Shown in pieces: positions 1-52,207 of a stretch of 52,207 nt of DNA (its first letter is position 1; each line of letters begins with the position of its first letter). The notes under the pieces are model-generated. The model had not been told where the DNA came from. It did not search any database and saw only the letters and a program-made list of their open reading frames with translations. The translations under genes and the position numbers were made by a program. Source of the DNA: Candidatus Enterovibrio escicola (GTDB taxonomy: Bacteria; Pseudomonadota; Gammaproteobacteria; Enterobacterales; Vibrionaceae); the NCBI RefSeq assembly GCF_002464935.1, contig NZ_NBYY01000020.1:1-52207 (forward strand), read 5' to 3'.

Positions 1-1
1 C

Positions 2-195
2 TTATTTTGCTTGCACTGCCGGAGGTGCAACAATAGAGACGTTAAAAGCTTACGTGAACAGTCAATCCACACTGAATTGAGCATTTTAACTCCCTACGGG
101 AGTTCGCCTTATATCCCCGCCCGCATTGGGCGAGGGTTTACGGCGATATTGCTTATATCCCCGCCCGCATTGGGCGAGGGTTTACGGCGATATTG
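2..195 (+). mobile_element. Possible 3' end of an IS200/IS605-type (tnpB) element
   Basis: The first 200 bases carry a short inverted repeat (CTCCCTACGGGAG, about 90-102) followed by two GC-rich hairpin units. This is the kind of structured tail found after tnpB genes of IS200/IS605 elements, where the guide RNA and right-end hairpin lie. A short open frame crosses the region but shows no TnpB zinc ribbon. A tnpA relic of the same family lies at 1305-1485. The assignment rests on overall resemblance and recall, not on a visible transposase domain. Confidence 0.3.
108..195. repeat. Two perfect 44-bp tandem repeats, each with a GC-rich hairpin
   Basis: Bases 108-151 and 152-195 are identical 44-bp units that start CTTATATCCCCGCCC and end GGCGATATTG. 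Each contains the stem CGCCC-GCATT-GGGCG. The exact duplication next to AT-rich DNA suggests a recent replication-slippage or transposition-end duplication. It could act as a terminator-like or guide-RNA-like structure. Confidence 0.85.
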
Positions 196-308
196 CTAAA
201 CGAGATCCAAAGATCCAACGGATCTGACCGCAATCTTCTATAAAAACTGCAGAAAGATGCAATAAATCCCGAAAATGCTCTCATTTCTGGAACAAAAGGA
301 AAAAGGAC

Positions 309-668
309 ATGTCTAGTGCACTTTACAAAAAAATTCTCGGCAAAAATCAACTCAATCTATTCCAAACAAAAGTTTTCCCCGCAAAATTTTCCAACATGAT
401 AAAGAGCAACCAAAAAATGGATGTTACCAAAGGTAATTCTTTTTCGCTTAAAGAATCAGTTGTTGAATTGCCAGACTACTTAACCCCCAAATTATGCTTA
501 ACGGCGGTTAAAACGCATGCATATGCTATCCCAATATATAGAGGGAAGCAATGCGAATTAAGTGTCTATGCGGGTCAGTGTTATCGGTTATCCGGAGTGA
601 GCGAGGGAAACGTATTACGTTCTTATATTGTCTTTGCACAAACTATGAGTATCGACTTTCTTTTATAA
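309..668 (+). CDS. Unrecognised small protein, possibly a decayed gene
   Basis: This 119-codon frame starts with ATG and has a purine-rich ribosome site (AAAAGGA) five bases upstream. The product is basic and soluble, with no signal peptide, membrane segment or motif I recognise. After the stop, a different frame at roughly 700-766 reads a glycine-rich tail (PNTYGLGIGYIAGALLGRL), which looks like the genuine C-terminus of a membrane-associated protein. The gene may therefore be a longer one broken by frameshifts. No function is proposed. It lies between an IS605-like repeat and a VirB4 relic, so it may belong to an old mobile element. Confidence 0.35.
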   Translation: MSSALYKKILGKNQLNLFQTKVFPAKFSNMIKSNQKMDVTKGNSFSLKESVVELPDYLTPKLCLTAVKTHAYAIPIYRGKQCELSVYAGQCYRLSGVSEGNVLRSYIVFAQTMSIDFLL

Positions 669-943
669 CAACAATCGGTTTTAAACACTATATTTTTTCC
701 CAAACGGGGACTTACCAAATACCTACGGATTGGGCATCGGATATATTGCGGGTGCGCTTCTAGGTCGGTTATAAAAAAGAGCAATAAACTTTCTATTGCT
801 GTTACTGATTTATATTTTTTGTGCTCTAGTTATCATCACCGATTCGTAATGTACCGAGCATTAGAGGAATCTACACAACTTACATGTTTAATTCTACACG
901 CAAATCTTTGCGATTAACAATTTCTAGATCCATGTTTATCTCA

Positions 944-1260
944 TCGTTTATCTGTACCTGAAATGATTGGGAGGTGATCATCAAATCCGAATAAATCCAA
1001 CTTTGCAAAACAATTAGTATTAGATTTGTTTAACTAAGAACGTTCAAGAAGCTTTGTCTAATGCTTTTAACTTATGAAACTCCCCTCTTGTTACCTTACA
1101 CTTTTAGTAAACATCAAACTCAGCATTAGGGTTAGGAAGAAATATTTTTGTAGCCGTTTGTTGGACAATAGCAGCAAAAATATCACAATTGATAGCGTCT
1201 TCTGGAGATTGAAAGCTTAATATCATAAACTCGTTTTTAACGAGTCCTGCGGAATTCCCT
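944..1260 (-). pseudogene. VirB4-type type IV secretion ATPase, C-terminal relic
   Basis: Reading the minus strand from about 1260 gives a stretch containing FQSPEDAIN, then IVQQTATKIFLPNPNAEFDVY. This is the conserved C-terminal part of VirB4/TrbE/TraC ATPases (consensus: QSPEDA, then IIEQTATKIFLPNP). After a stop and frameshifts, the strand at 1005-944 reads AKLDLFGFDDHLPIISGT, matching the family's later segment (AKLDLSGFDD-LAVLSG). VirB4 powers assembly of conjugative pili and type IV secretion channels at the inner membrane. Only about the last 100-120 codons remain; the Walker boxes are gone. The upstream end is cut by the IS200 relic that begins at 1305. Confidence 0.65.
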
Positions 1261-1304
1261 ATCTATAATCTTTGATTTATGTGGGGATGGATACCAGAGC
1301 TAGA

Positions 1305-1485
1305 TTATTTCTGGCGATCTTGATTTGCAATATAATTTGTTAAAATATCTAAGGGAGCGCCACCGTCTGTGATTAAGCAATACGCACGAGACCACAGCGC
1401 AGGTTTCCAATAATACTTAACCATGTGATTAGAATATTCTTTTCTGATCAGGCGACTGCTGACCGTTTTTAGACTGTTGATCATT
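1305..1485 (-). pseudogene. IS200/IS605 tnpA transposase, C-terminal relic
   Basis: The minus strand encodes about 59 codons containing INSLKTVSSRLIRKEYSNH, YYWKPALWSRAYC, GGAPLDIL and YIANQDRQK before its stop. This is the C-terminal half of the Y1 (HUH) transposase TnpA of IS200/IS605 elements, including the family's W-S/R-Y-C and GGAP segments. The N-terminal half with the HUH motif is missing because the frame runs straight into an IS903-type relic at about 1486. Confidence 0.75.
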
Positions 1486-1960
1486 TCGCATTTTCCATTC
1501 ACCTTCGCCGCATACCTTTAGGCTTGTGGCATCAATAACAACGTGGATGACAGCTCCTTGACTTGGCAAACGGTACTTAACTTCTACGGTTTTCGAATAC
1601 TTACTAATGCAAGTGTATATAGGGGATTTCATCGGGACATTCATCACCGTAAGAACCGAATTGAGAAAGCCTTCTAATCCATGAAGTAGAGAGCTTAAAA
1701 ATACCTTTCACCTTCAGTGCTGTTTCAATTGAGGTATCCAAAAATATAAACCCACGACCGGGATGCTTTAGACAATGCCATGCCTTAATGGCAGTGTTGT
1801 CTATCTAAAAAATTACTGCGACACGGTTTACTAATGCTTTATTATATTATTTCCAGTTGCTGATCTTTTGCTTGATTTTTCCCATCATCACCTCTCTCTT
1901 AACTCGATGATAATCTAATTGCAGGAATTGCGATTAGTTCAGATATTTGGGAAACAATCC
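1486..1960 (-). pseudogene. IS5-family (IS903 group) transposase, 5' part, broken
   Basis: The minus strand carries the 5' half of the IS903-type element seen complete at 4173-5151. The terminal sequence (TTGTTTCCCAAATATCTGAAC) lies near 1958-1935. A transposase segment with SPIYTCISK, then VIHVVIDATSLKVCGEGEWK, contains the first catalytic Asp region (VIDAT-LK). Stops and shifts interrupt the N-terminal part near 1650-1850. The 3' half is lost at the junction with the IS200 relic. Confidence 0.75.
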
Positions 1961-1996
1961 CCTCTTTATATCTTATGGAAACCTAAAATAATTTTA

Positions 1997-3871
1997 TTAC
2001 TGAAGTGAGGCATTGTTAGTGTAACCTATGGGTAGACTGAGCAAGACATTTTTTATTTCTTCTTCATTAAAATCACGACAATACTTCTTAAGTAATGTTA
2101 GAGTTTTCTCCATCTCATCCCAGCTTAGCTTATCCTCACATGCTGTCATAACCTTTGGATGGGAAGAACCCAATACATTGTTCCCAATTAATAATTCCTC
2201 ATATAACTTTTCCCCTGATCTAAGCCCCGTAAATTTAATTTCAATATCTCCTTCATCATTGCTGCCTTCAATATGCGACATCAATCCCATTAGATTTATC
2301 ATACGTTTTGCTAAATCAATAATTTTAACTGCTTCTCCCATATCAAGAACAAATACTTGGCCGTTCTTACCCATAGCACCTGCTTGTATTACGAGTTGAG
2401 CAGCTTCAGAGATAAGCATAAAATAACGCGTAATATCTGGATGAGTTACAGTGACGGGTCCACCCTTTCTGATTTGTTCCTTAAACAGGGGTACAACAGA
2501 ACCGGATGAGCCCAATACATTACCAAACCTTACCATAGTTAAAGTAGTATCGGTTTCTTTATCGGCAAGAGCTTGAAGAACAAGTTCTGCCATTCGTTTA
2601 CTTGCACCCATTACATTCGTCGGACGCACCGCTTTATCGGTGGAAATGAGTGTAAAGTTACTCACACCTGAAGTGATTGCTGCATTTGCACAAGCTAGTG
2701 TGCCAAATACATTATTCTGAATTCCCTCTATAATATTATTTTCTACAATAGGAACGTGTTTGTAGGCAGCAGCATGGTAAACGGTTTCAATTTTGTTGGT
2801 TTCCATTAATCTTGTTAATAGTTTCTCTTTTTCAACAGAACCAAGCATAGCAATAATATCAGTATCTATTTTAAAATGGTTTTTTATAGAAATTAGCTCT
2901 TGATGAATTGTATATAGATTAAATTCATTTAGTTCAAAAAGAACTAACGTACATGGATGAAGTATTATAATTTGTCGACACAGCTCAGATCCGATGGATC
3001 CACCCGCACCAGTTACTAATACACTTTTCCCATCAATATTCTTTGTTAATAATTCTATATTTGGTTCAATAGGAGCCCTACCAAGCAAGTCTGAAATATC
3101 TAGGTCTCTAAGATCTGTTGCTGATGCCTTTCCTGCTGCAATGTCTTCGACTGACGGAACAGATTGTACTTCAATAGGTAAACTCGATAAGTGCTCAACT
3201 AATCTTAAACGTTCGCCTTTATTAATATTAGTAATTGCTAGAAGCAGCTTTATAGGTTGATACAAGGTACGAAGTTTATCAAATTCTGAAGAATGATGAA
3301 TCCGGACACCTGTCAATATTTGACCAACTTTTTTGCTATCGTCATCTAAAAATACAACTGGATGATATTCATCTCCCTGAATAAGGGCGTAGGCCAAATC
3401 ACGACCAGTGGCACCAGCACCATAAATGAATACATTGGGTTTTTGCCGTTTATAATAATGATAATAGAGTGTTTTTATTAAAACTCTTGGGACACCTATG
3501 GTTAGGATTGCCAACCCAGCATAGATAAAAGGTACGCTTCTAGGTACGAAAGTTTGAAAAAAGAATCCACTTAATGCAATAGTTACCGCTGATAAAATTA
3601 TTGCAAAGAAAATATGTCCGATAGCTGGTAATATCATATATCTTAAAACTGCACGATACATACCTAGTCTGATAAAACAAAAAATAGTCACTGAAGTAGT
3701 AACCACCAAACAAGCAATATCTGATTTACCTATTTGAAAAACAAGAGTATCAGTTCTTAGCGCAATAGCTAAGTATAGAGAAAATACGATAGCACATATA
3801 TCATATATAAGGCTAATAATCCGTTTATTCTGACGTTTGGTATTCAATAAAAATAGGATTGGTTGAAACAT
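1997..3871 (-). CDS. Membrane-anchored nucleotide-sugar 4,6-dehydratase (WbpM/CapD/FlaA1 long form)
   Basis: This 624-residue protein matches the usual length of long-form UDP-GlcNAc 4,6-dehydratases, which make 4-keto-6-deoxy sugars for surface polysaccharides. The first ~145 residues contain about four membrane segments. A first Rossmann motif (VFIYGAGATGRD) follows near residue 148. The catalytic short-chain dehydrogenase domain starts near residue 286 with VTGAGGSIGSE, and the active-site block ISTDKAVRPTNVMGASK has Met in place of the usual Tyr, as is normal for this subfamily. The C-terminal FTGLRSGEKLYEEL block is also typical. The frame is intact, starts with ATG and has no clear strong ribosome site. 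It stands alone between IS relics, about 38 kb from the polysaccharide cluster it might serve. Confidence 0.9.
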   Translation of the reverse strand: MFQPILFLLNTKRQNKRIISLIYDICAIVFSLYLAIALRTDTLVFQIGKSDIACLVVTTSVTIFCFIRLGMYRAVLRYMILPAIGHIFFAIILSAVTIALSGFFFQTFVPRSVPFIYAGLAILTIGVPRVLIKTLYYHYYKRQKPNVFIYGAGATGRDLAYALIQGDEYHPVVFLDDDSKKVGQILTGVRIHHSSEFDKLRTLYQPIKLLLAITNINKGERLRLVEHLSSLPIEVQSVPSVEDIAAGKASATDLRDLDISDLLGRAPIEPNIELLTKNIDGKSVLVTGAGGSIGSELCRQIIILHPCTLVLFELNEFNLYTIHQELISIKNHFKIDTDIIAMLGSVEKEKLLTRLMETNKIETVYHAAAYKHVPIVENNIIEGIQNNVFGTLACANAAITSGVSNFTLISTDKAVRPTNVMGASKRMAELVLQALADKETDTTLTMVRFGNVLGSSGSVVPLFKEQIRKGGPVTVTHPDITRYFMLISEAAQLVIQAGAMGKNGQVFVLDMGEAVKIIDLAKRMINLMGLMSHIEGSNDEGDIEIKFTGLRSGEKLYEELLIGNNVLGSSHPKVMTACEDKLSWDEMEKTLTLLKKYCRDFNEEEIKNVLLSLPIGYTNNASLQ

Positions 3872-4172
3872 AGATATTTATTCGCTCTTTGCACTAAACA
3901 ACAGGAGAAGTGATGTGTGATAAATCATGAGAGGCTTCATAGTTTGGTTGTATTCTAGGTCGTATATTCAATAAGTTGGTTTCCGTCTAGAAAATAAATT
4001 TTTTCAGGATTATCAATCCTATTAAGACAGATTATATCTGCAGTAGTAGATATCTGGCTGCCCGTCATACTGACGAACCCTTTAATTTATTGAATAAATA
4101 ACTCTATTCTACGTCCATTTTATGAGACAAGCCAGTGTAGTATCTTCCAATTGCACAGAACATTTAAGTAAT
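3872..4172. other. Intergenic stretch with no recognised gene
   Basis: This is AT-rich DNA upstream of the dehydratase gene, up to the IS903-type end at 4173. I see no coding frame. It presumably contains the dehydratase promoter, but no convincing -35/-10 pair was picked out. Confidence 0.5.
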
Positions 4173-5151
4173 GGCGTTGTTGATTAAATTAGGCTGATAA
4201 CGCACTGATCCCAATCTTCTTTACAGTCTTAATTTGTCTACTGGTGAACAGGCATACCGAGTCTTTTAACTTTGTCCATTGCTTTCACATTTGCTAGAGT
4301 TTTACCAACTTTAGTTGTGTAATCACGAAAAGTGAGTTTAGGGCTGAGCAACCGTTTATAGCGAAAAATTGCTATCTCTACTAATGCGATGCGCGTTTGT
4401 GATAACCCCTGTCCTTTTTCTACTCCGTCTGTTCATCCTCTTTCAATGCCTTTATAGATTTATTTCTAGGATGCCCTTCTTCCTCGTACCTCGCTTTGCT
4501 TCGAGGTAGAATACTGGGCGTTATTCCTTGGTTTTTGAGTACGTGGTAACATGCTTTTGTGTCATAGGCTCCATCAACACTGACTTGCTGTATCCTTCGT
4601 CTTAATGGGTTAAGACATGTAGGTAAAACCTCATTGTCACCCATAGAAACTAGGCTAACTTCTGCAACAATAACCTCATGAATAGAAACATCAACGGTAA
4701 GATGATGTTTGCGCCAGATACGCCATTTCTCCTTACCCTGTTTACACGTTTTCCATTCACTTTCACCGTATACCTTGAGGCCTGTGACATCAATAACAAT
4801 GTGGACGATAGTTCCTAGATTCGGAAAACTGTACGTAACGCCTACGGTATTCGAACGTTTACTAATGCAAGTATATGTAGGGCATTTCAGCGGAGCTGAC
4901 ATCAACGTAAGAACCGAAGGGAGAAAGCCTTTTAACCCACGAAGTGGGAGCTTGAAAATACCTTTTACCATCAGTGATGTTTCAATCTCTGTTTCCAAAA
5001 AATCACTGAGCCTCGGTTTACTCATGCCTGATTATATTGTTTCCAGTTGCTGATCTTTTGCGTGGCTTGTCACATCATCACCTCCCGCTTAACTCCATGA
5101 TGATCTAATCGTAGGAATTTCAATTAGTTCAGATAATTGGGAAACAACGGC
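4173..5151 (-). mobile_element. IS5-family (IS903 group) element with both ends, internally deleted
   Basis: The ends are GGCGTTGTTGATTAAATTAG at 4173 and, on the opposite strand, GCCGTTGTTTCCCAATTATC ending at 5151. They form an imperfect terminal inverted repeat like those of IS903-type elements. The transposase inside reads right to left and is defective. No clear 9-bp target duplication remains. This is the most complete IS903-type copy in the window; related relics lie at 1486-1960, 11897-14343, 25920-26224 and 51893-52207. Confidence 0.8.
4420..5025 (-). pseudogene. IS903-type DDE transposase, internally deleted and frameshifted
   Basis: The reading frame contains LMVKGIFKLPLRGLKGFL, CPTYTCISKRSNTV, VIDVTGLKVYGESEW (first catalytic Asp), WRKHHLTVDVSIHEVI and VSVDGAYDTKACY (second Asp). 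These are hallmarks of the IS5-family IS903 group. Compared with sister copies, about 40 codons near the N-terminus are deleted, joining MSKPRLSDFLE to ETEIETSL. The C-terminal part, with the catalytic Glu region (YHKRSLAE type), continues in another frame after a stop at 4420. It is not expected to be active. Confidence 0.85.
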
Positions 5152-5289
5152 TCTTTAAATCATAATCAACTTATTAAATATATGACAAAAACCTTACGTG
5201 ATTCCTGTGATAGAAAAACTCACAGAGTATTATCCATATAGTCAGTACCTATTCATGTGCCAATCAGTTGGTATTGAAACAGGTGAGAA

Positions 5290-5870
5290 CTGACAACAAA
5301 AGCAATGAAATTACCGCTATTCCTACCCTTATAAAGATTCCAGATTTGCGAGGTGCTATCATAATCATTGAAGTTATGGCATATCAGATTAAGCTTGCCA
5401 AAGATCTCCTCAATAAGTGCATTGACTATTTATGATCAGTAAAATTAAGGTAACTTATCGGAAGCGATAGATGACGCCTTTACTCCCTGTCATCACGCCC
5501 CTATCGACTAAGGATAAGTACCAAATGGCGAGGCAAAGAGGACGTGTTTAATCTAAGGCTTACCATCTCCTCAGCGTCAAAGAATTAGCCGGAAATCTTC
5601 GGCTTGAAGCAAGCTAGAAAGCATCGTTATGGTTGATAACTGCCACGCAGTTAAAAGCAAGCAGTCAAAGTTAGATTTATCGTTATTACATCATCCCAAC
5701 AGCGTTAACACCACAATTAGGTACCGCAATCAGAGAGCATTTTAGCGTAGAATCCATGCATTGGATCTTGAATATTAGTATGCAAGAATATGTTTGTCAG
5801 ATTCATCGCGATGCATACCACATAAAACTTGGTAGGTCTAAGGAACATGCCCTTATACCCAAATAACTTG
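5290..5870 (+). pseudogene. ISAs1-family transposase relic
   Basis: On the plus strand, 5297-5430 reads NEITAIPTLIKIPDLRGAII followed by IEVMAYQIKLAKDLLNK. This is the conserved SNEITAIP...VTIDAMGCQ-KIA block of ISAs1/H-repeat transposases. Farther on, 5730-5860 reads IREHFSVESMHWILNISMQE and VCQIHRDA, the REHW-IEN-LHWVLDV--nEDAC-IYRGNA block that carries the catalytic Glu. The segment between them is full of stops. The element lies downstream of and convergent with purF. Confidence 0.75.
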
Positions 5871-5944
5871 AAGATGCAGATTTCAGAGAATTATCATTCT
5901 ATCCATGATCCATGCATCTATTTGTAGGTGTAATGAGCCCATCA

Positions 5945-6100
5945 AAAAAGGATAACACAGAGAGCGCCGTCAGTAAACTCGATGCTACGGGAGGGCATCG
6001 GTACACATATTTCGTCATCAAATCTCCGTGAAATAGACTGATTAATTTCTATAAGAACTTGCCTCGAACTGAACGCACTGATAACCTCTGAAATCGAGTA
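5945..6100 (-). pseudogene. Transposase N-terminal scrap, repeated at 16265-16435
   Basis: The minus strand reads SISRRFDDEICVPMP, then EFTDGALCVILF, resembling the N-terminal helix-rich region of IS5-like transposases ("...FTDAAI--CLTIK"). The same DNA, diverged, occurs at 16265-16435 on the plus strand. The shared runs include GCGTTCAGTTC, CAGTCTATTTCA and ACCGATGCCCTC. The fragment abuts the purF stop codon. The family assignment is weak; the repeat relation is clear. Confidence 0.45.
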
Positions 6101-6107
6101 TTTTCCA

Positions 6108-7613
6108 TTATAATTCTCGAAGATAAAAATCTTTTTCTTGCTGATCACTAATCGACTTTACGTCATCATTTCTCATATTTTCCAGATATCCCAAATACTC
6201 TTGGTTGATACCTTTAGTAACATAATAGCCACTAAACACTGAACTCTCGAAAAGCTTCACATCTGGATTACCTTCGCGTACCGCATCCTCCAAATCGGAT
6301 AAATCTTGAAAAATTAGACCGTCTGCGCCAATAAGTTTTCCTATCTCATTTACATCTCGACCATGCGCAATAAGTTCACTAGCACATGGCATATCAATAC
6401 CATAGACGTTAGGGAAACGAATTTCTGGTGCAGCCGATGCCATATACACTTGATTTGCCCCAGCATCTCTTGCCATTTCAATGATTTGTCCAGACGTTGT
6501 TCCACGTACAATGGAATCATCTACCAACAGCACAGATTTCCCTTTAAACTCAGAGCAAATCGCATTGAGTTTACGACGTACGGATTTGCGGCGTAGTTGC
6601 TGACCAGGCATGATGAACGTGCGCCCAACATAGCGGTTTTTGACAAACCCTTGTCGATACGGTTTCTCCAGAACCTGAGCAATCTCCAACGCAACATCAC
6701 ACGATGTCTCAGGGATTGGAATAACTACATCAATGTTCAAGTTACCCCATTTCCGACGAATCTTCGCACCTAGCTTTTTACCCATATTTACACGTGCAGC
6801 ATAAACGGAAATTTTATCCATGAACGAATCAGGGCGTGCAAAATATACAAATTCAAAAAGACACGGAGAAAGAGACGGAGCTTCGGCACATTGCCGAGTA
6901 AACAATTGACCGTCAATTGTGATATACACCGCCTCACCTGGTGACACATCGCGCACAAAAGAAAAACCTACGGCATCCAGCGCAACAGATTCAGAGGCCA
7001 ACATGTACTCGTCTCGATTATTTACTATACGTTTTCCTAAGCAAAGTGGACGAATACCATTCGGATCTCTAAATCCCATCAAACCGTATCCAATTATCAT
7101 CGCGACCACAGCATACGCACCCAACACTTGCTTATGTACTGCTTTAACCGAATCAAACACATCTTCTTCAGTCACTGGATGTGATCTAGTACTATCCATT
7201 TGGTGTGCCAATACATTAAGCAGAACTTCAGAATCAGAGGTGGTGTTTAGGTGGCGACGGTCTTGAATAAAAAGAGATTCACGAAGTTGTTGAGTATTCG
7301 TCAGATTTCCATTGTGAGCAAGTGTTATACCATAGGGGGAGTTGACATAAAAAGGTTGCGCTTCAGAAGCACTAGAGCTTCCTGCAGTAGGATAGCGCAC
7401 ATGCCCTATTCCAACGGTCCCTTGTAAGCACTTCATGTCTTCTAGTTGGAAAACATCTTTAACCAAACCATTAGCTTTTCTTAGATAGAAGCGGTTATCA
7501 GCAATGGTACTAATTCCTGCGGCGTCTTGGCCTCGATGTTGAAGTACTGTCAATGCATCATAAATCAACTGATTAACTGGGGTTACACCCACAATTCCGA
7601 CAATCCCACACAT
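6108..7613 (-). CDS. purF: Amidophosphoribosyltransferase PurF
   Basis: PurF catalyses the first committed step of purine synthesis, moving the glutamine amide nitrogen onto PRPP in the cytosol. The 501-residue product is close to the E. coli length (505) and aligns end to end. Cys2 (MCGIVGI) is the glutaminase nucleophile exposed after Met removal. [11 protein letters not shown] and the NGNLTN loop belong to the glutaminase half. [14 protein letters not shown] is the PRPP-binding loop, and [11 protein letters not shown] and [17 protein letters not shown] are synthase motifs. The start is ATG behind AAGGAA, nine bases upstream. It follows cvpA in the same direction, as in E. coli and Vibrio, and the spacer holds an unusual G-rich repeat. 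The C-terminal tail is diverged but of normal length. Confidence 0.97.
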
Positions 7614-7628
7614 GTTTTCTGTTCCTTG

Positions 7629-7655
7629 CCCTATTGCCCTACTACCCTACTACCC
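7629..7655 (-). promoter_or_regulatory. G-tract repeat with quadruplex-forming pattern in the cvpA-purF spacer
   Basis: On the coding strand this reads GGG-TAGTA-GGG-TAGTA-GGG-CAATA-GGG: four runs of three G separated by exactly five bases. It starts just after the cvpA stop codon (plus-strand CTA at 7658-7660) and ends about 15 bases before the purF ATG, next to its ribosome site. The pattern matches the standard intramolecular G-quadruplex rule. It arose as an 8-bp tandem repeat (TAGTAGGG). A folded structure in mRNA could reduce purF translation. Confidence 0.6.
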
Positions 7656-7657
7656 TA

Positions 7658-8161
7658 CTAGAGGGAACCCCATGTCACCTTGGGTAAAAAGCTAGAGCTT
7701 GGCTCTACATACGGTAAGAACCACTCGTTAATAATCCTAAATTTAGGCACTAATAACGATTGCTTCCAGTCAATGGAACCGGACATCCGAGTAAACACAT
7801 CCAGCAAGAACAGAAGTGCGACCACAATCAGCACTCCTCGAACTCCCCCAAACACGATACCCAGTACCCGGTCAGTTCCCGATAAACCGGTTTTCTGAAC
7901 CAATTGTGCTATAACATAATTCGAAACTGCACCAACAACCAAGGTGACAATAAACAGCGTAGTTATCGCTACTCCATTTCTAATCATTTCGTCCTGAATG
8001 TTAGTGAAGTAAGCCGCTAATTGAGTATAAAAATTGCTAGCAATAAAAAAGGCACCAAACCAAATTACCACTGACAAAGCTTCTTTTACAAATCCACGGA
8101 AGGAACTCACCAACACAGAAAAACCAATCACTCCTAGAATGACGTAATCAATCCAATTCAT
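7658..8161 (-). CDS. cvpA: CvpA family inner-membrane protein
   Basis: The 167-residue protein is close to E. coli CvpA (162) and starts MNWIDYVILGVIGFSVLVS. It has four hydrophobic segments at about residues 5-22, 30-50, 65-85 and 100-120, and the family's RGF-KEALSV block after the first helix. CvpA is linked to colicin V export and bile or envelope tolerance, but its biochemical role is not settled. It sits between dedD and purF in the conserved order and is probably co-transcribed with both. ATG is preceded by an A-rich leader without a strong Shine-Dalgarno sequence. Confidence 0.93.
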   Translation of the reverse strand: MNWIDYVILGVIGFSVLVSSFRGFVKEALSVVIWFGAFFIASNFYTQLAAYFTNIQDEMIRNGVAITTLFIVTLVVGAVSNYVIAQLVQKTGLSGTDRVLGIVFGGVRGVLIVVALLFLLDVFTRMSGSIDWKQSLLVPKFRIINEWFLPYVEPSSSFLPKVTWGSL

Positions 8162-8223
8162 GTTTTTATCATCTAATCAATTCAAATATATCTTAACAGA
8201 ACAAAGTCGTTTAAACCTATTTT

Positions 8224-8769
8224 TTAAGGGTTAATTGGATTAAACTTAAGCAGTTGACCTTTCAATCCGGTCAAAGACTCCAGATCTGTCGTCATTGCTG
8301 CTAATTTATCTTTCGACACATTAGGTCCTACCTCGACACGAGCAAGCTCACCTTGTTCCAAGTCTCTAGGCATCAGCTGTGCTGGATAGCCTTTACTTCG
8401 AAGCCTAGAAACCAAGTTCCTTGCGTTATCGATATTACGAAATGTGCCGAGGCGAATAATCCACGCGGAGTATTGATAGTCCTGTTCCGAGTTGACAGTA
8501 TAGTCAATTGTCGTTATCTCTGTAGTAAGATGATCAAGCGGATTATGCCTTTCAATAGTAGTAACTAGCTCATAATTAAAGTCTTTTGTTGGTTCTACAA
8601 GCACGTTAAGCAACTCGGTATCAGATTCTTTACGAAGCGGAATAGCCTCGTAGTTTCTCTGAAAATGAGATTTCTTTCCGTCAAAAACATCGGGGAGAAA
8701 TATCACACAGAGTGACACCAAGACAAGTGTGCCCACTAGACGATTTTGGAACTGCGTTGCCACGATCAC
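8224..8769 (-). CDS. dedD: SPOR-domain cell-division protein, DedD type
   Basis: The 181-residue product begins with a short cytoplasmic tail and a single membrane segment (about residues 12-30, NRLVGTLVLVSLCVIFLPDV-FDG), as in DedD. A linker of about 60 residues follows, then a C-terminal SPOR fold (about 105-178, WIIRLGTFRNIDNARNLVSRL...LARVEVGP). SPOR domains bind denuded septal peptidoglycan and recruit DedD to the division site. The linker is shorter than in E. coli and lacks its proline-rich part. The ATG overlaps the folC stop (ATGA), indicating translational coupling. Confidence 0.9.
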   Translation of the reverse strand: MIVATQFQNRLVGTLVLVSLCVIFLPDVFDGKKSHFQRNYEAIPLRKESDTELLNVLVEPTKDFNYELVTTIERHNPLDHLTTEITTIDYTVNSEQDYQYSAWIIRLGTFRNIDNARNLVSRLRSKGYPAQLMPRDLEQGELARVEVGPNVSKDKLAAMTTDLESLTGLKGQLLKFNPINP

Positions 8770-10034
8770 TCCGTTTTCGAAATGAGATCGGCAATTTCAC
8801 CGACGGTAAAAAAAGAACCAAATACAATCACAATTTCACGCTTCAAGCCGACTGATGCTTTCGCAGCTTCGAAAGCATCAGTCGGTGATTTGTAACAAAT
8901 TGTTGGTTGTGAGAGATGCTTGGCAAGCATTGAAGCATCGGCGGCACGAGGTCCACAGAGTGATGCAGGATACCAAACATCTACTACTTGCTTCATTTCT
9001 TCAAGCGTGGATACAATATCCTTGTCTCGCATCATGCCTACTACTGCATGTACCTTAACAACACCTTCTTGCTTACGTGCAGTGATTTGTGATGCTAGAT
9101 AGGCTGCAGATTGCGGATTATGTGCCACATCGAGAAGCACTAACGGTGAATCAGACACCTTTTGCATTCTACCAGCAAGTTTAACATTGCTCAGTCCCTC
9201 AACAATATGCTTATCCGTTACATCAAGATCTGACAGCTCCAACGCCATTAAGGCTGTCGCGGCATTCGGCAACGGTAGATTTGGAATTGGAAGATCCTTC
9301 AAATAAAACGCCCCGCACTGCCAATGCCAAACATTGCCTTCTTGCTGGTAATTAAACTGGTAACCAACTTGATGTAATGGTGCATCAATATTATGAGCAC
9401 ACTCAGACACACTTGCAGGTGGTTCTGGTTGACCACAGACGGCAGGTTTATGTGAACGGAAGATTCCTGCTTTTTCGAATCCAATAACTTCAATGTCATC
9501 GCCTAACCAATCAACATGATCTATGGAAAGGCTTGTGATTACAGTTACATCGTGATCAACCACATTAGTAGCATCTAGTCGACCACCGAGACCAACTTCC
9601 AAGATAACTACATCTACTTGATTTGCTAAAAATAACCACAGTGCCGCAAGCGTACAAAACTCAAAAAAACTTAAACTAATCTCCCCTCGTAATACTTCAA
9701 TTACAGCGAAGGCCTCTGTGTGTCTTTCATCATTCAGCTCTTTACCGTTAATACGTACACGTTCATTGTAGTTAATTAGGTGCGGCGAGTTATACATCCC
9801 AGTTTTATAGCCAGCATGCAGCAATATGGCCTCAATAATGGTGCAGGTTGATCCCTTTCCATTAGTTCCAGCAACTGTTATTACTGTTGGTGCAGGTTTC
9901 GTTAAACAACCTTTTTTCGCCACCATACCAACACGATCTAAACCTAAATCAATGCCGTTGGTATGAAGCACATCTAAATAACTCAACCATTCAGAAAGTG
10001 GTGATTGAGCATGTGGAAGAATATCTTCTGACAT
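8766..10034 (-). CDS. folC: Bifunctional folylpolyglutamate / dihydrofolate synthase
   Basis: FolC adds glutamate to dihydropteroate and to folates, and acts in the cytosol. At 422 residues it has normal length. The ATP loop is TVAGTNGKGSTCTI at about residues 52-65. The Mur-ligase-like motifs SPHLINYNERVRING, ILEVGLGGRLDATN and SLSIDHVDWLG follow, and the C-terminal domain begins around VLLDVAHNPQSA. It lies between accD and dedD, as in E. coli and Vibrio. The gap to accD is about 150 bp, so it may have its own promoter. Confidence 0.95.
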   Translation of the reverse strand: MSEDILPHAQSPLSEWLSYLDVLHTNGIDLGLDRVGMVAKKGCLTKPAPTVITVAGTNGKGSTCTIIEAILLHAGYKTGMYNSPHLINYNERVRINGKELNDERHTEAFAVIEVLRGEISLSFFEFCTLAALWLFLANQVDVVILEVGLGGRLDATNVVDHDVTVITSLSIDHVDWLGDDIEVIGFEKAGIFRSHKPAVCGQPEPPASVSECAHNIDAPLHQVGYQFNYQQEGNVWHWQCGAFYLKDLPIPNLPLPNAATALMALELSDLDVTDKHIVEGLSNVKLAGRMQKVSDSPLVLLDVAHNPQSAAYLASQITARKQEGVVKVHAVVGMMRDKDIVSTLEEMKQVVDVWYPASLCGPRAADASMLAKHLSQPTICYKSPTDAFEAAKASVGLKREIVIVFGSFFTVGEIADLISKTE

Positions 10035-10183
10035 CAGTAATCTACTACACCTTATAATACTTCAATCATATTAGCGAAAACATAGAGACAACCATAAAGT
10101 ATTCTTTTCAGTTTAGAATTAGAGGCTTTAAATCCATAACTATCCAGTATCCAAAGACTATAATAGAGTCCGAAGAGTTCAGA

Positions 10184-11110
10184 TTACTGGTTACCGTCAA
10201 CAACCGAGCTTTTTATTTCTTCAGTTGCCAGCGATTCTTCGACTGACACAATCAATCGAGATTCAAATCCAGTCATTTTTGCTAACAGTCCACCAATACG
10301 TTGACGTAATTCACGACGGTCAACGATCATGTCAATTGCACCATGCTCTAACAGAAATTCACTACGCTGAAAGCCTTCAGGTAACTTTTCACGAACAGTT
10401 TGTTCAATAACGCGCTGACCCGCAAAGCCAATTATTGCCTTTGGTTCACCAATATTGATATCACCTAACATAGCAAGGCTCGCCGTTACACCACCAAAGG
10501 TGGGATCCGTCAATACGGAGATAAACGGTAGGCCTTTGTTTGCAAGACGCTCAAGTGCAGCACTAGTTTTTGCCATTTGCATCAGTGACATCAGCGCTTC
10601 TTGCATACGAGCTCCCCCACTGGTGGAGAAACTCACAAAACCACAATTATCTTTCATGGCTTGTTCAACCGCTCGAACAAAACGAGTTCCTACCACCGAA
10701 CCCATTGATCCCCCCATGAAGGAGAACTCGAAAGCACTAGCCACAACTGGAATACCAAGCAGATGCCCTTTCATGACGATTAACGCATCGCTTTCACCGC
10801 TTACTTTTTGCGCGATAGAAAGGCGATCTTTGTATTTTTTGGAATCACGAAATTTGAGCAGGTCTTTTGGTTTCAACTCAGTTCCCAATTCAATAAGTTC
10901 ACTCTTATCGAGGAATGTTTCGAGACGACGCCGACCACGCATTCGCATATGATGTCCACATTTAGGACATACGTGCAGGTTACGCTCTAATTCGGCTTGG
11001 TAAAGCACTTGGTCGCAGGAGGAACACTTAGTCCATACACCTTCTGGGATAGAAGCTTTACGCGAAGAACCGATGCTACTTTTTGTCAGAATTTTTTCAA
11101 GCCAGCTCAT
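10184..11110 (-). CDS. accD: Acetyl-CoA carboxylase carboxyltransferase subunit beta
   Basis: AccD forms the carboxyltransferase with AccA and makes malonyl-CoA for fatty-acid synthesis. The chosen start, ATG at 11110, gives MSWLEKIL, which aligns with E. coli MSWIERI, and an AAGG lies about ten bases upstream. A longer frame opens at 11197, but the extra 29 residues have no family counterpart. The N-terminal zinc ribbon is present (two CxxC pairs, [10 protein letters not shown] and [10 protein letters not shown]). Carboxyltransferase motifs include [28 protein letters not shown] and [17 protein letters not shown]. The protein is full length (308 residues) and intact. Confidence 0.96.
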
Positions 11111-11450
11111 AAACGACCTTTTTATTTGGAACACGTGCCTGCTAAACTTGGCGGACTCTGCCCTCGTGAGAAGAGGTTGCACAAGATCAAAAATCAACCG
11201 TATGCAGCAAATTGCCTATAATTAGCTACTAATTCAATTAAGGATTAGAACATAACTTATTAGGAGATGTCGATCTTTGCTATACCAAACTCATTCAACA
11301 AGACAACCACATTAACATAAATGCCAGTGATAGCCTGATAACGTGGTTTCTTCCCAGCTTGTCATATCTAGTTATGATCTAAACGATATTATTTAACTCA
11401 CCAAAAAGCATTTCCTACTACCTACTAGTAAGTACGGTATTTATACAGAA
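11111..11450. other. Intergenic DNA upstream of accD
   Basis: The first ~100 bases should contain the accD promoter. The rest (about 11215-11450) is AT-rich with no convincing frame and leads into transposase debris. Nothing further is recognised. Confidence 0.4.
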
Positions 11451-11454
11451 ACTA

Positions 11455-11895
11455 GTTTATACCACTTTTGTCTATATTTCGCCCATAATTGCACTTATCC
11501 ATGACATGTTTCCCATCTCTAAACTTTACATGTTTTCTGAATGACGCGTTGTCATAGCCTTTATCAGAAACTATTTTATTGATTTCAGAAAAGTGGTCTA
11601 AAAGACATTATGAATGAACACCATCGTATTTTTATCCTTTTGATAACTAGAAGTAAATAGGCAATTCATCACTATCTACGGCAAGATGAATCTTTATCAA
11701 ATTACCGCCACAGTTTTTTCCTATTTGCTTATAATTTTAGTCAATGTCTCAGTCCTGTGTTGATGTGCTCGTACAATTGAACCTTCAATAAAGACCAATT
11801 AGAAGTCATCCATTTTAAATAACGCTTTGGAAAGTCTTCCTAAAATTTCTTTTTTAGACCAAAGATTAAATCGTCGATACACACTACTCCACTCA
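11455..11895 (-). pseudogene. IS5-family (IS427-like) transposase relic
   Basis: The minus strand from 11895 reads WSSVYRRFNLWSKKEILGRLSKALF, then VFIEGSIVRAHQH (the family's FIDGSIVKAHQH block with the first catalytic Asp changed to Glu). KIHLAVDSDELPI and SDKGYDNASFRK follow (the ADKGYD block with the second Asp). These are typical of IS5-family IS427-group elements. Stops and shifts separate the blocks. The N-terminus is cut off by the IS903-type end at 11897, so this element was present before the IS903-type insertion. Confidence 0.7.
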
Positions 11896-12317
11896 GCCTT
11901 GTTTCCCAAATATCTGAACTAATCGAAATTCCTACGATCAGATCATCATAGAGTTAAGCGGGAGGTGATGATGGGAAAAGTAAAGCACAAGATTAGAAAT
12001 AATATAATCAAGCATTAGTAAACCGAGGCTCAGTCACTTTTTGCATAGACACCGCTGCCATTAAGGCATAGCATTATTTAATGTATCATGGTCATCGTAG
12101 CCGTCGGTTTATATTTTCGGACACCTAGACTGAAATGGCACTAATGGTGAAAGGTATTTTCAAGCTCCCACTTCGTGGATTAGAAGGCTTTCTAAATTCA
12201 ATTTTTATGTTGATTAATGTCCCGCTGAAATCCCCTACATACACTTGCATTAGTAATGCGATCGGAAACCGTAAAAGTTAAGCATCGTTTGCCGAGTCGA
12301 GAAGCGATCACTCACGT

Positions 12318-12325
12318 CGTTATTG
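12318..12325. repeat. Left copy of the 8-bp target duplication (CGTTATTG)
   Basis: CGTTATTG immediately precedes the left end of the IS66 element and is repeated exactly at 13872-13879 after its right end. IS66-family elements are known to make 8-bp duplications. Confidence 0.75.
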
Positions 12326-13871
12326 ATAATCGTTCACCACTCCCCCATTAAAAAGCAGTAAGTGATGATCATCTCCCGATTGACAATTGCCTATTGAGTG
12401 ATCTTTTCAGCCTGCAAAAGTAGCTTCATAAAAAGAAGTATTTTGGAACTTAACCACCCACGGTGGAACAATTGGGCTCCGAGCAAGCCAACGTATTTAT
12501 CCGTGAACTATGGAACAAGTTTCGTAAGCACGAAGGTAGGTTGTCTGCTAGTTAACGGAACTCATCACGCTCCCCGTCACCAAACTCCCCAGCAACGAGG
12601 GACGCGTAAAAAAGCTCAACACCCTTGCAGCCGAAATCAGGTGGGTGCTAGGCCTAGCCCTGAGGAACACAAAAGACCAGTAAGCAAAGTCAAAGAAACT
12701 GATTTCATTATGTGTTATCAGCCAGATACCTGCTGCACCCAATGCGGTGGGAATATTGTTCTGAACACGGAGTCTACCCATCGAAATGAAGTCTTTCAGT
12801 TACCCAAAGCATCGTTGGATCTTACTGAATATCAGTTATTCCATGGTCGGTGCCAGTACTGTAACCATACCGTCCGAGCCAATTTGCCCGATGACGCCCC
12901 ATCAAGTCAGTTAGATCCTAGGCTGCTTAGCCACATTGCTGTTTTGTCTAGCTAGTATCACCTGATTATCCGCAAAATACAGCACCTTTTTATGGATCGA
13001 TACGGTACGTATTTTTCTATCAGACTAATTAGTGAAGCCCAAGGACGCGTCAGTAGTATGTTAACGTCGTTGCATTACCATGTGAAATAATCTGCTGTTA
13101 TTCATATAGATGAAACAATGCAAAAACCAAATGTGGAAGCAGCTACCAGATGGGTCTGGCTCCTCAGTGGCAGTGATGTAATATATCAAACCATTCGTTA
13201 TCGTCATCATGAAGAAACTGCAAAAGCAATACTGGATAAACAGTGCTACGCGATAGTAATAACCGACCAATGTGGTAGTTATAACTGGTTGGATCCTACA
13301 CGCCACCAGTTCTGGTGGGCACATGTCACCCGCAATTTACAACAAATATCGGAGTACAGCGATGGAGGTTTAACGTCTCATATTGGCAAATGTCTTATTC
13401 TATTCTGCCATACGGTATTTCAAATTCAGCACTGCTATGAGTAAGGAAAAATTACCGACATTGAGTGGTGACGACGAATATCTCGTCTTAAGAAAAACCT
13501 TTCGGCTTGGCTAAAAAAGGCGAACAGGTTCCAACATTTCGGTATGCTGGAAGGTGTACCTATATCTTGAAGCACGAACAGGGACTCTTGGTTTTCCTTT
13601 ATCATAAAGGCGTATCGTTGACCAATAATGAAACTGATCAGTGTATTCTTAGCAGCGTCATCGTGCTAAAAATCTGCTTCGGTACAAGCTTTCACCGAGA
13701 AAAACAGTTCCGTTCACGTGTTCTGTCCGTGGTGGACACCTGTAAGAAACGTGGGCTGTTTGCATTGGATGTCATTAGCGATGTAGTGTCATAGGTAATC
13801 CGCAAGCAATCCTATCCCGATGTGTTTAATCTCATAAAGACCTAGTCAAGCCACCTCTGGTGAATGCTTAC
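12326..13871 (+). mobile_element. IS66-family element (single tnpC type), inserted in an IS903 relic
   Basis: The left end reads ATAATCGTTCACCACTCCCCC and the right end, read in reverse, GTAAGCATTCACCAGAGGTGG, an imperfect inverted repeat of IS66 type. The tnpC-like gene is in pieces: 12398-12955 (zinc-binding CTQCGG...CQYCNH region and LSHIAVLSSQ), 13118-13444 (ATRWVWLLSGSDVIYQTIRY, then IVITDQCGSYNWL and FWWAHVTRNLQQ, with catalytic Asp) and 13507-13794 (RYAGRCTYILKHEQGLLVF, NNETDQCI with catalytic Glu, CKKRGLFALDVI). No tnpA or tnpB accessory genes are present, so it resembles the one-gene ISBst12-like branch. It is inactive through stops and frameshifts. Confidence 0.8.
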
Positions 13872-13879
13872 CGTTATTG
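13872..13879. repeat. Right copy of the 8-bp target duplication (CGTTATTG)
   Basis: Exact copy of 12318-12325, directly after the right end of the IS66 element and in the same orientation. Confidence 0.75.
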
Positions 13880-14344
13880 ATACTACAGACCTAAAAATCT
13901 GCGGCGAAAATAAATGGAAAAGGCGGACATACGGGAAGGAGAAGTGATGTATCTGGTGCAAACTTCATCTTGCCGTTGATGTGTCTACTCATGAAGTTAT
14001 TGCTGCAGAAGTTAGCCTAGTTTCTGTGGGTGACAATGAGGTTTTACCTATATTACGTAACCTATTACGACGTAAGATACAGCCAGTCAGTGCTGATGGA
14101 TCCTTTGATACAAGAGTATGTCACCACGTACTGAAAAGTAGAGAAATAACGCCCAGTATTCCACCTAGAACAGATGTGGGATTTTGGGAGGAAAAAGATC
14201 CTAGAAATGAAGCTGTAAAGGCGTTGAAAGAGGATAAACTGGCAGAGTGGAAGGAGGACAGGAGTTATCACAAACGCTCATTAGCAGAGATAGCAATATT
14301 TTTCTATAAACAGTTACTCATCCCTAAATTCACTCTTCATAATT

Positions 14345-14712
14345 AACCTAAGCTGCGCATGAAAAATGAACTAAATATCCAAGTTGTGCTTTGATCGTTT
14401 GAAAAAAACTATTGACTGCATAAGGACTTGTGCATGAATAACTTAGACGCTGTTTTCATCGATGTCGACGACTTTTGCTAGACTTGCATCCCTGCATGGG
14501 AAAACACCTAATTTCTTCCGATTTCAAACAAAAAAACAAACTTTTTCACCTCTCCATTAGCGAAGTGATGACTATAGTGATAGCTTTCCATCAATCAGGG
14601 TATCAAGATTTAAAAACCTATTACATCCATTTTATTTGCCACTACTTCACCAACAAATTTCCTGAGTTAACCTCAAATCTGCATAAGTATTTACTTATGC
14701 AAATTTGCGGTT
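14345..14712 (+). mobile_element. IS982-family fragment A: left part fused to a 44-bp palindrome
   Basis: It starts with the left end AACCTAAGCTGCGCATGAAAAATG seen in the other IS982 copies here. A coding region follows that corresponds to MNNLDAVF-D-DDFC, HLISS, LSISEVMTIVIAFHQSGYQDLK and TYYIHF of IS982 transposases. The frame is cut after KFPEL, at about one third of the gene, where a palindrome made of two right-end sequences begins (14669). No transposase activity is possible. Confidence 0.75.
14669..14712. repeat. 44-bp palindrome built from two IS982 right ends
   Basis: AACCTCAAATCTGCATAAGTAT is followed directly by its near reverse complement, with 19 of 22 positions pairing. Each arm matches the right end of the IS982 elements (TTATGCAGATCTGAGGTT). 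A second 44-bp copy with the same organisation lies at 41195-41238. Confidence 0.8.
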
Positions 14713-14895
14713 AATAACTTGGATAAAGAACTAATATTACTTCTTTTCCTTATTTTTATAACGATAGTAAAGACCATTATCCTTCCTGACTTCACACCCC
14801 TGCATGATCTGGTATAAAACAGGCAACAACCCACTTTTTGTATAAGGTTACCTGAACATATACTGATCCATAACGCTATTACATATTTTAAAATA

Positions 14896-15723
14896 TTAAG
14901 ATTTAAAATCAGGTAGAAAGAGTGGACCTACTGGCAAACTTGGCAGGCAGAATTCATCTGGGTACTCTACTTCAACAAGATAAAGCCCTTCCGCTTTTGC
15001 CGTTACTCCCGCTAGTTTTCGATCTTTCATTTCCAGCAACCATTTTATCCATTCAGGTTTTTGCTCTTTTAGTCCCACTGCTATCAAACTTCCCGTGATA
15101 TTCCTCACCATGTGATGAACAAACCCATTGGCTTTGATATCAAGGATCACCAATGAACCTAGTCGAGTCACATTTAAATGATGAATACTGCGCCAAGGGC
15201 TTTTTGATTGACACTGTGAGGCACGAAATGAGGTAAAATCATTTTCTCTCAATAGGTACTTTGCTGCTTTATCCATTAGTGTTTCATCTATATCACCATG
15301 ATAATGGCTAACCCCGTGACTTAGAATTCCTGATCGGAGTACACTGTTAAAAATGATGTAACGATATCGACGTGCCGTTGCAGAAAAGCGAGCGTGGAAA
15401 ACATCTGGTACTACTTTTGCCCACCGCACGGCGATGCTATCAGGTAAATAAGTATTCACTCCCATAGTCCATGCGAAAAGGTCTCGGTCGTTATTCACAT
15501 CAAAGTGAACGACTTGGCCAGTACCATGCACTCCTGCATCCGTTCTTCCCGCACATTTTACTTCTATAGGCTCATTCGCTATTTTTGACAACACTTTTTC
15601 AAGTTGTTCCTGCACAGTAGATTCATTTCGTTGTCGTTGCCAACCGCAATACTGGGTACCATCATATTCCACACCTAGCGCAATTCTCATTCTTTTTGTC
15701 TCTATTTGATCTAACTCATTCAT
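14896..15723 (-). CDS. truA: tRNA pseudouridine(38-40) synthase TruA
   Basis: TruA converts uridines 38-40 of the tRNA anticodon arm to pseudouridine. From ATG at 15723 the product has 275 residues, close to E. coli TruA (270). A TTG one codon upstream is an alternative start. The catalytic Asp lies in [18 protein letters not shown] at about residue 62. [38 protein letters not shown] and [11 protein letters not shown] are further family motifs. In the conserved order the gene sits between accD and the asd/pdxB group; IS debris now separates it from both. Confidence 0.96.
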
Positions 15724-16264
15724 CAATTTGAAACAATGTATTATACCTTTACTACTTTAAATTTCAGCAGCATAAGCTCTGGCCACTCATTCACCTACTC
15801 TACCAAAAATTCCAATTCAATAAATGCATTTTACACGCAGTAAAATCAACAATTGAGATCAAAATAGCAGACTCTTCCCTGTAACTATCTATCATTTATA
15901 TGAATTAATATTAAACCTGATATAGAACAAAGCCACTTGAAATGTAAATTTTCACCTACCTTTATGAAGGTGTCGATTGTTTAAACCTAGGTAAGGAGAA
16001 AAGGCAATTCACCATGCTTTATACAAGGAATCCTAACATAAAACTAGTTTAATGACTTTGGAATAAAAACTAGCTAATGTAGTAAAACTTGTAAAGTCAT
16101 GGTCGCATCCATAAACATGGTATCACTACCAATAGCTTTCTGAGAAAAGGATCATAGACCACATATTGTAGCACTAACAGTCTGTAACTTCCTATTTTCA
16201 TTGTAAACTCTGGTGTTAAATCCTCATCACACATAGATCAAAACAACTTGAAGATGCTCGATTT
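15724..16264. other. Intergenic stretch without a recognised gene
   Basis: AT-rich DNA upstream of truA. No open frame of useful length, RNA gene or recognisable IS end was found. The first ~100 bases should contain the truA promoter. Confidence 0.4.
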
Positions 16265-16435
16265 AAAGGGTCATAACTGCGTTCAGTTCAAAGCAAATTC
16301 TCATAGTGATAATAAGTCTATTTCATAGAGATCTAATGCCGAGATAGGCGCACCAATGCCCTCACGGAGGAAGAGTTTACTTACGGCATAGTCGGTTTTA
16401 TCCATTTCTAATGGAGCTGACTACCCTTACAAAGA
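16265..16435 (+). pseudogene. Second copy of the transposase scrap found after purF
   Basis: It shares scattered identical runs with the reverse complement of about 5945-6100 (GCGTTCAGTTC, AGTCTATTTCA, ATGCCCTC, AGAGTTTACT). On the plus strand it encodes a stop-filled version of the same IS5-like N-terminal fragment. On its own it cannot be assigned to a named IS. Confidence 0.4.
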
Positions 16436-16562
16436 AATGCTTTGATCCCTAAATTCAGGTGATAACTACGATATTTATAGTCTATCGAAAGAAATTAACT
16501 ACAGAAAGTAGTAGACTATTCTTTCTAAGGGAACAACTAGTACTACTATGAATCATTATTAG

Positions 16563-16830
16563 TTGGCCACAAGAAAAAGATACCAGATCGCAGACAGTTT
16601 AAAATCGGAAATTCCAATCTCCGCTATGGTAAATACCATCAAGTGCCATAGTTCCTTAGTATACCTAGAGCTAAAAAGGTATAGTAATAATGGTGTTTAT
16701 TTACCTAAAATCGCTCAAGACCTATCGACGAATAATCGCAAGCGAGCAAGCAAATAAAAAACCAGAAGATCAAAGATCTTTTGTTCATCTATTACCCCAA
16801 AATGATTGGGATCCCGATCGATATCTCAGT
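16563..16830 (+). pseudogene. IS30-family transposase, N-terminal relic
   Basis: The frame reads KRYQIADSLKSEIPISAMV, then TIKCHSSLVYLELKRYSNN and YLPKIAQDLSTNNRKRASK. This fits the IS30 pattern: helix-turn-helix with (K/R)STI-RELKRN, then Y-P--AQ-LS--RR--A. DNA after the stop still resembles the W-P-QI region (PKWDWDPDR in another frame). The catalytic DDE domain is missing because an IS982 element begins at 16844. A C-terminal IS30 relic occurs separately at 41239-41560. Confidence 0.6.
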
Positions 16831-16843
16831 GACTAACTAACCT

Positions 16844-17827
16844 AACCTGAACTACGCATAAGAAATGAACTAAATGCCAAAGTCGCAATTTAAGCGTTTA
16901 AAAATAATCTATTAGACTGCATAAGGACTTAGATATGAATAAGTTAGATGCTGTTTTCGTCGATGGCGACGACTTCTGCTAGACTTTCCTCCCTGCATGG
17001 AAAAATACCTAATTTCTTTCGATGTCAAACAAAGAAACAAGCCTTCTCGCCTCTTAGTTAGCAAAATGACAACGATAGTGATAGCTTTTTATCAATCGGT
17101 GTATCGAGACTTTAACACCTATTACATCTAGTTTGTTTTCCGCTACCTCACCAACGAATTTTCTAAATTAATCAGCTACACGCGAATGCTCAAGCTCATG
17201 CAAGGTATTCTGGTTCTGCTTTGCTCTTACCTCACTCACCGTCAGGCAAGGCCGACAGAAATTGCCTTCGTTGATTCATCCAAGCTATAGGTTTGTCACA
17301 ACCTACGCATTCTCAGACATCAGGTTTTTAAAGTACCTAAAAGCGAGAAAAAGGAACGACGGGTTGGTTTTACGACTTCAAATTACACCTCATGATCAAT
17401 GATCAAAGTGGTATTATCTCAGTCAAAGTAACCAAGGATAACCTAGATGATAAAAAGCCTGTGTCGGAAATGGTTGAAGAGCTTTGGCGGTGTTTATACG
17501 AAGATAAAGGTTATATCTCTAATCCATTGAAACGGGAACTTGCAGACAGGGGAGTAACACTTAGAACTGGTGTGAAATAGAATTTAAAACCCAAAGTGAT
17601 GAAACTTTAGGACCGCCTGATGCTCCGAAAACGATTTATTATTGAGACCGTTTTTGACTAACTAAAAACATATCCCAAATCTAGCATTCTCAGCACCGTA
17701 GCTGTATTAGTTTTACTGTCAACTTACTGGCTGGGCTCATTCGCGTATTAATTTCAATCTCAATCACAGAAGTCGAGTATCAAGATGACTCGGTTTGATA
17801 AGCAAGCACTTATGCAGATATTAGGTT
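16844..17827 (+). mobile_element. IS982-family element B, both ends present, transposase broken
   Basis: The left end is AACCTGAACTACGCATAAG and the right end CTTATGCAGATATTAGGTT, 984 bp apart. Coding blocks in several frames match IS982 transposases: MTTIVIAFYQ near 17065, THRQARPTEIAFVDSSKL near 17235-17290, FKLHLMINDQ-GGIISVKVTK (17380-17430), PVSEMVEELWRCLYEDKGYI (17458-17520) and the C-terminal SIKMTRFDKQALMQI. Stops and frameshifts separate them. It lies directly downstream of fimV and convergent with it. Confidence 0.85.
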
Positions 17828-17872
17828 AACTACTCAGTTGAAAACCAAATCTAGATACACTAGAAAATATGT

Positions 17873-20482
17873 TTAGTTAAGATTTCTTATCATTTCTTCG
17901 GCTTCATTTTTCAAGTTTGAATCATCCCCTTGCATCATTTTTTGCAGAATTTGCAGCGCACCATCTATGTCATTCATTTCCAAATAGGCTCTCGCGATAT
18001 CCATGTTTTTCGCTGACTCTCCACCGTTGTCCATATCAACCACTGAAACATCACTCAACACATCCGGTAACTCTTCGAGTCTAACCTTCAAATTCATTAG
18101 AACCGAATCTACGTCTTTTTTTTTAGAATCCTCGTCTTTCATCAACTCTTCAATGCTGATATACACATCATTTGACGAAGACTGTCCATCTAACTCACTT
18201 TCTTCTTCAGCCAGTAAATCTTCATGATCCTCATCCAAGTTAATTGACTTAATTTCATTACCCGACACTTCAGGTTGATCCGACCAGTCTTCACTTTCCA
18301 ATTCAGGTTCAAGCATTTGTTTTGCACGCCAAATATCATTCTCGTCTTCTGGGAGATCCCAGTTTTTGGGTTCAAAACCTTCCAATCGACAAGACTCATC
18401 TTCAATCGGATCAGACAATAAGGTTTCCATATCAAGTCCAGCCACTTGGTACGCTTCATCTTCTAGAACTAACTGTTCATTGGACGATAATTGTTTTGTT
18501 AATGAGTGTGATGACGATAGCTGTGAAGATTCTGCTTGTTCAATAACAGGAATCGCCTCATCAAGCTCACATGGTTCTTCTAAAGAACCATTGAGGGCAT
18601 CATCTTCTACCCGATCATTGGGCTCATTTGTCGCTTCGGTCATTGATACAGAATTTGACATATCTTTTTCCACCGATTCATTTAACAGATTGGAAAATCC
18701 GTGGGTAAGATTAGCATCTTTATTTAATGTCTCAGACACAGTTTCTTGATTATCTAAATCATCAAGAGACAGAATATCATCACCTAACAAAGCCGCTTCA
18801 GACACTTTTTTAAGAAGTGCACTTTCATCTTCAAGGTCATGCCCATCACCTTCACTTAGTAACTCATCAAGCAATACATCCGTACCACTCAGATCAAGGT
18901 CTTCCTCTTCTAGAATTTCACCGATAACTTTTTTATCTACACTATTCGCATCAATTGATTCATCAACAAATGTATCAGATTCACCTAGTATATTTTTAGC
19001 ATCATCAACAGCGCGATCAACACCTTCATTTAGAGATTCCTCCCATCGTGCAGCAGGGGACTCATTTGGGTTCAATTGCGTTTCTTCGCTAGAAGCTATT
19101 TTATTGAGCGTGAGCTCCATGTCCCCTAGACCGATTTTTCCTTTCGGTTTTTTTTCAACATCTAACAAAGCGTTGATGTCAGAATCTCCGTCGAATGAAG
19201 AATCAAATTCTTCAGTCTCAGCAGATAACGCGAGGGAACCTGACAAATTAATATCATCCAAATCAGGATTAACCAGACTACTCTCACCAAACAGATCGTT
19301 AGCATCAGTGTCATCTGTGACTTCAAGCTCATCCTCTTCAAACACCAGTTCATCAGTTTCGTTTTGGAGTTCTGGCACCATGCTTATAGACATATCTTTT
19401 GATGCTTCGCCATCCAGACTTTTAGGTTCATAAACAGCGTTGTCTTTCCGACGACGCATGATAATGAAGGAGGCCGCACAAATTACTAACAAAGCTGGAA
19501 CAGTGGCACTTATTGCCAATATAAATGGACTACTCATCAAGGTTCCAAACATTGATTTATCTTTCATTTCTATCTGAAACTGATGTAAACGTTGCGTATC
19601 TAATAATTCACGTATTTCCTTTGTAAGAGTTTGATCTTCCTTGATTTCATTTTTTAGATTCAAGAGTTCATTTTGAGCTTCAGCCAGACGGATTTGTAGG
19701 ATATGATTAACTTCAACCAACTTACCCCTTTGCAAATCAGATTGTTGAATCTGATCCTGCGCTACGGATATATCAGATTTGATTGGTGTAATCGACTCTT
19801 TCATGTCACCCGCATCAACCACTTTCTCTAGTGCCACTTTTACGCTAGGTGATATTTTATCAATCGTTCCCATTGTTGCAACTTTCACGTCACCGGAGGA
19901 AGGAATTGTCGCCATCAGAATTTCTTTTTGTCTAAGTTTAGGTATAACAGCCTCTAACACTTGTTCACTCAAGGTGAGTTTAACCAGACGATGCGCATCT
20001 TTACGGGTTTTATCTATCTGAAGTCGATCTTTTATATCGTCAGTGTATTCACGGTGAATTTCAGCCAATGTAGGCATAATCAAATTACTTCCAAGAACCA
20101 ACCCATGAAGATTTGCATCATCAAATGCATTTAAATTTAAACGAAATATCGCACCTAACATCTGATAAACAGTAACAGAATCACTTGGCTGATAGCGCGT
20201 TGCAAGAGACCACAATGTATCTGATTCGCGTGTAGGTCCGACGGTTTGTCGTGTTCTAGATGTTGTTTCCCTAGCACTTGAAAGCAGTTCCAATGAACGA
20301 GTTGCTGACATTTCGTCTGGGGGGCCGATGATACGAATCATAGAATGAACAGGCAAAGAGGAGATAAGACCCACCAATAAAGAGGATATGGGGAGTATTT
20401 TACCGAGCAGACCATAATAATATGATGGCAAAAAGATTAGCTTCATAGCGTTATTAATATCTGCTTCAAACACTGTCCACAT
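17873..20482 (-). CDS. fimV: FimV/HubP-type polar landmark protein
   Basis: FimV-family proteins are inner-membrane, peptidoglycan-binding pole organisers; the Vibrio member HubP anchors ParA1, FlhG and chemotaxis ParC. ATG at 20482 gives 869 residues. ATG at 20446 (MKLIFLPSYYYGLL) is an equally likely start because it begins the hydrophobic signal segment. A LysM-like region (SDTLWSLATRYQPSDSVTVYQM) lies near residues 85-145. A coiled-coil stretch follows, then a membrane segment at about 318-342 ending in MRRRKDN, a long highly acidic domain, and the C-terminal FimV domain (NMDIARAYLEMNDIDGALQIL). The position beside asd is conserved in Vibrionaceae. It is shorter than typical HubP because there are fewer acidic repeats. 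Confidence 0.9.
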   Translation of the reverse strand: MWTVFEADINNAMKLIFLPSYYYGLLGKILPISSLLVGLISSLPVHSMIRIIGPPDEMSATRSLELLSSARETTSRTRQTVGPTRESDTLWSLATRYQPSDSVTVYQMLGAIFRLNLNAFDDANLHGLVLGSNLIMPTLAEIHREYTDDIKDRLQIDKTRKDAHRLVKLTLSEQVLEAVIPKLRQKEILMATIPSSGDVKVATMGTIDKISPSVKVALEKVVDAGDMKESITPIKSDISVAQDQIQQSDLQRGKLVEVNHILQIRLAEAQNELLNLKNEIKEDQTLTKEIRELLDTQRLHQFQIEMKDKSMFGTLMSSPFILAISATVPALLVICAASFIIMRRRKDNAVYEPKSLDGEASKDMSISMVPELQNETDELVFEEDELEVTDDTDANDLFGESSLVNPDLDDINLSGSLALSAETEEFDSSFDGDSDINALLDVEKKPKGKIGLGDMELTLNKIASSEETQLNPNESPAARWEESLNEGVDRAVDDAKNILGESDTFVDESIDANSVDKKVIGEILEEEDLDLSGTDVLLDELLSEGDGHDLEDESALLKKVSEAALLGDDILSLDDLDNQETVSETLNKDANLTHGFSNLLNESVEKDMSNSVSMTEATNEPNDRVEDDALNGSLEEPCELDEAIPVIEQAESSQLSSSHSLTKQLSSNEQLVLEDEAYQVAGLDMETLLSDPIEDESCRLEGFEPKNWDLPEDENDIWRAKQMLEPELESEDWSDQPEVSGNEIKSINLDEDHEDLLAEEESELDGQSSSNDVYISIEELMKDEDSKKKDVDSVLMNLKVRLEELPDVLSDVSVVDMDNGGESAKNMDIARAYLEMNDIDGALQILQKMMQGDDSNLKNEAEEMIRNLN

Positions 20483-20674
20483 TCCTCACAGCAGAATAAT
20501 AAAATTATAGGTTTGATGAGCATTTCCCTAACTATATCGGAAGCCTGACTAGAAATTATAGTGGGATAGAGAGAAAAATGTATTTTGTAATCCACACAAA
20601 CCGCACTAGATCACCAGTATCGCTTCTATAGTACGGAATTGTTGTTTGTTGTCCATGTACTAATGTGAATCAAG

Positions 20675-21700
20675 TTATAAATAATTCCGAACAAGGATTT
20701 CTGCAATTTGCACACTATTTGTTGCGGCACCCTTACGAATATTGTCCGCCACGATCCAAAGGTTCAACCCATTTGGATGGCTAATGTCTTTACGCACGCG
20801 ACCGATCATTACATTGTCTTTTCCAACCCCATTTATTACTTGAGTTGGATAGTCTTCGTTAGCGAACACTTCTACACCTTTAGCACGGGACAGCAGATCT
20901 ATCGCTTCTATCGCATCCAGTGGTTGTCGACATTCAATATGCACTGCTTCTGCATAGCCATGAAAAACAGGAACACGAACACAGGTTGGATTTATCGCAA
21001 TATTTTCATTACCCAAAATTTTCTGCGTTTCCCACACCATTTTCATTTCTTCTTTGGTGTAACCGTTGTTCATCAACTTATCGATATGGGGTAAGCAGTT
21101 AAATGCAATTTGCTTTTTATAGGTATTCGTTTCAACATCTTGACCGCTAAGCAGTTTCACCGTTTGACAGGCCAGTTCATCGATGCCTTTTTTCCCAGAA
21201 CCAGACACTGACTGGTAAGTCGCCACGTTAATACGCTCAATTCCCACTAAATCGTAAATGGGCTTTAATGCCACCATCATTTGAATCGTTAAACAATTCG
21301 GGATCGCGATGATGTTTCGATTACGAAAATCGGCAATTACTTCAGGATTAACTTCTGTTATAACAAGCGGAATGTCAGGGTCATAACGGAAACGTGACGA
21401 GTCATCGATCACAATCACACCTTCTTCCACGGCAATCTGCGCCCAACGACCAGAGACTTCCGCGCCTGCAGTGAACAGCCCCACCTGAACCTGACTCCAA
21501 TCGAAGTCTTCGACGTTTTTTACGCAGACACTTTTGCCGTTGAAACGGAAGGTTTCACCAGCGTTGTACTCATTTGCCAGTAAGTAAAGATTACACACAG
21601 GGAATTTACGTTCTTCTAACACTTCAACAATCGTGCGTCCAACAATGCCAGTTGCACCCAACACAGCAACATCAAAACCAGCATTGAATTTTTTTGTCAT
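20675..21700 (-). CDS. asd: Aspartate-semialdehyde dehydrogenase
   Basis: Asd reduces aspartyl phosphate to the semialdehyde, the branch point to lysine/diaminopimelate, threonine and methionine. The 341-residue product has the NADP loop VAVLGATGIVGRTIVEVL (residues 11-28), the catalytic Cys in IAIPNCLTIQMMVAL, the VSGSGKKGIDEL substrate region and the VRVPVFHGYAEAVH histidine block. The C-terminal NLWIVADNIRKGAATNSVQIAE is characteristic. This locus holds an ASADH homologue (usg) in E. coli; here the active-site Cys is kept, so I call a true enzyme. The start is ATG, two bases after the pdxB stop, indicating one transcript with pdxB. Confidence 0.92.
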   Translation of the reverse strand: MTKKFNAGFDVAVLGATGIVGRTIVEVLEERKFPVCNLYLLANEYNAGETFRFNGKSVCVKNVEDFDWSQVQVGLFTAGAEVSGRWAQIAVEEGVIVIDDSSRFRYDPDIPLVITEVNPEVIADFRNRNIIAIPNCLTIQMMVALKPIYDLVGIERINVATYQSVSGSGKKGIDELACQTVKLLSGQDVETNTYKKQIAFNCLPHIDKLMNNGYTKEEMKMVWETQKILGNENIAINPTCVRVPVFHGYAEAVHIECRQPLDAIEAIDLLSRAKGVEVFANEDYPTQVINGVGKDNVMIGRVRKDISHPNGLNLWIVADNIRKGAATNSVQIAEILVRNYL

Positions 21701-21702
21701 GT

Positions 21703-22842
21703 TTATATCCTTACGGTAAAACCTAATTTAGCTAATAACTCCACCCCAAACGAGACATTACCTGCTACTGTAATTGCACTATATTCTCGTCTCTCCCAGT
21801 AATTTTTACGCAAGTGATCAAACCCTATGCACTGAACTCTTACATCCGTCATTGCACGACGAAATTTGCTATCATCACGTCGTATATCATACACTAACTG
21901 ACACAATACCATCAAATCGGCCATATTCCATTCTTTACTCAGTATAACCTTTGAAATAGGAGCAAGGGGTAGTAACGATATGGTATTAATATGTTCTTCA
22001 GCATGTCCTAAGAAATCACAGTATGCGTTGTAAATCATGGTGGTGCCACGAGCTTTACCTTCCAAGCTATGACCCGCGATGTGAGGTGTTGCAAAGGCGA
22101 GCAACGGCAGCAACTTGAGATCGATTTCTGGCTCTGACTCAAACACATCCAGCACTACCATGAATGTCTTTTCTAGCAACGCTACTTTGAGCGCATAGTT
22201 ATCAACTACAGAACCACGGGCTGTATTAATTAAAATAGCATCCGCCTTAAGTGCAGTTAGTTCTTTTTGAGAAATGAGGTGATACGTTGGAAAGGCGCCA
22301 GATGTGGTTATTGGGATATGTAGTGTGATCACATCGCATTCAGAGAGTAAAGTTTGAAGAGAGTGGAACTCACGCATGTCCCCTTCTCTCCTCTTAATTG
22401 GGTCACAAAGAAGATACGGTATGTTCAATGCAACTAAGCAAGTCGATAAATAGCTACCCACTTGCCCCGCACCGACAATGCCGACTTTCCGGTCAGTGAG
22501 ATTAAAATCTTGCTGTTGACTTAATACTAACAGGGAACTAATCACATATTCAGCCACGCTGGCTTTATTACATCCTGGTGCAGCCGTCCAGTGAATCCCT
22601 CTCTCCGCTAACAAATTAGTATTCAGATGATCAGTACCTGAAGTTGCCGTTCCTACAAAGCGAAGGCGGGGTGCTTTTTTTAACAGCGCCTCGTCTACCT
22701 TTGTCACCGAACGAATCATGAGTGCATCGACATCCACTAAATCCTCAGTCATCAATGTTCGCCCTGATTTCCTTGTTACCGTACCAAACTTGCTAAAAAG
22801 TTCAGCGGCATAGGGCATATTTTCATCAATCAGAATGTTCAC
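21703..22842 (-). CDS. pdxB: Erythronate-4-phosphate dehydrogenase
   Basis: PdxB oxidises 4-phosphoerythronate in the DXP-dependent route to pyridoxal phosphate. By alignment to E. coli MKILVDENMPY, the start is the GTG at 22842 (product reads [10 protein letters not shown] after Met); an upstream in-frame GTG at 22854 would add four residues. The 2-hydroxyacid dehydrogenase NAD loop is [13 protein letters not shown] near residue 120. [14 protein letters not shown] and [16 protein letters not shown] carry the catalytic Arg and His regions. The C-terminal PdxB dimerisation domain ([23 protein letters not shown]) is complete. It is coupled to asd downstream. Confidence 0.94.
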
Positions 22843-22875
22843 GAATAAATCCACATGTATTTTATATCATTTATT

Positions 22876-22903
22876 GTGGCTTTCCTCGGCGAGGAAAAGC
22901 CAC
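22876..22903. terminator. Strong hairpin between fabB and pdxB
   Basis: GTGGCTTTCCTC-GGC-GAGGAAAAGCCAC forms a stem of about 12 bp with one bulge. There is no long T-run on the minus strand after it, so it is at best a weak intrinsic terminator for fabB. It might instead be an RNA processing or stability element ahead of pdxB. Confidence 0.45.
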
Positions 22904-23030
22904 AGAACCCGCACGAGATTGATAAAACCAAAGTTAGACGTGGTAAGAGCGACTCTCATTCGGATGGATACGCATTCACTATTATTATGTATTACCAATA
23001 TCCCGAAAATATTATAGGATCTTAAATCGT

Positions 23031-24248
23031 TTATCTCTCGTATTTTTTTATCACTAGAGTGGCGTTAGTACCACCAAAACCAAAGCTATTGGACATCACT
23101 GTTCTTAACTCTTGCTCACGCATTTCAGTTACAATATCTAAACCATTTGCCGCAGGATCTAAATTATCAATATTGATGCTTGGTGCAACAAAACCATTAT
23201 TAAGCATAAGCGTCGAGTAAACTGTTTCATGAACGCCTGCGGCACCCAGAGAGTGACCAGTCATTGCTTTAGTCGCAGAAATAGCTGGGCTTTTTTTATT
23301 ATCAAATACTTCCTGAATCGCACCCAATTCTTTTGCATCCCCAACAGGGGTCGATGTACCATGTGTGTTGATATAATCAACTTCGCAATCTAGGTGTTTC
23401 ATCGCCATTTTCATGCAACGAATCGCACCTTCACCCGACGGTGCAACCATGTCATACCCATCAGATGTTGCGCCATAGCCCACAATCTCACCGTGGATTT
23501 TAGCTCCACGTGCCAACGCGTGTTCCAGCTCCTCAATGACCATCATGCCACCACCACCGGATATAACAAAACCATCACGGGCAATGTCATAAGTACGAGA
23601 CGCTTTTTCTGGATTGTCATTATATTTACTAGACAACGCTCCCATGCCATCAAACATCATGGTCAACGACCAATCCAGCTCTTCACCACCACCCGCGAAT
23701 ACCACGTCTTGTTTATCTAATTGTATCAGCTCTAACGCATGGCCAATACAATGTGCAGATGTAGCACAAGCAGAACTCATGGTATAGTTAACACCGCGGA
23801 TTTTAAATGGTGTTGCCAAGCACGCTGATACCGTCGATGACATAGTACGTGGCACCATGTAAGGACCAACACGCTTAACACCTTTTTTACGCAGTATATC
23901 AACTGCGGCTACTTGGTTCATTGACGATGCACCCCCTGAACCTGCCACCAAACCTGTTCGCTCATTTGAAACCTGATCATTAGTGAGACCCGCATCTTCA
24001 ATGGCCTGTTTCATCGCCAAGTAGACGAAGCCTGCAGCATCACCCATAAAACGAAACTTTTTACGATCAATATGATCAACTGGATTCAGTTTTAAATAAC
24101 CCCAAACATTACTACGTAGTTTCATATCTGCGAATTCTTGGGAAAAACTGATCCCTGATTTACCAGATTTCAATGACTCCAGCACTTCTTTAATATTATT
24201 ACCTATGCTGGAAATAATTCCCATCCCTGTAATTACAGCTCGTTTCAT
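23031..24248 (-). CDS. fabB: Beta-ketoacyl-ACP synthase I
   Basis: FabB elongates acyl-ACP and is needed for unsaturated fatty-acid synthesis. The product has 405 residues (E. coli 406). The catalytic Cys is in [13 protein letters not shown] near residue 163. The two active-site His are in [17 protein letters not shown] and [15 protein letters not shown]. The end [14 protein letters not shown] is typical. I chose ATG at 24248 ([11 protein letters not shown]) to match E. coli; another ATG lies one codon upstream. It faces a dead mnmC gene, the divergent neighbour of fabB in E. coli and Vibrio. Confidence 0.97.
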
Positions 24249-24620
24249 CATTTGTTCCTATACTTCCAATTGCACCGATGATAACGGTTTTAAAGTTGCA
24301 AGGTGGTCAGCTTTCATCACGCTATTCATTCAGACAATTAACACGATTCTGCTATACCTTTCTAATCCCATAAGGTTGCTGTATTATTGACCATGAATAC
24401 TCAGAAAGAGTTAATCCCGTCTAGTTACTAGGTTGTATATGTGATTAAAATTTTATCCCCTGTCACTTCGCCACACCGCCAAGAACATTAGGCATAGTCC
24501 ATAAACACCATACTACACACGTATAATTCTGTAACTTCAAGACGCTTCAATGTAAGATTTACGAGTAAACTAATGAAGAAATAAATAGAGGTTAGCCGGT
24601 AACTCACCCACTTAGGGACC

Positions 24621-25060
24621 ATGCCAGAATTCATTAGAATGAATCGGGGTACCAGTATCATAGCATTTTAATGATGTTCACTTTTCAAGCACCAATAACA
24701 CCAATAAATTGGAAGAGATCCGTTATGTACTCTTACAACAAAACCAGTTACCTACACGATGGCAGTCCTTCAACAGATACCGATTTATTTTTGTAGAAGA
24801 TAGCTTTGTCAAAGCCCTGAATTTCCTTGTAGTATAGCAATGTTGCGAATCATTTTTAGCATCAAATTTAGACGCATCCATCCATCAGCTACATTTCATC
24901 AACTGCGAGGATTTCCACAATTTTTAACAAACCTAGAAAAAGACCATGCAGCATGTGCCGTATTTACCGAATATGCAACTGCACTTCATCAATAGTATCC
25001 TGTAGGTGTTTCATGGTGTCATAGCCTACAGGAAAGGATTAGGAAGCAGCTTACCCAGTA
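24621..25060 (+). pseudogene. mnmC: mnmC relic (tRNA 5-methylaminomethyl-2-thiouridine enzyme)
   Basis: On the plus strand, starting near an ATG at 24621, frames give GVPVS-HFNDVHFSS, then LEEIRYVLLQQNQLPTRWQSF, FVKALNFLVV and IHQLHFINCEDF. Another frame then gives HAACAVFTEYATALHQ and SWCHSLQ. This follows the MnmC methyltransferase domain order: pVSe-FDDVYFSN, LEE-RYVFL--N-LP-RW, GTGLNFL, LHF-S-EK-P, Q-P---G-HRL-F. The SAM loop GFGTGLNFL is degraded to DSFVKALNFL. Several stops are present and the FAD domain is not identifiable. The position divergent from fabB is exactly where mnmC lies in E. coli, which supports the call. Confidence 0.7.
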
Positions 25061-25744
25061 AGGACTAATGAAAGATATCTTTAGTTTCTCGCCACCTTTC
25101 TTTCTTTTCTTTTTCTTTCCGCCTCAAAATCGGTTACTACATTTAGTAGGGTTTAGTAGGTTCAATGCTACGTGCCTCACTCCAAACAGGACTTCTGCGT
25201 ATTTTTCTCACTACATGCAGTGGTTATTTTCTTTCATTTCAACATCCAGTTCCAATGAAGTTGATTTCCAACTGACCCGTGTAGACGAGCAGCATGGGTA
25301 AATTGCTTCAGGATCAGTACCGCAGAGCGGATGTGCATAATAAATGCAGGTTTATTTAACAGGCTCACCTATATTTGTCGACAACATACTCCTAAACCTA
25401 CAGGTTTTATACCACTTCAATCATATCTAACCTCATCGAGGTCGTGGAGAATAGCGCTGACTGGGTGAAGTCACGTCTGTAGGCGTCCACGTGATCTATC
25501 TTAATTTATAAATATATTGCTATCAGACTGAGTGAGTTTTTTTGAACACAAGCATTTCGCAAAAATCAGCTAAAAGCGTTTTTGGTTCCCTTTTTCAGCT
25601 ATAAGATGATCCAGTATCATGCTATACAATGGTTTTAGTAAGTTCTCGCTGGCACCCTATCACATCGAGGGTGATCAAACAGCCTTTTATTTCTAGTAAC
25701 TTGAGTAACTTTTAGATTGAGAGTACTGCACCTACTTCCTTTGC
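25061..25744. other. Degraded intergenic DNA after the mnmC relic
   Basis: In E. coli this interval between mnmC and aroC carries yfcL, epmC, yfcA and mepA. I could not recognise convincing remains of any of them. An open plus-strand frame at 25068-25301 is low in complexity at its start and matches nothing I know; it may be drifted mnmC sequence. Confidence 0.35.
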
Positions 25745-25919
25745 AACCTGAGCTGCACATAAAAAATGAAGTAAATACTCAAGTTGCAATCTGCATCGTT
25801 TGAATTAAATCATCAGTTGCAAAATAACCTTCGCATGAATAATTTAGATGCTGTTTTCACTATGTCGACGATTTCTGTCGGATTTTCCTGCCTTCTTGGG
25901 AGACACATCGGATTTCAGG
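25745..25919 (+). mobile_element. IS982-family left-end fragment
   Basis: It begins AACCTGAGCTGCACATAAAAAATG, followed by a start region that encodes a MNNLDAVF-like N-terminus. It is cut after about 175 bp by the IS903-type end at 25920. Confidence 0.75.
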
Positions 25920-26224
25920 GGTGTTGTTTCCCAAATATCTAAACTAATCGTAATTCCTCCTATCAAATCATCATGGAGTTAAGCGGGAGGTGATGATGGG
26001 AAAAGAAAAGGAAAGCCAAAGCACAAGATCAGTACTTGGAAACAACATAATCAACCATTAGTAAACCGTGACCAAAAAACTTTTTGAATAGACGACATTA
26101 CCATTAAGACATGGCATTGTCTAAAATATCAAGATCATCGTGGGAGTGGGTTTCTATTTTAGAATATCGAGATTGAAATGGCACTGATGGTGAAAAGTAT
26201 TTTCAAGCTTCCACTTCTTAGATT
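25920..26224 (+). mobile_element. IS903-type 5' fragment
   Basis: It begins GTGTTGTTTCCCAAATATCT, then carries the ribosome site and transposase start (GGGAGGTGATGATGGG) and a degraded N-terminal region ending in MVKSIFKLPLL. It is truncated by the IS982 right end at 26225, so this pile-up is two junctions deep. Confidence 0.8.
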
Positions 26225-27192
26225 AACCTCATATCTGCATAAGCGCTTGCTTATCAAACCGAGTCATCTTAATGCTCGGGTTCTTTGGTTGAAATGAATA
26301 CGCGATAAGCTCGGCCAACAAGTTGACCATAAAGCTGATACAACTACGGTACTGAGAATGCTGGATTTGGGATATATATTTTAGTTGGTTAAAAACCATT
26401 TCAATAATAAATCGTTTCCGGAGTATCAGGCAGTTCCAAAGTTTCATCACTTTGGGTTTCATGTTTTTTTACACCCGTTATCAGTGTCACTCCCTTGTTT
26501 ACACGTTCCCGATTAAATGGAGCATAGAAATAACCTTTATCTCCGTATAAACACCCCCAAAGCTCATCAGACATTACCGATATAGGCTTTCTATCATCCA
26601 CTGTTAGACGTCGTCACTTTGATTGAGATAATGCCACCTTGGTCATTGATAATGAGGTGTAATTTGAAACCGTAGAACCGCCCCATCGTTCCTTTTCCTC
26701 GCTTCGCAGTACCTTTAAAAACCTGATGTCTGAGAATGCGTTGATTATGACAAACTTGTAGCTTAGACGAATTAACGAAGGCAATCCCTTTTGGCCTTGC
26801 CTGACGGTGAGTGAGGTAAGAGCAAAGCGGAACCAGAATACCTTGAATGAGCTTAAGTATCCTCGTGTAACTAACTAATTTAGGAAATTCATTGGTAATG
26901 ATAGTGGCAAATAAAATGGATGTAATAGATTTTGAAGTATCAATATCCAGATTGATGGAAAGCTATCACTATCGTCATTACTTCGCTAACTGAGAGGCGA
27001 GAATGATTGTTTCTTTATTTAATACCGGAAGAAATTAGGTATGTTTCCCATGAAGAAAGGAAAGTCTGGCAGAAGTCATCGAAAACGGCAACTAAGTTAT
27101 TCATGCCCAACTCCTTGTGCATCAATAATTTATTTCAAACAATCAGAGTGCGATTTAGGCATTTAGTTCATTTCTTATGCGCAGCTCAGGTT
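26225..27192 (-). mobile_element. IS982-family element C, transposase broken
   Basis: The right end is AACCTCATATCTGCATAAGCG at 26225 and the left end GCGCAGCTCAGGTT ends at 27192. Minus-strand blocks include DDRKPISVMSDELWGCLYGD, RERVNKGVTLITGVK, then KVMKLWNCLILRKRFII, QISQIQHSQYRSCISFMVNL and SIKMTRFDKQALMQI. Frameshifts near 26450 and 26600 and N-terminal stops kill the gene. Confidence 0.85.
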
Positions 27193-27652
27193 AATATAGA
27201 TTAAACAACACACAAACGAAATGGGGAAGCGGTTTCTCGATGGGTCTAGTTCCTCAGTGGCGGTGAGAAAGATCTCGTCTTAGGAAAAACCTTTCGGCTT
27301 GGCTAAGAAAAGGCGAGCAGGTACCAACATCTCGGTATGCTGGAAGGTCTGCTTATATCTTGAAGTACGAACAAGGACTTTGGTTTTCCTTCATCATGAA
27401 GGCGTACTGTTGAGTAATAATAAAGCTGAGCGGTGTATTCGTGGTAGCGTCATCATGCGTAAGATCTGCTTCGGTACCAGCTATCACCTAGGAAAACAGT
27501 TCCGTTTACGTGTTTTGTGAGTGGTGGAAACGTGGGCTGTCTGTATTGGATGTCATTAGCGATGTAGTGTCATCGGTGATCCTCAAATAATTCTATCTCA
27601 ACATGTTTAATCTCATAAACACCGAGTCAAGCTACCTCTGGTGAACGATTAC
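27193..27652 (+). mobile_element. IS66-family 3' relic, internally deleted
   Basis: Short blocks match the tnpC gene of the IS66 element at 12326-13871. NGEAVSRWV-FLSGGE joins directly to KTFRLG, then the region equivalent to RYAGRCTYILKHEQ, and NNKAERCIRGSVIMRKICFGT with the catalytic Glu region (NNxAE). The right end GGTGAACGATTAC is at 27640-27652. It lies upstream in map order of aroC and ends about 70 bp past the aroC stop. Confidence 0.75.
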
Positions 27653-27721
27653 TGAATGTAAGGTTTCACTTAAATAAACAGAGAGGTTAAGAGTGTTAGT
27701 TCCACCGCAGCTTTAGCAAAG

Positions 27722-28807
27722 CTAGATCCTTCGTGGAGTTATCGATACACCAGAGTTTTGTGCACGATGTCGCAACAAGTGATCCATCAATACTATTGCG
27801 ACCATCGCCTCAGCAATGGGAACAGCACGAATACCAACACAAGGATCATGACGACCCTGCGTGACTACTTTTACCGTTTCCCCATCTACATTTATGGTAT
27901 CACATGGAATTTTAATACTCGAGGTCGGTTTCAGTGCTAGGTGTGCAATAATATCTTGTCCGGATGAGATACCACCCAAAATGCCACCTGAGTGATTTGA
28001 CTTGAAACCTTGCTGTGTCAATTCATCACGATGTTGACTTCCGTATTGATTTACCACACCAAAACCATCCCCAAGCTCCACGCCTTTCACCGCGTTGATA
28101 CCCATCAAAGCATAAGCAATATCTGCATCCAATCGATCAAACACTGGCTCACCTAAACCAACAGGTACATTACTTGCTACCACTGTCAGCTTCGCACCGA
28201 TTGAGTCTCCGTTTCTTTTCAATGAACGGATCAACGCGTCCAACGCATCCAGTTTGGTCACGTCTGGGCAAAAAAATGGGTTTTGTTCGATTTGATCCCA
28301 ATCAAAGTTCTCTACTGAGATATCACCCATTTGTGACAAGCATGCACGAACTTCAATCCCAATCTCTTGCTTGAGATATTTTTTTGCAATACCACCAGCA
28401 GCAACACGCATTACCGTTTCACGAGCGGATGAACGACCACCTCCACGATAGTCTCGAATACCATATTTCTGATAGTAGGTATAATCCGCATGACCTGGGC
28501 GGAATCGATCTTTAATTTTTAAGTAATCTTGCGAACGTTGATCTGTATTCTCGACGATTAAACCAATCGAGGTACCTGTAGTCTTTCCCTCAAATACCCC
28601 AGACAGTAATTTAACTACATCAGATTCATGACGTTGTGTCGTGTATTTAGATCGACCAGGACGACGTCGATTTAAATCAATTTGTAAATCTGCTTCAGAT
28701 AAGTCGAGTCCAGGAGGACAACCATCCACAATACAGCCCAACGAAAGTCCATGACTTTCCCCAAATGTAGTTACCCTAAAAATTTGACCAATAGCGTTAC
28801 CTGCCAT
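27722..28807 (-). CDS. aroC: Chorismate synthase
   Basis: AroC converts EPSP to chorismate with reduced FMN as cofactor, the last common step to aromatic amino acids, folate and quinones. The 361-residue product equals the E. coli length and aligns throughout. The N-terminal [10 protein letters not shown] carries the active-site His. [16 protein letters not shown], the [25 protein letters not shown] arginine loop, [32 protein letters not shown] and TKGR-like [15 protein letters not shown] are all present. The start is ATG with MAGN. It follows prmB by about 230 bp in the same direction, as in E. coli. Confidence 0.97.
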
Positions 28808-29036
28808 CTCTTCCTCAGTTTATTTTCCTAACAGCTTATCGCAAGCCGTCCATACCTACCAAATAATGAAACATAACCAGGTTTCATAGGAAAAAGCCTA
28901 CAATAATTGTAGATTCCATTTCTGATATGTATATAAGCTTCAATAATAGCAAAACCAGAAAAAACAAAAAGGATCAGAAAAAAGATGGACTAGAGAAATC
29001 TTAGTCTTTTTATACCAATTATACCACGCTGGTTAT

Positions 29037-29969
29037 TTAATCTTTATAGGTAGAAAACTCATCAGCCACACTCACCAGATCTTGGTACGTCATAGTAAAC
29101 ACGCCATTACCCTCCTTTTCGAACTCCAACCATGTCAACGGCAGTTTTGGATATTGTTTTTTTACATGAACCATGGAATTACCAACTTCGCAGATAAGTA
29201 CACCCTGTTCAGTTAGATAATCCGAGGCATTCGCAATTATGCGGCGCATCAATTTCAGACCATCACTGCCTGCCGCAAAGCCTAATCTTGGTTCATTCCG
29301 CAACTCTTCTGGTAATGTGCTCATGTTTTCTTCATCCACATATGGTGGATTAGAAACAATCAAGTCATATTTACCTTCTGGAAGGTTGCGAAACAAATCT
29401 GAACGTAATGAGCATACTTTATGTGCCAAACCATGATCTTGGATATTGATTTCCGCCACTTCTAACGCTTGCGCAGATATGTCCACCAAAGCCACTTCTG
29501 CGTTGGGGAATATAAAGGCACACGCGATGCCGATACAACCGCTACCCGTACATAGATCCATAATACGATTCGGCTCAACAGTAAGCAGCGGTTCGAAACG
29601 ATTTTTGATCAATTCACTGATGGGTGAACGTGGCACAAGTACACGCTCATCTACGAAAAATTCCAGACCATAAAAGTACGCTTTATTCGTCAGGTAAGCC
29701 ACCGGAGTACGCTCATGTATGCGACGAATGACACGATCAACGATGCGGAGACGCTCACTTGTTGTCAGGCGGGAGTTGCAGAGTTCAGTTGTCGCATCAA
29801 TAGGAAGATAAAGGGTTGGTAATACCAATTGTATCGCTTCATCCCAAGAATTATCCGTTCCGTGACCGTAAAACAACTCCGCAGCATTGAAACGACTTAC
29901 CGTCCAACGTAGCATATCTTGCAGCGTACGCAGTTCATTGACAACTTCATCAACAATAATCTTATCCAA
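29037..29969 (-). CDS. prmB: Ribosomal protein uL3 glutamine methyltransferase
   Basis: PrmB methylates a glutamine of ribosomal protein L3. The 310-residue product aligns with E. coli PrmB from MDKI-VDE to the C-terminal YKD. The start codon is TTG, behind a G-rich GGGGG site. The SAM motif is [16 protein letters not shown] near residue 140 and the catalytic NPPY is [12 protein letters not shown] near residue 210. [15 protein letters not shown] and RVLVPRSPI are HemK/PrmB family blocks. It is divergent from smrB with about 180 bp between them, the arrangement seen in E. coli. Confidence 0.95.
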
Positions 29970-30152
29970 ATGGCCCCCATTACCCTAGGTCGCCCTCACC
30001 TATTGTCATATCATCCTCGTAAACAGCCTTCATAGGCTACGAAACATTGGAGAAATATCCTTACACAACCACACGGAACGCCGAATTTTGACTATATAAA
30101 GACATTGACCATTTTTCGAGTACAATGCAACAACAATATTTGGAATTGATTT

Positions 30153-30683
30153 ATGAATAAGAAAACCCCGACCACGGACGATAATTTTTCGGTGTTCCAC
30201 GAGGCAGTGAAAGATGTGAGAAAACTACAGCAGGATACCATCAATCCGCCAAAACGCAAAACAACTGCACAATCTAAAAAAAAGCTTTGTGATTCATCTT
30301 CAAGTGACCAGACGTTTTATTTTTCTGACGAGTTTGAACCACTACTAAAAAAAAATGTTCCCACTCAATATACACGTATTGACATCCCAAAATATGAAGT
30401 AAAACGACTACGACGCGGTCTTTACATCCCTGACATATTTCTTGACCTCCATGGTCTAAGTCAAATTGAAGCAAAATGCGAACTCAGCAGACTCATCACC
30501 GAATGCATCAAAGAAAAAATTAGCTGCGCTTGCGTCATGCACGGTATTGGTAAATATATTTTAAAGCAAAAAACACCGCTGTGGCTTGCTCAGCACCCTG
30601 ATGTATTAGCGTTTCACCAAGCACCCTTAGAATTTGGTGGTGCTGGTGCACTTCTGGTACTAATAGAAATACTGGACAATTAA
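30153..30683 (+). CDS. smrB: SmrB ribosome-rescue endonuclease
   Basis: SmrB cleaves mRNA between collided ribosomes so that tmRNA can rescue them. The 176-residue product is close to E. coli SmrB (183). It has a basic N-terminal tail, a middle hook region (YFSDEFEPLL, KYEVKRLRRG) and the C-terminal Smr domain with FLDLHGLSQIEAKCEL (DxH motif) and ACVMHGIGKYILKQKTPLWLAQHP (GxG loop). The end is slightly shortened, stopping at LLVLIEILDN just before an IS982 element at 30713. That element sits 30 bp past the stop and has not disrupted the gene. Confidence 0.94.
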   Translation: MNKKTPTTDDNFSVFHEAVKDVRKLQQDTINPPKRKTTAQSKKKLCDSSSSDQTFYFSDEFEPLLKKNVPTQYTRIDIPKYEVKRLRRGLYIPDIFLDLHGLSQIEAKCELSRLITECIKEKISCACVMHGIGKYILKQKTPLWLAQHPDVLAFHQAPLEFGGAGALLVLIEILDN

Positions 30684-30712
30684 TTTCGATAACTAAGAGG
30701 TACTTATTACTT

Positions 30713-31641
30713 AACCTGAGGTGCGCATAATAAATGAACTAAATGCTCAAGTCGCGATCTGAGCGTTTAAAAAACGATTACCTACATAAGGACTAAAGCA
30801 TGGATAACTTAGATGTTATTTTCGTCGATGTCGACAACTTCTACCAGACTTTCCTCCCAGCATGGGAAAAACACCTAATTTCTTCCGGTGTCAAAGAAAT
30901 AAGCCTTTTCGCTTTTCCGTTAGCGAAGTGATGACGATAGTGATAGCTTTCCATCAGTTGGGATATCGAGACTTCAAAACCTATTACACCCACTTTGTTT
31001 GCCGCTACCTCACCAATGAATTTCCTGAATGAGTTAGTTACACGAGGATACTCAAGCTCATGCAAAATATTCTGGTTTCGCTTTGCTCTTACCTCACTCA
31101 CCGTCAGGCAAAGCCGACAGAAATTACCTTCGTTGATTCGTCCAAGTTATAGGTTTATCATAACCTACGCATTCTCAGACATCAGGTTTTTAAAGTACCG
31201 AAAAGCAATAAAAAGGAATGATGGGCTGTTTCTACGACTTAAAATTATACCTCATGATCAATGATCAAGGTGGTATTATCTCAGTCAAAGTGACCAATGC
31301 TAACATGGATGATAAAAGCCTGTGTCGGAAATGGTTGAAGAGATTTGATGGTGTTTATACGAAGATAAAGGTTATATCTCTGACCCATTGAAACGGGAAC
31401 TTGCAGACAGGGGAGTGACACGTAGAACTGGTGTAAAATAGAATTTGAAACCAAAAGTGATGAAACGTTGGAACCGCCTGATACTCCGGAAACGATTTAT
31501 TATTGAGACCGTTTTTGACTAACTAAAAAACATATCCCTAATCTAGCATTCTCAGCACCGTAGCTGTATCAGTTTTACTGTCAACTTGCTGGCGGGGCTC
31601 ATCGCGTATTCATTTCAACCAAAAAAGGCAAGCATCAAGAT
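30713..31641 (+). mobile_element. IS982-family element D, right end lost
   Basis: It begins AACCTGAGGTGCGCATAATAAATG. Blocks equivalent to MDNLDVIFVDVDNFYQTFLP, MTIVIAFHQLGYRDFKTYY, THRQAKPTEITFVDSSKL, KLYLMINDQGGIISVKVT and the CLYEDKGYISDPLKREL region follow in shifting frames. The C-terminus stops at FQPKKASIK near 31641, where an IS1 relic begins, so the terminal repeat is missing. Confidence 0.8.
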
Positions 31642-31644
31642 TTT

Positions 31645-32000
31645 TGTTATGTACGAAAGACTATTGTTCACCTACTTGGCAGATAAGCACCACTTCCTGT
31701 ACATCAAGAGGGAATGTGGTGACACATCAGGGTAGTGGGGTGTAAGTTTTTAGAGTCCAGACAAATGCCTTAATGCTGATGTGTAACATTCGAGAAAAGT
31801 CGCAGATACCCTCATTATTCATGCAAGTTCAATAATTTGTTCTTTTATTCCCTCCTGACAAGCCGTATGTGTATATTCAAGTTGGAAGATTCAGTAACAT
31901 GACGGGCAACGATAGCGTTGGTGACGACCTTGGTCGATAACATACTCTTTAACCGTTTTTGTATGCTGGCAAAAACGATATTTAACGTCAACTATAGTAT
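31645..32000 (-). pseudogene. IS1-family transposase (InsA/InsAB) relic
   Basis: The minus strand from 32000 reads VDVKYRFCQHTKTVK, then GRHQRYRCPSCY and FQLEYTHTACQEGIKEQII. This is the zinc-finger and early helix-turn-helix part of IS1 InsA (CxxC, HQRYRC--C). Farther on it reads VTTFPLDVQEVVLICQV and SFVHNKN, matching the start of the InsB part (TLPLD---V-L-CE-DE-WSFVGNK). Stops interrupt it and the catalytic DDE core is gone. Confidence 0.75.
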
Positions 32001-32238
32001 ATGGTGATCACCATGCAGAAACAGACATTTTTCACAAAGTAAAATCTATGGAATATATGACCTCAAATAACATAAATCTATTCTTTAGTCTTTATGACAG
32101 AAATATTATTTCTTTTAACTATGCTATGCAGTTACCTTCTTAAGTATACATGCTGAGTAAGCACTAAGAATGTATGTATCATCCCCACGATCTCTTAAAC
32201 TTGAGGTATTACAGATAACTTGCATTATCTCTAAATCC

Positions 32239-32284
32239 CCACTATCTTGTTATCTTATTTAGATAAAGACACCATATGTAGTGT
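32239..32284 (+). promoter_or_regulatory. Probable NrdR box pair upstream of nrdA
   Basis: ACACCATATGTAGTGT at 32269-32284 is a near-palindrome that fits the NrdR box consensus ACACWATATATWGTGT well. A weaker candidate, CCACTATCTTGTTATC, begins 30 bases upstream at 32239, close to three helical turns, the usual NrdR spacing. NrdR represses ribonucleotide reductase operons when (d)ATP is plentiful. The boxes lie about 100 bp before the nrdA ATG. Confidence 0.6.
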
Positions 32285-32387
32285 TTTATACCTAATTCGT
32301 TAGTTTTACATTGATCAAAATCCCCTTAAGAACAATGAAACTTTCAATAAGACGTCTTCAAGCATATATACACTAGGAACAATACAA

Positions 32388-34667
32388 ATGAACCAACCAA
32401 TTACTGTTCAAAAACGTAGTGGTGTTAAGGAAAATATTGATCTGGATAAAATACATCGTGTGATTACTTGGGCTGCGGAAGGCCTCAATAATGTATCAGT
32501 TTCACAACTTGAACTCTGTTCACATATTCAATTTTATGACGGTATAAAAACGGAGGATATTCATGAAACCATTATCAAAGCAGCCGCTGACTTGATTTCA
32601 GAACAGACGCCTGACTATCAATATCTTGCTGCACGTCTTGCTATTTTTCACTTACGCAAAAAAGCTTATGGTCAATTTAACCCACCAAAGCTTGTAGACC
32701 ACGTCCGTAACATGATCGATAAAGGAAAATATGATAAGCATCTGGCTGAAGATTACACTGAAGAAGAATTCAATATCCTTGACGGCTACATTGATCACTG
32801 GCGTGATATGAACTTTTCTTATGCTGCCGTGAAGCAACTGGAAGGGAAATATCTAGTACAAAACCGAGTTACTGGTGAAATCTATGAGAGCGCTCAGTTC
32901 TTATACATAATGGTTGCTGCATGTTTGTTTTCCAATTACTCTAAAAAAACCCGTATAAATTACATTCGTCGTTTCTACGATGCCGTCTCTATGTTTAGAA
33001 TTTCGCTCCCAACACCAATTATGTCTGCCGTACGCACCCCGACTCGTCAATTTAGCTCATGTGTGCTTATTGAGTGTGATGACAGTTTAGACTCCATCAA
33101 TGCAACTGCCAGTGCAATCGTTCGCTACGTCAGCCAACGTGCCGGCATTGGCATCAATGCTGGACGTATTCGTGCGTTGGGGAGTCCAATTCGGGGTGGT
33201 GAAGCGTTTCATACAGGTTGTATCCCCTTTTATAAGCATTTCCAAACTGCCGTAAAATGTTGCTCACAAGGAGGTGTGCGAGGAGGGGCGGCCACGCTAT
33301 TTTATCCTATCTGGCACCGTGAAGTTCAAAACTTACTTGTGTTGAAAAACAACCGTGGTGTTGAAGAGAACCGTGTTCGACATATGGATTATGGCATACA
33401 AATTAACAAATTGATGTACACTCGATTGATAAAAGGAAAGAATGTATCGCTCTTTTCACCATCTGACGTTCCTAAGCTTTATGACGCATTTTTTCAAAAC
33501 CAAGAAGAGTTCGAACGTCTCTACGTTCAGTACGAACAAGACAGTGCTATCCAACGTGAGACTGTAAAGGCCCTTGAGTTATTTTCCTTGATTATGCAAG
33601 AACGTGCTTCTACTGGCCGTATTTATATTCAGCACGTTGACCACTGCAATACACATAGCCCATTTGATCCAAAGGTAGCACCGATTCGTCAATCAAACCT
33701 TTGTCTTGAAATTGTATTGCCTACTAAGCCGTTGACCAACGTTGAAGACGACCACGGTGAGATAGCCTTGTGCACATTGTCTGCATTCAACTTGGGTGCA
33801 CTGAACAATTTGGATGAACTAGAAGAATTGGCAGACCTAACTATCCGTGCATTGGATTCCCTTTTAGATTATCAAGACTATCCTTTGCCTGCAGCGCGTA
33901 AAGCAACCATGAACCGTCGTACACTAGGTATTGGTGTGATTAACTTCTCCTACTATCTCGCTAAAAATGGTGTTCGCTATTCAGATGGCAGTGCGAATAG
34001 CCTAACTCACCGCACCTTCGAGGCGATGCAATACTACTTACTGAAAGCATCTGTCGGACTGGCAAAAGAAATAGGTCCATGCCCGTTGTTCAATGAAACT
34101 ACCTATTCGCAAGGTATTTTACCAATTGATAGCTATAAAAGTGATCTTGACGACATTTGTGATGAACCTCTTCACTATGATTGGGAGACACTTCGTAAGG
34201 AAATTGTTGAGCACGGATTACGCAACTCCACACTGTCCGCACTCATGCCATCAGAAACATCATCACAAATATCTAATGCGACTAATGGTATCGAACCACC
34301 TCGTGGTTATGTCTCAATAAAAGCCTCTAAAGATGGTATCTTGAAACAAGTTGTACCTGAATACGACAAATATAAAGACAATTACGAGTTATTGTGGAGT
34401 ATTCCTTCAAACGACGGCTATCTTCAATTAGTTGGAATTATGCAGAAGTTTATCGACCAAGCAATTTCTGCCAACACTAATTACGACCCAAGTAAGCAAT
34501 TAGGTGGCAGAGTGCCGATGAAACTCCTTCTCAAGGATCTGCTTACTGCTTATAAACTTGGTGTGAAAACATTATATTATCACAACACACGTGACGGTGC
34601 TGATGATATGCAAAAGGATCTTGCCACGAAGGATGATGACTGCGCTGGTGGCGCTTGTAAAATCTAA
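32388..34667 (+). CDS. nrdA: Ribonucleotide reductase class Ia, alpha subunit
   Basis: NrdA with NrdB makes dNDPs from NDPs aerobically. The 759-residue product is close to E. coli NrdA (761). The N-terminal ATP-cone (KRSGVKENIDLDKIHRVITWA) carries the allosteric activity site. The active-site cysteines are in FSSCVLIECDD, QSNLCLEIVL (thiyl Cys) and EIALCTLSAFNLG. The radical-transfer tyrosines are in KTLYYHNTRDGADD. The C-terminal tail DDDCAGGACKI carries the redox-shuttle Cys pair. The start is ATG after a weak site (GGAACAATACAA). It leads the nrdA-nrdB-yfaE operon and has NrdR-like boxes upstream. Confidence 0.98.
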   Translation: MNQPITVQKRSGVKENIDLDKIHRVITWAAEGLNNVSVSQLELCSHIQFYDGIKTEDIHETIIKAAADLISEQTPDYQYLAARLAIFHLRKKAYGQFNPPKLVDHVRNMIDKGKYDKHLAEDYTEEEFNILDGYIDHWRDMNFSYAAVKQLEGKYLVQNRVTGEIYESAQFLYIMVAACLFSNYSKKTRINYIRRFYDAVSMFRISLPTPIMSAVRTPTRQFSSCVLIECDDSLDSINATASAIVRYVSQRAGIGINAGRIRALGSPIRGGEAFHTGCIPFYKHFQTAVKCCSQGGVRGGAATLFYPIWHREVQNLLVLKNNRGVEENRVRHMDYGIQINKLMYTRLIKGKNVSLFSPSDVPKLYDAFFQNQEEFERLYVQYEQDSAIQRETVKALELFSLIMQERASTGRIYIQHVDHCNTHSPFDPKVAPIRQSNLCLEIVLPTKPLTNVEDDHGEIALCTLSAFNLGALNNLDELEELADLTIRALDSLLDYQDYPLPAARKATMNRRTLGIGVINFSYYLAKNGVRYSDGSANSLTHRTFEAMQYYLLKASVGLAKEIGPCPLFNETTYSQGILPIDSYKSDLDDICDEPLHYDWETLRKEIVEHGLRNSTLSALMPSETSSQISNATNGIEPPRGYVSIKASKDGILKQVVPEYDKYKDNYELLWSIPSNDGYLQLVGIMQKFIDQAISANTNYDPSKQLGGRVPMKLLLKDLLTAYKLGVKTLYYHNTRDGADDMQKDLATKDDDCAGGACKI

Positions 34668-34679
34668 GGGTGAGTTTGA

Positions 34680-34699
34680 AAGGGAGCTTTTCGCTCCTT
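34680..34699 (+). terminator. Small hairpin between nrdA and nrdB
   Basis: The sequence around 34682-34698 forms GGAGC-TTTTC-GCTCC, flanked by A and T residues. It may attenuate or process the nrdAB transcript. A five-pair stem is weak, so this is tentative. Confidence 0.35.
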
Positions 34700-34733
34700 C
34701 TATGAAGCTTAATTAGAAACGGTATATACGGTA

Positions 34734-35867
34734 ATGGATTACAGCATTTTTCCGAAAAAAAATAACAACGCACTCGAAGAACCAATGTTCTTTGGCCAAC
34801 CAGTTAACATAGCTCGCTACGATCAGCAGAAATACGAGATTTTCGAAAAGCTAATAGAAAAGCAACTTTCCTTCTTTTGGCGTCCAGAAGAGGTGGACTT
34901 ATCAGGAGATTCTATTGACTATAACAGATTACCAGAACATGAAAAGCACATTTTTATCAGTAACTTAAAGTATCAAACCTTGTTGGACTCGATCCAAGGG
35001 CGTAGTCCGAACATTGCACTACTACCCTTAGTATCTATCCCTGAGCTAGAAACGTGGATTGAAACGTGGTCGTTTTCTGAGACCATTCATTCACGATCAT
35101 ACACCCACATCATCCGTAACATTGTGAACAACCCTGCTATCGTTTTTGACGACATAATGGTAAATGAGCATATAATAAAACGTGCGAACGACATTGCACA
35201 GTACTATGACACACTAATCCAAGCTACCAATGATTATCATCGGTTGGGTGAAGGTATACACACAGTGAACGGTGAAACTGTGGTGGTATCATTGCGAAAG
35301 CTGAAAAAAAAACTTTACGTATGCTTAATGTCAATAAATGCACTAGAAGCAATCCGCTTTTACGTCAGCTTTGCTTGTTCGTTTGCATTCGCAGAACGAG
35401 AGTTGATGGAAGGTAATGCTAAAATCATCAAGCTTATCGCCCGTGACGAAGCCCTTCACCTCACAAGTACACAGCACATGTTGAACATTTTGCGTAGTGG
35501 AGACGACGATCCGGAAATGGCAGACATTGCCAAAGAATGTGAACAGAAATGTTTTGACCTTTTCACAGTCGCTGCGGAGCAGGAAAAAGAATGGGCTGGA
35601 TACTTATTCAAAGATGGTTCAATGATCGGTCTAAATAAAGATATACTGTGTCAGTATGTGCAATACATAACTAATTTGCGTATGTCTGCAGTTGGTTTAA
35701 AACTGGCTTACAAGGATGCATCTCAAAACCCTATTCCATGGATCAATGCTTGGCTTTCTTCGGACAACGTCCAAGTAGCACCGCAAGAAACAGAAATTAG
35801 CTCGTATCTGGTTGGTCAAATCGACAATGACGTCAACATTGACGATCTGGGTGATTTTAAACTATGA
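34734..35867 (+). CDS. nrdB: Ribonucleotide reductase class Ia, beta subunit
   Basis: NrdB carries the diferric-tyrosyl radical cofactor. At 377 residues it matches E. coli NrdB (376). The iron ligands and radical residue are all visible: Asp85 (TLLDSIQG), Glu116, His119 and Tyr123 ([15 protein letters not shown]), and the later [19 protein letters not shown] helix with Glu and His. The C-terminal [15 protein letters not shown] is the peptide that docks to NrdA. The gene lies 66 bp after nrdA, and its stop overlaps the yfaE start. Confidence 0.98.
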
Positions 35868-36130
35868 GCCAAATCCATATTACAGTGAATACAAAAAGGC
35901 TGGTGGGAAATACCCACCAGACTATACTTGATCAGCTCGAGATTGCTAACTTACAACCAGAATTCCAATGTCGCAATGGCGTTTGTGGTGCATGCCGATG
36001 TAAACTTAACAAAGGTTCCGTGTCACAAAAAAACACTGTGGCGTACGTTGCCACAGGCGAGATCCTTTCTTGTTGCTCGACTCCAAATGAAAACGTCACA
36101 TTAAAATTTAATTATCAACTCTCCCCCTGA
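35864..36130 (+). CDS. yfaE: [2Fe-2S] ferredoxin for NrdB cofactor maintenance
   Basis: YfaE delivers electrons that regenerate the NrdB diferric-tyrosyl radical. The 88-residue product (84 in E. coli) has the plant-type ferredoxin pattern Cys36-x4-Cys41-x2-Cys44, with the last ligand at Cys69 or Cys70 ([12 protein letters not shown] ... LSCCS). The ATG overlaps the nrdB stop by four bases (ATGA), so translation is probably coupled. The operon order equals that of E. coli and Vibrio. Confidence 0.95.
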
Positions 36131-36365
36131 ATGCGGATAATAACTTTGATACTTAGGGTCTAAAGTGGAAAAAACTAATTAGCAAAAGTAGTACGTTCTT
36201 CTTCTCCAAGTAAACAAGCGTTACTACCCTGAATTATCAGGAGTTGACCATAGGTCGAATAGCGCGCTCCGTCAGGTAAAATGCACAATATAACGGAGAG
36301 TCAGCCAGACTAAAGTACACTTTCCGCATCCTCTCTTGGTTTGGAGAGGTGTATGACTCATAAAC

Positions 36366-37323
36366 AACCTCAGATCTGCATAAGTGCTTTTAGTAAGCCG
36401 AGTTATCTTAATGCTCGGCTTCTTTGATTAAAATTAATACTCGATGAGCCCCGCCAACAAGTTAACCATAAATATGGTACAACAGCGGTGCTGAGAATGC
36501 TGGATTTGGGATATAGGTTTTAGTTGGTTAAAAATGGTTTCAATAATAAATCGTTTCCGGAGTATCAGGAAGTTCCAAAGTTTCATCACTTTGGGTTTCA
36601 TGTTTTTTTACACCCGTTATGAGTGTCACTCTCTTGTCTGCAAGTTCCCGCTACAATGGACCAGAGATATAAACTTGATCTCCGTATAAATACCCCCACA
36701 GTTCGTCAACCATTTCTGATACAGGCTTTCTATCATCCACGTTAGCCGTCGTCACTCTGACTGAGATAATATTACCTTAGTCATTGATAATAAGGTGTAA
36801 TTTGAAGCCGTAGAACCACTCCATTGTTCCTTTTCCTCACTTCGCGGTATCTTTAAAATCTGATGTCTGAAAATGCATCAGTTATGACAAACCGGTAGCT
36901 TGGACTAATCAACGAAGGCCTTGCCTGACAGTGAGTGAGGTAAGAGCATAGCGGAACCAAAACACCTTGCATAAGATTGAGCATTCGTGTGTAGCTGACT
37001 AATTCAGGAAATTCGTTGGTGAGGTAGCAGCAAACAAAGTGGATGTAATAGGTTGTAAAGTCTCGATACCCCGATTGATGTAAAACTATCACTATCTTCA
37101 TCACTTCGCTAATTAAGAGGCAAAAGGCTTGTTTCTTTGTTTGACACTGGAAGAAATGAGTTGTTTTTTCCATGTAGGGAGAAAAATCTAGCAGAAGGCG
37201 TTGATATCGACGTAAACAGCGTCTAAGTTCTTCACGCCAAGTCCTTATGCATTTAATAGTTTTTTTCAAACGATCAGATCGAGACTCAGGCATTTAGTTC
37301 ATTTATTATGCGCAGTTCAGGTT
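36366..37323 (-). mobile_element. IS982-family element E, transposase broken
   Basis: The right end is AACCTCAGATCTGCATAAG at 36366 and the left end CGCAGTTCAGGTT ends at 37323. Minus-strand coding shows TSLFQCQTKKQAF-like N-terminal remains, VMKIVIVLHQSGYRDFTTYY, SYTRMLNLMQGVLVPLCSYL and a middle FKLHLIINDQG region in another frame. There is a small deletion around THRQARP. It sits between yfaE and mobA. Confidence 0.85.
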
Positions 37324-37388
37324 AGGTTATTTTTAGTGAAGTGATTATAACGCTTCACCATTCTGTTCAGAAAACACTCATTAAAGCA

Positions 37389-37997
37389 TTAAAAATCAAT
37401 ACGTCCTCTTTGAAGGCAGGCCTCACCATATTTCTTTATCTCATCAGGGGTGTTTAAATTAATAAAGGCATCATAATTTGAGCTGAAATCAACAAATTTA
37501 GTATCGCATAAGTCATACATCAATATGATTTTACGATTACCGTTTTCGAGAAAGGCTTCAAGCCTTTGAAGTAGGTTGCGCTTCATCATGGTTATGACGG
37601 GTTGAACTGATTGACCATCATGAGCGACAACAATTTCAGTACTTTCTCCAATAGACTGATACATTTTTTTAAGCATCTTATGTGGCAGATTAAGGCAATC
37701 ACAGGGTACGAACCCCAACCATTCAGTGTCGCAATATGACATGGCAGCGTGTATTCCTCCAAGAGGCCCCAAGAAACCTTTTAACACATCTCCAAATACA
37801 GGACCGTATTTTTCATACGTGGAGTGATTCCGGTTAGCGTTAATGGCAATTGTCGCATCTTGAGCTGTCAGACGCTCATAAACATATTCAACGAACGGTT
37901 TACCGTCAAAGGTCATGAGTCCTTTATCTCGACCTCCCATGCGACGGCCTTGTCCGCCAGCGAGGATAACCCACGTGGTTTCAGGATGAAAAAGCAT
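37389..37997 (-). CDS. mobA: Molybdenum cofactor guanylyltransferase
   Basis: MobA joins GMP to molybdopterin, making the bis-MGD cofactor of DMSO/TMAO and nitrate reductases. The 202-residue product is a little longer than E. coli MobA (194). The nucleotide-binding loop is WVILAGGQGRRMGGRDKGLM at residues 9-28. FLGPLGGIHAAM and LGFVPCDCLNLP (metal-binding D region) follow, then KRNLLQRLEAFLENGNRKI. The frame is intact from ATG at 37997. It stands alone with IS982 relics on both sides; no mobB or molybdoenzyme gene is in view. Confidence 0.93.
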   Translation of the reverse strand: MLFHPETTWVILAGGQGRRMGGRDKGLMTFDGKPFVEYVYERLTAQDATIAINANRNHSTYEKYGPVFGDVLKGFLGPLGGIHAAMSYCDTEWLGFVPCDCLNLPHKMLKKMYQSIGESTEIVVAHDGQSVQPVITMMKRNLLQRLEAFLENGNRKIILMYDLCDTKFVDFSSNYDAFINLNTPDEIKKYGEACLQRGRIDF

Positions 37998-38107
37998 GCT
38001 TGTAGCATATCATTAATATTAGATTTTAGTTTAGGTTTGTGGATTAAATACTGATTTTTAATCCACCATTATTGATTGCTGAAGATTCTTCGCTTATCGG
38101 TTTAATT

Positions 38108-39083
38108 AACCTCAGATCTACTTAAGCGCTTGCTTATCAAACCTTGTCTTCTTGATGCTCGTCTTTTTTAGTTGAAATGAATACGCGATAAACCCCAACA
38201 GCAAGTTGACCACAAAGATGATATAATTACGGTACCGAGAATGCTCGATTTGGGATATATATCTTAGTTAGTCAAAAACGGTTAAATAATAAATCATTTT
38301 CGGAGTATTAGGTGGTTCCAAAGTTTAATCACTTTAGATTTCATGTTTTTTACACCCGTTATCAGTGTCACTCCCTTGTCTGCAAGTTCTCGCTCTAATG
38401 GATCATAAAAATAACCTTTGTCTCCGTATAAACACCCCCAAATCTCGTCAGACATTGCCGACACAGGATTTTTATCCTGCACGTTAACCATCGTTACTTT
38501 AACTGAGATAATGCCACCTTGGTCATTGATAATGAGGTGTAATTTAAAACCGTAGAACCACCCCATCGTTCCTTTCCCTCGCTTCGCGGTACCTTTAAAA
38601 ACCTAATGTCTGAGAATGCGTAGGTTATGATAAACCTATAACTTGGACGAATCAACGAAGGCAATTTCTGTCGTCCTTGCCTGACGGTGAGTGAGGTATA
38701 AACAAAGCGGAACCAGAATACCTTGCATGAGCTTGAGTATCCTCATGTAACTAACTCTTTCAGGCAATTCGTTAGTGAGGTAGCGGCAAGCAAAGTGGGT
38801 GTAATAGGTTTTAAAGTCTCGATACCCCAATTGATGGAAAGCTATCACTATCATCATCACTTCGCTAACAAGAGAGGCAAAAAGACTTGTTTCTTTATTT
38901 GATACCGGAAGAAATTAGTTATTTTTTCCATACAAGAAGGAAAGTCTGGAAGAAGTCGGCGACATCGACGAAAACAGCGTCTAAATTATTCCTGCCCAAG
39001 TCCTTGTGCAGTCAATAGTTTATTTCAAACGATCAGGTAGCGACTTGGGCATTTAGTTCATTTCTTAGTACGCAGCTTGGGTT
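38108..39083 (-). mobile_element. IS982-family element F, transposase broken
   Basis: The right end is AACCTCAGATCTACTTAAG at 38108 and the left end CGCAGCTTGGGTT ends at 39083. The middle of the gene is unusually well preserved: 38294-38566 encodes MGWFYGFKLHLIINDQGG, ISVKVTMVNV, EIWGCLYGDKGYF and ELADKGVTLITGVK (catalytic Asp regions). The upstream part (SYMRILKLMQGILVPLCLYL at 38636-38860) is in another frame and the N-terminus has stops. Confidence 0.85.
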
Positions 39084-39107
39084 AATTATTTAGCTATAAC
39101 ACAAAAG

Positions 39108-39254
39108 AAAAGGTGAGGAAGCTTTGGGATCGTCTTGTATTGAGAAAATTATTTATCATCGAGATAGTCATTGCTCATATGTTCCAATCAAAGAAATCTA
39201 GCCTTAAAATTATACAGCTTGAAAGAGCCGTGCTTATACAGATCTATAGTTAAG
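39108..39254 (+). mobile_element. Short IS982 3' derivative with internal deletion
   Basis: The plus strand reads KLWDRLVLRKLFIIEIVIA, then HMFQSKKSSLKI and QLERAVLIQI. This is the IS982 C-terminus (KLWDRLMLRKRFIIE...FQPKKPSIKM-RFDKQALMQI) with the segment between removed. It ends in a diverged right end (CTTATACAGATCTATAGTT). It begins about 25 bp after element F, in opposite orientation. Confidence 0.65.
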
Positions 39255-39379
39255 TGATTTGTATTAGAGGTATAAAGATATTTTGAGTGGGAAATCACGA
39301 AAAATCCTCCTTATTCAGCTATCTTCGAAGTATTCGGGAGTACCTGAAGACATAGATCCAAGATGTATGAGGAAAAAAC

Positions 39380-40726
39380 ATGATTAAACTCAAGAAATGG
39401 TTGAAGGATAATGAAATAACAGAAGTTGAATGCGTTGTTAGTGATTTATCAGGGATTGCTCGGGGCAAGATTGCTCCCGTCGATAAGTTTCTTCATGACT
39501 GGGAGATGCGGCTACCTGAAAGTGTTTTATTACAAACAGTTACTGGTGATTATGTCGACGCTGATATTTATTATTCATTGCTTGACGAAGCCGATATTGA
39601 TTTTATCTGTAGACCTGATGACGAAGCAGTGTATAAATTACCTTGGACTATCAAGAAAACGGCACAGATTATTCACAATACGTTCGATAAAATGGGAAAC
39701 CCTCTGGAACTTTCACCGAGAAATCTACTGAGAACAGTACTGAATCTGTATGCAGAACGGAACTGGAAGCCTATTGTCGCACCGGAAATGGAATTTTATC
39801 TCACTGCATGCAGTGACAATCCAGATCTTCCCTTAAAACCCCCAGTGGGTCGTTCAGGTAGAACAGAAACGGGACGTCAGTCATTTTCTATTGATGCTGC
39901 TAATGAATTTGATCCCTTGTTTGAAGATATGTATGACTGGTGTGAAACTCAAGGTCTAGCTATTGATACCTTGATCCATGAAGAAGGTGTGGCACAGATG
40001 GAAATTAATTTTCGCCATGGTGCTCCTCTGGTATTGGCAGATCAGGTTTTTATTTTTAAACGTACTCTCAGAGAAGCAGCACTCAAACACAACGTTGTTG
40101 CCACATTTATGGCGAAACCTATCACCAATGAACCTGGTAGCGCCATGCATTTACACCAGAGTATTTTGGATGTAGAAACAGGTAAGAACGTATTTACTAA
40201 TGCAGACGGTACCAGTTCAGATCTGTTTTTCAGTCATATAGCAGGGCTACAAACATATATCCCTGAAATGTTGCCTATGTTTGCACCTAACACTAATTCT
40301 TTCCGTCGCTTCCTTCCGAGTACTTCAGCACCAGTGAATGTGGAATGGGGTGAAGAAAACCGCACTTGTGGTCTTCGAGTCCCGAGTTGTTCACCGCAAA
40401 ACCGTCGTGTGGAAAATAGACTGGCAGGTGCGGATGCTAACTGTTATCTAGCCATCGCTACAAGCTTACTTTGTGGTTACATCGGTATGGTGAAGAAATT
40501 GATACCGACACCTCCAGTGCAAGGACGTGGTTATGAACCAAGAAGTTCTTCATTGCCACATACCTTAGAGAGTGCGTTAGATCGTATGGAGCGTTGTGAT
40601 GAAGTCGCCGAGTACTTCGGCGAATCATTTGCAAAGGGATTTATCGCCGTTAAACGTGTCGAACAGGAAAATTTTAAACGAGTGATAAGTTCATGGGAAC
40701 GAGAGTTTCTATTACTCTCTGTGTAA
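39380..40726 (+). CDS. puuA: Glutamine synthetase-type ligase, probably gamma-glutamylputrescine synthetase
   Basis: The 448-residue protein belongs to the glutamine synthetase superfamily and looks most like PuuA, which starts putrescine breakdown by glutamylating the amine. Family blocks are visible: N-terminal beta-grasp (VECVVSDLSGIARGKIAP), the metal site VAPEMEFYL, EEGVAQMEINFRHG, the glutamate/ATP region FMAKPITNEPGSAMHLHQS, NSFRRFLPSTSAPVNVEWGEENR and VPSCSPQNRRVENRL. There is no adenylylation Tyr loop of GlnA type. ATG follows GAGGA by eight bases. No other puu genes are nearby, so the exact amine substrate is inferred. Confidence 0.8.
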   Translation: MIKLKKWLKDNEITEVECVVSDLSGIARGKIAPVDKFLHDWEMRLPESVLLQTVTGDYVDADIYYSLLDEADIDFICRPDDEAVYKLPWTIKKTAQIIHNTFDKMGNPLELSPRNLLRTVLNLYAERNWKPIVAPEMEFYLTACSDNPDLPLKPPVGRSGRTETGRQSFSIDAANEFDPLFEDMYDWCETQGLAIDTLIHEEGVAQMEINFRHGAPLVLADQVFIFKRTLREAALKHNVVATFMAKPITNEPGSAMHLHQSILDVETGKNVFTNADGTSSDLFFSHIAGLQTYIPEMLPMFAPNTNSFRRFLPSTSAPVNVEWGEENRTCGLRVPSCSPQNRRVENRLAGADANCYLAIATSLLCGYIGMVKKLIPTPPVQGRGYEPRSSSLPHTLESALDRMERCDEVAEYFGESFAKGFIAVKRVEQENFKRVISSWEREFLLLSV

Positions 40727-40802
40727 GCCTGATTTCCTGTGCAAATTGGATTGACCCTGTTAATCAATTGACAGTATCGATGAGCTAACGTCCAATATAG
40801 TT

Positions 40803-40905
40803 AATCCAAATTGCGCATAGGAAATGAATTAAATATCCAAGTCGAGATTTGATAGGTTAAATAAAACTATCAGTCGCATAATGATTTTGGTATGAATAAT
40901 TTAAC
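40803..40905 (+). mobile_element. Solo IS982 left end
   Basis: AATCCAAATTGCGCATAGGAAATG and about 80 following bases match the left end and leader of the IS982 copies, ending at ATGAATAATTTAA (the transposase start). No coding region follows. Confidence 0.65.
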
Positions 40906-41018
40906 AGTCAGAAATTTTAATGTAGTTTCTCGTAGTATTGATACTGTGATTGTCGGTTATTCTCCTATAATTCTCTCTTCCTGACCGTTGATTATTATGT
41001 CATAGCTTCTACCCTCAG

Positions 41019-41189
41019 TCAGATTTTCTGATAATTGCGAGATATATAGATTTTAGGTGTGCCTACCACTGCTGCTGCCATGTCCGCTAGGAACATCCGT
41101 GACTGGAGCATTGCTTGGTCAATTAATTGTTTCAGCGTTAGCCCTTTCATGAACGTGTCAAATACCAACAGACTGTAGCACCTAATACA
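41019..41189 (-). other. Unidentified open stretch, possible gene fragment
   Basis: The minus strand is open for about 57 codons and reads LVFDTFMKGLTLKQLIDQAM, then FLADMAAAVVGTPKIYISRN before a stop. The composition is protein-like, but I do not recognise a family. It begins at the 44-bp palindrome and has no start signal, so it may be the tail of a gene cut by that insertion. Confidence 0.3.
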
Positions 41190-41194
41190 TAGGT

Positions 41195-41238
41195 AACCTC
41201 AGATCTGCATGAACGCTTGCTTATACAGATCTGAGGTT
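41195..41238. repeat. Second 44-bp palindrome of IS982 right-end sequence
   Basis: AACCTCAGATCTGCATGAAC continues to CTTATACAGATCTGAGGTT, giving two inverted copies of the IS982 right end in exactly 44 bp, the same size and layout as 14669-14712. It abuts an IS30 relic at 41239. Confidence 0.8.
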
Positions 41239-41560
41239 GATATTGTAAATTCCACCTTCCATGACTTAAAAACCCTCACGTCCAACAACTATACAGCGTT
41301 CTCAGGTCATGAAGAGGTTGCTGAAAGCATAGACGTTGATTTTTATTTTGCCAGCCCTTATCGGTCACGTGATCAGGGAATGAATGAACATACCAAAAGT
41401 TTGATAAAGAGAGTTTACTCAAGGGAACTGACTTCAATGAAATAAGTAATGAATAAATTGCCAAGATAGAACACGTGCTAGAGCGAGTCTTGGGTATCGC
41501 TCTCCTAACGATGTTTTTTAGAGTACTTGCTAGCGGTTTAAAATATAACATCTGTGCATT
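41239..41560 (+). pseudogene. IS30-family transposase, C-terminal relic
   Basis: The plus strand reads VDIVNSTFHDLKTLTSNNYTA, then FSGHEEVAESIDVDFYFASP and YRSRDQGMNEHTKSLIKRVY. This is the IS30 catalytic block (KTLTSDNG-EF--HE-VA---DVDFYFA-PY-SWERG-NEN-NGLIR), in which the Asp of SDNG has become Asn and the DDE Glu becomes part of NEH. Another frame continues to ASGLKYNICAF, the usual IS30 tail. No N-terminal part is attached. Confidence 0.7.
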
Positions 41561-41835
41561 TTAGATTAAGGAAGGCGCATAATTGTGGCAGTTATTATCT
41601 GAATTCAGGGGGATATGATAATGGATATAACATTGTTTCGTGGTAAGAAAAAACACTTTTGGTAACATCTAAAATATTTTAAAAGGAATAGAGAACGAAT
41701 TATGCAAGCTAGACACTCATGATCAGTAGATAAAGGAAAGATATTATTGTAGGTGACCTCTATTAATAATCTGGTTTGTAGCTCGCCGGAAAATGAACTA
41801 GATCTATGAGCGCAGGCTCATGAACATAGCTTATG
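41561..41835. other. Intergenic DNA downstream of the polysaccharide cluster
   Basis: No gene is recognised. A small hairpin (ATGAGC-GCAG-GCTCAT, 41806-41821) lies just past the end of the sugar transferase gene and could end its transcript. It lacks a clear T-run on the minus strand, so the terminator assignment is weak. Confidence 0.35.
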
Positions 41836-42510
41836 TCACTGACCGTGACCCCTTACCATGACCATTATGGTTTTAAATATAATGTAGCAATCCATTTTGA
41901 ACCACATCCTCAGTGAGGAGAGGGATAATGCATAGGAATGGTCAAACCCTACCTTCGAACGTACATCTTCAATGCAGGTATCATAACCTTGGTTAATTTG
42001 GGCTAGACCTGTAATTCCAGGTCTAACTCCATAGGTGCGGTCAGCAAAGTAGGGAATGGCATTTTCTAGTTCTTGATAAAAACTAGGACGCTCAGGGCGT
42101 GGGCCAATAATTGACATGTCACCAACTATTACATTGATAAATTGAGGTAGTTCGTCCAATCGAGATTTTCTCAAAAAACGGCCAATTCTGGTTACACGCG
42201 GATCACTTTCGGTTGCCCATGTTGCCCCAGTTACCCTTTCAGCATCGATATGCATGGTGCGAAACTTCATCATATGGAAAATTAAACTTCGGTCGGGTAG
42301 TGCACGTCCAATTCGTATTTGACGAAAAAGGATTGGACCCGGACTGTCGAGTTTTATTGCAATAAAAATAAGTGGGTACAGGGGGAGTGTTAACCACAAT
42401 CCGATAACTGAAAACAGAATATCAAAGACACGTTTTATTGTTGCAGTGGTAGGATTAATGTCACTTTTTCTGTATGTATGCTGCGTGTCTACCCTGTTTT
42501 TATGATACAT
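41836..42510 (-). CDS. Initiating sugar-phosphate transferase (SypR/WcaJ-like)
   Basis: This enzyme transfers a sugar-1-phosphate to undecaprenyl phosphate and so starts repeat-unit synthesis. At 224 residues it is the short, catalytic-domain-only type with one N-terminal membrane segment (VFDILFSVIGLWLTLPLYPL). Bacterial sugar transferase motifs are complete: DSPGPILFRQIRIG, FHMMKFRTM, DPRVTRIGRFLRKSRLDELP, GDMSIIGPRPERP and YGVRPGITGLAQI. The start is ATG. It is the last gene of the cluster, 67 bp after the GT2 gene. The place and type match sypR of Vibrio fischeri. Confidence 0.9.
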   Translation of the reverse strand: MYHKNRVDTQHTYRKSDINPTTATIKRVFDILFSVIGLWLTLPLYPLIFIAIKLDSPGPILFRQIRIGRALPDRSLIFHMMKFRTMHIDAERVTGATWATESDPRVTRIGRFLRKSRLDELPQFINVIVGDMSIIGPRPERPSFYQELENAIPYFADRTYGVRPGITGLAQINQGYDTCIEDVRSKVGFDHSYALSLSSLRMWFKMDCYIIFKTIMVMVRGHGQ

Positions 42511-42577
42511 AGTTGCTACATCTTTCTTTGAGGCGACGAGATGTGATGATCATTTTCAGGTATCTCAATATGCATAT

Positions 42578-43822
42578 TCATCTTTTTTTCTCAATAGAAT
42601 TGTATGTAGGTAAACAGACCCGCTGCCAGCGACCTTTTTCAAGACCAACAATGTATCGAAGAGCACCAAGCATATTGGCGGTATGACTTGACACCAGATA
42701 ACACAGTGTTGCCAGCAGCGAATTTTTTGGGGTGATATTGCAAACAACGAAAAATGTGACGACGATGTAGGTTACTGATTGTAGCGCAGCTCCGACAGCA
42801 AATAAAATGTGGTATTGTGCTAGCCATAACCATGCGAGTAATGCAGTTAACATTAGGAAAGGCATGACGACACGAAGTGCTTTGCCTGAGATGAAGGTAA
42901 ATGCAATGCCACCGTGCTGAGGGTGAAGCAAGTTCATCAAACGGAGTAATTGCTGATAATTACCCGCTCCGATTCGAAGACGACGTTTGAAATTTTGGTT
43001 AGCATTTGTCGGCTCGAGTTCAATAGCACAAATTGCTTTATCAACACTTGAACGGTATCCGCGTGCTACGATCTTCGTCGGAAGTACAAAGTCATCATTA
43101 ATAGTATCTTCTTCAAGAGGTGAAAACAGACTGCGGCGAAATAAATATAAAGCGCCATGTGCCCCAAGTGTCGAACCCAGTTGGGCTTCTTGGTATTGAA
43201 GAGTACTCTGATATTCCCAGTATTTTTTCTCCCCTTTTGAAGGATAAAGTAATTGGTAACGACCATTCACTACACCGACAAGAGGGTCAATGAAATATGT
43301 TGCTGCAATCAATAATGCATCAACAGAAATAAGTGCAGATACATCACTCATCACAACAATATCATCTCCGATCGAAGGCATAATTTTATTAATCACGGCA
43401 ACCTTACCTTCGTTCTCTTCATACTCGATAATAGTCATCTTTAAATGTTGACAAGTCACTTCTCGAAGGGTTTCACTTGCAATGTAAGCTGTGTTATCCG
43501 TACAGCCATCACATGCTAATATCACGCACAATTTATTGCTCGGATAATCGAGTGATGAGAGATTACGGATCTTATCTGCAATCCATTTAGCTTCGTTATA
43601 TGCTGGCATCAGTACTACCATACTGGAAAGCTGGTTATCCGATTCGGTATTGTTGTAACTGCGTGTTGGTGATGGTATCAACTTAGGAGGAAAGTAACGC
43701 ACCAGCACACGTAGTAGTAGGGGATAGCCGAGATGATGATAAATCACCAAGTAGGTGCTAACGGCTGTAACCCAAATAATCCAAGTGTTATCCATATTGT
43801 GATATTTCCGTAAGCGCATCAT
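42578..43822 (-). CDS. Membrane GT2 glycosyltransferase (SypQ-like)
   Basis: A family 2 processive-type glycosyltransferase of 414 residues. It has one N-terminal membrane segment (about 14-42), a GT-A domain with MPAYNEA (72-78), CDGCTD (104-109) and SDVSAL (159-164, metal-binding Asp region), then a KRRLRIGAGNYQQL block in place of the QxxRW signature. Three or four C-terminal membrane helices follow. It likely adds a sugar on the cytoplasmic face. ATG at 43822 overlaps the previous gene by 35 bp; ATG at 43795 (MDNTWIIW) would reduce this to 8 bp. The position equals sypQ. Confidence 0.85.
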   Translation of the reverse strand: MMRLRKYHNMDNTWIIWVTAVSTYLVIYHHLGYPLLLRVLVRYFPPKLIPSPTRSYNNTESDNQLSSMVVLMPAYNEAKWIADKIRNLSSLDYPSNKLCVILACDGCTDNTAYIASETLREVTCQHLKMTIIEYEENEGKVAVINKIMPSIGDDIVVMSDVSALISVDALLIAATYFIDPLVGVVNGRYQLLYPSKGEKKYWEYQSTLQYQEAQLGSTLGAHGALYLFRRSLFSPLEEDTINDDFVLPTKIVARGYRSSVDKAICAIELEPTNANQNFKRRLRIGAGNYQQLLRLMNLLHPQHGGIAFTFISGKALRVVMPFLMLTALLAWLWLAQYHILFAVGAALQSVTYIVVTFFVVCNITPKNSLLATLCYLVSSHTANMLGALRYIVGLEKGRWQRVCLPTYNSIEKKR

Positions 43823-44867
43823 AGGCGCTTACCATGGTACGGATGTTTGCGTTTAATACAACAAATTGGCGAGGACTTGTAACTATGCCTTCGTAAAGGT
43901 ATGTCAAGATCTTTTCTGCCATGTCTTTTGCATCTCCTACCTTGAGAACTATGCCACTTTTTGGACAAAGCGTTTCGATGGCACCACCAACATTCGTTAG
44001 AGCAGTCGGAATATCACATGCCTGTGCTTCGAGTGAAGCAAGTGGAAAACCTTCATTATAGGAGGGCAAACAAAAAAGGTCTAACGCTTGGTAAAAGCAG
44101 GTCATGTTGTTGACATATCCCAGAAAATGCACTCGATCAGTGATTTTCAAAGACGTGGATAACGCGATGAGTTCATCCTTAAGCGAACCGATTCCTGCGA
44201 TGGCAAGATGAACATCAGACGGTAATATAGACATAGCCTCAATTAAAACATGGTGGCCTTTTACACCCTCTAATCGGCCACTAACACCGATAAGTTTAAT
44301 GTCCTTTAGTAAGTTCAATTCTTCCCGTGCACTATTTTGGTTACCAGGAATATACTTGTCAATGTCTATACCATTTTTTATGACTTGAATATTTTTCATT
44401 CCGACTAAGGTGTTCAATGTGTTAGCGACGGTATCGGCATCCGCAATTACTGTTGGTGTTGTTAGGAAATTAATAATTCTTTGCAGTAATTGATGGCGTT
44501 TATTTTTGTAATGCCAAGCATCATGTTCTGTATGGATAAGTGATATACGTGCTAAGCGAGAGGCCAGCCCAGCGTAAAAATAAGGACCAATATGATGTGT
44601 GTGTACGACATCGGCGTGAAGTTGAATAAAAATGCGCAGCAATTGAAAAATTAATACCAGAGAAAAACCAGCTGGCTTGTTGAGAAAAATTAATTGTTCT
44701 TGAAAATATTCTAATTGAGGCCATGCCTCAATCGCAGACTCTTTGTCCCCTTCTAGGCTGATGATTGTCATTTGTTGGCTGTAGTTCGAGAATCGCAATA
44801 ATCCAAGAACCATGGTTTCAAGCCCACCGACTTTTAAATGCTGTACGACTTGAATGATTGTTTTCAA
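43788..44867 (-). CDS. GT4 glycosyltransferase (SypP-like)
   Basis: A retaining GT-B glycosyltransferase of 359 residues. The N-terminal VVQHLKVGGLETMV is the typical family 1/4 acceptor-domain start with a glycine-rich loop. VVHTHHIGPYFYAGLASRLA, the linker IKNGIDIDKYIPG, GVSGRLEGVKGHHVLIEAM and the donor-site EGFPLASLEAQACDIP (E-x7-E, about residues 270-280) follow. The start is TTG with GAGGT eight bases upstream. A sigma54-like site lies 59-72 bases before it. The place fits sypP, which also begins a sigma54-dependent unit in Vibrio fischeri. Confidence 0.88.
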   Translation of the reverse strand: MKTIIQVVQHLKVGGLETMVLGLLRFSNYSQQMTIISLEGDKESAIEAWPQLEYFQEQLIFLNKPAGFSLVLIFQLLRIFIQLHADVVHTHHIGPYFYAGLASRLARISLIHTEHDAWHYKNKRHQLLQRIINFLTTPTVIADADTVANTLNTLVGMKNIQVIKNGIDIDKYIPGNQNSAREELNLLKDIKLIGVSGRLEGVKGHHVLIEAMSILPSDVHLAIAGIGSLKDELIALSTSLKITDRVHFLGYVNNMTCFYQALDLFCLPSYNEGFPLASLEAQACDIPTALTNVGGAIETLCPKSGIVLKVGDAKDMAEKILTYLYEGIVTSPRQFVVLNANIRTMVSAYDALTEISQYG

Positions 44868-44925
44868 GATTACCTCAAATACAATGAATAAACATTTGTT
44901 AGGATGAAACAGGTTTTATATTCAA

Positions 44926-44939
44926 GCAAGATTCATACC
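44926..44939 (-). promoter_or_regulatory. Sigma54-type -24/-12 promoter upstream of the SypP-like gene
   Basis: On the coding strand, GGTATGAATCTTGC has GG and GC separated by exactly ten bases, with TTGC at the -12 element, flanked as GGGTATGAATCTTGCTTG. The consensus is TGGCAC-N5-TTGC. The predicted transcript start (about 44914) would leave a leader of about 47 bases before the TTG start at 44867. No enhancer site was confirmed upstream. Confidence 0.5.
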
Positions 44940-45029
44940 CTATATATAATTAATTGATAATTTTGGGTTTAAAATAAATCCAACGGGTGTAGTTGCCTAT
45001 TATTTGTATTCTAGGAGGTTATATGAGAA

Positions 45030-47432
45030 TCACTGGGTGAGGTTAATGATTTGTTGACGCCACGTGCTAAGTTGATATTTCCCCACATTCTTCATGACTT
45101 GCCATTCATCAGGGATCTCTCGGCGTAATTGATTCAAGAGTGACTTGGCGGTGCTGTCGTATTGTGCTTGGTTAACTAACCAGAGTAACCAACGGTGATC
45201 GATGATACCCTCCATCATTTCATAAAGCACAATGTTAATATCAGGCTCTTTAGGGCAAGGGTATTTTGAAGGATACAGGAATTGTACATCAATTTCTCGA
45301 CCATCAGTAGGGTCGAAGGGGTCGGCGGTGGGCATGCGTCCGTGCCATTTTAAGAATCCATCCGCTCCGGATTTCCAGAGATAAAACCCAGCTGCGGCAC
45401 GTGGATTAGGCAGGTTGTAAAGCCAAACTTTACGATCATCTTGTTGTGCATCCTGTATTTCCTTTTTGTCGGCACCAAACCCATCATTGATGAGGATCAT
45501 ATCGAACATGGGAAGGTATTTTTTGTCTTCCTCATGGTTAAGGTGTCCGGCTAATTTTGCACTGGGCGCCAATAACGAAAAGTTTCGGTACATTTCTTTG
45601 AAAAGATCAACATTTCCAGGATTACTTGGTTCATCTGCAATTGACCAATATGGGGAGTTATGAAGACGTTGTTTGTGTTGCATCTCCAGCCTTGCAATCA
45701 CATTGGCGGCATTGCTTGAACCAAGTATCTGACTTAATCGCTTAGCCGGAGCATATGCTAGCGGAGCGTAAAATCCCATTTTGTTTAACAAAATAGAAAG
45801 TGTTTCAAACTCTTCATTCAATTCGTCATTGTGTGGTGTTGGGTATGGGGGAGAAATGCCAGTTAAACCCAGCTTCCTAAGGTACTTAAGATCACAGATC
45901 ATCGCTTGTTCTCCAAATGAAGATAATGTCTCGAACCAGCCAAAGTAAACAGGTTTTTCCAAATAAATACCGACGGGTTTCGTTAGATCTGGCAATGTAA
46001 CAGGTATAATTTTGACACTGAACGGAGCGCTTAAGCTTTTCCCCTGCATCATGATATGCAGTTCCCCTTGGTATTTTCCTGCAGGTATTCCTTGCGGCAC
46101 ATCCACGCGAACCATCAATTGTCTTGGCATGGCCAAATCAGTATTTTCTGGCATTAGTCCATGTCGTAAGTAGGTATCTTTGACTTCAAGTAAGGTCGAT
46201 GACAGGTGTGTGCGAATCAGGTGCCATTGGCTCCAATGTACAGTGGTGGGAATCGTAATGCCGTTTTTTTTTGGTTTTTTCACCATAATGAAAGGAGCAC
46301 CTAGGATATTTCCTTGTTGAAATAAAAACTCTGCAATGACAGATATGCCAGGTACGGCGTAAAGCATCGATGCCGTCGCCTTGAGACTGGGTTGTCCCGT
46401 TGAAGATTGACGCCAATCTTCAACTGGCCAGTTTCTTTTCCACCACACTTTACGTTGGCGAGTGAGCATATCAAGGATCATAGGATTGGTACTTGGTACA
46501 GCTAAAATGGCACTAACAAATTGCGCGTCGATTGAATCACCACGTAAACGCAGTATCACTGGCTTTCCATCACTTACAACATTGAAAGTTATGCGGTCAT
46601 CTATTCTTTTTCCAAAGTGTTCCCAACTGTTACTCTCTGGTGACACTTGGATATCTCGCCGACCAAGGTAAACATGTTCAATCCACTCCATCGGAGAACG
46701 GTTCTGCACATATACACGTCGACCATTGGCGTAAATTTCCCTTTGTAAAGGGTGTGGGAGATATTCCCACTCACCTGCATCCCTTAACCACAGTGTAATT
46801 TGCCACTTTCCGACAGGTAAGGGTAATTCTACGGTATCAATTCCTCGAATTCCATCAATAGTCAGGCTATCCGAAAGTTGCATTCTCGTACTTCGATCAA
46901 TGGAATCTAACATTTTTCCTGTTAGCATGCCGGTATGGACGGTTAAAGGCTTAAAACCAGGCCAAATAGCGCTGTCGACAGGCCCTAAATCCCATGCATA
47001 AATGTTTTCTCCAATGGGTTTCGGTATTACAATATTGGCGGAAATTATGGAAAATCCCTGTCGAGGTTCACTAGGGAAAAGTATGATCTGTTGGAGTGTT
47101 GAGAGATTAAGCTGACGACCGTTCGGGGTTCTTAGGCTGGCAAAAGATATATGTAATTCAAACTCACCAAAAGGGATCACACGTTCTAAGTTGGCGCGAT
47201 CGGCGTAGCTAGGATTCTGAGTATCATCTGCTCGAATAACCAAGGTGATGTTAGCATCCGACAGGTTGGTGCCTTTAATCAGTAGTAGCGTGGTTTCAGA
47301 TACGGAATTTAATTTAGATTCTTCTAGTAGAATTTTAGATACTGCAGGTGTGCAAATTATCAATAATAAGGTGAACAGTAAAAAAAAAACATTATTTATT
47401 CCTTTCTTCACTTGTATAAGAAGAATTCTCAT
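45030..47432 (-). CDS. Large secreted protein with glycoside hydrolase-like C-terminal region
   Basis: This 800-residue protein starts MRILLIQVKKGINNVFFLL, with a signal peptide or membrane anchor (about residues 14-32) and GGAG eight bases before the ATG. The middle (about 330-480) looks beta-rich, with a segment like VRVDVPQGIPAGKYQGELHI found in Ig-like domains of DUF4091-type proteins. The last ~310 residues resemble a TIM barrel: GIYLEKPVYFGW, LRKLGLTGISPPYPTP, YWSIADEPSNPGN (acidic Asp-Glu pair, about 595-605), FDMILINDGFG and GADGFLKWHG. It may be a carbohydrate-active enzyme acting on the polymer outside the cytoplasm. It lies between the SypO-like and SypP-like genes, where V. fischeri has no gene. 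The substrate is unknown. Confidence 0.6.
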   Translation of the reverse strand: MRILLIQVKKGINNVFFLLFTLLLIICTPAVSKILLEESKLNSVSETTLLLIKGTNLSDANITLVIRADDTQNPSYADRANLERVIPFGEFELHISFASLRTPNGRQLNLSTLQQIILFPSEPRQGFSIISANIVIPKPIGENIYAWDLGPVDSAIWPGFKPLTVHTGMLTGKMLDSIDRSTRMQLSDSLTIDGIRGIDTVELPLPVGKWQITLWLRDAGEWEYLPHPLQREIYANGRRVYVQNRSPMEWIEHVYLGRRDIQVSPESNSWEHFGKRIDDRITFNVVSDGKPVILRLRGDSIDAQFVSAILAVPSTNPMILDMLTRQRKVWWKRNWPVEDWRQSSTGQPSLKATASMLYAVPGISVIAEFLFQQGNILGAPFIMVKKPKKNGITIPTTVHWSQWHLIRTHLSSTLLEVKDTYLRHGLMPENTDLAMPRQLMVRVDVPQGIPAGKYQGELHIMMQGKSLSAPFSVKIIPVTLPDLTKPVGIYLEKPVYFGWFETLSSFGEQAMICDLKYLRKLGLTGISPPYPTPHNDELNEEFETLSILLNKMGFYAPLAYAPAKRLSQILGSSNAANVIARLEMQHKQRLHNSPYWSIADEPSNPGNVDLFKEMYRNFSLLAPSAKLAGHLNHEEDKKYLPMFDMILINDGFGADKKEIQDAQQDDRKVWLYNLPNPRAAAGFYLWKSGADGFLKWHGRMPTADPFDPTDGREIDVQFLYPSKYPCPKEPDINIVLYEMMEGIIDHRWLLWLVNQAQYDSTAKSLLNQLRREIPDEWQVMKNVGKYQLSTWRQQIINLTQ

Positions 47433-47487
47433 TTTATTCTCCTATTTATCGCCTAGTAGGAATCCAAGTCATTTTGGAAATACCATT

Positions 47488-48987
47488 TTACTTTTTTGGA
47501 CTAGATAATACTTTTATATGCCCTTCGATAACTAAATGATTGCTATCAATAAGTGTGAATTTATCTTTTAGTGGGGGAATACGGGTGATTACGGGGGAAC
47601 TAGTAATAGCCTCCAATGTTGAAATATGGCGGATTGTTGTATTGGTAAGTTCAAGTAATACAGCCGTGCTGAACCCCAGTAATACACCTCCGATTAGGCC
47701 AGAAATCGTGAAAACGATCAAAGAAATATTGCTAGGTGTACTAGGAGAAAATGGACGGTCAATTATTTTGATGCGTTTATCTTGTTCGAACACCCCGAGT
47801 GAACTGGTTAATCTTGCCATTTCATAACGCTCAAGTAATTCGTGAAACAATTTACGTTTTATTCCTAAATCATGTTGAAGTGTTTGTATCTTACGCTCTT
47901 TTTCACCTGATTGATTAGTCTTTAACTCCAACGCCTTAATTATTCCCCTCAAGCTAGACGTCTCCTCCTGCAGCATGTCAACCCTGCTTCGTGCAAGTTG
48001 GAGGTTTTCAAGTTGAAAAATCAACATAGGTTGAGATCCATTCTCCGTGTTAAGGTGGGAGCTGCTAGCGATATCCCAGAGTTGGTTGCTATCTACCGTA
48101 AGTATAGTGTTTGCAAGGAGCTTGGTTCTTTGCTTCTCTAAATGGTTGAGATTACGTATGGCACCTTTAACCATACTGTGTTGATCGGTATAACGTGCTT
48201 TGAGTAAGGCCAACTTACTTCGAATTTTGACAATCTGCTCTTCAATTCTGCCGATAACTGGGTTGGTACTAGAAAGTTGTTGATCAAACCCACCCAAACC
48301 TTTCTTGGCACCTGCCATTTCGGCTTCTTTTTCAGAGAGACGTTGCTTCAATTGCTCAATACGCGAATAGTTTGCGATCTGAAGTTCTGGTAACCCTTCT
48401 GGATGCTTACTTTTGAAATCTGTGAGTGCAACCTCTGCCTTGTCGAGGTCTTTACGACGGAGTTTAATGTGTTCTGACAAGAAATAACTGGAATCTTTCA
48501 TTGATGAACGTTCAGGTGCTAAAAGTTCATCAATAACATAACGGCTTACGTCCTCCAACGTTTCCTTCATACCCTCAGATTGGTTTGAATGATAATCTAT
48601 CCGAATAACATCTTTACCTATGGTGCTCATAGTTAAGCCATTTGATAGAATTTCTATGGTATCATTGATAAGTCTTGGTTCAGACTTTTCGGTAATAAAC
48701 CCTTGTTGTAAAGCTACCTTACCTAGGATGTGCCGACTGTGTAATAGTGTTTGTAAGCTGCTAAAACGTTCATCCATTTTTGCTGAGACGGCTAAATCTT
48801 CAAGAAATGGATTCATTTTAGATGTCTCTTGAATCAACATACTGGTATGTGAATTAAATGCTTTCGGGGTTAACAATCCAATTATCGTACCTATGAGAGG
48901 AAAAATGATAATGGGCAACATAATTACGTACCGTCTCCGCCAAGCTCCATCTAGCAGAACCAGCAGTTTATACGTCAGTGTGTTCAT
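47488..48987 (-). CDS. Chain-length determinant / polysaccharide co-polymerase (SypO-like)
   Basis: A Wzz/GumC-type inner-membrane protein that controls polymer length and links to export. I chose ATG at 48987 (MNTLTYKLLVLLDG) because it overlaps the stop of the preceding gene as ATGA; a longer in-frame start at 49032 is less likely. The protein has 499 residues. One membrane helix lies near residues 19-40, a long periplasmic coiled-coil part follows (KLRRKDLDKAEVALTDF, REQ-like KQRLSEKEAEMAGAK), and a second helix lies near the C-terminus (LIVFTISGLIGGVLLGFSTAV) after the proline-rich DRPFSPSTPSN motif. No tyrosine-kinase domain is attached. Confidence 0.88.
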   Translation of the reverse strand: MNTLTYKLLVLLDGAWRRRYVIMLPIIIFPLIGTIIGLLTPKAFNSHTSMLIQETSKMNPFLEDLAVSAKMDERFSSLQTLLHSRHILGKVALQQGFITEKSEPRLINDTIEILSNGLTMSTIGKDVIRIDYHSNQSEGMKETLEDVSRYVIDELLAPERSSMKDSSYFLSEHIKLRRKDLDKAEVALTDFKSKHPEGLPELQIANYSRIEQLKQRLSEKEAEMAGAKKGLGGFDQQLSSTNPVIGRIEEQIVKIRSKLALLKARYTDQHSMVKGAIRNLNHLEKQRTKLLANTILTVDSNQLWDIASSSHLNTENGSQPMLIFQLENLQLARSRVDMLQEETSSLRGIIKALELKTNQSGEKERKIQTLQHDLGIKRKLFHELLERYEMARLTSSLGVFEQDKRIKIIDRPFSPSTPSNISLIVFTISGLIGGVLLGFSTAVLLELTNTTIRHISTLEAITSSPVITRIPPLKDKFTLIDSNHLVIEGHIKVLSSPKK

Positions 48988-50144
48988 AGGGCATCTAACC
49001 ATCTTTCTAAATCTTTCGCACGGGATTCCCAAGTATGTAGTTTAACTGCGTTTTGCTGCTGTTTCCGGCGCAATCTATTGCATGATTCATAGCGTTTCTC
49101 ATGGATCTGTTGGAAACGAACTTGCTCAAGCGCGCTTACCATTTCGTAGGCAGTTTGCACTATCGAGACGAATGAGGAATAACTTGTGATGGCAGGGAAA
49201 GGGGTACTGATAATAGGAGTACCAGTGGCAAGATATTCTCTTAATTTTAATGGGTTGCAGGATTTAATTTGTGCGTTACTTGTGAAGGGAAGCATGCTCA
49301 CCGTCCAATGTTGACTGTAGCTAGGTAGTAAGTGATGTGGGCGATGAGCGAGTAACGTCACATTACTATACGATTTTAGTAGTAATGCGCGTTTACACGC
49401 TGAACCAATGAAAACGAAATCCCAGTAAGGTAACACTGAAATAATAGTATCTAACAAATTGTAATCCAACCATTCAGATAAGGAACCATAAAAGCCTGCA
49501 ATAGGGCGCTGGTTGTCAGGCAAATCAGGAGCTCTCAATACTGGTATGGAAAATAATGTATAATCAACACCATGTGGTAGAAATTTAGTACGTTGGTGGG
49601 GGAAGCGAGAAACCAGAGTTTCGCTAGAGGCTAAAATAAGATCAGCTTTTTCGACCAATTCTGCTTCGCGGCGCACGACAGTGTTATGATCGACTCCTGC
49701 CAACGAGGAAAAATCATCACAACAATAATAAACTAAAGAGGTCGTTCCTAGCTTGTCAGCTACATCAACGGCTGTAGGTAAGGATGTCCACATGATTGGA
49801 TCACGTAACTTCGCTCTCTTGATTATAGGGAGCAATTGTCTGCTTAACCAGTTTGAAGCCAGTTCGCGACTAAAACATGTGCGTGGTGCTGGGAGAGTGA
49901 TTGGATTAACGATCGTTATATTGTGAAGTGCTAGTTTTTCTTGAGCAGGTTTATTACAGATCGTCTTGGCTGATAACTTTTTCAATACACGCATGATGTC
50001 ATGTACTGACAGGTGAGGTTGACGGAGACCAATAGAGTTAATCCAAATAATCTTACGTTTAACAGCAAGGTGACGGATTAGGTGTTGGGTGCTTGATGGT
50101 AATCCACCCCAATCTTCTCCAAACACGATAAGGTCTCTGCTCAT
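48984..50144 (-). CDS. Glycosyltransferase, GT-B type (SypN-like)
   Basis: A 386-residue glycosyltransferase resembling TuaH/WcaL-like family members. It starts LIVFGEDWGGLPSSTQHLIRHLA (acceptor side). VDVADKLGTTSLVYYCCDDF, KADLILASSETLVSRFP and FLPHGVDYTLF lie in the middle, and the donor site is represented by FYGSLSEWLDYNLL and CNPLKLREYLATGTPIISTPFP (K-REYLA-G-PVVST block). No signal peptide is present, so it acts on the cytoplasmic side. Both ends are coupled: its ATG overlaps the acyltransferase stop and its stop overlaps the chain-length gene start. Position fits sypN. Confidence 0.85.
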   Translation of the reverse strand: MSRDLIVFGEDWGGLPSSTQHLIRHLAVKRKIIWINSIGLRQPHLSVHDIMRVLKKLSAKTICNKPAQEKLALHNITIVNPITLPAPRTCFSRELASNWLSRQLLPIIKRAKLRDPIMWTSLPTAVDVADKLGTTSLVYYCCDDFSSLAGVDHNTVVRREAELVEKADLILASSETLVSRFPHQRTKFLPHGVDYTLFSIPVLRAPDLPDNQRPIAGFYGSLSEWLDYNLLDTIISVLPYWDFVFIGSACKRALLLKSYSNVTLLAHRPHHLLPSYSQHWTVSMLPFTSNAQIKSCNPLKLREYLATGTPIISTPFPAITSYSSFVSIVQTAYEMVSALEQVRFQQIHEKRYESCNRLRRKQQQNAVKLHTWESRAKDLERWLDAL

Positions 50145-50956
50145 TTTTCCCTCTCTGTATTAGTTGCTATTTCTGTGTTATCGACTCCTCTTGTATTAAT
50201 AACCTTATCCACATAAGTTTCGATCTCTGCATCGGTTAAACGTCGGATTATCTTTGCAGGCATTCCTCCCGCGAGTACATTGGGTGGTAAATCTGATGTT
50301 ACCACACTACCTGTCGCTACAATGGTTCCATGACCAATGGTAACTCCCGCCATAACAGATACCCCTGTTGCTAACCAGACATCTTTTTCAAGGATAATAT
50401 CCCCGATCTGACAGTCTAATTCTGGCAGTCCAGCGGCGCGGTCTTCCGCATTGATGGGATGACCTGGGTATCCTGTAAGGAAAGCACGACCAGAGATTCG
50501 TACGTTGTCACCAATAACGATTTTTTGTCCGACAGCGATGGTGGTTTGCCAACCAATATCGATATTGTTGCCGATGAGCAATTTAGGTTGTTTGTTACCA
50601 CCGTCGACCCCTGACTTGGGATAGGCACGTCCTGAAAAAGTGGATTGACCCGAGATTCGGCATCGTTCTCCAATTGAAATGTGTAATGGACCACTGATAT
50701 AGGGTATACCTCCATAGAGGTACAAACCTCGCCCGACATGTTGTAGACGGCCTTTAAATAAGGGTGTCCACCATAAAGTTCTGGTTAAGTTTGTCCATGT
50801 AACCATCAAGAATGTGGTGATATAGTACAGTGGTAAAAAAATAACTTTCGGGGCGGGTATACTCATGAGTATGAGTGCATTTAGTGCGTGAAAAAGCCAT
50901 TGAGCTAGAGGGTTTTGACTGTTTTTTAGCCAGTGTCTGATTGATTGAATGGCCAT
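50141..50956 (-). CDS. Hexapeptide-repeat acyltransferase (SypM-like)
   Basis: A 271-residue left-handed beta-helix acyltransferase that probably acetylates a sugar of the polymer. The N-terminal ~65 residues are hydrophobic (IPAPKVIFLPLYYITTFLMV) and may attach it to the membrane. The hexapeptide repeats run from about residue 85 to 240 (LYLYGGIPYISG, LLIGNNIDIGWQTTIAVG, IGDNVRISGRAFLTG, ILEKDVWLATGVSVMAGVTI), ending in the signature GGMPAKIIRRL. Catalytic His candidates are in YPGHPINAEDR. It overlaps the next gene by ATGA. The position corresponds to sypM. Confidence 0.88.
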   Translation of the reverse strand: MAIQSIRHWLKNSQNPLAQWLFHALNALILMSIPAPKVIFLPLYYITTFLMVTWTNLTRTLWWTPLFKGRLQHVGRGLYLYGGIPYISGPLHISIGERCRISGQSTFSGRAYPKSGVDGGNKQPKLLIGNNIDIGWQTTIAVGQKIVIGDNVRISGRAFLTGYPGHPINAEDRAAGLPELDCQIGDIILEKDVWLATGVSVMAGVTIGHGTIVATGSVVTSDLPPNVLAGGMPAKIIRRLTDAEIETYVDKVINTRGVDNTEIATNTEREK

Positions 50957-50971
50957 TAAATTATTCCACCA

Positions 50972-51868
50972 TTACAAATTTTGTAAAACTATGTGTTTGG
51001 TTTGAATAGCTATCTTCATGAAGATAATGTCATAAGCGAGAAATTGTAGTGGAACAGTGTAGAGTAAATACCGAAAGACAGGATATGTATTTGGTGTTTT
51101 AAGTCCATGTACAATATGCATTTTTTCCGGTTTAATTCCTTTATGGTTACTAATCTTAGGATTATGTGTAGTACTCTTTCGAAGATTTGATCTGCTATGC
51201 ACCTGCAAGGTGCAGGGAGCGGTAATAATCACTATAAGTATATATTCGGATGAAACAAATGATTGTGTTATGGATCCGACTCCTTCAAGTTTCTTGGCTA
51301 CGGCAGCCATTACGTGTTGTGACGGCAGCGAATACTCAATCAGCTTGCACTCAATTCTTCTGATCAATCGCACTGTGGTCTTGACTGATCTAAGGTTTAT
51401 AAGACCCAAAAACAGCAGATGAACTATAAAGGCCTTGATGGATCTTACATCGATTCTAGCACCTATACGGGTTTTGACAAAACCGTCACTGTCTGCCATC
51501 ATCCTACCTGAATCGACGTTCATTAGTGGCAACCAAGTAAAACGATCTTGTCTAGTAGAGAGTAAAGCCCCTAATTCATCGTAAATCATGACAAATTAAA
51601 CTCTCATCAGTGACAAGATATTTGAGGGCAATGAAGAGTCTTGATATCGGTATTCAGGGGTGATACCAATTTTAACAGATGTGTCTTCATAACAGTAGTC
51701 AAACCAATAGGAGGGGAAGATGATTGCACAATCTGAGGTGTAACAAGTGACAATCGATAGTAGGTTGTAACGTCCAAATTGTATGGAAATTTCGTGTCTT
51801 TCAGCGTGAAATAATGTTGTTGTAGTAGTCTTCCTCATGACGGCACTCCAAACCTTTTCCATCCTCAA
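50972..51868 (-). pseudogene. Unrecognised gene upstream of the acyltransferase, probably broken
   Basis: Two minus-strand frames, 51868-51596 and 51589-50972, lie end to end and look like parts of one gene split by a stop and shift near 51592. The first contains FHAERHEISIQFGRYNLLSI and CAIIFPSYWFDYCYED. The second contains LLSTRQDRFTWLPLMNVDSG, LIEYSLPSQHVMAAVAKKLE and SITQSFVSSEYILIVIITAP; its last ~70 residues are basic and may be out of frame. I do not recognise the family. In V. fischeri sypL (ligase/polymerase type) lies here, but no set of membrane helices is visible, so I do not make that call. Confidence 0.45.
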
Positions 51869-51892
51869 TCAAGAATGTGTTAGGGTCGTAAT

Positions 51893-52207
51893 AGTGTTAT
51901 TGATTAAATCAGGCCTATAACGCACTAAGCCCAATATTATTTACAGTTTTAATTTATCTGCTGGCGAACAGGCATACTGAGTCTTATAACTTTGTTCATA
52001 GCTTTCACATTTGCCAGCGATTCACTAACTTGTGCATTATAATTATGAAGAGTAAGTTTAGGGCTGAGCAATTATTTATAGCGAAACATTGCTGTCTCTG
52101 CTAATGAGAGTTTGTGATAACCCCTGTCCTTTTTTACTCCGCCAGTTTGTCCTATTTTAAAGCCTTTACAGCTTCATTTCTAGGATACTCTTCCTCCCAG
52201 TACCCCG
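51893..52207 (-). mobile_element. IS903-type 3' fragment running off the window end
   Basis: The terminal repeat (GTGTTATTGATTAAATCAGG) starts at about 51893 and matches the end at 4173 with substitutions. The minus-strand coding reads a degraded C-terminus: GYHKLSLAETAMF-like, then LTLHNYNAQVSESLANVKAM and MPVRQQIN-like remains. The rest lies beyond 52207. Confidence 0.75.

Follow-up and report, generated by a model that had tools for sequence, protein, structure and literature searches.

Genes and features of the locus

The window, the whole stretch of 52,207 bases analysed here, is the entire contig C26 of the genome of Candidatus Enterovibrio escacola MJ02 (2,645,619 bases, 39 contigs), the light-organ symbiont of the deep-sea anglerfish Melanocetus johnsonii (PMC6020299). 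Seven genes in the order M-N-O-X-P-Q-R fill positions 41836-50956, all on the minus strand and all with intact frames (Table 1), as an earlier note made from the letters of the window alone had stated. The family assignments in that note were upheld by domain and family matches (Hexapep, TuaH-like, TIGR03007-like, Glycos_transf_1, PgaC-like GT2 and Bac_transf), and the partial coupling by ATGA overlaps that it described is real at M/N and N/O; the P/Q overlap is in a different register. The start of sypO is likely the ATG at 48987, within the overlap with sypN. The start of sypP is a TTG in MJ02 and an ATG at the same residue in at least two relatives (L012 and L016). Open reading frames of at least 120 aa make up 97% of positions 41836-50956 versus 57% of positions 1-41000.

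Upstream of sypM, the ORF at 50972-51589 belongs to a decayed glmS. Elsewhere in the window GlmS matches once more, weakly (142 aa, 7194-7619), at what is probably another amidotransferase. A glutamine synthetase-like gene lies to the left of sypR, at 39380-40726.

Table 1. Coordinates of the genes, candidate regulatory sites and flanking features of the syp block in the window
Feature	Position	Strand	Remarks
sypR-like sugar-phosphate transferase (Bac_transf)	41836..42510	-	224 aa, intact
sypQ-like membrane GT2 (PgaC-like)	42578..43822	-	414 aa, intact
sypP-like GT4 (Glycos_transf_1)	43788..44867	-	359 aa, intact, TTG start
Candidate sigma-54 box GGGTATGAATCTTGCT	44925..44940	-	9/12 consensus bases; 73 bases before sypP
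Candidate SypG half site	~45015-45029		before sypP
Gene X, weak GH123_cat	45030..47432	-	800 aa
sypO-like chain-length protein (TIGR03007-like, weak Wzz)	47488..49032	-
sypN-like glycosyltransferase (TuaH-like, weak Glyco_trans_1)	48984..50144	-	386 aa, intact; ATGA overlap with sypM
sypM-like hexapeptide acyltransferase (Hexapep)	50141..50956	-	271 aa, intact
Decayed 3' half of syp-linked glmS	51014..51781	-	open 607-624-aa copies at this place in L012, L013, L017 and L018
Multi-copy repeat at contig edge, taken as IS end	51894..52207	+	99.4% identity to end of contig C37

Conservation of the gene order

Comparison with loci of other Vibrionaceae and of the same order bears out the proposal that, apart from the extra gene, the block has the family order of sypM-sypR. 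The order M-N-O-X-P-Q-R is found in all eight same-genus loci fetched (in L019 as frameshifted pieces), and M-N-O-P-Q-R without X is complete in seven of eight loci outside the genus, the eighth (L026) having O-P-Q-R only. Since the order is kept both within and outside the genus, it is evidently not due to chance. SypM matches its counterparts at 61-70% over 244-246 aa in seven of the eight genus loci and at 68% over 216 aa in the other. Of 17 genus mates examined, 13 have a SypO match (68-74%) and the remaining four (G007, G008, G014 and G017) have none.

The syp-type identity is confirmed by three genus mates with larger genomes (G013, G016 and G003), in which A, B (OmpA), C (export), D (tyrosine kinase) and E-K form one run, followed by M-N-O-X-P-Q-R. 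SypF in these three is 1003-1029 aa long. In G013 sypL is located before A, and between K and M some members of the genus have glmS, an exosortase-like trio of genes, or both. The suggested host association also holds, the genome being that of a published anglerfish light-organ symbiont in which syp genes were noted; the retention of syp genes in both anglerfish symbionts, MJ02 and Ca. E. luxaltus, has already been published (PMC6773444).

The dispersed syp gene set

The earlier note proposed to look for sypA-L to the right of position 52207. The window ends there with the contig, inside a repeat, and the genes are represented on other contigs. MJ02 has representatives of all 18 syp genes, spread over at least four places; only sypF is reduced, the other 17 being open. 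A-E lie on contig C31 (L029), colinear with A-E of the genus mates, and supply the export genes, SypB (OmpA), SypC (SLBB/Wza) and SypD (tyrosine kinase), whose presence elsewhere in the genome the identification called for. Regulators are present as well: SypA, called by 73% identity to a genus copy; SypE, with HATPase_c_2, Response_reg and SpoIIE on a single 528-aa protein; and SypG. Contig C37 carries a remnant of F, then G, H, I, J and K, an exosortase-like gene, a 173-aa protein and a DUF4114 protein. The sypL gene, with a Wzy_C match, is on contig C7. A loss of H-K or L was considered and rejected, as the glycosyltransferases, flippase and Wzy_C ligase of these steps were found on C37 and C7.

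In E. luxaltus, A-G, H-K with the trio, and M-R occupy three places on one contig and L is on another. The order is thus broken at G/H and K/M in E. luxaltus and at E/F and, on the present contigs, K/M in MJ02, and, as judged from these differing breakpoints, the same syp genes are kept through partly different rearrangements in the two symbionts. Repeats that are multi-copy in the window are also found next to E on C31; on C37 they occur ahead of and inside the F region and again ahead of H. They are called IS on the basis of their copy number in the window and of the published account of the genome (PMC6020299). Given these positions, IS-mediated rearrangement is the likely cause of the syp dispersal in MJ02. 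The possibility that C26 and C37 abut through one repeat was considered; because the two contigs carry that repeat end at their edges in one and the same orientation, sypK and sypM would not be brought into order by a single copy in common. In L012 and L014 sypR is followed by a 402-aa gene, presumably nucleoside-permease-like, which has no match within the window, and the sypR side is therefore, by this comparison, rearranged too.

Between sypG and sypH, MJ02 has an NAD-dependent epimerase gene on the opposite strand (L049:9861-10805, minus), possibly a sugar-nucleotide enzyme for the polymer; two genus mates have one at the same position (L030:16249-17193, minus; L033:11461-12444, minus). 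The trio that follows sypK in some Enterovibrio and in both symbionts (L049:17440-19910 on C37 of MJ02; L077:13642-15951 in E. luxaltus; L012:3783-6071) consists of an exosortase-like membrane protein, a 173-201-aa protein and a DUF4114 protein. The tail of the latter, PLP followed by hydrophobic and basic residues, presumably resembles a PEP-CTERM sorting signal. Against the NCBIfam model TIGR04178 (cut-off 23 bits) the exosortase-like gene scores 24.7 in L012 and 14.9, below the cut-off, in MJ02, and the E. luxaltus copy has no match to this model. The best NCBIfam model for SypL is the exosortase-associated TIGR03097, also below cut-off.

SypG and the promoters

Based on BLAST, sypF and sypG were reported absent from E. 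escacola genomes, and their loss was proposed to help this symbiont colonise more hosts (eLife 2019, PMC6773444). Baker et al. covered several E. escacola genomes; the present analysis is of MJ02 only. In MJ02 SypG is intact, a 476-aa REC-AAA-HTH_8 protein encoded before H-K (C37:132283-133713), and it matches 13 genus copies at 74-83% over nearly the full length and a further one (G006) at 76% over a part. Judged by this gene, the published absence of sypG does not hold for MJ02, and the explanation of the many hosts by sypF/sypG loss needs revision. The literature searched on anglerfish symbionts, Enterovibrio luxaltus and sypG, as far as its accessible text goes, contained no correction of the statement.

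The next class of matches to SypG, at 53-58%, occurs among the matches listed in 16 of 18 genus genomes, including G007 and G008, which have neither HPt nor SypO matches. We infer that this class is most likely LuxO. It is not among the matches listed for MJ02 or E. luxaltus, which have only weaker ones (≤41%), in agreement with the reported absence of known lux regulators from the anglerfish symbionts (PMC6020299).

In both symbionts candidate sites with a sigma-54 core precede A, H, I and P, and rpoN is present in the genome. In MJ02 the two best of the sites listed before M and before G have no such core.

SypF is reduced to the end of the relay

The domains of SypF were compared one by one with the SypF of E. 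norvegicus. Rather than a full protein with sensor, HisKA, HATPase, REC and HPt, MJ02 has a single open 276-aa frame with a REC (76% over 116 aa) and an HPt (55% over 116 aa), and E. luxaltus has only the HPt (55% over 113 aa) in an open 150-aa frame, its REC being in two broken pieces. In MJ02 PAS matches at 33% over 83 aa and HATPase at 39% over 41 aa, and HisKA has no match; in E. luxaltus no match to the SypF kinase survives. At the positions that we take to be the HPt histidine and the receiver aspartate, the histidine is conserved in both symbionts and the aspartate in MJ02. The dN of the REC-HPt part is 0.33-0.37 between MJ02 and three genus mates and 0.28-0.34 among those mates, with dS saturated.

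An HPt match (E ≤1e-9) was found in 120 of 247 Vibrionaceae genomes. In the 104 of these outside the genus, the frame is at least 700 aa long in 47 (four of which also have a short frame), 245-246 aa in two, and present only as frames of ≤190 aa in 55, counts to be read with care since a short frame can be a split gene. Among five short or middling cases inspected, L078, L080 and L020/L031 are stand-alone genes and L079 and L074 (the latter within the genus) are split, with kinase sequence upstream. The short-frame counts and the stand-alone cases together suggest that HPt alone looks like a common natural layout in Vibrionaceae. Deletions of sypF in V. fischeri are restored by the HPt on its own (PMC12369376, PMC11841056). 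No statement of an HPt gene in the rbd, scv or syp loci was found in the accessible text of the literature searched, although one may be in print.

A 610-aa protein with HisKA, HATPase and REC and with no Hpt match is open in both symbionts, the two copies being 68% identical. In six genus mates (G009, G011, G012, G013, G015 and G016) its gene shares a contig with sypG, at a distance of about 9-9.5 kb, and in G013 and G016 it is the gene directly before sypA. It is located elsewhere in G001, G003, G005, G010 and G017, with no single full frame in G001 and G017, and only weaker matches are among those listed for G002, G006, G007, G008 and G014. We infer that the SypF relay has collapsed onto this syp-linked hybrid kinase. 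The chances seem about even that the two symbionts pared SypF down to its HPt end, at least the last steps being independent, and kept both the regulator it targets and a partner kinase without an HPt, so that the switch would answer to one kinase instead of two, the HPt-only layout seemingly present in about half of the other Vibrionaceae genomes with this HPt would have been reached by decay, and the idea that sypF/sypG loss underlies the broad host range would be overturned for the reference genome.

Gene X

Gene X has a hydrophobic N-terminus that by eye resembles a signal peptide, followed by extra N-terminal beta domains and a GH123-like region (residues ~343-800). GH123 catalysis uses an adjacent Asp-Glu pair, and Asp600-Glu601 of gene X, in PYWSIADEPSNPG, are invariant in all eight aligned Enterovibrio copies. 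The window copy scores 19.2 bits against Pfam GH123_cat, below the gathering cut-off of 23.1, and all eight copies match at E ≤0.1 (best 2.7e-4). In two comparisons the best fold matches to a model of residues 343-800, a low-confidence model built from eight close homologues, were GH123 enzymes at 9-16% identity. A PDB sequence search with the gene X profile gave nothing useful (best E 0.85).

A scan of genomes gave 12 confirmed gene X loci, all in Enterovibrio or Grimontia and including Ca. E. luxaltus CC26. In a search of 369 members of the class, two genomes besides MJ02 matched, one with a 34% relative whose contig also carries flippase-like and GT4-like genes and the other with a weak partial match. 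On the loci seen, gene X is thus Enterovibrio-wide rather than specific to MJ02, and it looks like a distant GH123-type glycosidase, a predicted activity.

Proposed pathway and alternative explanations

The block is, with a probability of about 0.7, the M-R end of a complete but broken-up MJ02 syp pathway under SypG/sigma-54 control, with an HPt relay fed by a hybrid kinase and with gene X trimming the polymer. In this pathway SypR would start the repeat unit on undecaprenyl phosphate and the glycosyltransferases would extend it; SypM would acylate the unit, SypK flip it and SypL polymerise or ligate it, while SypO, SypD and SypC would set the polymer length and export the chain. The scattered operons would be switched on by SypG with sigma-54. 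The phosphoryl group that once came from the SypF kinase would now come from another hybrid kinase that itself has no HPt, the best candidate donor being the syp-linked HisKA-HATPase-REC protein, and would reach SypG and SypE by way of the HPt that survives. Acting in the periplasm or after secretion, gene X would trim or recycle the polymer of the pathway as a GH123-like glycosidase.

Sugar transferases and glycosyltransferases are common, and several of the best NCBIfam matches here are to XrtA or capsule-type models, below their cut-offs, as would be expected if an unrelated capsule or O-antigen cluster had come to a similar order by convergence. Such an origin is highly improbable and was rejected, since each gene has its counterpart, in the same arrangement, among the relatives compared from the genus, the family and the order, and SypA-, SypE- and SypG-type regulators accompany the cluster. 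It is also improbable, though much less so, that the pathway is simply being lost, with M-R not yet decayed and the SypF fragment incidental. MJ02 is rich in pseudogenes (974 of 3,290 CDS; PMC6020299), sypF and the syp-linked glmS are broken, and sypP has both its TTG start and a candidate sigma-54 site that scores below those of its relatives. However, the 17 genes open in four places would have a probability of about 0.003 at a 30% pseudogene rate (an estimate that treats the genes as independent and counts transposon genes in the rate), E. luxaltus retains these genes with breaks elsewhere, and for SypM, SypN, SypR, X and SypG the dN of MJ02 to two genus mates is about as large as the dN between these mates, with dS saturated.

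The REC-HPt and HPt remnants might be functionless chance leftovers, SypG being constitutive or fed by a different HPt. The remnants are without clear start signals, and in one V. fischeri background LuxU supports some residual biofilm when SypF is missing (PMC12369376). Such a lack of function seems rather unlikely, as the same end of the gene is open in two species with the upstream part erased to different extents, the presumed phosphorylation residues are retained (histidine in both, aspartate in MJ02), and frames of ≤190 aa, judged for most of them by length alone, are the only HPt match in 55 of the 104 genomes outside the genus. Somewhat more credible, yet still doubtful, is that gene X is a structural or binding protein on a GH123-like scaffold: the sub-cut-off Pfam score and the absence of a PDB sequence match would fit a non-enzyme, whereas the invariant Asp600-Glu601 pair and the position of the 34% relative near flippase-like and GT4-like genes speak for a glycosidase.

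Comparison with known systems

The preferred reading, a complete but dispersed pathway, places MJ02 closest to the V. fischeri syp locus (VF_A1020 onward, 18 genes), with which it shares all 18 gene classes, SypA, SypE and SypG, and candidate sigma-54-type boxes before several genes. The MJ02 set differs in being spread over at least four places with sypL apart, in a SypF without sensor and kinase, in the extra gene X between O and P and in the exosortase-like trio after K. The V. parahaemolyticus scv and V. vulnificus rbd loci are alike in their biosynthesis genes, in a SypG-type regulator and in that full-length SypF is dispensable. Both are reported to be without SypE (PMC4517449), and scv is described as being without SypE, SypF and SypM (PMC8941931), whereas MJ02 has E and M. 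The relay proposed here also resembles the V. fischeri circuit RscS to SypF-HPt to SypG, in which the RscS receiver and the SypF HPt form a pair (PMC8175716), as a receiver-to-HPt circuit serving SypG; it differs in that the kinase is encoded beside sypA in two genus mates and in that its link to the HPt is a proposed one. The GH123 beta-N-acetylgalactosaminidases (BvGH123, NgaDssm and NgaCa) are the best fold matches of the low-confidence model of gene X 343-800 and share the adjacent acidic pair, but gene X is set apart by its low identity, its sub-cut-off Pfam score, the N-terminal beta domains and its polysaccharide-cluster context. Neither the intact SypG, nor the loss of SypF domain by domain, nor the nature of gene X was reported in the accessible parts of the literature searched.

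Implications

Published work connects the regulation of syp with the question of which hosts are open to a luminous symbiont. The erosion of SypF domain by domain amounts to a natural experiment, one that agrees with laboratory work in V. fischeri, where the HPt is sufficient by itself, and that singles out one candidate kinase. The GH123-like protein and the exosortase-like trio provide two handles on the nature of the polymer and on its possible processing or anchoring.
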